48,553 bases of DNA from Prochlorococcus sp. AG-686-J21 (lineage in GTDB: Bacteria; Cyanobacteriota; Cyanobacteriia; PCC-6307; Cyanobiaceae). The number at the start of each line of letters is the position of its first letter. Position 1 is the stretch's first letter. The stretch spans positions 1 through 48,553 of the forward strand of contig QCVS01000013.1 of NCBI GenBank assembly GCA_003210285.1, read 5' to 3'. Shown here one piece after another: positions 1-48,553 of this stretch. Position numbers and translations under genes: made by a program. The notes below the pieces were generated by a model that did no database searches, was not told the origin of the DNA, and saw nothing but the letters and a program-made list of their open reading frames with translations.

Positions 1-65
1 GTTTCTAAGGAAATTGCAGCAGCAATCGTCAGATCACTTATAGGAAGTTGAGACCATTTAATCAT
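1..65 (-). CDS. 5' end of an unidentified gene running off the left edge
   Basis: A minus-strand ATG at 65 opens a frame that stays open to the edge of the window (21 codons plus two bases). The start reads MIKWSQLPISDLTIAAAISL, which looks like ordinary protein sequence, possibly leading into a helix. An AT-rich stretch lies upstream and no clear Shine-Dalgarno is seen. Too little is present to name a family. A competing plus-strand frame over the same bases ends at 51 and is less protein-like. Confidence 0.4.
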   Translation of the reverse strand, partial: MIKWSQLPISDLTIAAAISLE

Positions 66-213
66 CAATAAAAGATTTAGCTAAAAGAACGATAAAATAC
101 TAAATATAAATTCTCAAGTATAATGAAACAAATAAAAATAAGATTTGCGTAACAAGCAGGTTGACTTAATAAATCATGTCATTCTAAATATTTGATCTAT
201 TTAAATAGAAATA

Positions 214-324
214 TTATCTGCCTGCTTTTGCGTATTTGAGGTTATGGATATATCTTTCACCATCATATTTCTCATCTTCAAAAGAGGATATTAAAACATA
301 CACTTCAGTTAGTACTAAAATCAT
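214..324 (-). CDS. small hypothetical protein (36 aa)
   Basis: A 36-codon minus-strand frame starts with ATG at 324 right after an in-frame stop. It begins MILVLTEVYVLISSF, then becomes charged (EDEKYDGERY) and ends in AKAGR. The amphipathic start with a charged tail looks like real protein rather than random AT-rich translation, but it could be the remnant of a longer gene. No ribosome-binding site is obvious. No family is recognised. Confidence 0.3.
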   Translation of the reverse strand: MILVLTEVYVLISSFEDEKYDGERYIHNLKYAKAGR

Positions 325-530
325 TGAAAGTTAGTCAAATGGTTCGGTTATATTTATTCCTTTTTAAAGAGTATGGTTGATTTCCACAGCTTCCGCAGTG
401 TTCTCATAACAATCATGAAATTATTCTAAAAAGTCCTAATTATTTACTGAGTATTTATACGTACCTACTCTCGAACCTTCAAGTTCCTTAACCCGTACAA
501 ATTTTAGATCACGACTCTAAAAAAAATTAA

Positions 531-698
531 TCAAATATTAGGTTTAAATTCTCCAGAATCAATAAGGTTATTTATTAATCGTTCTTTTTCTGATTTAAGA
601 TTTTCCAGTGCTGAATTGGTAAATTGTTCTTTTGCCTCGAATTTGGGTGTTTTAATTATCTTTTTAGTAGGTAACTTTTTACGGGGCTTTGATTTCAT
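531..698 (-). CDS. small basic hypothetical protein (55 aa)
   Basis: ATG at 698 with an AGAG box about 6 nt upstream. The product starts with a very basic segment (MKSKPRKKLPTKKIIK) and continues as a polar helix ending GEFKPNI. Composition is cytosolic with no membrane segment. It resembles the basic 36-aa protein encoded at 23982-24092 only in having a Lys/Thr-rich start followed by a helix. Function is unknown. Confidence 0.5.
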   Translation of the reverse strand: MKSKPRKKLPTKKIIKTPKFEAKEQFTNSALENLKSEKERLINNLIDSGEFKPNI

Positions 699-1051
699 TA
701 ATTCTCTTTAAGGAAATTTGATAATACATGATTTAACGGCACTTTAAGGTATGAATTTTTACAAAAAATAAGTTAATTTTTGTAATCCACAGGTAATGAA
801 TATTAACTCACAGCCCTGTGGAAAAAGCTGTTGAAAATTAGTTTAATAGTCCATAATACAATCGGGATAATTCTAATAAGTAACTTTTGTAATTTTTTTA
901 ATACTCATTTTTGAAATTTTTTTTATCGTAAAATACAAATCATAAAATCTTAAAACTAATTACAAAAAAAAGAATCATTATAGATTAAGAACCTAAATAT
1001 GAAGTGGACTGTTTATTCTGTGGCTATTTAATTAAGTTGTTTTAAAGTAAT
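699..1051. other. gene-free stretch with a CCACAGG/CCTGTGG hairpin
   Basis: No convincing ORF. The only clear structure is an inverted repeat, CCACAGG at 787-793 and CCTGTGG at 815-821, separated by 21 nt. The right arm is followed by AAAA, giving TTTTCCACAGG on the minus strand, close to the cyanobacterial DnaA-box consensus TTTTCCACA. A single near-consensus box does not define an origin. The rest is homopolymeric A/T. Confidence 0.4.
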
Positions 1052-1198
1052 TTAAGAAGAGTAGAAATGATGTGATCTTTGGTCATCAATCTCAGCTATT
1101 AAATCTTTCTTTTTTAATTTATTTGAAATTCTTTTATAAGTAATATCATTAACAAAATCTGCTATTAGTTTTTCTAAAATTTTGATATTAAATGACAA
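1052..1198 (-). CDS. small hypothetical protein, TTG start (48 aa)
   Basis: The frame opens after a stop and has TTG at 1198 as its first usable start; 48 codons follow. The product is a charged helix (ILEKLIADFVNDITYKRISN) with a basic middle (KLKKKDLI) and a DDQRSHH tail. It looks like real protein because hydrophobic residues fall with helical spacing. A weak AAAGG lies too far upstream to decide the start. No family is recognised and it could be a shortened remnant. Confidence 0.45.
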   Translation of the reverse strand: MSFNIKILEKLIADFVNDITYKRISNKLKKKDLIAEIDDQRSHHFYSS

Positions 1199-1470
1199 TT
1201 TTATTTATGAACCTTTTATTTCTTTATAGCTTTAAATTTGGAAATTGACTTTTAATAATTGTTAATTGAATTTGTCCTTGATATTTAGGATAAGACTTCA
1301 TTAACTTGTGAAATTTTTTTTGACTCTTTAAACACTGTACAGAATAAATTTTAAAAAAAATATAGTTCCATTAAAGATTTTTCAGCAAAATTTAAGGTTT
1401 ATTCTATTTTTCTCTCACATAAGAAAAATTTAGGGCAGTATGCTTAATTTATATAAGTAAAAAAATACTT

Positions 1471-1845
1471 GTGAACTTTTTCTCACATTTAATAAAGGCA
1501 ATGTTTAAATCATTGCTAGAATTCGCTAAGTTTTTTGTAATAACTTACGGAGTATTCTTAAAGTTTTTTCTTCAATTAAATGGAGGTTATTGGGGAAAAA
1601 TAGGTATAGGACAATATTCAAAAATTGAAAGAAAAAGATTTTTTTTCATTTTACCTTTTTATATTCTTTTGGCTTTGTTGTTTGGCTTCCTTTCTATCAT
1701 TTATTGGTATTTTGTTGTATTATTTATACCCCTTTTGATATCAAGATATTTAATAGATACTGCTCAGTGGAATAATATTTTTTCTTCCCTGATGGCTTTT
1801 ACAATAATCTTTGGTTGGCTTTTAATACTTTCTAAGACAAAATAA
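1471..1845 (+). CDS. hypothetical membrane protein (124 aa)
   Basis: Starts with GTG at 1471, with an alternative ATG ten codons later at 1501. The protein is strongly hydrophobic: one helix at roughly residues 18-36, then a cytosolic-looking loop with NGGYWGKIG and a basic KIERKR, then helices at about 57-80, 80-94 and 104-120. It has the look of a small inner-membrane or thylakoid protein. It stands alone, with long non-coding DNA on both sides. I recognise no family. Confidence 0.65.
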   Translation: MNFFSHLIKAMFKSLLEFAKFFVITYGVFLKFFLQLNGGYWGKIGIGQYSKIERKRFFFILPFYILLALLFGFLSIIYWYFVVLFIPLLISRYLIDTAQWNNIFSSLMAFTIIFGWLLILSKTK

Positions 1846-2293
1846 TTAGAGACTAAGTTGCTTTCATCAAAAAAATAAGACCCTTTCGAGTCTAGGTGAT
1901 GGGATTTCTAAAATAAAAATAAAAAGCAAACATACAACCCCATCAAAGGTATGAATTATTATACTCAAACACCATATCTAGTCCTGGGATATTTTCAAAG
2001 GCTGGGTGATGGGGGTGATTCAGTTTTTTAAGTGGGCGAACATAACGCGCTCTTTTTTTTTTGACTTATCTTCTCAATACCTTCTTCTTCTTCCTCTCTG
2101 TATCTCTCCAGCATCATAGACAGTATAAATATTCTGTTTATAATGCTTTCAATTTTAGATTTGTTAATGATGACCTTTGTTTTATATTACGAGGTAACTT
2201 GTATCATTTCAGAATGTAGATAATGAAATAGAGCTTAGTAAAAAATAAAAATTAATATTATTGTTTGGATTTATATTATCTAAAAATAATTAA
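1846..2293. other. structured non-coding region with repeated GGTGATGGG
   Basis: No gene is supported. The motif GGTGATGGG occurs twice (near 1896 and 2004). The first copy can pair with CCCCATC near 1938, and AGAC...GTCT forms a small hairpin near 1880. The stretch ends in a GC stem followed by nine T (2032-2061). This may be a small RNA or the long 3' region of the gene at 1471-1845. Confidence 0.35.
2032..2061 (+). terminator. candidate Rho-independent terminator
   Basis: A short stem (GGGCG at 2034-2038 with CGCTC at 2048-2052, one G-U pair) is followed directly by a long run of T. The stem is weak but the T tract is long. It would end a transcript from the 1471-1845 gene or from an RNA in between. 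Confidence 0.45.
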
Positions 2294-2524
2294 ATGCAAT
2301 TTAATACAGAGGAAGATAGTGAGTTAAAAGAGATATGGGCTTTAATAATTAAAATAATGTATCAAGAGGGAGAGGAGATTTGCCCTAACTCATCTAGTTT
2401 CTATAAAACACAAGACGGCATAGAGTGTTCATTACGAAGAAAAAATGGAGATTTAATTGGAATTTGTTATCGCGAAAATAATAGAAGTGGCGGCTATCGA
2501 TGGACTATAGAGAAATTAATTTAA
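2294..2524 (+). CDS. small soluble hypothetical protein (76 aa)
   Basis: ATG at 2294. The protein has an acidic N-terminal helix (EEDSELKEIWALIIKIMYQE) and then a basic, glycine-containing half with SLRRKNGDLIGICYRENN and GGYRWTIEKLI, consistent with a few beta strands. No signal peptide or membrane helix. Two cysteines occur in the middle. It is a lone gene, and I recognise no family. Confidence 0.65.
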   Translation: MQFNTEEDSELKEIWALIIKIMYQEGEEICPNSSSFYKTQDGIECSLRRKNGDLIGICYRENNRSGGYRWTIEKLI

Positions 2525-2543
2525 ATAATTATTCTTAATATTT

Positions 2544-2651
2544 TTAATTTTTCTTCTCACTTTTCCTCTCCTTAGAAAGATCTTTAGCTAATCTGAAAAG
2601 AAAAATTGAGCCAAATATAAAAATTGGAATCAAATATATTGCTAAAGACAT
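2544..2651 (-). CDS. single-helix membrane mini-protein (35 aa)
   Basis: ATG at 2651. One hydrophobic helix (about residues 3-21: LAIYLIPIFIFGSIFLF) is followed by a very basic tail (KDLSKERKSEKKN). This N-out/C-in topology is the one expected for small thylakoid subunits, but no known subunit is matched. It lies downstream of two further single-helix genes on the same strand (2792-2914, 2920-3021). Confidence 0.5.
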   Translation of the reverse strand: MSLAIYLIPIFIFGSIFLFRLAKDLSKERKSEKKN

Positions 2652-2791
2652 TTATTCAAAAATTATTTTAATTAGTTCTAACATTGTTTAAAGATAGTTT
2701 CTGAAAATTTCTCAACTTTAGTTGGGGGTTTTGTTGCTAACTAAAGTACTAATTATTTTAAATTTAATAAATCACTACAAATTTATCTTTT

Positions 2792-2914
2792 CTAATTTTC
2801 TTCTGGAATCTTTTTGAAGGGAATTTTCGCTGAAAGTTTGATTACTAACAAGACAGTCCCATAAATCCAAACTGATAAGCCAATAATCAAAGGTAATAAA
2901 GATTTGAAATCCAT
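2792..2914 (-). CDS. single-helix membrane mini-protein (40 aa)
   Basis: ATG at 2914, five bases after the stop of the upstream gene 2920-3021, so the two are probably cotranscribed. One helix spans about residues 5-28 (LLPLIIGLSVWIYGTVLLVI), followed by KLSAKIPFKKIPEEN. Size and shape fit small photosystem, cytochrome b6f or NDH-1 accessory subunits, but no signature lets me pick one. Confidence 0.55.
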   Translation of the reverse strand: MDFKSLLPLIIGLSVWIYGTVLLVIKLSAKIPFKKIPEEN

Positions 2915-2919
2915 AAAAT

Positions 2920-3021
2920 TTATTCCCTTAAGCTTATGCCAAGTCTAAGAGCTAATGTTCCAGCAAAGATCACAATTAGCAATCCTAAAGCAATAAGTAT
3001 TATTTGTTGGGATGTTTCCAT
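2920..3021 (-). CDS. single-helix membrane mini-protein (33 aa)
   Basis: ATG at 3021. The sequence METSQQ is followed by one long helix (IILIALGLLIVIFAGTLAL) and a basic tail, RLGISLRE. It is the first gene of a two-gene minus-strand unit with 2792-2914. It resembles small cyanobacterial membrane subunits (PetG/Ycf12-like in shape) without an identifying motif. Confidence 0.55.
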   Translation of the reverse strand: METSQQIILIALGLLIVIFAGTLALRLGISLRE

Positions 3022-3274
3022 AATTGATAATTTCCTTAATTATCTTGAAATTTTCCAATGATTAAATAAATAAGTGCTTCAAACATATTTCTTTAGTAAT
3101 AAATATAAGTTAACTAATGCACTGAAAATTTTGGGATAAGAATAAAATATTTACCTATAAAAAGAAAAAAATTATACCAATGTGAACAACCTTTTATTTA
3201 TTTCAGAAGAAAACTTTAAATTTTTCTAAGCTGCTTTTATTATTAGTTAGTTCATCAAATTAAATTTACTTCTT

Positions 3275-3508
3275 GTGTCTGAGGATCAAATAAAAAAATT
3301 TTTGATTGAAATTCAAAATAATAAAAAACTTCTTGATCAGGTTTTGAGTGTTGGAACTGCTGATGAGATTGCCAAAATCGCAAATGATTCAGGATTTAAA
3401 TTTACAGGAAGTGAACTAAAAAATATTTCTAGTAATGTAGTAAATGGAGTAAAGATAAAAAGCCAAGATACTACGCCATCCTATAATTTTGGAGAAGGCG
3501 GAAATTAA
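3275..3508 (+). CDS. Nif11-domain leader-like peptide without a core (77 aa)
   Basis: GTG start at 3275. The protein reads as a Nif11-type domain: SEDQIKKFLIEIQNNKKLLD, then helices with AGE-like spacing (VLSVGTADEIAKIANDSGF) and a third helix (TGSELKNISS). In the Nif11-derived leader family, which includes prochlorosin precursors, this domain precedes a GG cleavage site and a Cys/Ser/Thr-rich core. Here the chain ends GEGGN, so a GG is present but the core is a single Asn with no cysteine. No lanthipeptide synthetase is in the window. Either this is a free-standing Nif11 protein or a precursor that lost its core. Confidence 0.7.
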   Translation: MSEDQIKKFLIEIQNNKKLLDQVLSVGTADEIAKIANDSGFKFTGSELKNISSNVVNGVKIKSQDTTPSYNFGEGGN

Positions 3509-3541
3509 TTTATCTCTATAAAAAAATTAAAATTTAATACT

Positions 3542-3706
3542 TTAACAACAAGAACAACCTCCCTCAGGTTCAGATCCTGGATGAATAGAAGTTAGTGCAT
3601 CTGCGATATCTCTCAACATATCTGCAACATATTCAGGAGGGCACCCAAATTTATTAACATAAGCAACACTTTGTTTTGCTATGTCTGTATAGGCAGGCAA
3701 GATCAT
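3542..3706 (-). CDS. small protein with a GGCSCC C-terminus (54 aa)
   Basis: ATG at 3706 gives 54 residues: a helical region (PAYTDIAKQSVAYVNKFGC), CPPEYVADMLRDIADAL, then SIHPGSEPEGGCSCC at the very end. The frame stays open and protein-like for 23 further codons upstream (including CELKWQPTKDQLDN) but without ATG, GTG or TTG, so the true start may be unusual or lost. The terminal CxCC suggests metal or thiol chemistry. It is convergent with the Nif11 gene, 33 bp apart. Function is unknown. Confidence 0.6.
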   Translation of the reverse strand: MILPAYTDIAKQSVAYVNKFGCPPEYVADMLRDIADALTSIHPGSEPEGGCSCC

Positions 3707-3992
3707 GTTGTCTAGCTGGTCTTTAGTTGGTTGCCACTTTAATTCGCAATTATCTGAGATCTGTGAAAATAATATTTAATTTTTAGTTTAATGACTTAAA
3801 AACTAATTATCAATAAGTTTGCGTACTTTTAATTATAAAATCTTAAAATGCAAATTAGATTTTCTTATTATTTAATTTTAAATATGATTTTTATTTTCAT
3901 CTTCAGCATATTACTTAATGCATTAAGTAAGCTTATAGTTGAATTTTAGACATATATTCTCTATAATTAATAACAATAATAATTTATCTATT

Positions 3993-4133
3993 ATGGTTAA
4001 TCTATTATCACAAAATATTATTATAAATAATATTAATTTTGCGGATAAAAAAGAAGTATGTCCTGGCTGCGGTTGTACTTGTCCTTGTGAGTGTAAAGAT
4101 TGTGAAGAATGCGCAACTTGTTGTGACCATTAA
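3993..4133 (+). CDS. metallothionein-like cysteine-rich protein (46 aa)
   Basis: ATG at 3993 (a TTG at 3939 would add 18 Asn-rich residues and is less likely). The second half packs ten cysteines into 24 residues, spaced CPGCGCTCPCECKDCEECATCC and ending DH. That density and the CxC/CxxC/CC spacing are those of metallothioneins, although it does not follow the SmtA pattern of freshwater cyanobacteria. Binding of Zn, Cu or Cd by thiolate clusters is inferred. It lies between the GGCSCC protein and an unknown minus-strand gene. Confidence 0.65.
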   Translation: MVNLLSQNIIINNINFADKKEVCPGCGCTCPCECKDCEECATCCDH

Positions 4134-4172
4134 AGGTTTTATTTGAAAAAGCTATTTATTTTCTAGAAATGG

Positions 4173-4595
4173 CTAAACCTTTTTAACCCTCCCTCCAAGA
4201 CAACCACTGCCAATTTTAAAAAAACCAGAAGCCGCCTTTAGTAAATCTCTTTCATTGGTAACCTTTGAAAAATTTGAGGACAATCCAGAAAAGAAAACTT
4301 TATTCACCTCATGAGCTTTGATTTTTGATTGGTAAGGGTGCCATATTTCATTACCCTTTAATAGTATCGTTTCTCCATTAAATTTAATATTTGGTTTTTC
4401 AAAACTCCAGCTTGATGGTTCTTCTTTTGTTGGTTTATAAGTATAAAAATTACCTTTAACATTATTCTCAATTGTAAGGACTCCCTTTAGATCATTAGAT
4501 CTTCTTTCAGATAAAACTATAGAAATACTAGGAACATTCTCTGAAACTAAAACACAATTTATAGGTTGTATTATTTCAGCTAAAAGAAAATACAA
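4173..4595 (-). CDS. hypothetical protein (140 aa)
   Basis: The first usable start is TTG at 4595, right after an in-frame stop, so the N-terminus is uncertain. The hydrophobic start (YFLLAEIIQPINCVLVS) may be a weak membrane or export segment. The body alternates polar and hydrophobic residues like a beta-rich domain (SISIVLSERRSNDLKGVLTI, FNGETILLKGNEIWHPY) and ends KIGSGCLGGRVKKV. No family is recognised. Confidence 0.55.
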   Translation of the reverse strand: MYFLLAEIIQPINCVLVSENVPSISIVLSERRSNDLKGVLTIENNVKGNFYTYKPTKEEPSSWSFEKPNIKFNGETILLKGNEIWHPYQSKIKAHEVNKVFFSGLSSNFSKVTNERDLLKAASGFFKIGSGCLGGRVKKV

Positions 4596-4652
4596 ATGCT
4601 TTTAGAAAATAAGTTAATTACTTATGAGTTTATACCAACCCTCAATAATTTT

Positions 4653-4733
4653 TTAATTCCAAAGTAGCCAAAATAAACCACAACCATAAATAACACCTAA
4701 TAAAACTATTACTGGAAGAAGGAACTTTTTCAT
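4653..4733 (-). CDS. membrane micro-protein (26 aa)
   Basis: ATG at 4733 overlaps the stop of the upstream gene 4730-4900 (ATGA), indicating translational coupling. The product, MKKFLLPVIVLLGVIYGC followed by GLFWLLWN, is essentially one membrane helix with a basic start. No family is recognised. The coupling is the main evidence that it is translated. Confidence 0.5.
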   Translation of the reverse strand: MKKFLLPVIVLLGVIYGCGLFWLLWN

Positions 4734-4900
4734 TTGATTAAAAATTTATCTAAACCGTTTTGTTGAACGTATATATAAAACCAAATACCAACAGAGAGAT
4801 TTAATAGTACTGTCAGTGAGATAGAAATTATTAAAAACTTCTTACCAACCCCATTTTGGGGAGGATTATTACTTGTAGTTGAAATCGACTCAAGTTCCAT
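4730..4900 (-). CDS. single-helix membrane protein (56 aa)
   Basis: ATG at 4900. A polar N-terminus (ESISTTSNNPPQNGVGKK) leads into one membrane helix (FLIISISLTVLLNLSVGIWF) and a polar tail with QQNGLDKFLIK. Its stop overlaps the start of the 26-aa gene 4653-4733. A promoter-like repeat lies at 4908-4941 directly upstream. The asymmetric topology resembles small photosynthetic-membrane subunits; the identity is unknown. Confidence 0.55.
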   Translation of the reverse strand: MELESISTTSNNPPQNGVGKKFLIISISLTVLLNLSVGIWFYIYVQQNGLDKFLIK

Positions 4901-5179
4901 AAAAAAGAGTTAATTGCTTATTAGTTTATACCAACTTTCAAATATATATTTTTTATTGAAATTCTTTATTAACAAGAGATTTTAAATTCTTCAAACAGTG
5001 TTATGTACTTTAAGTTACTTTGAAAAATATTTTTAATAGATAAATTCGTGATAATTAATATTTAATTATAATTAATAAATACATTTTAATCATTTAACTT
5101 TTATATTTAAGATTATTATTTGTCCCTTTAGTTTATAAATTTTGAACTTGAATCTTTTAAATAAAATATCTATGTTTAT

Positions 5180-5419
5180 ATGAGTATTTTAATTTCAAAA
5201 AACATGGTAGGTGTAACTAAAGATCCAACATTATTTTTACTTTTAGGGAGTATTGGCCTACTACTTTTTGGTTCAATAGGATATGGAATATATACAACAG
5301 TTGGACCATCATCCTATAAATTAAGAGATACAATTAAGGAGCATGCAAGATTACATGAATTAGGTATCGCGCATGGGCATAATAGTCAAAATCATAATGA
5401 AGCAGATCATATCCATTAA
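5180..5419 (+). CDS. PsbN-like protein with a histidine-rich tail (79 aa)
   Basis: ATG at 5180. Residues 17-36 form one membrane helix (LFLLLGSIGLLLFGSIGYGI), followed by YTTVGPSSYKLRDTIKEH. This matches the hallmark C-terminal part of PsbN (helix, then YT-x-GPPS-x-x-LRDPF-x-EH). PsbN helps assemble photosystem II reaction centres at the thylakoid membrane. PsbN is usually about 43-50 residues; this one carries an extra tail with HARLHELGIAHGHNSQNHNE and a final HIH, a possible metal site. psbH is not adjacent, so it may be a paralogue rather than canonical psbN. Confidence 0.55.
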   Translation: MSILISKNMVGVTKDPTLFLLLGSIGLLLFGSIGYGIYTTVGPSSYKLRDTIKEHARLHELGIAHGHNSQNHNEADHIH

Positions 5420-5433
5420 TAAATTAGATTTAA

Positions 5434-5571
5434 ATGTATTTATTTTTTGTTGACTCTGATTTAACAACTGGATTCTTCTTTATTTCAATTTTTTCTGGAG
5501 CATTATTAGCATTCTTTATTTTTCTTATTTTTTGGTTATCTAATCAGAATGCAATTTTCAAAAAGCAATAG
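5434..5571 (+). CDS. single-helix membrane protein (45 aa)
   Basis: ATG at 5434, 14 bp after the PsbN-like gene, so the two are likely cotranscribed. A short polar start containing DSDLTTG is followed by a very hydrophobic Phe-rich helix (FFFISIFSGALLAFFIF) ending LIFWLSNQNAIFKKQ. Its position suggests a thylakoid role, but no subunit signature is visible. Confidence 0.55.
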   Translation: MYLFFVDSDLTTGFFFISIFSGALLAFFIFLIFWLSNQNAIFKKQ

Positions 5572-5773
5572 TTTCCCTGAGAATAATTCGAATAATTTTT
5601 TTGTTTATTTTTGAGTATAAATAACTATACTTTAAAGTTTACTTTTTAATTAGTGATGTTATCAGATAATAGTTAAAAACTTTTAAGCTTAACTAATACA
5701 GATTCCTGTATAAAACTTTCTTGCCATATTAAAATGCCATGCAATAGTAGTATCTAATTTTATAAATGTATTT

Positions 5774-5890
5774 ATGGCATTAGTACCTTTTAAATCAACT
5801 GAGAAACAAGGTAAGGCAAGTAGTAAAAGTATTTTTAGTCTTGCCTTGGTGCTGTTCTCCTTGATAGCTTGGATGTGCTTATTTAAATAG
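5774..5890 (+). CDS. single-helix membrane protein (38 aa)
   Basis: ATG at 5774. A basic, polar N-terminus (VPFKSTEKQGKASSK) precedes one membrane helix (IFSLALVLFSLIAWMCLF). Seven bases separate it from the next small gene at 5898, so they form a pair. No family is recognised. Confidence 0.5.
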   Translation: MALVPFKSTEKQGKASSKSIFSLALVLFSLIAWMCLFK

Positions 5891-5897
5891 AAAAATT

Positions 5898-6032
5898 ATG
5901 TCTAAAAAGGAAGGTAAAGAATTAGCTACAGTAAAGGTTTACCTTAATACTGGGATAATTGCTGGATTAGTAGGTGTTGGATTTGTTGCTTCAACTTTGA
6001 TTTTTGGAGTATTACTTTTAGTTTTAAAATAA
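5898..6032 (+). CDS. single-helix membrane protein (44 aa)
   Basis: ATG at 5898, shortly after the 38-aa gene. Basic start (SKKEGKELATVKVYLNTG), then a helix with small-residue packing (IIAGLVGVGFVASTLIFGVL) to the C-terminus. The last 94 nt overlap, in antisense, the 3' end of the secreted-protein gene 5939-6367, an unusually long convergent overlap. Both reading frames look real over most of their lengths. Confidence 0.5.
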   Translation: MSKKEGKELATVKVYLNTGIIAGLVGVGFVASTLIFGVLLLVLK

Positions 6033-6367
6033 TTTCTTAAAAATGAATTAAACTCTTTTTCATTAGATTTTGAAATCTCATATGAACAAATATATTTAAC
6101 ATCAGATTTAAATTGTTTTAAAAAATTATTTTTATCTTTAATAGAATCCTCAGGAATTGCTGAGAAAAAATATTCATATTTCAATGTTGATTCTTTATCA
6201 AGGCCAGTAAAAAGATTTTTTCCTAAAGATTCGCAATATTTCTCTGCCAGTTGATTACTAGTGATATATTTTTTCGGATATGTATTTGCGAATATTGGTA
6301 ATGTATTCAAAAAGTAAAAATTAATTGCTAAAGCTAATAGAAAAAATGAAATTAGTGAACGTTTCAT
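5939..6367 (-). CDS. secreted hypothetical protein (142 aa)
   Basis: ATG at 6367 overlaps the stop of the upstream gene (ATGA at 6364-6367), indicating coupling. Residues 1-27 are a signal peptide (MKRSLISFFLLALAINFYF, cleavage probably after IFA). The mature part is polar and helical with two cysteines (AEKYCESLGKNLF and VKYICSYEISK), which could form a disulfide in the periplasm. The Pro/Thr-rich C-terminus lies over the antisense gene 5898-6032 and may be less constrained. No named family. Confidence 0.6.
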   Translation of the reverse strand: MKRSLISFFLLALAINFYFLNTLPIFANTYPKKYITSNQLAEKYCESLGKNLFTGLDKESTLKYEYFFSAIPEDSIKDKNNFLKQFKSDVKYICSYEISKSNEKEFNSFLRNYFKTKSNTPKIKVEATNPTPTNPAIIPVLR

Positions 6368-6519
6368 TCATCCTTTTTAGAATTTAAAAAAGGTCTTAAT
6401 TTGTTTTTTAATTCCTCAATTGGCTTTTCAATAAACTCAGGTTTCTTTAATACTGCAAGTACAAGCCATCCTGCGCTAATAGCTATAACCATGCCTAGAT
6501 AAGCAAAACCATAAATCAT
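6364..6519 (-). CDS. single-helix membrane protein (51 aa)
   Basis: ATG at 6519. One helix (IYGFAYLGMVIAISAGWLVL) is followed by a charged helical tail (EFIEKPIEELKNKLRPFLNS). Its stop overlaps the start of the secreted-protein gene 5939-6367 by ATGA, so the two are translated from one mRNA. It follows another TM-plus-charged-tail gene at 6543-6764 on the same strand. Confidence 0.55.
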   Translation of the reverse strand: MIYGFAYLGMVIAISAGWLVLAVLKKPEFIEKPIEELKNKLRPFLNSKKDE

Positions 6520-6542
6520 TGATAATATTATTAATTTAATTG

Positions 6543-6764
6543 CTATTCTACTTCTTTTTTGACTTCTTCTTTAGGCTCATCCTTTAGAACATTTTTAATC
6601 TCTTCTTTTTTGGCTTCTTCTTTAGGCTCATCCCTTAGATCGTTTTTAACGTTTTCTTTCTGATCTGATTTTAATTTAATTTCTTTTCTTCCAAAATCAT
6701 CTTTTCCTGCAACAAAGAAGATTATAGTAACTAAAAAAAACAGCGCAAAAAGTAAGACTTCCAT
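6543..6764 (-). CDS. membrane-anchored protein with repeated acidic/basic tail (73 aa)
   Basis: ATG at 6764. An N-terminal helix (EVLLFALFFLVTIIFFVAG) anchors a tail built of two near-identical 17-18-residue units, each containing DEPKEE-(A/V)-KKE. At DNA level these are direct repeats in 6543-6640. Such Lys/Glu repeats make an extended charged stalk. It is the first gene of a three-gene minus-strand group (6543-6764, 6364-6519, 5939-6367). Function is unknown. Confidence 0.6.
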   Translation of the reverse strand: MEVLLFALFFLVTIIFFVAGKDDFGRKEIKLKSDQKENVKNDLRDEPKEEAKKEEIKNVLKDEPKEEVKKEVE

Positions 6765-6857
6765 TCTCCAATACTCTTGAATTAATTATATTAAATTAAT
6801 TTAGAGAGCTATTTTTATCAATATCAAATAATACAACTTTCAGTTAATTTAGAAAAG

Positions 6858-6993
6858 CTAATCCAATTGTTTCATTTTAGTTTGGTAATGTAAAACGGCT
6901 TTTAAATATTGAACTTCTTTTCTAAGATTTTAATTTTTTTTCTAAATCTTCTTTAGTTACTATTTCTTGGGAAATTTTTAATATCGAATGCAA
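6858..6993 (-). pseudogene. frameshifted small coiled-coil gene
   Basis: Reading from a TTG at 6993, the frame gives SILKISQEIVTKEDLEKKLK and then a stop. The next frame continues seamlessly as LRKEVQYLKAVLHYQTKMKQ and ends LD at a TAG. The two halves join if one A is removed from TTAAAATC. The 136-nt span is one base longer than a whole number of codons, consistent with a single-base insertion. The product would be a short charged coiled coil of about 44 aa. Confidence 0.45.
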
Positions 6994-7110
6994 AAATTAA
7001 GCTTATTGTGACATCTTTGACTCAATTATGTGTAAATTAACTCAAATGATACAATCTCCTCTCGAATTCTATTTACAATAAGTAATATTAATTTATTAAC
7101 TATTTTAAAA

Positions 7111-7227
7111 ATGAATTCAAATAAAGACATTCTTGATAGAGCGATTGGAAGACCAGCAATGATGGCTTTCATGATCCTAGTCGGAACATATGTAACAACA
7201 GGTCAACTCATCCCAGGTGTATTTTAA
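7111..7227 (+). CDS. hli: high-light-inducible protein (38 aa), first of a pair
   Basis: ATG at 7111. The single helix reads GRPAMMAFMILVGTYVTTGQ and ends LIPGVF, the Hli/SCP pattern. Hli proteins bind chlorophyll and carotenoid and dissipate excess energy near photosystem II. The usual ExxNGR is altered: the N and E positions read LDRAIGRPAM, so the Glu that ligates chlorophyll is missing from the standard spot, while the Arg is kept. Stop and next start overlap as TAATG with 7227-7370, so the pair is translationally coupled. Confidence 0.85.
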   Translation: MNSNKDILDRAIGRPAMMAFMILVGTYVTTGQLIPGVF

Positions 7228-7370
7228 TGGAAAACCAAAATCAAAAAAGAAACATTGATCCTCAAAAAACAAGTGCAGAAAAATTAAATGGTAGGTTTGC
7301 CCTTGTAGGAGTAATAGCTTTACTTGGAGCGTATATATCAACTGGACAAATTGTACCTGGAATCATTTGA
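7227..7370 (+). CDS. hli: high-light-inducible protein (47 aa), second of a pair
   Basis: ATG at 7227 overlaps the preceding hli stop (TAATG). A polar start (ENQNQKRNIDPQKTS) leads to the canonical AEKLNGRFALVGVIALLGAY and STGQIVPGII, with the E-x-x-N-x-R chlorophyll-binding motif intact. Because the partner upstream has a degenerate motif, the two may work as a heterodimer; that is inference. Confidence 0.9.
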   Translation: MENQNQKRNIDPQKTSAEKLNGRFALVGVIALLGAYISTGQIVPGII

Positions 7371-7506
7371 GTTTTACTTTAAAATATTTTAAAGTTTTTG
7401 GTTATTTTTAGTATTTACTACTGTATTAATTGAGCGAATTTTTAAATAATCAATTCTATTTTTTGCTCCCTGATTAATCTTTATAACATATATTGTTATA
7501 AAGAAA

Positions 7507-7587
7507 ATGTTTAAGAAAAAAAAGAAAAAGGTATGGATTCACCCCCAACTCATTAACACACTTCGTTGGTTAATGAGTTTAGAATAA
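7507..7587 (+). CDS. possible basic micro-protein (26 aa) over a hairpin
   Basis: ATG at 7507 gives MFKKKKKKVWIHPQLI and then NTLRWLMSLE. The DNA of codons 14-24 is an 11-bp perfect inverted repeat (7547-7557 and 7569-7579, 11-nt loop), so the stretch may instead be the end of an RNA. A short T-containing run follows. I cannot tell protein from structural RNA here. Confidence 0.3.
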   Translation: MFKKKKKKVWIHPQLINTLRWLMSLE

Positions 7588-8131
7588 TACTTTTATATCA
7601 ACATTATATGACTTACTATTTAGAGTAAAAATGAGATATTATTAGCATTTGCTATCTATTTAGTAAATCGCCAGATATGAAATTATGTTGACTGTAAATT
7701 TATATTTATTAGGAATTTACAATAATTTAATTATTTAAATCATAAAAACGAATGACATAATTTAAACATTTTTATAATACGTAAAGTTATTTATCTTTAA
7801 ATTCAACGAATTTATTTTGCCTAATAAGGTCCTATAAATCTCTTTGAGATTTTATTATTATCTTCATCACCCATTGTCTTATAAATTAGTAAATTATTGC
7901 AGATGGAATTTTCTATTTCATGATGCCCCTAATCCTTCATGTAACCTTATATCGACTAACTCATATCAAAAGAATCCAAAGATGTACGGTTTAAGGAACG
8001 ATACGGTACGGGAAGAGGCAAGTATATTTACTTATAGAGTTTAATAACTTTTCTAGAATAAAAACATGGTTTTCATGAGGCAGTTGGATTGATACAGCTG
8101 AAGTCAACCGTAATTTTCAAAGAAATCAATT
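7588..8131. other. no clear gene; contains a locally GC-rich patch
   Basis: A plus-strand frame from TTG 7844 to 8044 is open but its start is weak. Around 7975-8025 base composition rises to about half GC, far above the surroundings, and a second frame there reads ISKESKDVRFKERYGTGRGK before a stop. TACGGT occurs twice. This could be a gene relic, foreign DNA or a small RNA; I see no decisive sign. Confidence 0.3.
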
Positions 8132-8257
8132 ATGACTCAAAGAACATTTCAATTAACTCAGCATGGAAAGTCATTAGTGATTTGGTTGATCGCATTAAAT
8201 AGTTTGTATGTCTTCTTTTCTACGTTTGAAAAAGCATTAATTTATTCCGGTAAATAG
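8132..8257 (+). CDS. single-helix membrane protein (41 aa)
   Basis: ATG at 8132. Polar start (TQRTFQLTQHGKS), then a helix (LVIWLIALNSLYVFFSTF) and EKALIYSGK. Topology is that of a small thylakoid or plasma-membrane protein. It stands alone between non-coding stretches; no family is recognised. Confidence 0.55.
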   Translation: MTQRTFQLTQHGKSLVIWLIALNSLYVFFSTFEKALIYSGK

Positions 8258-8515
8258 GCATTCAAACTTAAAAATTAGTAAATAAATTTATTATTATTTT
8301 TCATCATTACTATCTTTAAAATCTTGAAATAATGCTCAAAAAAGGAAAGATAATTACTAAATTAGTCAAAAAATATACTAGTTATTAGTAAGGGCGCCAG
8401 CCTATATGAAGCTCTTTACTATTTGGAAAATTATAGTAATTAATTTGTACAAGAATATAAATCAGAAATAATAATCAAAATATTCGGATAATATTAAAAG
8501 AAATATTTAATTTAC

Positions 8516-8779
8516 TTACCATTTTGGTTCAGTTACTTGCCAGCCCGAAGTGATTAATTGTTGGTACTCTTTGCGAGCAGCTTCTATTTTTATTTCTTTT
8601 CTTGTTTTCATAAGTGGAGGTTTAGCACCTAATATGCCAACAACAATTCCACTATCAATAAACATATACTCGAAAAACTTATCTTTATTATTTTTATTCT
8701 TAGTAAAACGTCTTACTTCGGTCCAGTTAGGGCATATTAACCATGCTTCTTCTGTTACCTTTTGGGAGTCTTTATCCAT
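8516..8779 (-). CDS. DUF1651 family protein (87 aa)
   Basis: ATG at 8779. The pattern WLICPNWTEVRRFTKN, then VVGILGAKPPLMKTRKEIKI, a helix AARKEYQQLI and a final SGWQVTEPKW fits the picocyanobacterial DUF1651 family (central P-x-x-x-TR, a helix, then GW and a terminal W). Its function is unknown. The start overlaps the end of the 43-aa gene 8772-8903 by eight bases, so they are coupled. The plus-strand frame across it is an antisense artefact. Confidence 0.8.
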   Translation of the reverse strand: MDKDSQKVTEEAWLICPNWTEVRRFTKNKNNKDKFFEYMFIDSGIVVGILGAKPPLMKTRKEIKIEAARKEYQQLITSGWQVTEPKW

Positions 8780-8903
8780 AAATTTCCTCTAGGATTATTA
8801 GTTCTTTTATTGATCTATGATTTTCTTCCTCTTGCTTCAAGGCATGAATACTCTTACACGCCTCTATCGTTTCTAAAATTCTAAAATTAATTTCTTGTTC
8901 CAT
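8772..8903 (-). CDS. small acidic helical protein (43 aa)
   Basis: ATG at 8903. The product is a Glu-rich helix (EQEINFRILETIEACKSIHA, LKQEEENHRSIKELIILEE) that looks like a coiled coil. Its last codons overlap the start of the DUF1651 gene, so the two are expressed together and may act together. No family is recognised. Confidence 0.55.
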   Translation of the reverse strand: MEQEINFRILETIEACKSIHALKQEEENHRSIKELIILEEIYG

Positions 8904-9019
8904 TTTTCTTTTTGCCTTTCCAGATCATTAAAATTTTTAAACCTAGTCATAAATCAAAAGATAAAAAAATTGTTTGGTAATATTTTTAATTGATATTGAG
9001 AATTATGAAATTATTTTAT

Positions 9020-9433
9020 TTAATTAAAAGGAGAGGTGTTATTAATTGGAGCTATCAATAGTACTTCAAAAACAATTCCAGTTAAGGCTATAGGTAATAC
9101 CCAAACACCAATAAATCTATGATCAAAAAATCTTAAATGATCACTACCTTTAAAAACATTTTTTAAAGAGGTATATAGAGTTTCGGGTTGCGTATAAGAA
9201 GGACCTGTTTTTGATGGTGAGTAAGGTTTTATAAAAGCAGAGGATGAATATAATTGTGAAATTTTCTTTATAAAAAAGATAGGCAAAACCCAAATAGCAA
9301 CAAATCTAGCCCCTAACCATTGTCTTGCATTAGGAAGAGCATACTCTTTGATAGACTTATTCTCTGGCATTCCAGATTCTAAATCCTCATAAATATTTTC
9401 TAAAGTTGTTTCTTTATCAAACTTACTTTTCAT
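9020..9433 (-). CDS. membrane protein with a duplicated RF-x-W-VLP motif (137 aa)
   Basis: ATG at 9433. After an acidic N-terminus (ETTLENIYEDLESGMPENKS) come two related membrane segments: LGARFVAIWVLPIFFIKK near residues 40-57 and HRFIGVWVLPIALTGIVFEV near 105-124. The repeated RF-(V/I)-(A/G)-(I/V)-WVLP indicates an internal duplication. The spacer is Ser/Pro-rich. It is probably an integral thylakoid or plasma-membrane protein of unknown role. Confidence 0.65.
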   Translation of the reverse strand: MKSKFDKETTLENIYEDLESGMPENKSIKEYALPNARQWLGARFVAIWVLPIFFIKKISQLYSSSAFIKPYSPSKTGPSYTQPETLYTSLKNVFKGSDHLRFFDHRFIGVWVLPIALTGIVFEVLLIAPINNTSPFN

Positions 9434-9513
9434 GTAATTACGTCTATTAAATATATTCTAACATTTTAATTTTTATAAATAATTCCTTACTAATTAAATT
9501 GCAAAACTTAATA

Positions 9514-9562
9514 AAAATATTCCTAACTACTAAAATAACTAAAAAGTAGTTAAGAATATTTT
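9514..9562. repeat. 17-bp inverted repeat (one mismatch)
   Basis: Arm 1 (9514-9531) and arm 2 (9545-9562) pair over 17 of 18 positions with a 13-nt loop. AT-rich arms and T runs on both sides mean it could terminate transcription in either direction. It sits upstream of the minus-strand gene 9020-9433. Confidence 0.55.
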
Positions 9563-9749
9563 CTTCGACTAGGTTCATAAAGACGGATTATATTCCGTTG
9601 CAGATTCGCCGAATATCTACATATACTTTATAGATAAAAAACAATTTTTTTTAAAGTAAATAATATACAAATATATGAATTATTTTTAATTATATAAATT
9701 GTTTTTTAATACAAAAACTTTTATATCTGATCTTTATTATTCTACTTTA

Positions 9750-9900
9750 AAAAAATTAAACCTCATTTTCTAAGATTGCGAAAAAGAAAATGAGGTTAAA
9801 GGGAGGTTCTCATTACAAACCGAAGTTATCAAAGCTAGCGGTTAGTAGAATGCCCTACTTTCTACTTTTATATTTATACATTGAGTTCCCTAATTTTGGA
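9750..9900 (-). ncRNA. candidate minus-strand small RNA (~150 nt)
   Basis: On the minus strand a TATAAAAT -10-like box (9907-9914) precedes about 150 nt with no ORF. It contains a hairpin (AGTAGAA/TTCTACT) and ends in a 13-bp perfect stem (9759-9771 with 9785-9797) followed by a T-rich run. The layout of promoter, structured body and intrinsic terminator is what free-standing small RNAs of Prochlorococcus look like. I cannot match it to a named Yfr RNA. Confidence 0.4.
9752..9797 (-). terminator. strong Rho-independent terminator
   Basis: Perfect 13-bp stem AACCTCATTTTCT/AGAAAATGAGGTT with a 13-nt loop, followed on the minus strand by TTAATTTTTTT. It ends either the small RNA proposed upstream or read-through from the PsbY-like genes. 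Confidence 0.65.
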
Positions 9901-10071
9901 AGATTTATTTTATACAATAAGATGTTTTAAATTTGTTTTAAATAGAAGGGTTTTATTGAAATCTGATAAAAATATTGACTAGACTCATTGAAAGATGAAA
10001 AAAAGCATATAGTGAGATTGCAAAAAAGAAAAATTGTTCTTGAGGTATCATTATGATTTTAAAAAATTGTT

Positions 10072-10257
10072 TTAATTCTTTGTGAGAAAGATATTTTCTA
10101 TTATCAAGTTTTCTTGTAATGAATCATTTGTTGGAATCAATTTTTTTTGGTTATCATCAAAAGATGAATTAAAAGCTCCCCATTTTTTAAGCCAAAACAA
10201 AGTATAGAAGAAAGCAACTATAAAAGGAGCTCCCACAATTAAGTATCTAATATCCAT
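10072..10257 (-). CDS. PsbY-like single-helix protein (61 aa)
   Basis: ATG at 10257. The start MDIRYLIVGAPFIVAFFYTL followed by FWLKKWGAF resembles both the neighbour at 10271-10564 and the MD-x-R-x-x-V-x-x-P pattern of the PsbY helix. PsbY is a small photosystem II subunit. The polar tail (QKKLIPTNDSLQENLIIENI) is not typical. Thirteen bases separate it from the upstream paralogue, so the two form one unit. The PsbY call rests on the N-terminal pattern only. Confidence 0.55.
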   Translation of the reverse strand: MDIRYLIVGAPFIVAFFYTLFWLKKWGAFNSSFDDNQKKLIPTNDSLQENLIIENIFLTKN

Positions 10258-10270
10258 TTAAATTCCTTAT

Positions 10271-10564
10271 TTAATAAGATTTAAACTGCATAGCCAAAAT
10301 TGCTCCTAGAAAAAAAACAGTTGGAATTCCTAAGGCATTTACAGCAGCAGTTCTAACGGTGAAGACTGGATAACCTTCCTCAGGTCTATTTGTATTGATA
10401 ATCGATGAATCTTCCCAAACTTGATAATTCTTAAAAGGAACTACACCATCTTTGGGTAGTCCAAAAGGTGTCAATCTAAATACATCCCATTTACCCAACC
10501 AAAAAACTGTAAAGATCCAGGAAAAAATAATAGGAGTAATAACTAGTACAACTCTAAAGTCCAT
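10271..10564 (-). CDS. PsbY-like two-helix protein (97 aa)
   Basis: ATG at 10564. The N-terminus [20 protein letters not shown] then FWLGKWDVF matches PsbY-type helices and the paralogue at 10072-10257. A soluble middle ([20 protein letters not shown]) follows, then a second helix ([18 protein letters not shown]). Canonical PsbY is about 40 residues, so this is a longer relative. A photosystem-linked role is inference. Confidence 0.6.
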
Positions 10565-10771
10565 TTGAAAAAAGTTAATTAATATTTATTTTGACCTCTT
10601 AAATTAAATTAAATTTATATCTTTAACTTTTGTATAAGTAGAAACACTTATTAACATGAATTTTGATCATTGGTCACCATAGGAAATGATTTATTGGTTT
10701 GGGTAAAGTATATTTTTTAAACTTTCCTTAAAAAATCTATTGTAGATTTGCAATTATAATAAATAATAATT

Positions 10772-11140
10772 ATGGACACATTTAGATTCTTACTTTTTGG
10801 GATTGCAGGTTTAAGTGTAATTTTTTGGGTAGCAATAATAGCTTTATGGCATACTTATATGTTCCCAACTTTCTTTAATGAAGATAAAACTTTTAATTCA
10901 GTTAAAATTCAGGAAAAATCGCTTACCTCAGAACCTATTCTTGGTAATTTAGTTAACAGCAATAATTTTACAAGTAGAGAAAAATATTCAATGAAAAACT
11001 TTGTAATAGCTGACTTTTCCTCTATCCAAAATGATTTTAAATTAAATAAATTGTACACTACTGTTATGGTTGGAGTATCATTCGCCACTTTTATATTTCT
11101 TACCTACGGATTAAGCAGCTCTATCACAACTGTTAGTTAA
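10772..11140 (+). CDS. two-helix membrane protein (122 aa)
   Basis: ATG at 10772. Helix 1 (FLLFGIAGLSVIFWVAIIAL) is followed by WHTYMFPTFF, a polar loop of about 55 residues and helix 2 near the C-terminus (VMVGVSFATFIFLTYGL). The layout mirrors the divergent two-helix PsbY-like protein. The next small gene starts on the base after its stop. Unknown function. Confidence 0.6.
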   Translation: MDTFRFLLFGIAGLSVIFWVAIIALWHTYMFPTFFNEDKTFNSVKIQEKSLTSEPILGNLVNSNNFTSREKYSMKNFVIADFSSIQNDFKLNKLYTTVMVGVSFATFIFLTYGLSSSITTVS

Positions 11141-11224
11141 ATGGAATCTATATATACTTTATTTTTTTTAGCTTCTTTCGTTTATTTAATCTTTAATTCA
11201 CTTAAGGATTTAAATATTAAATGA
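11141..11224 (+). CDS. membrane micro-protein (27 aa)
   Basis: ATG at 11141 immediately follows the TAA of 10772-11140, so coupling is likely. The product is one helix (IYTLFFLASFVYLIFNSL) with a short KDLNIK tail. Its position is the main evidence. No family is recognised. Confidence 0.5.
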   Translation: MESIYTLFFLASFVYLIFNSLKDLNIK

Positions 11225-11237
11225 TAAATAAATGTTT

Positions 11238-11363
11238 CTAGTGTTTTTTTGCATCTACCAAAAACTTTCTTCTAATAAAAAAGAATATTATTGTAGTTAT
11301 TATCATTACTGGAGGGTGAAAAGATATTGAATTTAAATACTCGTAGTAATTAAAGTTTTCCAA
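11238..11363 (-). CDS. single-helix membrane protein (41 aa), TTG start
   Basis: The first usable start is TTG at 11363. The product reads ENFNYYEYLNSISFHPPV, then a helix (MIITTIIFFFI) and a basic tail (RRKFLVDAKKH). The aromatic start and positive-inside tail look like genuine protein. An internal ATG at 11306 would leave 22 residues. Confidence 0.45.
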   Translation of the reverse strand: MENFNYYEYLNSISFHPPVMIITTIIFFFIRRKFLVDAKKH

Positions 11364-11810
11364 TAATTTTCTTATAATTGTTGAAACTATAAAACAGAAT
11401 TAAATGATTTTCGAATTAAATAAAGCATATTAAAGTATTAATTGATAGTAATTATTGTATCTATACTTTTCTCTTTATAATAATTTTTAAATTTAAGACT
11501 CCGGTATTAATAAATTTTTAATATCACAATAATTTGTAAGTAATAAAACAACTTTGATTAATATTCAGTTGTAGCGGATTAAACAAACTAGAACAGTTGA
11601 ATAACATATAAATTCTCTCTTAAAGTTTCTTTTAAAACTTATATGTTATTCATCTAATCTTGATCTCTCAGCTCTTTATTTTGAAAAGTTTGTGATCAGA
11701 ATATTTGTGAAGTTCAATTTTATATCTTTTACATTTAAACTTAACTTTTGATTCGTTATCAACTAAAAGTAATTTTTTCAAATATATTATTTAGAAATTG
11801 ATTTATTTTA
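11364..11810. other. gene-free region with a 14-bp inverted repeat
   Basis: No ORF is supported. A perfect 14-bp inverted repeat (11598-11611 and 11639-11652) dominates the stretch. The DNA just before 11811 should hold the promoter of the VTT-domain gene, but no clear -35/-10 stands out. Confidence 0.5.
11598..11652. repeat. perfect 14-bp inverted repeat, 27-nt loop
   Basis: TGAATAACATATAA is repeated in inverse orientation, and the loop can form a smaller TTAAA/TTTAA hairpin. There is no T run directly after it on the plus strand, so a simple terminator is unlikely. An operator, transcript-processing site or mobile-element footprint are alternatives. Confidence 0.5.
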
Positions 11811-12437
11811 GTGGTAGAAGCTTTATCCGGAAACTGGGGTATCTTATTAATTTTATTTTTAAGACTTATAAGTATTGTTATACCAATCTTACCAGGGACT
11901 TATTGCTTATTGATTTCTGGGTATCTTTTTGGATTAGTAAATGGACTATTAATAAGCTTTATTGCCGATTTATTATCATGCTCGATTAGTTTTTCATTAT
12001 CTAAAAGATTTGGAAGGAAAATACTTAAAAGAGTCATGTCAAAAAAATATTTAAATAAATTTGAAAATTTATCAAAAAAATATCTAGAGAAAAACTTTTT
12101 TCTTTTAACTGGTTTTTTAATGACGGGCTGGTTTGATTTTGTAAGTTATGGAGTAGGACTTACTAAATTAAGGTGGAGAAAGTTTCTATTAGCTTTAATT
12201 GTTAGTGTTTTACTTTCTGACTTGCCATTTGTCGCGACTGGAAACGGCTTTAGAAAATTACAAAATCAAAATTTTAATATTAAAAAGATTCTTGATGGAA
12301 ATGTACCATCTTTGCAAAAAGAATATTTAATTATATTTATAGTCAGCGTAATATTGATATTCAGTATTGGCATTATCGGAACATTTATTGATAGGAAATA
12401 TATGAAATCTTTTCCAGAAGCTGAAAATGATGTTTAG
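11811..12437 (+). CDS. VTT-domain (DedA/TVP38-like) membrane protein (208 aa)
   Basis: GTG start at 11811. Several helices surround the conserved core LRLISIVIPILPGTYCLLIS, then GYLFGLVNGLLISFIADLL, a basic segment (SKRFGRKILKRVMSKKYL), GWFDFVSYGVGLTKLRWRKF and a C-terminal helix. The core and its reentrant-loop pattern fit the SNARE-associated/VTT superfamily (PF09335), whose bacterial members affect lipid carrier recycling and membrane homeostasis. The four-base overlap at its end is with the convergent HhH gene. Confidence 0.8.
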   Translation: MVEALSGNWGILLILFLRLISIVIPILPGTYCLLISGYLFGLVNGLLISFIADLLSCSISFSLSKRFGRKILKRVMSKKYLNKFENLSKKYLEKNFFLLTGFLMTGWFDFVSYGVGLTKLRWRKFLLALIVSVLLSDLPFVATGNGFRKLQNQNFNIKKILDGNVPSLQKEYLIIFIVSVILIFSIGIIGTFIDRKYMKSFPEAENDV

Positions 12438-13162
12438 GCTTTTATTTTTGTAATCAAACTTTTTTCAATACCTTTTATTTCTAATAATTCATCATTAGGT
12501 GCATTAAGAACTTGTTCTTTTGTAAGGTAGCCAGCCTCCCACAATAAAGAAGCAGTTTTTGCTGAAACTCCATTTAGCTCACATAACAAATTGCTAAAGA
12601 ATGAATCTGGGAATTTCTTTTTAATTACTAACTTCCTATATATATCTCTATAAGCCTCCGTTTTAATACTTAATTCATTATTAATTTTGAATAATTTTTC
12701 ATCTATATCAATATAAGATTCGGCGATAGATCTAAAATCAATTAAAAAATTTTTAAAATCTTTTTCTAGTTTTGATTTAAATGGGATTTTTCCTATTTCA
12801 GAATATCTAGCATAAATCATGTTTAGAGAAATTTTTGCTAATTCTTCAAACTCCTCTTCATGTCCATGCCTTCTTACCCAAGAACCAAAAATACCGGAAG
12901 GGTCTCCATCTTTGCCAAGTTTATTAGGTTCGCCAAATAACTCAGGTTTTACCGAAGTATCGTTAGTAATTAAACCATCATTTTCTATACAAATCTTTGG
13001 TGTTGTTAAATTTAAATTACAGGAATATTCCCAGCCAGTTGTAACCGCATCTGCCCATAGGTCATTTGAATATTCACTTGAACTCTCTGTGGATATGATT
13101 ACTTTTTTCTTATGCGAATTTTGGAAGAAAAACTCAAATAATCCCATATCAAAATAGGCCAT
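12434..13162 (-). CDS. protein with C-terminal helix-hairpin-helix (242 aa)
   Basis: ATG at 13162. The N-terminal half is acidic and soluble (STESSSEYSNDLWADAVTTG), with FGSWVRRHGHEEEFEELAKI in the middle. The last 45 residues (CELNGVSAKTASLLWEAGY, then LLEIKGIEKSLITKIKA) are a helix-hairpin-helix pair of the kind that binds DNA backbone, as in RadC, UvrC or topoisomerase tails. I do not recognise the N-terminal domain. The plus-strand frame over its 5' half is an artefact. Confidence 0.75.
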   Translation of the reverse strand: MAYFDMGLFEFFFQNSHKKKVIISTESSSEYSNDLWADAVTTGWEYSCNLNLTTPKICIENDGLITNDTSVKPELFGEPNKLGKDGDPSGIFGSWVRRHGHEEEFEELAKISLNMIYARYSEIGKIPFKSKLEKDFKNFLIDFRSIAESYIDIDEKLFKINNELSIKTEAYRDIYRKLVIKKKFPDSFFSNLLCELNGVSAKTASLLWEAGYLTKEQVLNAPNDELLEIKGIEKSLITKIKA

Positions 13163-13332
13163 TCATATCTTCTAGTTTAGATAGAATATCAATTAATAAA
13201 AAGTTTGGGTAAAGTTTGTCTTAAATTTTCAATTCATCCTCTTAAGACAAAAGATCATACAGAGGTTGTTTTTATATTAGAGAAGATTATAGAATTAAGT
13301 TATTAAAAAGATATTGGAGAATTAAAGAAGAT

Positions 13333-13914
13333 TTGAAAAATATTGGAGCTAAAAAAATCATGGGAAAAACTAAACTTAACCTTGCAGATGATCAGTTATT
13401 GGAAATAGTAATTAAATTAAGAGATTTAATGCCGGAATGGAAGTGGAGCCTTGGTATGATCTATTGTTACGGTTTAAGACCTTCAGAAGTTTTTGGGTCA
13501 AATGTAAATCAACCAGATAAAACTTGTACTGTATTAGGACTTAAGGGAGAGGAGGATGAACTTGAGGAAAGGACAGCTTTCACTCTTGATAAATCTTTAG
13601 TGGATACTTTTGAATTAAATAATATAGATAGACCTTGGGAATACAATATGAGCGATAAAAAATATGATGCAATTTATTCAAAAATTAAAACAGACCAAAT
13701 GGGCAAGAGATTAAAGAAAATTATTAAAAGAGAGAAATTTCCACAATTTACAATGAATATGATTAGGCATAGTTGGGCTAAGAGAGCTATTAAATCTAAA
13801 ATTCCTTCATCTGATTGTGCAATATCAATGGGATATTCAATTGGAGTGTTTCAGGATATATATTTAAGTTCTATTAAAAAACTTGATAGTGCTGATATTC
13901 AAGATACTAATTAA
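13333..13914 (+). CDS. tyrosine recombinase, N-terminally truncated (193 aa)
   Basis: The catalytic pattern is visible: box I arginine in YCYGLRPSEVFG, box II H-x-x-R in NMIRHSWAKRAIKS, then MGYSIGVFQDIYLSSI with the expected nucleophile tyrosine. The second-box histidine of LGH is replaced (MGYS). These enzymes integrate or resolve mobile DNA. The first start is TTG at 13333 (ATG at 13360), but the frame is protein-like back to a stop near 13246 (RGCFYIREDYRIKLLKRYWR) without a start. About half of a normal integrase is missing, so it may be a remnant. Confidence 0.75.
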   Translation: MKNIGAKKIMGKTKLNLADDQLLEIVIKLRDLMPEWKWSLGMIYCYGLRPSEVFGSNVNQPDKTCTVLGLKGEEDELEERTAFTLDKSLVDTFELNNIDRPWEYNMSDKKYDAIYSKIKTDQMGKRLKKIIKREKFPQFTMNMIRHSWAKRAIKSKIPSSDCAISMGYSIGVFQDIYLSSIKKLDSADIQDTN

Positions 13915-13919
13915 AGGCG

Positions 13920-14471
13920 ATGAAAGAGGCATGGGATTCTTTTATAAAATATGAATTTTTAGGAATCTCCATTTTTAATAAAATTCTTGCCATTATTTTT
14001 GTTTTAATATTGCCTATTCATGCTTACGCTGGCTTCCCTGAAGGAGAGACTGGTTATGAATTAAGAAAAATAGAAGAGTCATTTAAACTTCCATGTAGTG
14101 AGATTGGAAATGATCAATGCTTGGCCAGAGTTATTTCAATGGGAGGTTGTATTTATAGTTTCGAAATTAATAAAGGCAAAGATAATGAAGCTGCCTTAAG
14201 AAAATCAGATGAAGTTTTAATTGCACTTTTAGATGGAAATAATCTGGATATAAATAATATTTTCGCAAAAGATGGATCAATAAAAAGTGAAATTAGAAAA
14301 GAAATAATTAGCAGAATTAATTTTTGTAGACAAGCTACCAAAGAAGCAATTCCTTCTTTGGTTAAGTTGCCTGAAGGAAAGGAAATGAACGAAGAAAGAC
14401 TTGAGATTTTGACTGATACATATCCTCAGTATTATTTAAATATGTTTGAAAAAATTAGAGAAGGCAATTAA
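13920..14471 (+). CDS. secreted hypothetical protein (183 aa)
   Basis: ATG at 13920, five bases after the recombinase. A signal peptide lies at about residues 18-38 (ISIFNKILAIIFVLILPI, cleavage after AYA), preceded by a longer polar start, so the true start may be a later codon. The mature part has four cysteines (LPCSEIGNDQCLAR, GGCIYSF, INFCRQATK), suggesting a periplasmic disulfide-bonded helical protein. No family is recognised. Confidence 0.65.
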   Translation: MKEAWDSFIKYEFLGISIFNKILAIIFVLILPIHAYAGFPEGETGYELRKIEESFKLPCSEIGNDQCLARVISMGGCIYSFEINKGKDNEAALRKSDEVLIALLDGNNLDINNIFAKDGSIKSEIRKEIISRINFCRQATKEAIPSLVKLPEGKEMNEERLEILTDTYPQYYLNMFEKIREGN

Positions 14472-14532
14472 TTAAGTATGCCATTACTTCATTGGATTTC
14501 TAATATAAACTTTAAAAGAGCTTCAATTAAAA

Positions 14533-15009
14533 ATGTTTAAAAAACTATTTTTATCTTCTTTTTTACTTTTTATATTAATTGGCATTATCTATCCTTCGAA
14601 AAAAGAAAATACCAAGCGATTTGATTATTGTTATTCTCTTGAAAAAATTCTTTTAAGAAATTCGATACAAAAAAAGAAAAATGTTTCCCTAAAAGTCAAG
14701 TCAATTTCGACAGATATTGCAAAATTTGGGGTTAGTAAAACTAGAGGGGGGTTTATCAATAAGATGATTGATCAATATAAAACTTCTAAGGATTCTCAAA
14801 TGATAAAACTTATTCCTAATAAGCTTTATTGTTTCTCGGGATATTGGATTGAGAAGGTAAATCCTGGAACTTTTGAATCAATCTTTTATTCGAAAAGTAA
14901 AAAAGCAATTAATGAATTTAAAGATTTGAAAGAAGAAGTAAATGGAGTATTAAATGAGATTAATTCAGAATATAAATTCATTAAAAAAGAATTTAAGAGT
15001 CTTTTTTAA
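14533..15009 (+). CDS. exported or membrane-anchored hypothetical protein (158 aa)
   Basis: ATG at 14533. An N-terminal helix (FKKLFLSSFLLFILIGIIY) without a clear cleavage site suggests an anchor. The rest is basic and helical (SLEKILLRNSIQKKKNVSLK), with NKLYCFSGYWIEKVNPGTFE in the middle and a lysine-rich C-terminal coil. Two cysteines occur. It follows another exported protein on the same strand, in the accessory block next to the recombinase. Confidence 0.6.
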   Translation: MFKKLFLSSFLLFILIGIIYPSKKENTKRFDYCYSLEKILLRNSIQKKKNVSLKVKSISTDIAKFGVSKTRGGFINKMIDQYKTSKDSQMIKLIPNKLYCFSGYWIEKVNPGTFESIFYSKSKKAINEFKDLKEEVNGVLNEINSEYKFIKKEFKSLF

Positions 15010-15074
15010 TATCTAATATTATCTGATTTACTTTTTAGTGGGGTACGAATTGTAATTAGTAAGAGAATTAGTTA

Positions 15075-15368
15075 CTAATCAGCTTCTGATATTTCAGCAG
15101 AATCAAAACAGGTATTAACACTAAACCATTTCATGGCTGAACAATTGTAATCTTGGTAAGTACCTGCAGCAACACTCACAAAATATTTGTTCTCATACCA
15201 ACTTCGATAGATTGGGTTTAAACCAGTCCCTTTTAATCTATTTGATAAACCTTTTCTATATTTTTTAATAACAAGATTAATAGCCTCGTATTCTATTCTT
15301 ATTTGTATATCATCTGCAAAAACTGGTATTTAAATTCAAAATATCGAAGTAAGAAGTATAAGTTTCAT
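15075..15368 (-). pseudogene. secreted-protein pseudogene with two stops in the signal peptide
   Basis: From ATG at 15368 the frame reads MKLILLTSIF, TGA, I, TAA, IPVFADD and then stays open for a clean mature domain (QIRIEYEAINLVIKKYRKGL, YRSWYENKYFVSVAAG, QDYNCSAMKWFSVNTC) to TAG at 15077. Everything is in one frame; only codons 11 and 13 are nonsense, inside what is plainly a signal peptide ending VFA. No alternative start precedes the mature part. The rest is well preserved, so inactivation looks recent. Confidence 0.7.
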
Positions 15369-15461
15369 ATTAGGCATAGATTCTGAATACAAATTTATCA
15401 TTTTAAGTATAAATTTTTTTATTTTTAAATATTGTATTAATTAAAAAAATAAAAATCTAAT

Positions 15462-15686
15462 TTAATTTTTTATATTTTCTAAAATTGATATTCTATTTTT
15501 GACTTCATCTAATTCATCTAAAATACTCCTGTTTTTTGTTTGATCATTTTTGATTTCATTAACATAATTAGTTAGGACTTCATTAATCAATTCAACTAGC
15601 TTTCTATTATTTTCTAGTGCTACCTTCTTAAGTCTTTTTAATAATTCTGGATTGATATTTATATTTAATTGTGTCCTTTCTGGCAT
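15462..15686 (-). CDS. ribbon-helix-helix DNA-binding protein (74 aa)
   Basis: ATG at 15686. Residues 5-12 (TQLNININ) form the strand and PELLKRLKKVALENNRKL-VELINEVLTNYV the two helices of an Arc/MetJ-type ribbon-helix-helix. A charged coiled coil follows (SILDELDEVKNRISILENI), which could mediate oligomer formation. Such proteins are repressors, often antitoxins or plasmid-type regulators; no toxin gene is adjacent. Confidence 0.8.
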   Translation of the reverse strand: MPERTQLNININPELLKRLKKVALENNRKLVELINEVLTNYVNEIKNDQTKNRSILDELDEVKNRISILENIKN

Positions 15687-15964
15687 TTAGTTATTTATAC
15701 TTAGTCTTATTCTATTCATCCCTTCTTCATTAAGACAATATAAAAATTGTTAAATTTTTATAAATGATTTGGTAGTTATCTATTTTAATAGTCTTTTCAG
15801 AATTATTTTTTACTCTTAATAAAGATACGATTAAGGTTTGTATTAAATTATCCACTAAATTAAAAAATAATTAAGTTCTTTCAAAAAGATTAATTTTTGT
15901 AGGAAACACTACATCAAGGGCAAGGTTAGATTAATTAATGTATAAACATATATATCACTTTATT

Positions 15965-16093
15965 ATGGAATTCGTCAAAAAATTTATGACCGAAAAAGCT
16001 GAAAAGTTTAACGGCAAAGCTGCAATGCTCGGTATGTTTGCTCTTGTTGGAGCTTACTACTTTACTGGTCAAATTGTTCCAGGTATTTTCTAA
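15965..16093 (+). CDS. hli: high-light-inducible protein (42 aa)
   Basis: ATG at 15965. The canonical core is TEKAEKFNGKAAMLGMFALV then GAYYFTGQIVPGIF. The motif is E-x-x-N-G-K rather than N-G-R, replacing the helix-pairing arginine by lysine. Unlike the other copies it is monocistronic, with its own intrinsic terminator (16122-16145) and about 270 bp of upstream DNA for stress-controlled promoters. Confidence 0.9.
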   Translation: MEFVKKFMTEKAEKFNGKAAMLGMFALVGAYYFTGQIVPGIF

Positions 16094-16120
16094 TTAAACA
16101 TAACTTCTAGAAAAAATTAT

Positions 16121-16146
16121 GGGGGCTTACAAAGCCCCTTTTTTAT
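16121..16146 (+). terminator. Rho-independent terminator of hli
   Basis: GGGGCTT (16122-16128), a three-base loop and AAGCCCC (16132-16138), followed by six T. One of the few GC-rich stems in the window; it ends the hli transcript. Confidence 0.85.
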
Positions 16147-16511
16147 TTCTATATTTATTGAAAAATTGTGGATAAGTTTTGTATGAAAAATATTAATTAC
16201 TAAAAATAATCAACCTAAAGTTATTTATTTTCGTAATCTATTAAATAATAGAATTCATAAAATGACGAACAAAAATAAAATTTGGGTTTTAAATAGAATT
16301 TGAAGAACTTAATATGAATTTGTGATTTTTAGAAATTAAATTTAGAAAGTGAATAATTTCTTTTGTATTTAGATTAAAGTTTATTTTAACCATTATAAAA
16401 TCCAATTGTTGATCCTTTATCCGTATATCAATGTTCTCCAAACCGTACATAATTTAAAGACAGAATTAATGATTTTCTGGTTAGAACATAGTAGTAGCAG
16501 TTAAAAAGAAA
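16147..16511. other. intergenic stretch, nothing recognised
   Basis: AT-rich DNA between the hli terminator and the 61-aa gene. Only tiny open frames (13 codons at most with ATG) occur. A promoter for 16512-16697 is expected near its end but no consensus boxes are evident. Confidence 0.4.
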
Positions 16512-16697
16512 ATGCCTTCAACTCCAATTAAATCTTGTAAAAAATATGTTTTGAGTTACAAAGATTCATCAAACAACACCCATCAAGTAGGGTTCTATGC
16601 TCGAGATGCATATGATTGCTTAAACCTTGCCCGAGAATTTAATTCTTACGTTCATGATCATCCACGTTCTGTGGTTAGAATTCAACAAAAATTTTGA
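16512..16697 (+). CDS. small hypothetical protein (61 aa)
   Basis: ATG at 16512. The protein reads like a small alpha/beta domain: KKYVLSYKDSSNNTHQVGFY, ARDAYDCLNLAREFNSYVHD, RSVVRIQQKF, that is, two strands, a helix and a strand. Soluble, two cysteines. Seven bases separate it from the CP12-like gene, so they share an mRNA. Confidence 0.65.
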   Translation: MPSTPIKSCKKYVLSYKDSSNNTHQVGFYARDAYDCLNLAREFNSYVHDHPRSVVRIQQKF

Positions 16698-16704
16698 GGT
16701 ATTT

Positions 16705-16893
16705 ATGAATTTTAAAAGATCACCATTCGCAATTCAAGATAAGAATATAAGAAATCTTGATAATGCAAAAGAATATTCAACTCTTGCTGACTTAATGAAA
16801 GAGCAAGGAATTTCAACTGATTTAGCTGATTACTGGGACAAGGAATGTGATTTGAATCCATCTAATCCAAATTGCTTAGTCTATGAAGATTAG
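16705..16893 (+). CDS. CP12-like protein (62 aa)
   Basis: ATG at 16705 follows a GAGG box five bases upstream. The C-terminus WDKECDLNPSNPNCLVYED carries the CP12 signature: a cysteine pair eight residues apart around NP and a terminal Y-x-D. CP12 links GAPDH and phosphoribulokinase in a redox-controlled complex that shuts down the Calvin cycle in the dark. The AWD-x-VEEL core of full CP12 is missing, so this may be a partial or divergent type that binds only GAPDH through its tail. The call rests on that tail. Confidence 0.6.
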   Translation: MNFKRSPFAIQDKNIRNLDNAKEYSTLADLMKEQGISTDLADYWDKECDLNPSNPNCLVYED

Positions 16894-16943
16894 TAAGTTT
16901 GAGAGAAATAAAAACTTAATTAAATTTTTTTAATAAATTAATC

Positions 16944-17128
16944 ATGAATTTAAAAAGATCATCATTTTTAATCTTTAAAATAGAGAGAAGAAAAGTTAAT
17001 TTAATCAATGGATTTTATAAGAGATGAGTTCAATCTGAGATGAGTCTTTTAAAGATACTGAAGATGAGGATAAGAAAGATAGAATCCAACTTCAAGTTCT
17101 CTTAATGCTTAATATGATCTCTATCTAA
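16944..17128 (+). pseudogene. degenerate small genes after the CP12-like gene
   Basis: An ATG at 16944 starts NLKRSSFLIF, echoing NFKRSPFAIQ at the start of the CP12-like protein, but the frame ends after 27 codons with no CP12 tail. Overlapping it, MDFIRDEFNLR (from 17008) ends at TGA, and a shifted frame goes on as DESFKDTEDEDKKDRIQLQV to a stop at 17128. One base removed near 17040 would join these. Either this is a decayed paralogue region or chance. Confidence 0.3.
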
Positions 17129-17509
17129 TTACTTACTTTGATTCACATTTCTAATCTTTTGCTATTAATGAAATAAAGATCTAAATATTGATAAATTTTG
17201 AATTTTTCCCAATGAATATGTGTGAAATTGTAGTGGGATTACTTTCGAGTAGAGAAATAAAACTTAGAAAATTTAGATAATATAAAATTTATTTCCCAGG
17301 ATATAAGCCTGTTTGCGATTGATCTATTTTTTAATCAAGAAGTAAGATAAGTTTTTTACTTTGCTCTTTTTATTGATATCTGCTGTCTCAAATTTAAAAA
17401 TTAAAATAGTTAATTGAAGCAGATTATACATCTCAAAGAGAAGTATAAAAAGAAAGCCACAGACAAATAGAAAATATATTTAAAATATAAGAGATTTTTG
17501 TTTTTAACT
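17129..17509. other. intergenic stretch, nothing recognised
   Basis: No ORF above about 20 codons with a normal start and no strong hairpin. The last 60 bases should hold the promoter of the 47-aa gene at 17510. Confidence 0.4.
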
Positions 17510-17653
17510 ATGAACGTTTATGTATTTTGGATATTGTTTTTCGGGTTGTGGGGAATCGTACCTTTAATGATTATAAAAGGAAGAACAGATGAAAAGTTAA
17601 ATATAAAAACAGTCCCAGAAGTTAAAGCTAAGAAAAAAGGTTGGTTTAACTAA
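17510..17653 (+). CDS. single-helix membrane protein (47 aa)
   Basis: ATG at 17510. One aromatic-rich helix at the start (VYVFWILFFGLWGIVPLMII) and a basic soluble tail (KGRTDEKLNIKTVPEVKAKK, then KGWFN). Topology would put the tail in the cytosol. Unknown family. Confidence 0.6.
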   Translation: MNVYVFWILFFGLWGIVPLMIIKGRTDEKLNIKTVPEVKAKKKGWFN

Positions 17654-17770
17654 ACAAATATTTTAGTTTCGTTAATTGTATATTAATTTAACGCTATAGA
17701 AACTTATCGAGCATTAAAAAAGCTTAGTAAAAATTTCTTTTTTGGGTTCAATAAATATATATTTAATATT

Positions 17771-18403
17771 TTATGAGTTTGCTAAACGTGAAATATAGCT
17801 TTCAAGTTTACCAGCATTAATCCATCCAGTTGCAATAGTTTTGACCTCTGTATTGTTTACTCTTCCACGATGAATATGAGATATGCCTGCTGGGAAGATA
17901 ATAAGTTTTCCCCTCTCAGCTATTTCATGATGCTTCTGCCAATGGAATTCAGTCCCACCAGAATTAATATCATTACAATAAAGAATCCAAGCTAAGACTC
18001 TATTGACAGGCTCTGTAACTTCATTACTAATAGTCCAATCACAATGCCATTTCTTGAATCCCTCTCCTGGTGCATAACGTTGTAAATTAAATATTGGATT
18101 AACAAATAAAGATTTTTCTGAGCAGCATTCTTTTATTAGAGGATGATCCTCAAGATACTTTTTTAGTCCTGCATTAACTCCTCTAATTATGACTTCAGAG
18201 ATTGCGAAGGCTTCTGGATCTGACCTATCTATTGAAACAAGACTAATATCAGTAGAAACTTTATATGGATCATCATTTAAAGAGGTGCTTTGTCCGAAAG
18301 CAATACCATTAGTATGCAAATCCTTGCGGCGATCAAAGAAGGAAATAACACCATCAGCTACAGCCTCGAATCCAGAATTTTTGTATTTTCCAATTAGTTC
18401 CAT
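17771..18403 (-). CDS. 2OG-Fe(II) oxygenase (210 aa)
   Basis: ATG at 18403. Iron ligands are visible: H-x-D in FKKWHCDWTIS (about residues 119-121) and the distal histidine in FPAGISHIHRGR (about 176), followed by VKTIATGWI, where the 2-oxoglutarate-binding basic residue lies (R after HIH-R or K). NLQRYAPGEGF before the H-x-D is typical of the prolyl-4-hydroxylase-like fold. Substrate is unknown; such enzymes hydroxylate protein or small-molecule targets. The plus-strand frame at its 5' end is antisense noise. Confidence 0.85.
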   Translation of the reverse strand: MELIGKYKNSGFEAVADGVISFFDRRKDLHTNGIAFGQSTSLNDDPYKVSTDISLVSIDRSDPEAFAISEVIIRGVNAGLKKYLEDHPLIKECCSEKSLFVNPIFNLQRYAPGEGFKKWHCDWTISNEVTEPVNRVLAWILYCNDINSGGTEFHWQKHHEIAERGKLIIFPAGISHIHRGRVNNTEVKTIATGWINAGKLESYISRLANS

Positions 18404-18497
18404 AAAAAGTATTAGTCTTGATTTATCTTAAATAATCCTTTTATCATATCTTTTAGATACCCTTTATTTTAGTTAGCTTTCTATTTAGGATAAATAA

Positions 18498-19079
18498 ATG
18501 GAACCTTTTGAAAAATTTCTTTTTTTAGTTGTTGTTGGAGGTAGATCTCCTAAAGCAAATATCGAACTGCATGATGTTAGGTGGGTTATAGGTACAAAAA
18601 TTGAGGATACCTTTGATCAGTTAAGAAATGATTGGTTTGGATCTAATAATGGCTTACATATTGATAGTTATAAAAAAATTGATTCAATTGATGGTTATAA
18701 AATAAATATTAGAAATAAAGTGAATAGGGAATCAAAAAATAAGACTTTGAAAAAAGAGAGAATCTCTAATAAAAAATTATGGTTTGTAAATATTGGAGGA
18801 TACGATCCAAGCTCTATGCAAGAAAAACATGAATTTGGTCTTGTTGTAGCCTCTAGTCCTTCAGAGGCCAAAAATAAAGCTAAATCAAAATGGCTAATTG
18901 ACTGCAAAAAAAAACATAAAGATGATATTTCTGTTGTTAAAAATTTTACTGATGTAGACGATTGTGAGGTTATAAAATATATAAAAAAATGGGAAATAGA
19001 ATTAACATTAGATGCTAATAATGTAGAAGAGAAAAATACCCCTGATTGGTTTGGCTATATGAGAATTGATAAAAAGTAA
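18498..19079 (+). CDS. DUF1543 protein, two domains (193 aa)
   Basis: ATG at 18498. Domain 1 (LFLVVVGGRSPKANIELHDV, then HIDSYKKIDSIDGYKINI) and domain 2 from about residue 94 (WFVNIGGYDPSSMQEKHEFG, ending IKKWEIEL) are recognisable repeats of the DUF1543 pattern: GG, conserved E-x-H, and a HIDS/DG strand. The second copy has lost the HIDS. Function of the family is unknown. Ends DWFGYMRIDKK. Confidence 0.8.
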   Translation: MEPFEKFLFLVVVGGRSPKANIELHDVRWVIGTKIEDTFDQLRNDWFGSNNGLHIDSYKKIDSIDGYKINIRNKVNRESKNKTLKKERISNKKLWFVNIGGYDPSSMQEKHEFGLVVASSPSEAKNKAKSKWLIDCKKKHKDDISVVKNFTDVDDCEVIKYIKKWEIELTLDANNVEEKNTPDWFGYMRIDKK

Positions 19080-19136
19080 TTTTAAAATATTTAAAGAAAA
19101 AAGACTTTAAAAAATCAGAAATAAAATTATTAACTA

Positions 19137-19337
19137 TTAACTGATAGTATTAAATCCGCCACTTACTAAGAATATAATTGCACCTAATGCCATTGTTGCT
19201 ACACCCATGTAAGGATATTTTTTAATTGTTGTTTTGGTAATAGGAAGCCAAGAAATATATCTATCTGATTTTTTAATATCTATTATTTTTTTCCTTGGAG
19301 GGATACCTAATACTTCCCTTCTTTTTGCTTCACCCAT
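19137..19337 (-). CDS. DUF2839 family protein (66 aa)
   Basis: ATG at 19337 is preferred over an upstream start because the protein then begins MGEAKRREVLGIPPRKKI, the hallmark of DUF2839. ISWLPITKTTIKKYPYMG and one C-terminal helix (ATMALGAIIFLVSGGF) follow. It is a conserved cyanobacterial membrane protein of unknown function. Confidence 0.85.
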   Translation of the reverse strand: MGEAKRREVLGIPPRKKIIDIKKSDRYISWLPITKTTIKKYPYMGVATMALGAIIFLVSGGFNTIS

Positions 19338-19778
19338 CTTTTTAAAACAATGTATAAGCTCATAATAAAATTTAAGTTGCAAATGTGCGAGTTATTTAAT
19401 TCATTGATTCTTTAAATTCTTCCTTTAAATCTTTTGTAAATTTAATGTATATAATTTAGATTGCCAAATTAGTTTAATTTTCCCTTCCTTAAAAAAATAC
19501 TCTTGGTATAAACCTCTCTAGCTCAATTTATTTTTGTTTTTATTTACTTTAAATAATAAATATAGCTAACGAAATAAAATGAATTAAATTATTAGAGATG
19601 AGTAAAAACTATTTATATTCATAATGATGAATTTAGAGAAAAAACAAGATTAGTAACCAATATTAGTATTGGGATTAGTAATCCAAATAATCAAATTCAA
19701 AATATAGTGCGTAGATAAATTTAAAGGTTTTAAAAGTAGTGAAGTAATTCCTTGAGTTAAGTTGAATTCCTTTTTCAT
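19338..19778. other. intergenic stretch with direct repeats of ATTAGTAA
   Basis: No gene is supported. ATTAGTAACCAA and ATTAGTAATCCAA occur near 19650-19670, and a TTGGTATAAAC promoter-like box lies near 19505. The right part adjoins the DUF3764 pseudogene. Confidence 0.35.
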
Positions 19779-20062
19779 TTAATCTGATAACCAACTAGTA
19801 ATTTTTGTGGTGTTATGAATATGACCTCCAGCTTCAATATTCTTTATTGTCTCGGGATCAGAAAATATATATTTAGCGACTCCTTCTTTGGATTGATGAA
19901 TAACAATAACTTCTTTAGGATCCGTTAAACCTTTCCTCTATAAAGGGGAGATAATCCTACAGTTTTATGAAATTCATCTATCTCTTGACTATCAAAAATT
20001 TTAGCCCACTCATCAAATGTATTTTAAATTTGGAAGGTGAAAACAGTAGTTTCAATAGTCAC
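19779..20062 (-). pseudogene. DUF3764 pseudogene (nonsense plus frameshift)
   Basis: From GTG at 20062 the frame gives TIETTVFTFQI, a TAA at codon 13 (20024-20026), then NTFDEWAKIFDSQEIDEFHK and VGLSPLYRG. A one-base shift near 19935 moves into GLTDPKEVIVIHQSKEGVAK, IFSDPETIKNIEAGGHIHNT and a normal stop. This order (ETTVFTF, FDEW, GLSPLYRG, P-x-x-VIVIHQ, GH-I) matches the picocyanobacterial DUF3764 family of about 95 residues. The span is two bases over a multiple of three, as one deletion predicts. Confidence 0.75.
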
Positions 20063-20114
20063 AAAAAATTAGATGATAAATATTATTTTAGACCAACTTT
20101 AAATTAACCAAAAT

Positions 20115-21317
20115 TTATAAACTAGACTTTCTTAAGAAATAAATTCCACCACTCAAAGAAATTAAAACAGGTAGCCAAGTTGCAATTATTGGACTTAACA
20201 GTCCTTTTACTCCAAATGAACTGAATACAAATGACATTACATAATAAATTAATATGAGAATTACACTTAATCCAAATCCCTGACTTTTGGAAGATCTTAA
20301 ATTAGATTTAGATCCTAGACTACTTCCAATTAAACCGAATACTAAGCATGCACAAGGTAAAGTAAATTTTTCTTGAATGCGGACTTGGATTCTTCTTATT
20401 TCTTTTAAGTTTCCTGTTTCTTTATATATTCGCTCAGCCTCTAATGCTTGCTTAAGAGACATTTCGGTAGCATCTTTTGGGACTCTTGCTAAATCTAAAG
20501 GCCCTTCAACAAATGGATACCTATATTTTTCAAATTGAATATTAGTAGTTTGTCCGCCTTGGTCAATAGAAACAATACTACCATCTGAAAATATCCAGGA
20601 GGAGTTTTCTTTGTCAAATATAGCACTTTTTGCTTTTAAAATTTGCTGTATATCTTGTCTCGAAAAATCCAAAACTGTAACACCCTGCATAATGTTATTT
20701 TCGAACAATGATGCATAGAAAATATGAGTGAGGTATGTATTAGTCTCTGTGGGCTTATTTGTTGCCGATTCTATTCTTGAACCATATCTAGAGAACATAA
20801 TATTATCTTTCCCTTTTTCACTCCTAAAAGAACTTCCAATACCAGCTCTTAATGTAGATTCTGCTAACTTATTACTTGCAGGTACCAAGTTATCGTTGAA
20901 ATAAAAAGTTAAGCCTGTCATGAATATTGAAACTGCAATAGCAGGAGCAATAATTCTTGAAGTTTTTATCCCTATAGATCTTAATGCTAATAATTCGGAA
21001 TTGGCTGATAATTTCCCATAAGCTAATAATGTAGATAATAAAACTGCCATCGGGAATGACAAAACTAGAAAACTTGGAAGACTATAAAAAAGAACTTTTA
21101 TAGCTAGAAATAAAGGTAATCCAAATTCAACTATTTTTCTTATTAGATCAAACATTACTCCCACTGATAATGAAATAACAGTAAAAGCAGAGATAGCAAA
21201 TAACATTGGAGGTAATATTTGCGTTATTAACCATCTATCCATTAATGGAATAGAATTCCAAGGTAAAGAAATTTGACGGATAAATTTTTTAATAGTTGAT
21301 TGGGTTGAAATTTGCAA
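20115..21317 (-). CDS. lptG: LptF/LptG family permease (400 aa)
   Basis: ATG at 21317. Three N-terminal helices (MDRWLITQILPPMLFAISAF, LFLAIKVLFYSLPSFLVL, FPMAVLLSTLLAYGKLSANS) with the SELLALRSIG coupling motif, a periplasmic domain with beta-jellyroll features (about residues 130-290), then three C-terminal helices. This is the YjgP/YjgQ layout. LptF/G with LptB move lipopolysaccharide from the inner membrane to the Lpt bridge. One gene only is present here, so F versus G is uncertain; many cyanobacteria have a single one. Confidence 0.88.
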   Translation of the reverse strand: MQISTQSTIKKFIRQISLPWNSIPLMDRWLITQILPPMLFAISAFTVISLSVGVMFDLIRKIVEFGLPLFLAIKVLFYSLPSFLVLSFPMAVLLSTLLAYGKLSANSELLALRSIGIKTSRIIAPAIAVSIFMTGLTFYFNDNLVPASNKLAESTLRAGIGSSFRSEKGKDNIMFSRYGSRIESATNKPTETNTYLTHIFYASLFENNIMQGVTVLDFSRQDIQQILKAKSAIFDKENSSWIFSDGSIVSIDQGGQTTNIQFEKYRYPFVEGPLDLARVPKDATEMSLKQALEAERIYKETGNLKEIRRIQVRIQEKFTLPCACLVFGLIGSSLGSKSNLRSSKSQGFGLSVILILIYYVMSFVFSSFGVKGLLSPIIATWLPVLISLSGGIYFLRKSSL

Positions 21318-21357
21318 AAGAAATTTATTTGATTAAATTTTTCAATAGTTTTTAAGA

Positions 21358-21538
21358 TTATAAAATATTAATCATATTGAAACCATCTTTACACTTTATC
21401 TCTATAAAAAACATATTTTCCTTTTCAAACTTTTTCTTTAATTCTATTGGTAAATATGAAATAGCTTTCTTAACTGCTTCAATAGCATCTATGTACTTTG
21501 TTTTATCAGATAAAAGCGTTTTGATTAAATTATGTCAT
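21358..21538 (-). pseudogene. small gene disrupted by a one-base insertion at codon 3
   Basis: ATG ACA at 21538 is followed by TAA, but dropping one T gives MTNLIKTLLSDKTKYIDAIE, VKKAISYLPIELKKKFEKEN and MFFIEIKCKDGFNMINIL, a full 59-residue protein ending at 21358. Without the shift the frame has no start codon. The 181-nt span is one over a multiple of three. The plus-strand open frame here is antisense to it. Confidence 0.55.
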
Positions 21539-21636
21539 TTCTCTATCTCTTTAGAAAAAAATTAGTAATGTAATAAGTAAGCTTATTACTTTTATTTTAA
21601 GAAGTGTTTCAATGAATTTTCTTCTTTAATATTTAA

Positions 21637-21798
21637 TCATTTCTTTCTAGTTCCTCCATAAGAATATTGATCTTCTTTTGAAATAACATTCCAGCATTTT
21701 TTACAGCAGAAAATCCATTTTGTGTAATTAATAGATTTAACTCTAAAATGAGTTTTGCCTGACTTCTTACAAACATCGCAATCTTTTTCGTTTGTCAT
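21637..21798 (-). CDS. small zinc-ribbon-like protein (53 aa)
   Basis: ATG at 21798 (codon 29 of the longest frame) gives MTNEKDCDVCKKSGKTHFR, then TKWIFCCKKCWNVISKE. The CxxC and CCxxC pairs 20 or so residues apart are a typical four-cysteine zinc site. The upstream in-frame hydrophobic stretch looks non-native, which supports the shorter start. The terminal YGGTRKK is basic. Probably binds nucleic acid or a protein partner; no family name. Confidence 0.7.
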   Translation of the reverse strand: MTNEKDCDVCKKSGKTHFRVKSINYTKWIFCCKKCWNVISKEDQYSYGGTRKK

Positions 21799-22006
21799 TA
21801 GTTTGTTTTGTTGGCCTCTTTTTATTTGGATAATAGTAATTATAAAGTTCAATTTCATCTTAAGCTTGGCTAGTAAGTCCAAGATATAAACCTGCTAATT
21901 AAAAATTTTTTACTAATTTAATTTCTATAAAATACGGAAATAACATAAATAAAAAATACCAAAATAATTACAGCAATATTAAATATCAAGCTTAAATTTT
22001 TGGATT

Positions 22007-22115
22007 TTAGATTTCATTCTTATCGGACTTTTTTATTATTGCGGTAGATCTTGTTCTCTCGATTAAAAAGCCATAAAATGGCAATTATACAAAAAGGAAT
22101 AAGAATGAAATCTAA
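22007..22115. repeat. 17-bp inverted repeat enclosing a small gene
   Basis: TTAGATTTCATTCTTAT at 22007-22023 is the exact reverse complement of ATAAGAATGAAATCTAA at 22099-22115, 75 nt apart. The arms fall in the last and first codons of the 33-aa gene 22020-22121, so its mRNA could fold end to end and hide its own start region. Confidence 0.6.
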
Positions 22116-22121
22116 GGACAT
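22020..22121 (-). CDS. single-helix membrane protein (33 aa)
   Basis: ATG at 22121. One helix (LDFILIPFCIIAILWLF) and a basic tail (NRENKIYRNNKKVR). The gene is flanked internally by the 17-bp inverted repeat 22007-22115. A second fragment, LSLIFNIAVIILVFFIYVIS, follows downstream at 21920-22010 in a frame without a start and may be a decayed companion. Confidence 0.5.
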   Translation of the reverse strand: MSLDFILIPFCIIAILWLFNRENKIYRNNKKVR

Positions 22122-22691
22122 TTAAAATTTAATCTTTATCCTTTTTTAGCAAGATTATTTTATTTTGACAGGTAAGTTTTAAAAATAATAAACGTAATTT
22201 ATTTGATCTTATTCCATAACTTCTTCTTAAGTACTAATCGATGCCTTATCTATTATTTGAAATCAAAAAACTGTTGTTTTTTTATCCTACAAACTGATTT
22301 ATTAGTTTGTGAAAATTAAAAAGAGCTTGCTCGCATCCCTACTAGCAAACTCTCATGACGATTAAGTTAAATTCAGATTGACTGAGCTTAACCAGCTAAG
22401 CAATTCCTAAATGCTTAATAATAATTATAGTAAGTAAAATTACTTAGTGTGAGTATAAATACTCAAGTTAGTTAATATGCTTTATGCGACTTAATTGCAT
22501 GGATCCATTTAAGAAGGGCAGGAAGTTTATATAATTTTTAATGTTTTTGATACCCAATACTAAAAATATGCTTAACTTGACAGTTATGCTACATAAAAGT
22601 CAATTTATTTATTAAAAAGTCGATTCAACGTTAATCTGCTTTACATTTATTAATAGTCGTGTTACATTCATTAGCAATTATATAAATAGGA
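22122..22691. other. gene-free region with several hairpins upstream of hli
   Basis: No ORF is supported. Between about 22295 and 22470 lie at least five short stems: ACAAACT/AGTTTGT, GAG-TTGCT/AGCAA-CTC, AAGCA/TGCTT, AGTAA/TTACT and GAGTA/TACTC. This density is unusual here and suggests a structured RNA or a long leader of the hli pair at 22692. A TTGACA box sits near 22577. Confidence 0.4.
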
Positions 22692-22898
22692 ATGGCTAAT
22701 TCTCAAGTAACAACAGAATCAGGTGGAAGACAAAATATGTTTCCTGCTGAAACTCGTCCATATATTGATGAGTCAGTATCATATGACGGATACCCTCAAA
22801 ATGCAGAAAAGGTGAACGGTCGTTGGGCAATGATCGGTTTTGTTGCTTTGCTAGGAGCGTATGTAACAACAGGCCAAATAATTCCAGGTATATTTTAA
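22692..22898 (+). CDS. hli: high-light-inducible protein (68 aa)
   Basis: ATG at 22692. The longest complete hli here, with a soluble N-terminal extension (SQVTTESGGRQNMFPAETRP) before EKVNGRWAMIGFVALLGAY and VTTGQIIPGIF. E-x-x-N-G-R-W-A-M-I-G is intact and close to light-harvesting-protein helices 1 and 3. It is followed directly by a second hli whose frame is open across this gene's stop. Confidence 0.92.
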   Translation: MANSQVTTESGGRQNMFPAETRPYIDESVSYDGYPQNAEKVNGRWAMIGFVALLGAYVTTGQIIPGIF

Positions 22899-23010
22899 TT
22901 AGTCCGCTTGCTGGCTTCTTGATTTTTATAGTATCTATAACTGCACTAGTTATTGCTTATTTAACTAAACAGTTTCAAGAAGAAAATATAATTTATTCAA
23001 ACAACAATCA

Positions 23011-23158
23011 AATGAAAAATAAAAACCTCAACATTAAAACAGTAGAAAAAGAAAAAGTAGTTGCAGAGACTCTTAATGGAAGATTCGCAATGATAGGTTT
23101 GATAGCAGCAGTAGGCGCTTACTTGACAACAGGTCAAATTATTCCTGGTTTCGTTTAA
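23011..23158 (+). CDS. hli: high-light-inducible protein (48 aa), possibly with an upstream helix
   Basis: ATG at 23011 gives KNKNLNIKTVEKEKVVAET, then LNGRFAMIGLIAAVGAYLTT and GQIIPGFV, the standard Hli domain. The frame is open far upstream and, from TTG at 22919, encodes a second helix (IFIVSITALVIAYLTKQF) plus a polar linker. The first hli stops at 22898, so a two-helix 80-residue form could be made. I give the ATG form as the safer call. Confidence 0.85.
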
Positions 23159-23175
23159 GATTTGAATTTGTAACT

Positions 23176-23214
23176 AAGAGTTAAACTGTATTTTGCAGAT
23201 TAGCTCTTTTTTTC
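23176..23214 (+). terminator. Rho-independent terminator after the hli pair
   Basis: AAGAGTTAA (23176-23184) pairs with TTAGCTCTT (23200-23208, one G-U), followed by seven or more T. It ends the hli pair transcript. Confidence 0.75.
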
Positions 23215-23523
23215 TTTTTAAATATTAAGGAAAATAATCTTCTTTGCAAATCAAGAGATATGTTTTATTGCTCTATGAGATGGAAAAGAAGTATAAAGAT
23301 TTTTTAGGTGGTATAAAACTTCATGAAAATCTTTACTGGCCATGATGATCCTCTCTTTATTAGTCTGAATTAATAAAGATTTTATTATTTTTCTAAGCTA
23401 TAAATCTTTTATGCCTACCTAATTTGATTTTTTAGAGGTATTACATTTTGCTCTAGGTACTAGGATAAAAGATATATATGCACTTATATCCAAGATCTAT
23501 TAATAAGAGATAATTCATTAGCT
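23215..23523. other. intergenic stretch, nothing recognised
   Basis: Only frames of about 20 codons occur (for example an ATG frame at 23280). No strong stem beyond the hli terminator. A few palindromic hexamers are expected by chance in such AT-rich DNA. Confidence 0.35.
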
Positions 23524-23652
23524 CTAAGTTAGGTTAGAAAAAAAGAAATACCAAACAAAGACTATTGAATTAAGAGCAAATATTATTCCTAGAAATATAT
23601 ATGCAAATTTTTTACCTATAAAAGCTGTTTCAGGTTCAAGTTTTACTCTCAT
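23524..23652 (-). CDS. single-helix membrane protein (42 aa)
   Basis: ATG at 23652. A short soluble start (RVKLEPETAFIGKK) is followed by one helix (FAYIFLGIIFALNSIVFVWY) and FFFSNLT. It is a lone gene. No family is recognised. Confidence 0.55.
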   Translation of the reverse strand: MRVKLEPETAFIGKKFAYIFLGIIFALNSIVFVWYFFFSNLT

Positions 23653-23981
23653 TTTGTACCCTAAATTTATAAATAAATCTATCATCTTTTAAAATGTAAA
23701 ACTTTCTTTGTATTATTATTTACCTCAATTTAAAATCCATAAATTTAAGAATTAGAACGTACATACGAATCACAATTAAATTTTTAGAAAGGTATTTTAT
23801 CCCTAAATATCTTTTGATTTTTTAAGCCTCTTGAATTTATGTCTTCTTCTTAAACAAAAGTGATTATTGCTGGCTCAGATCAAACTCAAGGTTTATTTTT
23901 TTTTTACTTCATTCAAATGAAATTTCAAGCTATAACTCAATCTAATAATGATAGTTAAAGCTTATAAATTCAAATCACGAG

Positions 23982-24092
23982 CTAAAGATAGTGATTGAAC
24001 TCTTTTTTGGTTAATTGATTAATAACCTTATCCAACCATTCGGTATTGGTTTCAGCTTTTTTTGTCTTGGGATTATTCTTTCTTGTAGGCAT
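23982..24092 (-). CDS. small basic hypothetical protein (36 aa)
   Basis: ATG at 24092. Basic start (PTRKNNPKTKKAETNTE) followed by a helix (WLDKVINQLTKKEFNHYL). Soluble, possibly nucleic-acid-binding. It lies upstream of no obvious partner. Confidence 0.5.
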   Translation of the reverse strand: MPTRKNNPKTKKAETNTEWLDKVINQLTKKEFNHYL

Positions 24093-24206
24093 AATCTTCT
24101 TCAAATAAAAATTAAATTCAATTTAGAATAGATTTATTAAAAATCAACCTGCAAAATTTACAAGTTTACGTAAAAAAAGTAAATTTTAGTCGCAATAGAA
24201 AAGGCA

Positions 24207-24395
24207 TTATTTTTTAGGTAAATATGAATTTAAATCATCTTCTAAAGAAATTGTATTTTGTGGAAGAATTTTGAAAGGATCAATTAATGCCATATTTAAT
24301 TCCTCTTTTAATAATGAAAATAAGGAATCTCTTCTAATTTTTTCAAGTTTCATTAGAGCAAATGCCAAACTGAGTAAATTCAATTTGACTATCAT
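24207..24395 (-). CDS. small hypothetical protein (62 aa)
   Basis: ATG at 24395. A hydrophobic start (IVKLNLLSLAFALMKLEK) leads into an amphipathic helix (DSLFSLLKEELNMALIDPF) and an acidic tail with ISLEDDLNSYLPKK. It may be soluble and helical. It is downstream of the 33-aa gene 24502-24603 on the same strand. Confidence 0.5.
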   Translation of the reverse strand: MIVKLNLLSLAFALMKLEKIRRDSLFSLLKEELNMALIDPFKILPQNTISLEDDLNSYLPKK

Positions 24396-24501
24396 TAAAT
24401 GTTCTTGATTCCGTCCTAGGTAATAAAAATTTAACTATAGAATTTATATTTTGAGTATATGTCCGTAAGGATTCCTATAAGACACGCTTAGAACCTCCTT
24501 T

Positions 24502-24603
24502 TTAATACTGTTGTTTGTAACCTTTCTTAGTTTGAGTAAGTCTAGCTCTAATATAGGTTAATAAAATTAACCAGAATAATATCTCCAATCCGAGGTTGGT
24601 CAT
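24502..24603 (-). CDS. membrane mini-protein with strong Shine-Dalgarno (33 aa)
   Basis: ATG at 24603 is preceded by GGAGG at a spacing of eight bases, one of the best ribosome-binding sites in the window. The product has one short helix (LGLEILFWLILLTYI) and a basic tail (RARLTQTKKGYKQQY). Just after its stop another GGAGG precedes a GTG, which would start a 13-residue frame. Unknown function. Confidence 0.65.
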   Translation of the reverse strand: MTNLGLEILFWLILLTYIRARLTQTKKGYKQQY

Positions 24604-24914
24604 CTGATTTTCCTCCAATTATTTAATTAAACTTTAATATGATTTTTATTATTCCGATAGAGTTTTTGTACTGATTAAAAATTCAATTTGCGTTGATATT
24701 TATAGTTGTGTCTCATATCATCCTAGTTACATCTGGACGCATAACGTTGAAAATAAGGAGCGGGATTTCTATTATTGCAAAGGTTATGAATCACCTGGCA
24801 AAAATTTTAGAGAAAATTAGAAGATCAATAATATAAAAAGAATCTCAAAAAAATTTAGAGAATCAATAGGTATAAATAAATTTGATTTTTTATTGTTGTT
24901 TTATAGTCCTTTTT
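24604..24914. other. intergenic stretch, nothing recognised
   Basis: A 16-codon ATG frame near 24790 is the only start-bearing frame. No terminator-like stem. It must hold the promoter of the 33-aa gene on the minus strand. Confidence 0.35.
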
Positions 24915-25028
24915 TTAAATCCCGCCTTGATCTTCACCGAAAGGATTATATCTAATATCCCAAATTAAGACTACCGCAGTTGAGAAAATTAGTAAGGCAA
25001 AAATTACTTGAGGCGGAGGATAAATCAT
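24915..25028 (-). CDS. single-helix membrane protein (37 aa)
   Basis: ATG at 25028, one base after the stop of 25030-25149, so the two are coupled. It begins IYPPPQ, then one helix (VIFALLIFSTAVVLIW) and DIRYNPFGEDQGGI. The Pro-rich start and the acidic glycine-rich end give the look of a small photosynthetic-membrane subunit, but no match is certain. Confidence 0.6.
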   Translation of the reverse strand: MIYPPPQVIFALLIFSTAVVLIWDIRYNPFGEDQGGI

Positions 25029-25029
25029 T

Positions 25030-25149
25030 TTATCGATTCATCATATAAGCAATAAAACCAGAGAAGGTAAGAAGCTTAAAAATAATAAAAAATGGCATGA
25101 TCTTTTCTGCTTTTAAGCCAAAAGGTAAATATTTATTTATTGCTTTCAT
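25030..25149 (-). CDS. single-helix membrane protein (39 aa)
   Basis: ATG at 25149. The start KAINKYLPFGLKAEKIM is followed by one helix (PFFIIFKLLTFSGFIAYMM) and ends NR. It lies one base from the downstream gene 24915-25028 and just after the terminator of the hli pair. Unknown family. Confidence 0.55.
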   Translation of the reverse strand: MKAINKYLPFGLKAEKIMPFFIIFKLLTFSGFIAYMMNR

Positions 25150-25197
25150 TTTTCTATCTTAATTTAAACAATACTAACCAATAATTGAAAATAAAAT

Positions 25198-25231
25198 GCA
25201 AAAAGCCAGATTGGGTTAAACAATCTGGCTT
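25198..25231 (-). terminator. Rho-independent terminator of the minus-strand hli pair
   Basis: AAGCCAGATTG (25203-25213) and CAATCTGGCTT (25221-25231) pair perfectly around a seven-base loop. On the minus strand a TTTT run follows. It ends the 25252-25499 hli mRNA. Confidence 0.8.
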
Positions 25232-25251
25232 GTAAAATATTTTAGAATTTC

Positions 25252-25392
25252 TTAAATAAATCCAGGTATAATTTGACCTGTTGTTAAATAAGCTCCTACT
25301 AGTGCAACGAATCCCATCATAGCAAATCTGCCATTTAACTTTTCAGCTACAACTTTTTCTTTTTCAAGTAATTTTGTTTCGTTGTTCTTCAT
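25252..25392 (-). CDS. hli: high-light-inducible protein (46 aa), second of a pair
   Basis: ATG at 25392 overlaps the previous hli stop (TAATG). KNNETKLLEKEKVVAEKLN leads to GRFAMMGFVALVGAYLTTGQ and IIPGFI, with the complete E-x-x-N-G-R motif. The N-terminal EKEKVVAE matches that of the hli at 23011, so the two are recent paralogues. Confidence 0.92.
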   Translation of the reverse strand: MKNNETKLLEKEKVVAEKLNGRFAMMGFVALVGAYLTTGQIIPGFI

Positions 25393-25499
25393 TAGAACCA
25401 ACCAGGTATGATTTGTCCAGTTGTTACGTAAGCACCAACGGCTGCTACGAAACCTAACATTGCTGCCCAGCCATTAAAACGTTCTGCTTCAGGAGTCAT
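25392..25499 (-). CDS. hli: high-light-inducible protein (35 aa), first of a pair
   Basis: ATG at 25499. Minimal Hli: TPEAERFNGWAAMLGFVAAV, then GAYVTTGQIIPGWF. The motif reads E-x-x-N-G-W, so the usual arginine is replaced by tryptophan. This very short form resembles the hli genes carried by cyanophages, and lateral exchange with phages is known for the family; here it is only suggested. Translationally coupled to the next hli. Confidence 0.9.
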   Translation of the reverse strand: MTPEAERFNGWAAMLGFVAAVGAYVTTGQIIPGWF

Positions 25500-25557
25500 T
25501 TTTTTAAGAATAATTTATATTAATAAATATAACACATATATTTACTTTTGTGAAATA

Positions 25558-25589
25558 AATGGCTCTAGATACGCCTAGTTAGGGCCATT
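25558..25589. repeat. hairpin upstream of the minus-strand hli pair
   Basis: AATGGCTCT (25558-25566) pairs with AGGGCCATT (25581-25589), one G-U. It lies 60-90 bp upstream of the hli start, so it may be a leader element or a terminator of upstream transcription. A TACGTTTATGT direct repeat follows near 25594. Confidence 0.4.
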
Positions 25590-25627
25590 GAGCTACGTTT
25601 ATGTTACGTTTATGCTTCACTGATTAC

Positions 25628-25738
25628 TTATTCCTCTATTTCTTGATCAAGAGTTGCGATGCTCCTCGAGTATGTTCTGCATGATTCAAATAATTTATCT
25701 AAGAATTCTTTTGTTGGAATAGATATAAAGAAAGGAGC
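25628..25738 (-). pseudogene. open frame without a usable start (36 codons)
   Basis: After an in-frame stop the frame reads APFFISIPTKEFLDKLFES, then CRTYSRSIATLDQEIEE and TAA. It looks like protein but contains no ATG, GTG or TTG. Either the start is ATT/ATA or the 5' end has been lost. Confidence 0.35.
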
Positions 25739-25778
25739 TTAACGTTACGTTTTTAATTGAAAATTATTCAAATGCTAT

Positions 25779-25913
25779 TTAAAGCTTTGACTTCTCATCA
25801 AATTTAGTCTGAAGTTTTGCTGCTTTATGTAGTAAACCTACTGCTTCTTTTCTTCCAGTCGCGATTGAAGCTTGATGCAATAAATCTGCATATTTTTTGT
25901 TTAGTTTTTTCAT
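25779..25913 (-). CDS. small basic helical protein (44 aa)
   Basis: ATG at 25913. The whole product is one or two amphipathic helices (KKLNKKYADLLHQASIATGR, KEAVGLLHKAAKLQTKF) ending DEKSKL. The repeated LLH-x-A pattern suggests a helical hairpin. Soluble. No family is recognised. Confidence 0.6.
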   Translation of the reverse strand: MKKLNKKYADLLHQASIATGRKEAVGLLHKAAKLQTKFDEKSKL

Positions 25914-25989
25914 TAGATCTGTTATGTAATTAATTCAGGCTTGATAAGGAATATAAGTTTGAAATTTTGATCTATTCGATCAAAATTTC

Positions 25990-26085
25990 TCATTTCTTCT
26001 TAGTTTTGACTCTTGCAAATGGGATTCTGGTTAGAAATTCTTTAGCTTGGCCAATATAAATTAATCTTATCTCTACCTGAGATTT
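25990..26085 (-). pseudogene. open frame without a usable start (31 codons)
   Basis: The frame KSQVEIRLIYIGQAKEFLT then RIPFARVKTKKK ends in TGA at 25990. It reads like the C-terminal part of a small basic protein but has no start codon after the upstream stop. A decayed gene is likely. Confidence 0.35.
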
Positions 26086-26695
26086 TTAAATTATATCATG
26101 AATCCATTTATAACTGTGATTTGAGTTGGCATTGATAATTTATATTCAAAAATTAAATAGAATTCTTAGGATTTAATATATGAAAAAAGGCAAATTTTTA
26201 ATCGTTTATAAATGTATAACCACTACATATAATCATTAAGATAAAACCTACAGCCGTTAATTAACCATAGATTAATATATTTCAGTTCATAATTAAGTGG
26301 CTTTTTTTATATACTTTTGATTTTTTTAGTAACCAAATTCTTACCATTTTTTATTTTGGAAATAATTAAGAGTAACTTAATTTATTAAGAAAAAAACCCT
26401 CATTTAATATGAATTTTGACTAATATTATTTCAGGGTCAGCTAGTAGGGATACAGGCTGACTCTTTTTAATTTTTATTTTCAATAAGATAAAATATTTTT
26501 AAAAAATTTAAATCTCCCAATCTATGTATACGATGTGTATCTTTTCATCTGGTTTTCTTTATATTTTATATAGCTTTAAGAACCAATTCCATGCAGTCTA
26601 TTATTTAACTAAATTTATATTTTAAAAAAATAGAATAAATACTCTTTTTATTTAAGTAAATAATTGCTATTAATAAATTAAATAAAAAAATAGTT
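26086..26695. other. 610-bp gene-free region with an orphan terminator
   Basis: No coding frame is supported on either strand. The only strong signal is the plus-strand terminator at 26434-26468, with no gene upstream of it on that strand for more than 3 kb. The DNA between about 26280 and 26434 might therefore encode a small RNA. Confidence 0.4.
26434..26468 (+). terminator. orphan Rho-independent terminator
   Basis: GGGTCAGC (26434-26441) and GCTGACTC (26456-26463) pair with one G-U, loop 14 nt, followed by a T run. No plus-strand gene precedes it, so it probably ends an unannotated RNA. Confidence 0.65.
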
Positions 26696-26860
26696 ATGTC
26701 ATTCACTACTTACTATATGCATTTAATTTTTGCTAGTATTCCATCCTTATTCAGTTCTGATTTGATACTTTATCTTTTACCAATTCTAACTATTTCAATA
26801 TTATTCTTTAGCTTCAAAATAATGTTTTATAAAGCTCCAAAATTGAGAGGAGCTAAATAA
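26696..26860 (+). CDS. single-helix membrane protein (54 aa)
   Basis: ATG at 26696. A moderately hydrophobic start (SFTTYYMHLIFASIPSLFSS), one clear helix (LILYLLPILTISILFFSF) and a basic tail (KIMFYKAPKLRGAK). Eight bases before the methyltransferase start, so cotranscribed with it. Unknown. Confidence 0.55.
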   Translation: MSFTTYYMHLIFASIPSLFSSDLILYLLPILTISILFFSFKIMFYKAPKLRGAK

Positions 26861-26868
26861 AAACTATT

Positions 26869-27492
26869 TTGGACAACAGACTTTTTTTTCCTGCAACTGA
26901 GAGAAATAGAGAGTCTATAAGAGAAGTATTGTCGAGAATTCTTCCAACAAGAGGTCATATTTTAGAAATTGGTAGCGGTAGTGGAGAGCATGGAGTTATA
27001 TTTCAAAAATGCTTCCCGGAAATAAATTGGCAATCAAGCGATCCTGAACTAATTCATAGAAAAAGTATTAGTGCTTGGATTGATCATGAAGAATTAAATT
27101 TAAAAATGCCTCAACCTTTAGATATTGATGTGGAGAAAATTCCTTGGAAAATCCCAAGCGAATTACTGCTTTCAATTCAAGGAATTATATCTATAAATAT
27201 GATTCATATTGCATCCTGGAACTGTACAAAATCACTATTTAACGAGTCTGGTAAATTATTAAAAAATGGACAATTTTTGATGTTGTATGGACCATTTAAG
27301 ATTGGTAATAAGCATATAAGTCAAAGCAATGAATTATTTGATGGTTCCTTAAAAATGCAAAATAAATCTTGGGGTGTTAGAGATTTAGGAGAAGTTGGTG
27401 ACGAAGCTACCAATCATGGTTTCATTGAAGAGGAGCTTATTCGTATGCCAGCTAATAACTTTTCGGTAATTTACAGGAAAGTATCTTTATAA
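26869..27492 (+). CDS. DUF938 SAM-dependent methyltransferase (207 aa)
   Basis: TTG start at 26869. FPATERNRESIREVLSRIL leads to motif I, ILEIGSGSGEHGVIF, with the acidic SSDPE near residue 57, then ISINMIHIASWN (motif IV region) and GKLLKNGQFLMLYGPFK (post-IV). This order is typical of DUF938 class I methyltransferases. Substrate is unknown. SAM binds at GSGSGEHG. Confidence 0.9.
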   Translation: MDNRLFFPATERNRESIREVLSRILPTRGHILEIGSGSGEHGVIFQKCFPEINWQSSDPELIHRKSISAWIDHEELNLKMPQPLDIDVEKIPWKIPSELLLSIQGIISINMIHIASWNCTKSLFNESGKLLKNGQFLMLYGPFKIGNKHISQSNELFDGSLKMQNKSWGVRDLGEVGDEATNHGFIEEELIRMPANNFSVIYRKVSL

Positions 27493-27610
27493 ATGGATTC
27501 TGTATAGTTTTTTCAGATAAAATTAAATAAATTAAAAATTCAAGAATTAAATATATAAAGTTTATTAATTTATTTAATTATTTTTAATCACTTTCAATAT
27601 CTTAAAAAAA

Positions 27611-27772
27611 CTATCTTGATAACTTTCTGCTCCATTCTTTATGCTTCTCATCTAAATCTGATACTTTATCTCCTAGATTCAATTGCTTTTCTAATAATTG
27701 CACTTTTGTAAGTGTTAATTCCTCAGAATAAAACTTGATTGGCTGCTTACCGTGCAGGTTGTCTCCGCTCAT
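27611..27772 (-). CDS. small charged hypothetical protein (53 aa)
   Basis: ATG at 27772. SGDNLHGKQPIKFYSEELT is followed by a coiled-coil-like helix (LTKVQLLEKQLNLGDKVSDL) and DEKHKEWSRKLSR. Soluble. It lies downstream of the methyltransferase in convergent orientation. Confidence 0.6.
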   Translation of the reverse strand: MSGDNLHGKQPIKFYSEELTLTKVQLLEKQLNLGDKVSDLDEKHKEWSRKLSR

Positions 27773-27888
27773 AACTTAAAAAATAGAAACCAGTTTTCAA
27801 TTAACTATTTAGGATAAAAAAGACTTGATTTCTAATTCTTTTATATTATTTTCAGATTTGCGTAAATTAATGTGATATTTGACTAGTT

Positions 27889-29067
27889 TCAATAAGTGGT
27901 TTTGAGCTTTTTTTTGTAAGAGGATTGCCAAATATATCTTCCTTCATCGACATCTGATTTGACAGCAATACAATTACAAGCAATATTCCATAGAGCTTTA
28001 GGTATTGGGTCGGGGTTAAAAAGGTAGGCTTTATTGAATGCTTTTCTTATAGCAAGAGTAGCCTTAGTTGCATGATAGTGAGGAATAGTTGGGCATACAT
28101 GATGAACTACGTGACTTGAACCAATATTATGATGAAGAATATTAATAATCTTCCCATAAGGCCTGTCAATGGAAAGGAAGGCTCCTCTCATAAAAGAAAA
28201 TTCTGAATTAGAGAGGTGTGGAACATCTGAATCTGTATGGTGAAGCCAAGTATATATAACTAACCAACAATTAACTACTAATAAGGGTCCAACATACATT
28301 CCAATTATTGGAAAGATTCCATGTTTAATGACAAGAATAATAAGTCCAATTATTACTGCAGCTACACCAATATCTGAAATCCAAACTTTTTTAGCCCATA
28401 CAGCAGGCCACAATGTCTTAGAAAAAGGTTTCCTTGGCCAAAAATGATTCGAAGTTCCATATTTGAGACCACCTGTACTTCCAGATAATAAGTAAGCAGG
28501 CCAACCAAAAATAAGATGGAGAACTAGTTGGAGAATTCCATACTTAGTTTTGCCTAATTTACTTGAGAAAGATAGTTCTTTTTCACCTCCAACTTTTTCG
28601 CTAATTCCATTCCCATCAATAACTATTGGGACATGAGTTTCTCCATTAGTAATATGATTGGTGAAACGATGATGGATTGCATGTGAACGTTGCCAAGAGA
28701 AATATGGAACCAATAATAATGAATGAAGTAAATATCCAGTAATGGTTTCCAAAATCTTATTTTTCGAGAATGCTCCATGTCCACATTCGTGGGCAATTAC
28801 CCAAAAACCCATCGCAGTGGTTCCTGATAAAAATGCATAAAGAATCCAAATCGGGATCATTCTTTGACTAAAAGGAATTGTTAATCCTATTGCTATAACA
28901 ATTGCCTGAATAATGAATGATTGTAAAAGATAGCCTAATGAAGTTATTGTTTGAGGTTTAAAGTACTTATCTGGAATAACACTTTGAAACTCTTTCATGC
29001 TTGGTATATCACTCATCTTTATTGAAAGTGCTTGACCTTTAAGGCCAGAAAAATTAATATTGCTCAA
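27889..29067 (-). CDS. desA: membrane fatty-acid desaturase, DesA type (392 aa)
   Basis: ATG at 29067. The three histidine boxes are complete: HECGHG (about residue 93), HAIHHRFTNH (about 129) and HVVHH (about 319). Membrane segments lie before box 1 and between boxes 2 and 3. Box 1 as HECGH and box 3 as H-x-x-HH with the TWLHHTD segment are those of cyanobacterial delta-12 acyl-lipid desaturases, which introduce the second double bond in thylakoid lipids. Length fits. Position of desaturation is inferred. Confidence 0.85.
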   Translation of the reverse strand: MSNINFSGLKGQALSIKMSDIPSMKEFQSVIPDKYFKPQTITSLGYLLQSFIIQAIVIAIGLTIPFSQRMIPIWILYAFLSGTTAMGFWVIAHECGHGAFSKNKILETITGYLLHSLLLVPYFSWQRSHAIHHRFTNHITNGETHVPIVIDGNGISEKVGGEKELSFSSKLGKTKYGILQLVLHLIFGWPAYLLSGSTGGLKYGTSNHFWPRKPFSKTLWPAVWAKKVWISDIGVAAVIIGLIILVIKHGIFPIIGMYVGPLLVVNCWLVIYTWLHHTDSDVPHLSNSEFSFMRGAFLSIDRPYGKIINILHHNIGSSHVVHHVCPTIPHYHATKATLAIRKAFNKAYLFNPDPIPKALWNIACNCIAVKSDVDEGRYIWQSSYKKKLKTTY

Positions 29068-29163
29068 ATTATTTTAGGTTAGGATTTAGTTTTAAATAAA
29101 TTTTAATTTATATAATTTATTATCCAACAAAGATTCTTTTTATGAAAGTAATATGTAGCGTCA

Positions 29164-29203
29164 AATGTTCAAATAGTATTAATTAGGGCAAAATTTGAAC
29201 ATT
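29164..29203. promoter_or_regulatory. 11-bp inverted repeat between divergent genes
   Basis: AATGTTCAAAT (29164-29174) and ATTTGAACATT (29193-29203) are perfect inverse copies 18 nt apart. They lie between the desaturase (start 29067, minus) and the 48-aa gene (29266, plus), so they could be an operator read by both promoters. Confidence 0.45.
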
Positions 29204-29265
29204 GATAAATATTTTCAAATCTTTATAAGTTATAAATTCTTAGTGAATAAGTTAAAAATTATTTT

Positions 29266-29412
29266 ATGGCAATCAACAAAACTAAATATAGAAATAAAGT
29301 AGAAGTAATCGCGAAGGCAGAAAGAGGTAAGATCAAACCAGTATTTAGCCATCTTAAAAATCTAATTTTTCTGTTAATTAATTTTACCATTTTTTTAACA
29401 GGACTAAACTAA
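29266..29412 (+). CDS. small basic membrane protein (48 aa)
   Basis: ATG at 29266. A basic N-terminus (IN-KTKYRNKVEVIAKAERG) is followed by one helix (LIFLLINFTIFLTGL). It is divergent from the desaturase gene and may share its control region. Unknown family. Confidence 0.55.
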   Translation: MAINKTKYRNKVEVIAKAERGKIKPVFSHLKNLIFLLINFTIFLTGLN

Positions 29413-29486
29413 ACCTATTGAAGCCCCAAGGCTTTAACAAATAAACTTAATAAATTTCAATAACAAAAATATTTAATATTTTCAAT

Positions 29487-30125
29487 TTAAAATAAATTCA
29501 TTTGATCATTAGGCTTTTTATTAAATTCTTCTGTTATCCATCCAGAAGATGACCATCCCATCATTATGGGAATTAACCCTTTTAATTCATCAGCATCCTT
29601 AACCTGTTCAGTCCATTGTTCTTCGTATCCATTAGGAACAATAACTGGCATACGATGATGTAAAGGTTTCACTAAATCATTTGGTTCAGTTGTCAAAACA
29701 CAGCAACTTTCTAACTCTGCTCCATCAGGTGAAGACCATTTACTCCAAATCCCTCCTAACCAAAAAGGTTCATAATTCTCTTTCCTAATGCGATAAGTTT
29801 TTTCAAAAAAACCACTTGCAGGTATTAAACATCTTTTATGTTTCCAACTTCCACTAAATAATTTTTTATCTTCCACAGTTTCTGATCTCGCATTAAATGG
29901 TCTGGGTCTCTCTTTATCAAAAGGATCTTTAGCCCAAGGTGATATAAAACCCCATGACATAAAAGTAGTCTGAATTTTTCCTTCATTCTTAATTACAAGG
30001 ACTGGATCAGTAGGTCTAATTAAACTCTGAGTCTCGTATTTATTATCAAGCCCACTTGGATAGTCTTGTTTTAAAACTTTTGGTAACTTATCAAATTTAG
30101 TTTTAAGTTCAAATCTTCCGCACAT
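29487..30125 (-). CDS. yedK: SRAP-domain protein (HMCES/YedK family, 212 aa)
   Basis: ATG at 30125. MCGRFELKT places the catalytic cysteine at position 2 after methionine removal. RPFNARSETVEDKKLF, RCLIPASGFFEKTYR and LHHRMPVIVPNGYEEQW carry the conserved Asn, Glu and His of the active site. SRAP proteins form a stable thiazolidine crosslink with abasic sites in single-stranded DNA and protect replication forks. Length fits the family. Confidence 0.93.
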   Translation of the reverse strand: MCGRFELKTKFDKLPKVLKQDYPSGLDNKYETQSLIRPTDPVLVIKNEGKIQTTFMSWGFISPWAKDPFDKERPRPFNARSETVEDKKLFSGSWKHKRCLIPASGFFEKTYRIRKENYEPFWLGGIWSKWSSPDGAELESCCVLTTEPNDLVKPLHHRMPVIVPNGYEEQWTEQVKDADELKGLIPIMMGWSSSGWITEEFNKKPNDQMNLF

Positions 30126-30178
30126 ATTAAATATTAAGGTTTGGTTTATAAATTTTATTGGGAATTTATGTGATTGAT

Positions 30179-30856
30179 TTAAAATCCTTTATATAACTTT
30201 AAATAATAAATAATTTCTGATAACTCATTAATTTTTTGAATCTTTTCTTGGTTAAATTCATTTATTAATTTATTTAGTATCTCAATATCTTTGGAAAAAA
30301 ACATTAAATTACATTCCGCTTTTAGGCCTGAGATAGATCCTGCATATGAGTCTTCTATAACCCATGATTTCCTTGGATCTACATCCAATATTTTTAATGC
30401 TCTCAAATAGGGATCAGGTGAAGGCTTGCCATTAGAAATAAATTTATCATCTCCAAGAATCTTTGTCTTGAATAAATTCAACCAAGGATTGACTGAGCTT
30501 TTAATTTTAAAACTTTCACTACTACTACTTGTTACTAAAGCAATGGGTAATTTGGTATTTATACAAAATTTGATTAATTCTATGGCGCCTTTAAAAGGTT
30601 TTGCTTTAGTAAGCACTTTATCTACTTTTAATTTTTGAGTAATGAGTAATTCTTCTATTGGTCTTTCTATATTTATCCATTTAAGGACTTTTTTTGCGCA
30701 ATCTATTCTTCTTCTTCCCTTTAATTCTAATAATTTATCTTTTGATAAATAGTGATTATATTCTTTTGCGGTTTCACTCCAAGCATTAGCTAGTAATGGC
30801 TCTGTATCTAATAACACACCATCTAAATCAAAAAGAATTGCTTCTGGGAATTCCAT
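30179..30856 (-). CDS. HAD-superfamily phosphatase (225 aa)
   Basis: ATG at 30856. Motif I LFDLDGVLLDTEP holds the nucleophile and acid/base aspartates, motif II is ALVTSSSSES, motif III lysine is in FISNGKPSPDPYL, and motif IV is WVIEDSYAGSISG. The helical cap between motifs I and II makes it the phosphoglycolate phosphatase/beta-phosphoglucomutase-like subclass I. Substrate is not readable from sequence. Sits 53 bp from the SRAP gene on the same strand. Confidence 0.9.
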   Translation of the reverse strand: MEFPEAILFDLDGVLLDTEPLLANAWSETAKEYNHYLSKDKLLELKGRRRIDCAKKVLKWINIERPIEELLITQKLKVDKVLTKAKPFKGAIELIKFCINTKLPIALVTSSSSESFKIKSSVNPWLNLFKTKILGDDKFISNGKPSPDPYLRALKILDVDPRKSWVIEDSYAGSISGLKAECNLMFFSKDIEILNKLINEFNQEKIQKINELSEIIYYLKLYKGF

Positions 30857-30969
30857 CTTTGTAGAAATATTTTTAAATAAACTTTTATTTAATATAGTCT
30901 TAATTTTTATTTCGGTATTTAATTACTTTTTGTCTTTCAATAATACTGTTTTGTAAATTTGGATTATTT

Positions 30970-31101
30970 TTATAAGCCGCGAACGTATCTTTTAGTCGTT
31001 ACTGATTGCTTACGTGGCTTTACTAATATTGGCATAATAATAACTCCGGCAGTAAAAACACATATTGGAGCAACAACCATGAGTATAGATTCTAGAGACA
31101 T
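30970..31101 (-). CDS. single-helix membrane protein (43 aa)
   Basis: ATG at 31101. SLES is followed by a long helix (ILMVVAPICVFTAGVIIMPI) and a basic tail (VKPRKQSVTTKRYVRGL). Size and the helix-plus-basic-tail plan resemble small photosystem subunits; identity is not certain. Confidence 0.6.
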   Translation of the reverse strand: MSLESILMVVAPICVFTAGVIIMPILVKPRKQSVTTKRYVRGL

Positions 31102-31293
31102 TAATTTATTTACAAATTTATCTTACAAATAGCAGTAATTATTTTTTTAGTCATGCGTATTTATATCTAATAAGACCATATCTTTACAACTTTATATATT
31201 GTTAAGCAAAAGCGAAAAAAAGATTAAATATGAGAAGTTTTTTAGATTTATATCTTAAATAACACCTAAATAATTTAATTAAGGGAGGATTTT

Positions 31294-31446
31294 ATGAATG
31301 AAGATAAAAAATGGATGTTAATGACTTACTACTGCCCAACTCATGGTGATTCAGGAAAAGTTGAACCTATACAAGTGACAAGGCAAGAAATTTCTAATAA
31401 CCTATATGATAAGACTAAATCTAATAAAGGAAATTTAATCACCTAA
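31294..31446 (+). CDS. small hypothetical protein (50 aa)
   Basis: ATG at 31294 with an excellent Shine-Dalgarno (GGGAGG, seven bases upstream). The product has WMLMTYYCPTHGDSGKVEPI and then TRQEISNNLYDKTKSNK. Soluble, one cysteine next to histidine. The ribosome-binding site is the strongest argument that it is expressed. Confidence 0.65.
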   Translation: MNEDKKWMLMTYYCPTHGDSGKVEPIQVTRQEISNNLYDKTKSNKGNLIT

Positions 31447-31740
31447 ATTTTAAAAACAGGTAAGCAAAGCTAGGCAGGGAAAAGTTTAATACTAACAATA
31501 GAATTTAATTACAAAAACGTCCAACCTGCTTTAGTAGGCCATAGTGTGAATCAAACCAAAGAAAGGGGGCTTGAACGATTTTAGGAAGCTGCATTACGTT
31601 TAAGATTTATTTTAATGGCAAATTATTTGTTTATTGCAAAGTAATTAATAACAAATTTAAAAAGTTAACCTTTGAAGGTTAAAGCTACTCCCGTAAATAA
31701 ATTTAAGATCTTAAGTTTCACGAAACAAAAAATTAAATTT

Positions 31741-32622
31741 TTAATTTTTCTGTGATAATTTATAAGACTCAATTATTTCCCATGCTTCTATAGCTGTATC
31801 AGCATATTTAAAAATTTTTAAATCTTTTTCGGTAATAAGTCCAAAATCAGCAAGGAATTCAAAATTAATTAAATTATTCCAATATTTTCTGCCAAATAAA
31901 ATTATTGGAATTTCACTTTTCATTCCTGTTTGACGAAGAGTTAATAATTCAAATAATTCGTCTAGTGTCCCGAACCCCCCAGGAAAAAAAACAGCAGCAA
32001 CAGAGCGCATTACAAAGTGAATTTTGCGTAATGCAAAATAATTAAATTTAAAACAAAGTCCAGGCGTTATGAAAGAATTTGGGAATTGTTCATTCGGTAA
32101 CTGTATGTTTAAACCAATAGACTTGCAGTCTGCTTCAAAAGCGCCTCTATTAGCCGCCTCCATAATTCCTGGGCCTCCTCCAGTAACGATCACATGAGAA
32201 TTGCATTTATCATCTTGATTATTTATTGAAGCTAGTTTTGAAAATTCTTTTGCGGAGTCATAGTAATGACTCATGGAGAGTAAATTTTTTAACTTTTTAA
32301 ATTCATTTTTTAATTTAATAGATTGAGGAGATTTTTCTAATAAGTTTTTTACTTCATCGACTTTGCTCTGAGCTGATGAGTCTTCGACAATTTTTGCACC
32401 TCCAAAAACGATAATAGTTGAGAGAATATTTTGTTCTTCTAGTACTAATTCAGGCTTAGTTATTTCTAGTAGCATTCTTACACCTCGCATTTCGTCACTT
32501 CTAATCAAATTAAGATCTTCCTGTGCAAGTTTGTAGGAATTTGAATCAAGTATTAAATTTAGATTTTTTTCTCTCGTATCATTATTATTGAGCTTTTTAA
32601 AGTCGTTTATATTCTTAATCAT
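31741..32622 (-). CDS. LOG-family (lysine-decarboxylase-like) protein (293 aa)
   Basis: ATG at 32622. The LOG fold signatures are clear: IIVFGGAKI, VIVTGGGPGIMEAANRGA and FFPGGFGTLDELFELLTLRQ (the PGG-x-GT-x-x-E motif). These enzymes hydrolyse nucleoside 5'-monophosphates to base and ribose phosphate; plant members make active cytokinins. The N-terminal 65 residues are an extra charged region also seen in cyanobacterial relatives. Confidence 0.9.
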   Translation of the reverse strand: MIKNINDFKKLNNNDTREKNLNLILDSNSYKLAQEDLNLIRSDEMRGVRMLLEITKPELVLEEQNILSTIIVFGGAKIVEDSSAQSKVDEVKNLLEKSPQSIKLKNEFKKLKNLLSMSHYYDSAKEFSKLASINNQDDKCNSHVIVTGGGPGIMEAANRGAFEADCKSIGLNIQLPNEQFPNSFITPGLCFKFNYFALRKIHFVMRSVAAVFFPGGFGTLDELFELLTLRQTGMKSEIPIILFGRKYWNNLINFEFLADFGLITEKDLKIFKYADTAIEAWEIIESYKLSQKN

Positions 32623-32710
32623 AGATTCAAGTAAAAAAGATTTTTTTAAAGAGAATTGATCTTTTTAATAATTGTTGATTAAAAGAAATGAAATATATTT
32701 TTTCCTGTAT

Positions 32711-32860
32711 TTATTCATCTAAATCGCATGTCAATTCACATTGATTCAGTTCAGCAGCCGAAATTCTATCCAAAATTCTTAACATATCAATTTCAGAAAG
32801 ATCTCCATTAGAGTTCCACTTTAGTGTTGTTTTTCTTTGAAGAGAATATTTTCTATTCAT
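32711..32860 (-). CDS. small acidic protein (49 aa)
   Basis: ATG at 32860 overlaps the stop of the upstream gene and follows GGGAGG at a spacing of seven bases. Basic start (NRKYSLQRKTTLKWNSNG) and acidic, helical end (EIDMLRILDRISAAELNQ, CELTCDLDE). A CxxxC sits near the C-terminus. It is translated together with the twin-CxxxC protein 32853-33011. Confidence 0.65.
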   Translation of the reverse strand: MNRKYSLQRKTTLKWNSNGDLSEIDMLRILDRISAAELNQCELTCDLDE

Positions 32861-33011
32861 TTTTATTTCCTCCCTTAAGATGAATTTCTACACATCGGGT
32901 AACACATTCTTGATGTCCATCAACAATGCTGCATTCACTAATGCATTCAAAATAAGAATCTATAGTATCTTTTGCTGTTATTTGATTCGAAGAAAAAAAC
33001 AACTCATCCAT
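32853..33011 (-). CDS. twin CX3C small protein (52 aa)
   Basis: ATG at 33011. The central YFECISECSIVDGHQECVTR has two C-x3-C pairs (with the final C in RCVEIHLK) separated by nine residues, the pattern that folds as a helical hairpin held by two disulfides or a metal. The gene end carries the GGGAGG that serves the next gene. Redox or metal role is inference. Confidence 0.65.
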   Translation of the reverse strand: MDELFFSSNQITAKDTIDSYFECISECSIVDGHQECVTRCVEIHLKGGNKNE

Positions 33012-33229
33012 AATTTTTATCCCTTAATTTGGAATGAGATATAGCATGACTTTAAAAAGTAATTTTTGCTTTGTTAAGAAAATTTGGATAAATAAGTATT
33101 AGTTACTAGCCTTAAGTTTTGATTTTATAAAAGGGTTAAGAATTAGAATCTTACTTCTTTTATTAGATCTAATAAATACTTAAAAACTTAATAATTTAAT
33201 CTTATTAATTTTAATTTTTCCCTTTAAAG

Positions 33230-33436
33230 TTAATTCTTTTGTATCTTCTCTGCTTTAGATTTATAACTATCTGGGTCCCAATCTTTTTGGATATCTTTTA
33301 TGAAATCAAAAATAAATTCATTAGGACATTCAAGTTCTCTGTGAAGATCATTTAACTTTTGATTTATATATTTCTTAGTGAATGAAATTAACCTATCTTT
33401 TTGATAATTTGTGGGTTTCCATTTTTGATTGTTCAT
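33230..33436 (-). CDS. small hypothetical protein (68 aa)
   Basis: ATG at 33436. Charged and helical: NNQKWKPTNYQKDRLISFTK, INQKLNDLHRELECPNEFIF, DFIKDIQKDWDPDSYKSKAE. The plan resembles the protein at 39718-39888 (hydrophobic residues around CPEE/CPNE and a terminal IKDIQKDWD versus IFISKQWDN), so the two may be relatives. Soluble. Confidence 0.65.
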   Translation of the reverse strand: MNNQKWKPTNYQKDRLISFTKKYINQKLNDLHRELECPNEFIFDFIKDIQKDWDPDSYKSKAEKIQKN

Positions 33437-33480
33437 ATAAATTATTCCTTATTTACTGATTCTTATATTCTTATTATTTA

Positions 33481-33524
33481 TATTAAAAAGTAAATCAGTC
33501 TTTATGCTGATTTACTTTTTAATA
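33481..33524. repeat. 18-bp perfect inverted repeat
   Basis: Arms 33481-33498 and 33507-33524 are perfect complements with an eight-base loop; the arm contains AAAAAGTAAATCAG. The two neighbouring genes start on either side and read away from it, so a terminator has nothing to end unless an unseen RNA is present. A divergent operator is the alternative. Confidence 0.65.
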
Positions 33525-33576
33525 ATTTAGTTAGATGATAACAATGTACTTTTTAGATTTTGAAATGAGATCAATT

Positions 33577-33717
33577 ATGAATTGGCTTTCTAAAATGTTA
33601 GAAAGCATGGCAAATGCTTTCGTTCATCCTGTTAAAAATGATTTACCCCCATCTATTGGAGCTCATGCTTACAGTAGCATTCCTATAAAGAGGAAATTGC
33701 GAAGAAGATTCAGCTAG
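33577..33717 (+). CDS. small basic hypothetical protein (46 aa)
   Basis: ATG at 33577 is chosen because the protein then begins NWLSKMLESMANAFVHPVKN; starts at 33535 or 33544 add an odd leader. An amphipathic helix is followed by DLPPSIGAHAYSSIPIKRK and a very basic end (LRRRFS). Unknown, but the pattern helix, PP-x-IG-x-HAY, basic tail looks conserved in character. Confidence 0.6.
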   Translation: MNWLSKMLESMANAFVHPVKNDLPPSIGAHAYSSIPIKRKLRRRFS

Positions 33718-33720
33718 TGT

Positions 33721-34827
33721 CTACTTAATTGGAATTAGATTCTCGTTCTTGCTATCCCAAATAATATATTTAAAACAATTTGGGAAATCACTTAATTTGA
33801 GAAATTTTGATTTTTGAAGTAAATGTATATTTGCTTTATGACAAGCTCTTAAATTGTAATTAGGAATTCTTTCTGATAGATGATGAATGCTGTGGAACGA
33901 GATATCAGCTAAAAACCAATTTAACCAATTTGGGATATCTAAATTGCTACTACCAAAAATAGCACCTTCAACAATGTCCCAGTTTTTTGCACTACTTGCA
34001 TATGCATTTTCATAATTATGTTGTATAAAAAAGATGCATATGAAAATTGCTGCTGAAAAAGTTAATATTAGTGAATAAAAAGTTAAGAAAAACATGGCGC
34101 CTAACCATTTACACATAATTATCCATCCACTTATTACCAAAATATTGTTAGCTATTAGATCAAATAATTCATCAAAATTATCTCCATAATCAGAGAAAGG
34201 GGGCTTTATTCTCGATTGAATCTTTAGAAGTTCTGAATAATCTCTTTTTTTAATTTTGATAAAACTTTCTTTGATTAAAGACTTTATAAAATTGAAGATA
34301 ATTATAACTAAACCTAATCTAGCTTTTATAACCAAATAAAAGAACCCACCGGGTAAAAGCATTAACCAATGTCTACTTATCTTATAAATAATTTTTTCTC
34401 TTTTAGTAAGAGCCTTATAGTCATCTAGGCTTAAAACATCTACCGGACCTTTATAAATTTCCCAATTCCCATTATTTCTATGGTGGAAGGCATGGTCATT
34501 AGCCCAAGGTTTATGAGGTATCCCATTTAATAAACCCAGAAAAAAACCAAATAAGTTATTCAAAGAACGTTTTTCAAATAAGGAATTATGTCCACAATCA
34601 TGCATTAATGAGAAAGTTCTAGAAGATAAAAGTGTAAGAAAAAAAAGAATGGGAATCAATAAAAAATATTTTGTAATTGGTAAAAGAGGAGAATATACAA
34701 TCTTATGGACAAAAAACCATAGAGAAATTATTGGTATAAGAGTTGTTATTAACTGGTAAAGCGCTTTGAAATTATTCCTTTTTAAAAATGGCTTAAGTAT
34801 AAAATCAGATCTCTTGATTTTATTCAT
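33721..34827 (-). CDS. membrane fatty-acid desaturase (368 aa)
   Basis: ATG at 34827. Histidine boxes: HDCGHNS (about residue 76), HAFHHRNNGNW (about 112) and HSIHH (about 308), with HNYENAYAS upstream of box 3. At least four membrane helices. This is the desaturase/hydroxylase superfamily, a paralogue of the gene at 27889-29067 with weak likeness. Substrate acyl chain or carotenoid cannot be read from sequence. Confidence 0.88.
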   Translation of the reverse strand: MNKIKRSDFILKPFLKRNNFKALYQLITTLIPIISLWFFVHKIVYSPLLPITKYFLLIPILFFLTLLSSRTFSLMHDCGHNSLFEKRSLNNLFGFFLGLLNGIPHKPWANDHAFHHRNNGNWEIYKGPVDVLSLDDYKALTKREKIIYKISRHWLMLLPGGFFYLVIKARLGLVIIIFNFIKSLIKESFIKIKKRDYSELLKIQSRIKPPFSDYGDNFDELFDLIANNILVISGWIIMCKWLGAMFFLTFYSLILTFSAAIFICIFFIQHNYENAYASSAKNWDIVEGAIFGSSNLDIPNWLNWFLADISFHSIHHLSERIPNYNLRACHKANIHLLQKSKFLKLSDFPNCFKYIIWDSKNENLIPIK

Positions 34828-34941
34828 ATAAATTTTTCTTTAAAGTCTTTTTATTAGGATAGTCGAGTTATAAATAATCGTGGTAATATTTTTAATTTGA
34901 AGATATACGAAAACTATAGATATAACTTTGTTCTGCATTCA

Positions 34942-35949
34942 TTAGATTGAAATTTGTTTTAAAGAATTACCCATATCTATTAAAGTTTTTTCCAATGAAA
35001 TTGGTTCCCAATTAAATATAGAAATAGTTTCTGTAATATCAGCGCCGTAAGATCCTCTATTAACCATGGCAGCCATACTTTTCATCTCTTTATTAAATGG
35101 TGCCAGAGAATTTATAACTTTTGTAGGAATAAAGTTTTGAGGCGCTTTTTTATAGCCATTTTTTCTTAAAATATTAGAAATTTCCATAATATTGATTCCT
35201 TGAGGAGAAGTCGCAATTATTCTTTTATTATCACTTTGGTTTTTCCTAAGAGACTCGACATGTAATTTGGCGACATCTCTTACATCTACGACCGTAAAAT
35301 AAGCATCAGGTAGTGCTGGGAATTTGCCATTAATCATTTTTGAAAGAAGTTCTGCTGAAGCGCCATCAATATCATCACTCAGAAGTGGACCGAAAACCAT
35401 TCCAGGGTGAATAGTTGTCATTGAAAAAGAATGTTCTTTGTCACTATGAATAAAATCCCAGGCAGCTTTCTCTGCAATTGTTTTACTTTTTACATACGCA
35501 CCAACGTTTTTTGTTGTATCTGTCCAGTCTTCAGGGGAGCATAACTGCTTATTATGGCCATAAGCAATTGAAGCCATGGAAGAAGTTAGAACAATCTTTT
35601 TAACCTTAGAGGAATTTTTCGATGCATTTAATGCCCTCAAAGTCCCCTCTAGTGCAGGATTAATAAGGAGAGATTCCTTTTTTGGCTCTTCGATAGTAAA
35701 AGGAGATGCAACATGGAGAAGATAATCACAATCAAAGGCTGCCTCATCCCATCCTTCATCATCTAGAAGGTCAAGTTTACAAAATTCAAGCTTATTATTT
35801 TCTGAATCTTTCTCAAGAGATTTCCTTACTTCATCTTCTCTATTCATATCTCTCAGAGATCCTTTAACAACATAGCCTTCTTTTAGGAGCTCATGTATGC
35901 AGTGAATAGCAATAAACCCAGAGGCTCCAGTAACTAAAACTTTTTCCAA
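34942..35949 (-). CDS. NAD(P)-dependent SDR, dihydroflavonol-reductase-like (335 aa)
   Basis: ATG at 35949. The nucleotide site VLVTGASGFIAIHCIHELLK, LLHVASPF, LTSSMASIAYG and the catalytic Y-x-x-x-K in GAYVKSKTIAEKAAW are complete, and FFP-like substrate elements (HPGMVFGPLL) follow. The extended SDR family closest in pattern is the dihydroflavonol-4-reductase/cinnamoyl reductase type, better known in eukaryotes. The true substrate is unknown. Composition matches neighbours. Confidence 0.92.
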   Translation of the reverse strand: MEKVLVTGASGFIAIHCIHELLKEGYVVKGSLRDMNREDEVRKSLEKDSENNKLEFCKLDLLDDEGWDEAAFDCDYLLHVASPFTIEEPKKESLLINPALEGTLRALNASKNSSKVKKIVLTSSMASIAYGHNKQLCSPEDWTDTTKNVGAYVKSKTIAEKAAWDFIHSDKEHSFSMTTIHPGMVFGPLLSDDIDGASAELLSKMINGKFPALPDAYFTVVDVRDVAKLHVESLRKNQSDNKRIIATSPQGINIMEISNILRKNGYKKAPQNFIPTKVINSLAPFNKEMKSMAAMVNRGSYGADITETISIFNWEPISLEKTLIDMGNSLKQISI

Positions 35950-36084
35950 AATAATATTATTTTATTGATACTTTTATTATGATCCATGAGTAGGTACAAA
36001 AAACGAAAGGATTTTCATTTATACGGTTTTTAAAATTATTTTTCAACAAAAAATTTTAATAATTTAAAATCAAGTAGAGATTTT

Positions 36085-36375
36085 TTAAGTATTATTTCTA
36101 CTGCCATTATGTCTATTGTTTCTTCTAGAACGATCTTTTTGCTCAGCCTTATTAACTCTAATTTCTCTACCCATCCACTCGACATCTTGCAAATCATCAA
36201 TAGCAGTTTTCTCTGAGCTTTCACTATTCATTTCAACAAAGCCAAAACCTCTTTTTCTACCTGAATCCCTCTCCAAGGGAATTGTACATTTTGTTACTTC
36301 ACCGTAAGTATTAAAAAGGTCTTTAAGGTCCTCCTCTTCAGTTTCCCAGGATAAATTCCCAATAAAAATAGTCAT
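36085..36375 (-). CDS. rbp: RRM RNA-binding protein (96 aa)
   Basis: ATG at 36375. RNP2 is IFIGNL (residues 3-8) and RNP1 is RKRGFGFVEM (about 40-49), giving one complete RRM. A short Arg/Asn tail (KDRSRRNNRHNGSRNN) follows, the layout of cyanobacterial Rbp proteins, which respond to cold and bind mRNA. The 150-bp leader upstream may be regulatory. Frames on other phases across it are artefacts. Confidence 0.95.
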   Translation of the reverse strand: MTIFIGNLSWETEEEDLKDLFNTYGEVTKCTIPLERDSGRKRGFGFVEMNSESSEKTAIDDLQDVEWMGREIRVNKAEQKDRSRRNNRHNGSRNNT

Positions 36376-36525
36376 AAATTAAAAAATATTTTGTAAAAGA
36401 TGCAATAATGAACCATATTAAATTAATATGAAATATTAACGTTTCATCTTTTTATTATTGTATATAAATATGTTTGATTTTGGAGTTAGTTTCTAATTGA
36501 ATTGTTTTTTTTTTGATATTAAACT

Positions 36526-36681
36526 CTAAAGAATAAATTCTTTAGACATTGTTCTTAATTGATCTAAATTTAATTTATTTAAATAATTTATTATTTCACT
36601 AGAACTTTCTCTCGATTTGAAATTTTGGCTTTCGTAAATTAAGCTATTCGAGATTAAATCTACTAGATGTTGTTTGTCCAT
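36526..36681 (-). CDS. small hypothetical protein (51 aa)
   Basis: ATG at 36681. All-helical and charged (DKQHLVDLISNSLIYESQNF, SSSEIINYLNKLNLDQLR, TMSKEFIL). Soluble. It lies between the TM-coil gene 36821-37051 and the RRM gene on the same strand. Unknown family. Confidence 0.6.
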   Translation of the reverse strand: MDKQHLVDLISNSLIYESQNFKSRESSSEIINYLNKLNLDQLRTMSKEFIL

Positions 36682-36820
36682 GCCTTCTTATAATCCATAT
36701 TTTTATATTAAAAACTAAAAATCTTGAATTCCATACCTTATTACTATTGTTGTTATTACTATTTTTCTAATTTTGAAACTATTTATCTCTGAAAGTGGTA
36801 TCTGAATTCCTTTCTTAATT

Positions 36821-37051
36821 TTATAAATTTTTTAAATCTTGATCTATTTTTTGCAATCTTTCATTTAGTTCTTGCTTCTCTTTTAATAAAGATTTTTTCT
36901 TTTGTTGGAGTTCCTTATTAAAAGGTGAATTAAAGTATTTTTGGTAAGCCAGAAAAAATACTGCTAAAGCTACTACAATACCAAGTGCTCCAATTATTAA
37001 TAGAGGGGATGATGGGAAATCGTAAAATGGTACTGAAAGCATTTGTTCCAT
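36821..37051 (-). CDS. membrane-anchored coiled-coil protein (76 aa)
   Basis: ATG at 37051. One helix (LLIIGALGIVVALAVFFLAY) precedes a 40-residue Lys/Glu/Gln coiled coil (NKELQQKKKSLLKEKQELNE, RLQKIDQDLKNL) with clear leucine heptads. The N-terminal VPFYDFPSSP is Pro-rich. It may organise a membrane complex. Unknown. Confidence 0.7.
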   Translation of the reverse strand: MEQMLSVPFYDFPSSPLLIIGALGIVVALAVFFLAYQKYFNSPFNKELQQKKKSLLKEKQELNERLQKIDQDLKNL

Positions 37052-37237
37052 AAATTTTAATCTTAGCTTTTTTTTGATTTAAATAATATAAGATAAATAC
37101 CTAATATTTTACTTATCTATTTTTTGATTTTAATAGAAGAGTCTTTTTAATAATCCTTCAAAATATAAATATGAGTAATTGTACAGGTGCCAAATGGAGA
37201 ATGACCAATAATTATTAATGTAGTTAATTTACTTTTA

Positions 37238-37567
37238 ATGAAGAAAATCGTTAGAGAAGAGAATAATATTGAATCTGAATTATGGTTTAATTGGTTGACT
37301 AGAAAATTAAATGCTTATGAGGCTTTTAAAGACTTTGCTTCAGGTCAAAAGCCTGAAGATGTAGCAGAGGATTTTGTTGCAATTAATAGTTTAGGAATAT
37401 CAGATATTTTTGATAAATTTGATGAAGAAGATAAAGATACACTTGATCAATTTCAAAAGTTAACTGAATGTGAATGGCATGTATTCAGAATTCTAAAAAA
37501 ACAATTAGAGTTTAGAAATAAAGTAACTTTTGTAGATTTTAAAAAAAGTAAAAAAGTAAAAAAGTAA
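37238..37567 (+). CDS. hypothetical protein ending in an octanucleotide repeat (109 aa)
   Basis: ATG at 37238. Acidic helical protein (SELWFNWLTRKLNAYEAFKD, GQKPEDVAEDFVAINSLGIS, DKFDEEDKDTLDQFQKLTEC), soluble. The last eight residues (KKSKKVKK) and the stop are encoded by GTAAAAAA repeats, period eight, at 37548-37578. Because eight is not a multiple of three, changes in copy number move the stop and the tail. Unknown family. Confidence 0.65.
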   Translation: MKKIVREENNIESELWFNWLTRKLNAYEAFKDFASGQKPEDVAEDFVAINSLGISDIFDKFDEEDKDTLDQFQKLTECEWHVFRILKKQLEFRNKVTFVDFKKSKKVKK

Positions 37568-37578
37568 AAAAGTAAAAT
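37548..37578 (+). repeat. GTAAAAAA octanucleotide tandem repeat
   Basis: G residues fall at 37548, 37556, 37564 and 37572, giving about four copies of GTAAAAAA. The stop codon of 37238-37567 lies inside. Such runs are prone to slippage. Confidence 0.8.
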
Positions 37579-37713
37579 ACCTAAAAGTAAGCTTTACAAA
37601 ACCGTTGAAATTTTTAGTACGGTTTAAAGAACATCATTGTTCGGTTTAAGCCATGAAAATTAGGCTCAATGTAGATAATTTTTTCATTAGGTTGTAAATA
37701 ATTAATAGACATT

Positions 37714-37845
37714 ATGAAAAATTTGATTACCTCTTTCTCTATTCTTAGCCTTAAAAAGAATTTGAATAAAAATTTAAAAGAGAATAGTTTGAACAATAAA
37801 AATAATTTAGTTCATTACAGGAGAGATTTAGACTCTCTAGGTTGA
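37714..37845 (+). CDS. small basic hypothetical protein (43 aa)
   Basis: ATG at 37714. Starts KNLITSFSILSLKKNLNKNL and ends NNKNNLVHYRRDLDSLG. Soluble, Asn/Lys-rich. An antisense open frame across it is less protein-like. The gap before it holds an AAACCG/CGGTTT stem (37599-37604 and 37620-37625). Confidence 0.5.
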   Translation: MKNLITSFSILSLKKNLNKNLKENSLNNKNNLVHYRRDLDSLG

Positions 37846-37855
37846 TAATCAAAAT

Positions 37856-38191
37856 TTAAATTAATTTTGACTTCCCCTGCCCAGATTTACCAAACCCAAG
37901 CCAAATAAACCATACCATCCAACCAAATACTGGTATTAAATTTATAAATATCCACTCCCAATTCTTTCCAAAGTCCCTTAATCTTCGAACATCAATAGCA
38001 ATTTGAGGGACTATGCAAACTATTCCATAAATATTAAATCCAAATGTCCTTAAAAATGTTGGGATAGTAAAAACAGATATAATTATGTTTACTAATTGAA
38101 CACGACACCAATCAGATCTCGTAGTTTTGCTTTTAAAGTTTGTAGCTTCAAGCCAAAATTCTTGATATGCATTCAAAAAATTTTTATACAT
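37856..38191 (-). CDS. DUF805 membrane protein (111 aa)
   Basis: ATG at 38191. The pattern YQEFWLEATNFKSKTTRSDW, four hydrophobic segments, and IAIDVRRLRDFGKNWEWIFI then LIPVFGWMVWFIWLG matches DUF805, in which RRL-x-D-x-G and a final IP-x-x-G are conserved. A small integral membrane family of unknown role. The C-terminus GFGKSGQGKSKLI is basic. Confidence 0.85.
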   Translation of the reverse strand: MYKNFLNAYQEFWLEATNFKSKTTRSDWCRVQLVNIIISVFTIPTFLRTFGFNIYGIVCIVPQIAIDVRRLRDFGKNWEWIFINLIPVFGWMVWFIWLGFGKSGQGKSKLI

Positions 38192-38273
38192 AAGCGCTTA
38201 ATTTAATCATTTATTAAATAAACATTATTATTCAAAGGGTATTCGCTTAGGAAAATTAATTTATGCCTTTAAT

Positions 38274-38432
38274 TTAAATAGGATCGAATAAATTTACGTT
38301 GTTTTTAATTATTTTTTGATTTTGATTTGGTAATGTACAAAAGCCGTCCTTACAAATAATATTTTCTTTTTCAATTTTCAATGACTGAGGAAGAGTATCA
38401 TCTTTTGAATTGTTCGAAGATTCAATTTGCAT
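38274..38432 (-). CDS. small protein with CKDGFC motif (52 aa)
   Basis: ATG at 38432. SSNNSKDDTLPQSLKIEKEN leads to IICKDGFCTLPNQNQK and ends NLFDPI. The C-x4-C could form a disulfide or bind metal. Soluble. No family is recognised. Confidence 0.6.
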   Translation of the reverse strand: MQIESSNNSKDDTLPQSLKIEKENIICKDGFCTLPNQNQKIIKNNVNLFDPI

Positions 38433-38513
38433 TTATATAAAATTAATAGAAACATTATTAAATTAATAACTAAATTTATTTGTATAGGCAACAAAATTAA
38501 TAATAATTATCTT

Positions 38514-38612
38514 TTACTTCTTTTTTTGATTTGGAAGGTCTCTCCAAAATAGAGCCATGACATAAATAAATAAAGAAATAGAAAAAATATAAAGTAGAGA
38601 ATTAAGATGCAT
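38514..38612 (-). CDS. single-helix membrane protein (32 aa)
   Basis: ATG at 38612. HLNSLLYIFSISLFIYVMAL is one helix, followed by FWRDLPNQKKK, a basic tail. Shape as other small membrane proteins here. Unknown. Confidence 0.55.
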   Translation of the reverse strand: MHLNSLLYIFSISLFIYVMALFWRDLPNQKKK

Positions 38613-38743
38613 TTTGAACTTTCGTTAGAGTAAATTTATTAAAACAAAATATTAATCCAATTAATAAGTAATTTCTATTTAACTTAAATTATATTTAAAA
38701 CATTATTTATAGTTTTCTTCTAATTTATAAAATTTACATAACG

Positions 38744-38921
38744 AATAAAGGGAAATAAAAATGATTATTTGATATTTTTATTAATCTCTTTAAGAGCTTC
38801 CTTACCTTCTTTCAGGGTTTTAGTTACTAACCAATAAAGGGAAATAAAAATGATTATTTGATATTTTTATTAATCTCTTTAAGAGCTTCCTTACCTTCTT
38901 TTAGGGTTTTAGTTACTAACC
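38744..38921. repeat. 89-bp tandem duplication
   Basis: Positions 38744-38832 are repeated at 38833-38921 with one C/T difference, and a third partial copy (AATAAAG) follows. The unit contains the 3' half of the small gene 38854-38973 with its stop, so the gene's end exists twice. Confidence 0.92.
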
Positions 38922-38973
38922 AATAAAGAAAGGAGAGAATTAAAATGGCTAATAGTATTAGAGAAGTAGTCAA
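38854..38973 (-). CDS. single-helix membrane protein (39 aa) with duplicated 3' end
   Basis: TTG at 38973 is the first usable start. TTSLILLAILILSFLYW is a helix, followed by LVTKTLKEGKEALKEINKN and IK. The last 26 residues' coding DNA is repeated downstream (stop again at 38765) through the 89-bp tandem duplication, leaving a headless copy that reads YWLVTKTLKEGKEALKEIN. Confidence 0.6.
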   Translation of the reverse strand: MTTSLILLAILILSFLYWLVTKTLKEGKEALKEINKNIK

Positions 38974-39033
38974 TTTTATAATAGTATTAGTTTAAATTCA
39001 CAAAAACTTAAAATTTATATTAAAAAATTATAA

Positions 39034-39213
39034 TTAATTTTTAGCGCTTGAATATGCAGGGATCATCATTCCACCATCTTGATCATCATTATCATCGTCA
39101 AATCCACCACCTAGGAACAACTCAACCAAAACTAATATTGCAATAGGATAAAAACACCATAATATCGCTGAGAATGGACTTATTGATGAAGCCGTTGAAT
39201 AGATTTCTGTCAT
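39034..39213 (-). CDS. membrane protein with DDNDDQDGG motif (59 aa)
   Basis: ATG at 39213. STASSISPFSAILWCFYPIA then ILVLVELFLGGGF make one helix, followed by DDDNDDQDGGMMIPAYSS. The acidic DQDGG motif is shared with the divergent protein at 40370-40504, which also has one helix before it. It resembles a Ca2+/metal loop. Function is unknown. Confidence 0.65.
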   Translation of the reverse strand: MTEIYSTASSISPFSAILWCFYPIAILVLVELFLGGGFDDDNDDQDGGMMIPAYSSAKN

Positions 39214-39517
39214 ATATGTACTTTATACAAAAAAAAAGTTAATTGTGGATATTTTGATCTGTTTTCTCTCCTGGAAATTTCATGAAATACAAAATGAAAA
39301 ATTAAAATAATACCAGTTAATGAAAGGGTCTAGAGAATAAATCTTTAAGAAATTATCTCCTTATTTGATTTCCAAATATAAGTTTTTAACTTATATATTT
39401 TCTACTAATTAATTGATATTGACGTCTTGAGATATATCAATGTGACAAATGTTACTTAACAATAATTGTGGAATTTGGATTCAAAAACTATTATTTATTT
39501 TGATTTTATAGTTTTTT
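39214..39517. other. intergenic stretch with small inverted repeats
   Basis: Two short inverted repeats, ATATAAGT/ACTTATAT near 39376-39396 and TTGATAT/ATATCAA near 39413-39440, could be regulatory sites between the divergent small genes. No ORF is supported. Confidence 0.35.
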
Positions 39518-39646
39518 ATGTTCTCTTTCACTTTTGACCCTTTAGCTGCAATTTTTGGTATTGCAGGATTAGTAGGGTTTGTTTTCTTTGTATCAGCGGC
39601 TAAAGGAACTTCAAGTATTAATACAAGTGCTAAAAAAGATATTTAA
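39518..39646 (+). CDS. single-helix membrane protein (42 aa)
   Basis: ATG at 39518. FSFTFDPLAAIFGIAGLVGF then VFFVSAAKGTSSINTSAK. The helix has glycine packing motifs like small photosystem subunits. No subunit signature. A soluble, basic tail ends KKDI. Confidence 0.6.
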   Translation: MFSFTFDPLAAIFGIAGLVGFVFFVSAAKGTSSINTSAKKDI

Positions 39647-39717
39647 GTTTCAAAATTGATAAATAATATTAAAAGTAATTTTAATTATCAATATCTTTTA
39701 GAAGGATTTATCAATCT

Positions 39718-39888
39718 TTAATTATCCCATTGTTTAGAAATAAATATCAGAAAACTCTCAATGTCTTCTTCTGGGCAATTAGTTTGATTTTGTAAATTAA
39801 TACATGTTTTTTTTATCGTTTCGAAGGCTTCTTTGACAGTTTCGTTTTTTTTGATAACTTCGAAATATTCATTGTCTGTGAAAGTCAT
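39718..39888 (-). CDS. small hypothetical protein (56 aa)
   Basis: ATG at 39888 is chosen over a TTG seven codons earlier. TFTDNEYFEVIKKNETVKEA, FETIKKTCINLQNQTNCPEE and DIESFLIFISKQWDN. Soluble, two cysteines. Similar in plan to 33230-33436. Confidence 0.6.
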   Translation of the reverse strand: MTFTDNEYFEVIKKNETVKEAFETIKKTCINLQNQTNCPEEDIESFLIFISKQWDN

Positions 39889-39988
39889 AAAAAATATATG
39901 TCTCAACAATTAATTTACTAATTCATATTAGCTTATAGACCAAAATTGATGAATTTATTGGGATATTTTTTAAATCTATTCTCTCAAT

Positions 39989-40270
39989 CTAAAAGTTTTT
40001 TTTGAAACTTTTAATTATTTGCCATTTGCAAGAAAGTCCCTCAGGAAATTCAACTAAGTATCCTGATTTAATTAAGAAACTTTCTCCGGCTTCAGTCTTA
40101 ATTTTTGCACCTTCAATTATTAAAAAATTTCTTTCCCCATGTAATTTTAAGAAAATTACATGGTTCGCACTCCCAAATACGCCAATTCTTTATTCCGTTC
40201 TAAATTATTACATTGAGGCTGCATGGAGAGTTGATGAGAACTTTTACCAGAAATACCTTGGAAGGGTCAT
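39989..40270 (-). pseudogene. cupin_3 (DUF861) pseudogene with four in-frame stops
   Basis: From ATG at 40270 one uninterrupted frame of 94 codons reads TLPRYFW, stop, KFSSTLHAASM, two stops, FRTE, stop, RIGVFGSANHVIFLKLHGER, NFLIIEGAKIKTEAGESFLI, KSGYLVEFPEGLSCKWQIIK and SFKKNF. The GYLVEFPEGLSCKW segment is the DUF861 cupin core (G-x-L-V-x-F-P-x-G-x-x-C-x-W). Stops at codons 9, 21, 22 and 27 break only the N-terminal third. A plus-strand open frame here is antisense to it. Confidence 0.75.
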
Positions 40271-40369
40271 TATAAATAAATTGTCAATTTGAATTATATT
40301 TGAACAATGTTAATTAATTTACAAATTTTTATTGATTTTTCTATTAATATCTAAGAAATACTTTTATTA

Positions 40370-40504
40370 ATGGACGAGCTTTCAGCCCTTTCTATTTCAT
40401 TATCAATAGCTTCACTTGGGATATATTGTTTATTTTTCGCTTCAAGTGATGATGATGATCAAGATGGAGGTCACTTGGTAAAGTCGGCTCAAAAAATCAA
40501 TTGA
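40370..40504 (+). CDS. membrane protein with DDDDQDGG motif (44 aa)
   Basis: ATG at 40370. One helix (LSALSISLSIASLGIYCLFF) then ASSDDDDQDGGHLVKSAQK. It shares the acidic DQDGG motif with 39034-39213. Nothing else is recognised. It sits just before a minus-strand membrane gene, ends two bases from its stop. Confidence 0.6.
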   Translation: MDELSALSISLSIASLGIYCLFFASSDDDDQDGGHLVKSAQKIN

Positions 40505-40505
40505 T

Positions 40506-40622
40506 TTAGGTAAATAATATATTTAACAAGGATTTATAGCCTATAAAACCTGCATATATACATGATAAGAAAATTAAATATACTTCAAAAATACCAAGTG
40601 TCTTTTTCTTTAAAATTTTCAT
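40506..40622 (-). CDS. single-helix membrane protein (38 aa)
   Basis: ATG at 40622. Basic start (KILKKKTLGIFEVY) then a helix (LIFLSCIYAGFIGYKSLLNI). Convergent, one base from the end of 40370-40504. Unknown. Confidence 0.55.
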   Translation of the reverse strand: MKILKKKTLGIFEVYLIFLSCIYAGFIGYKSLLNILFT

Positions 40623-40698
40623 ATTAAAAGCGTATATAAAATTAGTTTATTGCTTGTTTTTTCTAATAACATGAGTATTTATTACATAGATTTTTCTT

Positions 40699-41574
40699 TC
40701 ATAAAATTATTAAACATAAACCTAAAAATAATAACGAAGTAAATAATATAATACCTTTTGTTATCATTCCTTCTTCTTTACTTGAGAAAAAAAGAGAGAT
40801 TACAGGGGATATACTAAGTAAAGTCCACCCTATTCCTAAAGGAAGAGTCTTGAAAACAATTTGTTGCAGCAATATTCCTAAATTTGTTCCACAAAATATT
40901 GAGAGTAAAAATTTTTTTTGATCATTATCATCTAATTTCTTTAAGAAAAAATTAATTTTAAATCTTTTTATTGTTATTAAAAATATTATTGCCCCAAGTA
41001 ACCTAATCTCTGTTGTTTGGAAAGGAGATAGATTGCTTTCTAAAAATACTATTCGAGATAAAAGCCCCCCTGACACAGCACATAAAACTGATAAAAAAGG
41101 AAATACATAAATGCTTAGATTATTTTGTTCATTAATGGTGCTCAAACTATTAACTACAAGATTAGTTCTCTGCCTAAGTAGAATAAAAAGTGAAATTGAG
41201 ATAATGACTATCCCTGCATAAGATCTTAGTGCTAAGTTTTCATTAATAAAAATTTCACCAGATAATGCGGCTAATAGAGGAGATAATGTTTCGATAGATA
41301 GAGTTTTTCTTGTACCAATTATCTGTAGTGACTTTATATAAAAGGTATCTCCTAAACCTATTCCTATAACGCCACTCAGTAAAAGAGTAAGGATATATTT
41401 TGAATCAACTAAAAAACTGAAATTGATAAATGCAGGTAAAAAAATTAAAAATGCGATTATATTTTTTACTAAATTTATATCTATGGATTTATACTTCTCG
41501 GTCTGAGAACGCCATATAAAGCATGCATAAGTCCAAGATATTGCTGCTCCAAAAGCTGAAATAATTCCAATCAA
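40699..41574 (-). CDS. EamA-family drug/metabolite transporter (291 aa)
   Basis: ATG at 41574. Ten hydrophobic segments in two EamA repeats: repeat 1 starts IGIISAFGAAISWTYACFIW and has SGVIGIGLGDTFYIKSLQII; repeat 2 starts VFPFLSVLCAVSGGLLSRIV and has CGTNLGILLQQIVFKTLPLG. ETLSPLLAALSGEIFINENL is the loop typical of the superfamily. It exports or imports a small metabolite, not specified. Confidence 0.9.
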   Translation of the reverse strand: MIGIISAFGAAISWTYACFIWRSQTEKYKSIDINLVKNIIAFLIFLPAFINFSFLVDSKYILTLLLSGVIGIGLGDTFYIKSLQIIGTRKTLSIETLSPLLAALSGEIFINENLALRSYAGIVIISISLFILLRQRTNLVVNSLSTINEQNNLSIYVFPFLSVLCAVSGGLLSRIVFLESNLSPFQTTEIRLLGAIIFLITIKRFKINFFLKKLDDNDQKKFLLSIFCGTNLGILLQQIVFKTLPLGIGWTLLSISPVISLFFSSKEEGMITKGIILFTSLLFLGLCLIIL

Positions 41575-41597
41575 AACTAATAATTTTTAAAATTTTT

Positions 41598-41696
41598 TTA
41601 CTTTATAAATTGTGTTACGGCTAAAAAGACCACGTATAGAAGAATGATAAAACCTGGTAGATATTGTATTAAAGACTTTAATTTGTTAGTTTCCAT
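41598..41696 (-). CDS. single-helix membrane protein (32 aa)
   Basis: ATG at 41696. ETNKLKSLIQYLPGFIILLY then VVFLAVTQFIK: polar start and one helix. Upstream of the EamA gene by 24 bp on the same strand, so probably cotranscribed. Unknown. Confidence 0.55.
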   Translation of the reverse strand: METNKLKSLIQYLPGFIILLYVVFLAVTQFIK

Positions 41697-41947
41697 GATA
41701 TTAAAATTTGATATTTATATTTAAACAATATAAAGACTCCTTAAAGTAATTAGAAGCTGATAATTTAAGAAATTAACAAAAGGTTTAATACTAAAAATTG
41801 GAAAGGTAATTTATGAATAAGAAAATTATCAAAAAATTTATATTTTCCATGTTTATCTCTTAAATCAGTAATTATTATGTTGAATCAACCACCAAGCAAT
41901 TACTTTAATTTAATAATTATCTAATATAAGAACAAATTATCAATAAA

Positions 41948-42088
41948 ATGGAATTAATTAATAGAAATGATGTTTCGTTAGGTCTAGCGCCTTTCGATAT
42001 ATTAGGCTTTAAATCTGAAGAAGAACTTAACCAAGAAATTTTAAAGCTTACTAAGATAAGAAGAGAATTTGATACTGAGAATAAAGTA
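41948..42088 (+). CDS. small hypothetical protein (46 aa)
   Basis: ATG at 41948. ELINRNDVSLGLAPFDILGF is followed by a charged helix (KSEEELNQEILKLTKIREN, LILRIK). Soluble, no cysteines. No family is recognised. Confidence 0.6.
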
Positions 42089-42135
42089 ATCTAATCAATA
42101 TTTCTTAAAAGCTTGGTTCATAATTTTTAAAAAAT

Positions 42136-42366
42136 TTACTTATTTCTATTTGGATATAAACTTTCTAACTTTCTTATCCTTTCGGTTTTTGCGTTAATTC
42201 TCTCTTCCTTCTCTTTTCTCTTTATTTCATCATTTATTTTGTTTTGTCTATAACCAATCCAAAGAAGTACCCAAATTAATGTAGTTAATAGTAAAAGAGC
42301 TGTATATTGACCCGTCATTGGAAAGCTAGCTTCAGAATATTTGACGTAGGAAAATAATTTAACCAT
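42136..42366 (-). CDS. membrane-anchored coiled-coil protein (76 aa)
   Basis: ATG at 42366. Helix (TGQYTALLLLTTLIWVLLWI) near residues 18-37, then a Lys/Glu coiled coil (NKINDEIKRKEKEERINAKT, ERIRKLESLYPNRNK). Same plan as 36821-37051 but unrelated in sequence. Unknown function. Confidence 0.65.
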   Translation of the reverse strand: MVKLFSYVKYSEASFPMTGQYTALLLLTTLIWVLLWIGYRQNKINDEIKRKEKEERINAKTERIRKLESLYPNRNK

Positions 42367-42554
42367 TTAATTAAAATAATGTATAAAAGATTTTTGTGTG
42401 TTCACATAAACCATAAAATTTAAAATTCCTTTAATTATTATTCCCCATTTTTCAAGATAATTTAGTCTTGGCCTAGAAATTTTTATTTAAAATAATTTTT
42501 TTTTTATAAATTGAATTGCTACTATCAGATTAAGGAAATTTAGAGCCTACATTT

Positions 42555-43802
42555 TTGGACCCTTTTGATTTAGTAGTAGTTGGTGGTGGAGCAGCAGGTT
42601 TCATGACAGCAGTAACAGCCGCCGAAAATGGAGTTGAAAAAATAATAATTCTTGAAGGTTCCTCAAAACTTATGGAGAAAGTAAGAATAAGTGGAGGAGG
42701 TAGATGCAATGTAACTAATGCATCATGGATACCCAATGAGTTGGCAGAGAATTATCCTCGGGGTGGGATTAAGCTTTTGGAATCATTTAATCGTTTTGCC
42801 GCTGGAGATGTATTTGATTGGTTTGAGAAAAGAGGATTGAATTTAAAGATTGAGGCTGATAATAGAGTATTTCCAGTATCTGATTCGTCTTTAGATGTAA
42901 TAAGTTGCTTAAAAAAAAATGCAATTACTAAAGGGGTAGAGATATCAACTAAATTTTTTGTTAAAGAAATTTTAAAAACTTCAGATAACCTTTTTACTAT
43001 TCTTAATCGTGAAAAAAATTCGATAATTGCAAAAAATATTATTCTTTCTACTGGCGGCCATCCTAGTGGGCATAAATTAGCCAAAAATTTTGGCCATACC
43101 ATAATAAGACCTGTTCCATCCCTTTTTACTTTCTCTACAAAAGAAACAAAATTGAATGAATGTAGTGGGGTCTCTATTAAAAATATAGATATTGAAATCC
43201 AACTAAATAACAAATCTTTTAAAAATAGAGGAGATTTACTTATAACTCATTGGGGATTTAGCGGCCCTGCTGTCCTAAAGCTCTCTTCAATAGCTGCGAG
43301 AGAATTGTTTGACCAAAAGTATAAATTTAATTTAATAATTAGATGGTCAAACTTAGAATATCAAGAGTTAAAAGAAAAAATTGATAACCTTAAATTAAAT
43401 AATGGAAAATTAAACTTAATTAATTTAAGACCACTACCTTTATTAACAAAAAGGTTGTGGGTGTTCTTATTAAATAAAATGGAAATTAATAAAGATAAGA
43501 AGTGGTCAGATCTTCTTGCTGATGAAAGAGAGAAAATGATAAATAGCCTCTTGAAGGATATATATGTTATTTCTAGTAAGGGCCCCTTTGGTGAGGAATT
43601 TGTAACCTCTGGAGGAGTTTCAATAAATGAAGTTAATTTTAAAAGTATGGAAAGTAAATTATGCCCAGGTTTATTTTTTTCTGGGGAAGTTCTAGATGTT
43701 GATGGAATCACTGGAGGGTTCAATTTTCAACATTGTTGGACTAGCGGATGGCTTGCAGGACAGGCAGTCTCAAAGTTATTTAGTAAAGTGACAAATCAAT
43801 AA
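42555..43802 (+). CDS. BaiN/HI0933-type NAD(P)/FAD-dependent oxidoreductase (415 aa)
   Basis: TTG start at 42555. FAD site DLVVVGGGAAGFMTAVTAAE, then RISGGGRCNVTNASW (the GGGRCN motif of the family), an all-beta insert, and the C-terminal GEVLDVDGITGGFNFQHCWT then SGWLAGQA that closes the FAD pocket. BaiN family members act as reductases; in cyanobacteria the substrate is unknown. Length is normal. Minus-strand frames in it are antisense. Confidence 0.94.
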   Translation: MDPFDLVVVGGGAAGFMTAVTAAENGVEKIIILEGSSKLMEKVRISGGGRCNVTNASWIPNELAENYPRGGIKLLESFNRFAAGDVFDWFEKRGLNLKIEADNRVFPVSDSSLDVISCLKKNAITKGVEISTKFFVKEILKTSDNLFTILNREKNSIIAKNIILSTGGHPSGHKLAKNFGHTIIRPVPSLFTFSTKETKLNECSGVSIKNIDIEIQLNNKSFKNRGDLLITHWGFSGPAVLKLSSIAARELFDQKYKFNLIIRWSNLEYQELKEKIDNLKLNNGKLNLINLRPLPLLTKRLWVFLLNKMEINKDKKWSDLLADEREKMINSLLKDIYVISSKGPFGEEFVTSGGVSINEVNFKSMESKLCPGLFFSGEVLDVDGITGGFNFQHCWTSGWLAGQAVSKLFSKVTNQ

Positions 43803-43884
43803 GTTTATCTTCTTTTTATTAAGTATTCATGGGAAAAAGTTTTTTAAACGGAGAATACTTTTAAAGTTGAAAAACTAAAAAAGT

Positions 43885-44637
43885 ATGATGCAAAATCTAA
43901 TTCCTAAAAAGGAAGAAGAAGAAAGAAGGTTAAAAGCATTAGCCGAATATCGAATATTGGGAACGAAACCTGAATCATGTTATGACGATATTACAAAAAT
44001 AGCAGCTTCAACATGTAATGTCCCAATATCTTTAATGACATTAGTTGATAGAGATAAGCAATGGTTTAAGTCAAAAGTGGGCCTCGCAATATCTGAAACA
44101 AAAAGAGATTGGTCTTTTTGTACGCATGCTATTCAAGAAAATAGTCCATTAATTATTCAGGATGCTTTTCAGGATGAAAGATTTATCAATAACCCCTTGG
44201 TAACTGGTGATCCTAAAATTAGATTTTATGCTGGGTTTCCTCTTAAAAATAGAGATGGCAACAAGCTTGGAACCCTATGTGTTATTGATCGGAAACCGGG
44301 TAATCTCTCTGCAAAGCAATACAATGTAATGGAATTATTATCTAAGCAAATAGTTTCTTTTTTGGAATTAAGAAAAAAATCTCTTAATTTATTAGAGGCT
44401 TTATCTAATTTTCATAAACAAGAGGGCATATTATCAGTCTGTTCTTATTGCAGAGAAGTTAAAAATGACGAGGGTAATTGGATGCATTTAGAAAAATATC
44501 TATCAAAAATAAGCGATATTAGATTTAGTCATGGTGTTTGTGATCCTTGTATGGAAAAGCATTTTCCAGATGTGGTTGAGGTATGGAATAAAAAAGATTC
44601 TTTTCAGGAGGGCCAAAAAAGGTTCCAAAAATCCTAA
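43885..44637 (+). CDS. GAF-domain protein with C-terminal Cys cluster (250 aa)
   Basis: ATG at 43885. After a short helix (EEERRLKALAEYRILGTKPE) a GAF domain spans about residues 25-165 (YDDITKIAASTCNVPISLMT, FYAGFPLKNRDGNKLGTLCV, DRKPGNLSAKQYNVMELLS). A coiled coil leads to ILSVCSYCREVKNDEGNWMH and SHGVCDPCMEKHFPDV, the CxxC...CxxC module often found after sensor domains in bacterial kinases. There is no kinase, cyclase or output domain. It may signal by protein contact. Confidence 0.88.
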   Translation: MMQNLIPKKEEEERRLKALAEYRILGTKPESCYDDITKIAASTCNVPISLMTLVDRDKQWFKSKVGLAISETKRDWSFCTHAIQENSPLIIQDAFQDERFINNPLVTGDPKIRFYAGFPLKNRDGNKLGTLCVIDRKPGNLSAKQYNVMELLSKQIVSFLELRKKSLNLLEALSNFHKQEGILSVCSYCREVKNDEGNWMHLEKYLSKISDIRFSHGVCDPCMEKHFPDVVEVWNKKDSFQEGQKRFQKS

Positions 44638-44722
44638 ATCCAAAAATTACTTTTTTATTGAAAGCGTTTTTTGGACGAATATATATTTAAATAGCTAGAA
44701 TTGTATAAATTAAGACTTGCAA

Positions 44723-45208
44723 ATGTTACTAGGAACTTTATTCACGGGTGAAATAGCTAAAAGTGCATTGGTTGCTTATATCCATTACTTGGGAATTATA
44801 CTTTGCTTTGGATCTCTTTTATTTGAAAGGTTGACTTTAAAAGTTGATCTTAATAGAAACCAAACTATATCAATGGTTGTTGCAGATGTTATTTATGGCT
44901 TAGCTGGGGTTGCGATATTGGTTACTGGAATTCTACGGGTTAAATATTTTGGACAAGGAGGTGATTTTTATACAGAAAATCCAATATTTTGGATTAAAGT
45001 CTCTCTCTATATTTTGGTTGGATTATTGTCTCTATACCCAACAACAACTTATATTTTGTGGGCGATACCATTGAGTAAGAATAAATTACCTGAAATCTCA
45101 GAAAAACTTGTAAAAAGATTTAGATTTATCATCACAACTGAATTAGTTGGTTTTGCAACTATTCCGCTTTTTGCAACTTTAATGGCGAGAGGAGTAGGTT
45201 TAGGTTGA
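44723..45208 (+). CDS. DUF2214 membrane protein (161 aa)
   Basis: ATG at 44723 is preferred over TTG at 44717. Four helices: ALVAYIHYLGIILCFGSLLF, DVIYGLAGVAILVTGILRV, FWIKVSLYILVGLLSLYPTT and a C-terminal ELVGFATIPLFATLMARGVG. The AYIHYLG start and R-x-KYFGQG loop fit DUF2214. The stop overlaps the next start (TTGA). Function is unknown. Confidence 0.85.
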   Translation: MLLGTLFTGEIAKSALVAYIHYLGIILCFGSLLFERLTLKVDLNRNQTISMVVADVIYGLAGVAILVTGILRVKYFGQGGDFYTENPIFWIKVSLYILVGLLSLYPTTTYILWAIPLSKNKLPEISEKLVKRFRFIITTELVGFATIPLFATLMARGVGLG

Positions 45209-45756
45209 AAAATTCTTTCATTGAAAGAAATTGTTTAATAAGCAAAAATAAAGAATACAGATGGAGTTTAAGTTTTAAAATAAACAATTCAAAAAAAGAG
45301 ATAATTTTCATAGGGTTAAATCCATCTCTTTCAGATTCAAATTATATTGATAATACAACTAGGAAAATAATCAAAATCTGCAAAAACTATAATTATGGGA
45401 ATCTTAAAATAATAAATCTTTTCGCTTTAATTTCTAAAACTCCTGATAAGTTATTAACTCATAAGAACCCTGTTGGCTATTTGAACAATAACTTTATAAA
45501 TAAAAGTTTAAAATACTGGTCTGAAAATATAAATTGTCATTTGTGGTTGGGCTGGGGTAACAAAGGGATCTTTCTTAATAGGAATTACAAAATTTCTAAA
45601 AAAATAATGAATTCTTATTCAATAAAAAAAGACAATTTTGTGAATCCTTTAGGTCCGCTTTTTATAAAAAAAACAAAAAAACAAAATCCTATTCACCCCT
45701 TATATTGCTCTAATAATTCTTTGCTTCAAGCGGCATCTTCATTAATGTTCTCGTGA
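45205..45756 (+). CDS. DUF1643 family protein (183 aa)
   Basis: TTG start at 45205 overlaps the stop of the DUF2214 gene, so it is translationally coupled. YRWSLSFKINNSKKEIIFIG then LNPSLSDSNYIDNTTRKI, and LKIINLFALISKTPDKLLT, are the DUF1643 signature; HLWLGWGNKG follows. These domains are found in phage and bacterial genomes and have no known activity. Lysine-rich. Confidence 0.9.
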   Translation: MKNSFIERNCLISKNKEYRWSLSFKINNSKKEIIFIGLNPSLSDSNYIDNTTRKIIKICKNYNYGNLKIINLFALISKTPDKLLTHKNPVGYLNNNFINKSLKYWSENINCHLWLGWGNKGIFLNRNYKISKKIMNSYSIKKDNFVNPLGPLFIKKTKKQNPIHPLYCSNNSLLQAASSLMFS

Positions 45757-45820
45757 TGCAAAAAGATCTAATGCTAATATTTTAAAAATATGTTAATTTT
45801 AAAAATATATAACTATTGAG

Positions 45821-45949
45821 ATGAAAATCTCTAAACAATTTCAAAAGCTAAAGAACTTAAATGTTAAAGCAGAAAACTGCTTAACAAGAGATGAGGCAAA
45901 AAAAATTATTAGTAAAGCAATCAAAGCACAAAGTAAAATAACTTTTTAA
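45821..45949 (+). CDS. small basic hypothetical protein (42 aa)
   Basis: ATG at 45821. KISKQFQKLKNLNVKAENCL then TRDEAKKIISKAIKAQSKIT. All-helical and basic with one cysteine, possibly RNA- or protein-binding. Lone gene between DUF1643 and pirin. Unknown. Confidence 0.6.
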   Translation: MKISKQFQKLKNLNVKAENCLTRDEAKKIISKAIKAQSKITF

Positions 45950-46046
45950 AAATAATTTTTGTCTGTTTTAATTTCTCTCAACTCCCATAATTGAACTCCT
46001 CAGTAAAGATAAATAAAAATTTTATAAAATTTCCTTACATCTTTTT

Positions 46047-46778
46047 ATGGCTTTAAATTTTCTCAAATTCAGAAAATCTAATGAAAGATTTAATACAAAG
46101 AGAGAATGGCTTGATTCAAAACACTCATTTTCTTTTGCAGAATACAGGGAGCAATACTGGGATAATTTTGGAAAGATTAGAGTAATTAATGAGGATATAA
46201 TTTCTCCTAATTCAGGCTTTGATACTCACTCTCATTCGAATATGGAGATAGTCACAATAGTTATAAAAGGCGAGATTACACATAGAGATTCATTAAATAA
46301 TTTAGGAATAATCCATGAAGATGAAGTGCAGGTCATGTCTGCAGGAAAAGGAATTTCTCATAGTGAAAAAAATGAAAAAAATACAGACTGCAAATTATTT
46401 CAGATATGGATATATCCTGATATACAAGGTCTCAAGCCGTCATATAATCAAATCTCGATTAAGAATACTTCTGGAAATAATTTGATTATTGGTTATTTAA
46501 AAAAAAACAATTCTCAGCTTTTTATAAACCAAGATATATCTATATGGAGATGTAAATATAACCTTTTGAACAAAAAATATTTGCCTTCAGAAATAAAAAG
46601 ATTTAATTGGATTCAAATAATAGAGGGTGATTTATTAGTAAGAGATAAAAATAATAAATTAAGTAAAAAGCTTTCTTCTGGTGATGGTTTAGGATTTGAG
46701 ATTTCTGATTTTTGCGATATAGATATTCAATCAGATACTAACGTCGATATGCTCCTATTTTCTATGCCTAAGATATAG
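46047..46778 (+). CDS. pirin-family protein (243 aa)
   Basis: ATG at 46047. The N-terminal cupin carries the metal ligands: H-x-H in GFDTHSHSNMEIVTIVIKG, the distal H in GKGISHSEKN, and E after it. FNTKREWLDSKHSFSFAEYR is the pirin opening. Some members oxidise quercetin; others bind transcription factors. The C-terminal cupin is degenerate (IQIIEGDLLVRDKNNKL). Confidence 0.93.
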   Translation: MALNFLKFRKSNERFNTKREWLDSKHSFSFAEYREQYWDNFGKIRVINEDIISPNSGFDTHSHSNMEIVTIVIKGEITHRDSLNNLGIIHEDEVQVMSAGKGISHSEKNEKNTDCKLFQIWIYPDIQGLKPSYNQISIKNTSGNNLIIGYLKKNNSQLFINQDISIWRCKYNLLNKKYLPSEIKRFNWIQIIEGDLLVRDKNNKLSKKLSSGDGLGFEISDFCDIDIQSDTNVDMLLFSMPKI

Positions 46779-46786
46779 TATTAGTT

Positions 46787-47095
46787 TTAAGAGTCTTTTT
46801 TGAATGCGTTTAGAGCTTGTAATGCCATATTTAGATGAACTTCCATAGCACCTAAAGCAATTAAGGAATTTGAAGATTTATCTTTTAATAAGTTTTTATT
46901 CCGCTTAGAAATTGTCTTAATAACATCCTTAGTTACTATCTCCCAATTTTCAATTAATGCATCAAATTCTTGTTTTTCTAAGGTATCAGAAAATTTTTTA
47001 TCATCAGAAGCATTAAGATCTTTGTGTGCATTTAGCATCAAATAAGTTAATTTTTTATAGCTGATTGCTTGAGGTAAATTGTTAGATTCACTCAT
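46787..47095 (-). CDS. helical hypothetical protein (102 aa)
   Basis: ATG at 47095. An all-helical, soluble protein (ISYKKLTYLMLNAHKDLNAS, KQEFDALIENWEIVTKDVIK, SLIALGAMEVHLNMALQALN). It is convergent with the pirin gene, eight bases apart. No cysteines or metal sites. No family is recognised. Confidence 0.7.
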   Translation of the reverse strand: MSESNNLPQAISYKKLTYLMLNAHKDLNASDDKKFSDTLEKQEFDALIENWEIVTKDVIKTISKRNKNLLKDKSSNSLIALGAMEVHLNMALQALNAFKKDS

Positions 47096-47196
47096 GTTAC
47101 TTACTATCTAGTATTTAAAATTTAACTAAATAAGATGAAATTTGCTAGTAGTGAATTGGTTGTAATGACCGACCTGGTGATTAGTTCAACTAAATT

Positions 47197-48553
47197 TTAT
47201 TCTGCGAAAAGCTTTATATTGAATTTTTCGTATATTAATTTTTTAAAAATATCTCCTCTTTGTGCGTAGTCTCTAAATTGATCAAAACTCGAACATGAAG
47301 GAGAAAATAATAAAGTTTCAGTTTGATTATTTTCTATATAAGAATATGCGTAGTTGATTACTTCTGAAAGATCTTTAAAAGTCAAAATATCATTCTTAAA
47401 TCCTCCCTCAAGGATCAATTTTTTTAAAGTTTGCGAGCTTTCGCCAAAAAGAAATACGGCTTTTGCTTTTTTATTAATAATCTTAATCCACTCTTTAGAA
47501 TCGCCATTTTTATACCTACCCCCAGAAATTATTATGGGAGCACCTTTAATTGCATTTATACCTGCTAAGGAAGAGTCAAAATTGGTAGCCTTGCTATCAT
47601 TTATTATTTCAAGTTCATTATGGTGGTATATCGTCTCCATTCTATGAGGAAGTTGTTCATAGTTAAGTAAAGCATTCTTTATTCTCTCAGGGGATAATCC
47701 AATTTTCCTTGCTGCGGCTACAGCAAGTAATAGATTTTGAGCATTATGATTACCTTTCAATTTAAAGTTTTTAAGACTTAATAATTTTTCCCTTCTTTCT
47801 ACAATAAAGTTTTCATTATTTATCCAATAATCACATTGATCTGAATGCGATTCGTTAGAGTTAGTGGTTATCCATATTCCATTTGAAAGAAAGTTAAAAT
47901 TTTCTCTTAAATATTTATCGTCATAATTATAAATTCTAAATTCCGATTGTTTTAATAAGTTATTTTTTATCTTGAAATAATTATCAAGGGTTTTGTGACG
48001 GTCCAGATGGTCGGGAGTAAATGTAGTCCAAATTCCAATCTTAGGTTTTATGCAAGGTGTTGCAATTTCTATTTGATAACTGCTTAATTCAGCGACTAAC
48101 CAATCAATATTTTTGCTTTTTGTTGAGTAAGCAATTTCGCATAATGGGGTCCCAATATTGCCTGCAAATGGAGCAAATAAATTATTTTCTCTAAGTATAT
48201 GACTTAATAAGTGAGTAACTGTGGTTTTCCCGTTAGTACCCGTAATCCCAATCCAATTTATATTTTTTAAACTTTCCCATGCGATATTGATTTCTCCTAT
48301 TACAACAATTCCTCTTTTTTTAAGTTTGATTATTGTTTGATGGTCAAAGGGTATAGCTGGACTTACAACAACAGATTCAATTTGATTAAGACATTTAGAA
48401 AACTCATCAAATAAAAATTGTTTATTTAGATAAACAGATATATTGAGTTTTTCTAGTACTTCTTTTGTTTCTAAGAGTTCTTCATTCTCATTACTTTCCC
48501 AAACTATAACTTTCTTTCCCATACTTCTTAAATACTTTGCTGCCCAAAATCCA
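47197..48553 (-). CDS. murD: MurD, UDP-N-acetylmuramoylalanine-D-glutamate ligase (partial)
   Basis: The gene runs off the right edge. The frame is open beyond the first internal ATG (48522) to the window end, giving [20 protein letters not shown], the Rossmann-like MurD N-terminus, so the real start is outside. The ATP-binding P-loop is [20 protein letters not shown], with [20 protein letters not shown] and [19 protein letters not shown] in the middle and the C-terminal ADP domain [20 protein letters not shown]. MurD adds D-glutamate in peptidoglycan synthesis. Only the first residues are missing. Confidence 0.95.

Follow-up and report, generated by a model that had tools for sequence, protein, structure and literature searches.

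The window analysed here is the entire contig QCVS01000013.1 (48,553 nucleotides; C13 in our numbering) of Prochlorococcus sp. AG-686-J21, whose genome assembly amounts to 1.58 Mb in 32 contigs. Close to one end of it lie three small genes, and the interval between the two that diverge holds a putative Zur-type box and a predicted promoter (Table 1).

Table 1. Genes and sequence elements at the locus, in coordinates of the window.
Feature	Position	Strand	Remarks
Nif11-domain protein, 77 aa	3275..3508	+	GTG start; convergent with the 72-aa gene; Pfam and NCBIfam matches
72-aa helical protein with C-terminal CSCC tail	3542..3760	-	divergent from the 46-aa gene; ATC at 3758-3760
54-aa ORF of the initial annotation, ending GGCSCC	3542-3706	-	C-terminal part of the conserved 72-aa protein
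46-aa metallothionein-like protein	3993..4133	+	ten cysteines, nine invariant in 21 aligned relatives
Putative Zur-type box, weakened copy: AATATGATTTTTATTTTCA	3881..3899	+	matrix score 18.2; 14/17 to the znu consensus
Perfect 20-bp palindrome: TTACTTAATGCATTAAGTAA	3911..3930		between box and -35
Predicted -35, TTGAAT	3939..3944	+	assigned by eye; agrees with the TTGACT of related promoters
Predicted -10, TATAAT	3962..3967	+	17 bp after the -35
Rival -10, TATAGT	3934-3939	+	seen in sister genomes

The 54-aa and 46-aa open reading frames described in the initial annotation were both found where it had placed them, but the former is a truncated part of a longer protein: the open frame and its conservation extend 18 residues upstream of the 54-aa start. 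The two nearest genomes, G138 and G031, begin the resulting 72-aa gene with ATG where the window has ATC, and the window differs from G138 at 3 of the 216 bases of this gene, one of them in the start codon. In the 46-aa frame the ten cysteines span residues 23 to 44, and its ATG lies inside a longer frame that opens with TTG at 3939. Relatives of all three genes are present in other genomes, and pN/pS was calculated for sets hand-picked from the fetched loci: both 72-aa sets gave 0.22, the two 46-aa sets gave 0.38 and 0.57, and the Nif11 gene gave 0.27. Judged by these relatives and ratios, the three frames are more than chance open frames. Further along the window, at 5180-5419 (+), a 79-aa protein gives a PsbN match that is barely above the Pfam cut-off (25.6 against 25 bits).

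The 46-aa protein is short and rich in CxC, CxxC and CC, as is typical of metallothionein sequences. The cysteines of the family are arranged as C-x2-C-G-C-x-C-P-C-[ED]-C, and nine of them are found without exception in all aligned members. Forty-three distinct host genes, chosen by this motif with a Met 12-26 residues ahead of it, end shortly past the last cysteine. Differences between the genes in the cysteine region fall mostly at the third codon position, and this holds at non-cysteine codons as well, where the three positions give 0.224, 0.189 and 0.393. The protein has no Pfam match up to E 10, the bacterial metallothionein family PF02069 included. In NCBIfam the window's protein matches nothing, and a relative has a single hit (E 0.027) that falls far short of the cut-off; the best PHROGs match has E 0.22 and the best PDB sequence match, to a ribosomal zinc protein, E 0.28. 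The nearest relatives among titled contigs are those of Prochlorococcus sp. AG-686-O05 and AG-686-P16, and records of strains MIT 9401 and MIT 9107 are among the carriers. Among 151 sampled genomes of the genus we counted 35 loci, in only 29 of the genomes. Across the Cyanobiaceae, in samples that were drawn separately and that contain many incomplete genomes, the 46-aa family was found in 19 of 350 genomes (2 of 59 genera) and PF02069, to which BmtA and SmtA belong, in 75 of 300 genomes (12 of 59 genera), with 0 of 75 in the two genera that carry the 46-aa family. A PF02069 search of the window's own genome gave no match.

The promoters of the 46-aa genes suggest a connection of this family with zinc uptake. 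Most of them contain AAAATGATWATCATTTT or a near copy. When three genomes were searched for the exact core ATGATWATCAT, 14 sites were found, 9 within open frames and 5 intergenic, and the intergenic ones lie between znuA and znuC in all three genomes and ahead of the 46-aa gene in two of the three. The argument rests on location, because a reversed control pattern gives similar totals (6, 6 and 1 sites, against 5, 4 and 5 for the core) and there is no excess of the core. Pfam names the genes beside the box as ZnuA and an ABC ATPase in one locus of the window's genome (L190, G000) and identifies a Fur-family gene near the box in L186 (G015); the other znu genes were matched by their printed sequence. 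When scored against a 17-mer for which only the znu boxes were used, 43 of 49 promoters of 46-aa genes reach at least 15 of 17 positions and 46 reach at least 14, the 49 being related rather than independent and including two with doubtful starts (L058 and L061). Among 4900 shuffled promoters these levels are reached by 0.7% and 5.5%. Six of the 49 promoters stay under 15, and the window's own box, at 14, is at the level that 5.5% of the shuffles reach. A matrix built from znu and 46-aa promoters together, with the window's site left out, ranks this box as the best site in the window, followed by one with 16.8 at 16952, against a null maximum of 10.9; the matrix is not independent of the 46-aa family, because promoters of that family went into it.

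The position of the box differs between the two kinds of promoter. The core starts 34-35 bp ahead of the znuA ATG, whereas 37 of the 49 promoters of 46-aa genes have their best site starting 105-119 bp ahead of the start codon. A -35/-10 pair can be recognised by eye between the box and the 46-aa gene. In an automatic search of the 49 promoters, the distance between box centre and -10 came out as 70-76 bp for 18, the window's among them, and as 42-47 bp for 14; calculation from either distance puts the end of the box ahead of the -35. The box thus lies far upstream, as expected for an activator, and it is kept in differing surroundings of the gene. The palindrome between box and -35 was considered as an operator and set aside: it is present only in the window and, with one mismatch, in two sister genomes, and the other 25 promoters inspected lack it at that position.

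A precedent for such a two-way switch is described for Synechococcus WH8102, where, according to the published account, zinc-loaded Zur represses znuABC, whose box covers the -10, and is an activator of bmtA, which has two boxes, one of them beyond the -35 (PMC9337993). Putative Zur sites ahead of other Prochlorococcus genes, of the COG0523 family, are already in print (PMC2770081). The locus studied here resembles the BmtA/SmtA system in having a small cysteine-rich protein, Fur/Zur-type promoter boxes and a znu system with the same box; it differs in that the 46-aa protein has no PF02069 match, occurs in other genera and shows the cysteine arrangement given above in place of the BmtA pattern, which has a conserved histidine. 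The likeness to the znuA-znuC box of the same genomes extends over the palindromic core and the A/T-rich flanks, the difference being the distance to the start codon.

In view of the above, we consider it probable, at roughly two chances in three, that the 46-aa gene encodes a zinc-buffering protein under Zur control, which is metallothionein-like and has no sequence kinship to BmtA. The description of this protein as metallothionein-like in the initial annotation thereby gains the backing of family conservation and of the Zur-type box in the promoters. Under ample zinc, Zur loaded with the metal would bind near the start of znuA and repress it, and would bind upstream of the -35 of the 46-aa gene and activate it, so that the logic of repressing znu and activating a buffer would be as in WH8102. 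The 46-aa protein would then bind the zinc through a cluster of thiolates. Animal metallothioneins have a nine-cysteine domain with CxC repeats that binds three metal ions, and if the nine conserved cysteines behave alike, perhaps three zinc ions would be held; this comparison rests on the shared nine cysteines and CxC repeats, a likeness of amino-acid make-up only, as the PDB gave no sequence match. The 72-aa protein would be separate and the Nif11 gene a bystander. It is from the conserved cysteine frame, the box common to most relatives' promoters and its upstream position, all of which are observed, that we infer binding and activation by Zur, metal binding by the protein, and zinc as the metal. 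The window's own copy may be decaying or weakening, because its box is weaker and its 72-aa neighbour has lost the ATG; the second copy in the genome (L063, G000:C23:188-325, 65% identical) has an intact box with the exact core.

An alternative that we regard as rather unlikely is that the 46-aa and 72-aa proteins form one unit, in which for example the CSCC-tailed protein passes metal to or from the metallothionein-like one. The initial annotation had pointed to an unusual cluster of three neighbouring genes, and the pair of cysteine proteins is indeed partly kept, but the trio mostly is not; the lack of synteny that the initial annotation named as refuting is thus not observed for the pair and is largely observed for the trio. 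In the same 151 genomes we found 24 loci of the CSCC-tailed family, spread over 23 genomes and counted as rows that reach the tail at 69% identity or more and leaving out weak or broken-tail rows (G098 and G033) and tail-less paralogues. At 11 of these 24 loci a 46-aa gene lies within 1 kb, divergent in all 11. Both genes occur together in 11 genomes, which is above chance (p 0.0006, relatedness ignored). Flanking sequences vary between pair loci, which speaks for a linkage of the two genes themselves: among 15 pair loci with longer flanks, BLAST matched the side beyond the 72-aa gene within three groups and otherwise not, and the side beyond the 46-aa gene is common to more loci. The CSCC tail is found at the C-terminus in all 11 loci fetched from other genera, which likewise speaks for the one-unit reading. 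However, 13 of the 24 loci have no partner within 1 kb, 46-aa genes also occur without a 72-aa gene and in other surroundings, and no good box was found at 72-aa genes without a partner. In two of the 11 pairs the 46-aa gene is damaged, by a stop inside the cysteine region (G034) or by the loss of two residues including one cysteine, together with a poor box (G021:C27).

By the matrix, and with L024 outside the scoring, 72-aa genes that adjoin a 46-aa gene have sites of 18.6-26.3 in nine of ten cases and 5.8 in the tenth, and seven tail-less paralogues score -0.9 to 6.9. The 72-aa gene was considered as a Zur target in its own right and rejected, since 12 CSCC-tailed genes with no 46-aa neighbour score -4.1 to 8.5; L015, a gene of this kind, is just over the null 99% point of 8.1 and under the null maximum. 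The structure model of the 72-aa protein (pLDDT 79.6) predicts a helical hairpin of helices 13-38 and 42-58 with a disordered tail. No named family was found in Pfam (best E 0.06, below the cut-off), NCBIfam (no match) or PHROGs (E 0.14), and against the PDB the best sequence match has E 0.016 and the best fold match E 2.3, with no fold at E 0.001 or better. Counting tail-less paralogues in, the family has matches in 76 of 350 Cyanobiaceae genomes (16 of 59 genera); in viral contigs 80 stretches fitted the pattern and none was confirmed. Among 31 loci, 27 of them centred on the gene, neighbour sets common to at least five loci occur only around tail-less paralogues. We take the 72-aa protein most probably to be a small thiol or metal-binding protein in its own right; a role as chaperone would be a guess. 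A weak relative (E 1.3e-5) lies elsewhere in the window at 33287-33433 (-), and a tail-less relative at G000:C7:81108-81314 is about 5.6 kb from the znu box of contig C7.

Other genes recur beside the 46-aa gene. Fourteen loci (L136, L138-L140, L143, L144, L146, L147, L149-L152, L040 and L132, at least one genome being present twice) have a common neighbourhood with a protein that, recognised by eye, we take to be cyanase, plus ABC-transporter genes. In one subgroup a HupE/UreJ-family gene (PF04955; L191:573-1353 and related loci) follows about 15 bp after the 46-aa gene on the same strand; this subgroup consists of 12 full-length matches, L058 and a contig-end piece in L048, several loci being the same genome twice. 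The promoters with this spacing contain two or three boxes each. In five loci of the second genus, a HupE/UreJ-family gene lies about 400 bp downstream.

The regulator could also be a different one. Fur-family boxes look alike, and the box might be read by Fur or PerR, with the 46-aa protein buffering iron or copper or acting as a buffer of thiol redox state. Because of this resemblance Zur is the likeliest reader and not a proven one. We nevertheless find the Fur or PerR reading improbable, in that an exact search of three genomes found no intergenic copy of the core other than those at znuA-znuC and at the 46-aa gene.

The same cysteine core is found in cyanophages. At least 120 stretches with it are present in marine viral contigs, in a frame about 29-49 aa long whose core reads CGCxCPCEC (L163-L176, L203:1991-2080, L208-L284 and L325-L404, from marine viral contigs and P-SSM2). 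The matches listed include 90 ORFs in 90 loci, 66 of them distinct and at least five contigs being present twice, and in 88 of the 91 loci examined there are one or more out of five genes from a single cyanophage module. A reading of these peptides simply as relatives of the host proteins lost ground, since the other frame reveals an overlap with the signal peptide of a conserved phage protein, found in 44 of 46 cases; the NEK with which the phage peptides commonly start is ATG AAA AG read one base off. A second set of 80 loci was chosen by the signal-peptide protein and not by cysteines, as the best 80 of at least 358. In these best 80 the CGCxCPCEC core occurs in 17, and per 24 residues 30 loci have at least 8 cysteines, 5 have 6-7 and 45 have 5 or fewer. 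Counted by codon position of the signal peptide, phage differences concentrate at position 2 in the cysteine-rich group (0.45) and at position 3 in the cysteine-poor group (0.54). In the cysteine-rich group the non-cysteine codons favour no clear frame (0.37, 0.28 and 0.37). The phage frame remains a lead because of this and because sorting by cysteine count itself favours the position-2 result; pN/pS values for the phage cores are biased because the cores were chosen by motif. It may represent a mini-metallothionein overprinted on the phage gene, or it may follow as a by-product from Val/Ala codons. Among six phage records, P-SSM2 has the cysteine-core frame, unannotated, and S-SSM4 a shorter cysteine-rich frame, and the filter used found no such frame in MED4-213, S-H25, P-HM2 and syn9. 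A tblastn search of phages with the 46-aa protein gave no match, perhaps because the filter of that search masks the sequence.

For the host genes one may likewise ask whether, as possibly in the phages, the genuine gene is the hydrophobic, Val/Ala-rich +1 frame and the cysteine-rich frame a by-product. In 25 of 26 host cores no stop interrupts the +1 frame across the cysteine region, in part because cysteine codons read one base off give no stops. Yet host differences fall at the third position of the cysteine frame, and the +1 frames begin and end variably, which makes this reading very improbable.

The least credible reading takes further the cluster with a leader-like peptide that was remarked on initially: the three genes would form a RiPP cluster with a Nif11 leader. 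We dropped it since, although the domain is genuine, there is no core peptide, no LanC-like protein was found in the window's genome and the trio is together at 4 of 16 close Nif11 loci. In detail, the Nif11-like protein scores 47.8 bits in Pfam (cut-off 23.8) and 44.5 bits for TIGR03798 in NCBIfam, so that by profile the domain is a true one. The leader domain of a Nif11-type precursor is therefore present in the 77-aa neighbour, as in the family of TIGR03798 and PF07862, but the protein ends in GEGGN with nothing past the GG, and the window's own genome has no match to LanC-like PF05147, the sole modifying-enzyme family searched. The two cysteine-rich proteins are unrelated to this leader family. 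Of the 16 loci of the close Nif11 form (at least 65 bits) in the 151 genomes, 4 lie within 2 kb of a 72-aa gene and 12 are elsewhere. Prochlorosins are, by the account in PMC10783134, reported in Prochlorococcus from the LLIV clade only. The Nif11 gene is probably a bystander.

Returning to the reading of the 46-aa gene as a Zur-controlled zinc buffer, none of the publications listed in a literature search deals with the family in Prochlorococcus or in phages, although an earlier mention may exist. A 2021 paper describes Prochlorococcus MIT9312 and NATL2A as being without a metallothionein gene and states that the handling of excess zinc by Prochlorococcus is not known (PMC8374608). As a tentative and doubtful extension, Prochlorococcus may have swapped the Synechococcus metallothionein for a minimal protein of unrelated sequence that answers to the same zinc switch. 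Cyanophages, in this view, would carry the same cysteine core as a second frame over the signal peptide of a conserved phage protein, a single stretch of their DNA coding for a signal peptide and a mini-metallothionein at once, and host and phage versions may have an ancestor in common. If the Zur-controlled reading is true, a metallothionein-like family would answer the question of excess zinc for its carriers, which are part of the genus, and with strains MIT 9401 and MIT 9107 among them the question can be tested in culture. Two unrelated proteins would then stand under one zinc switch in sister lineages.
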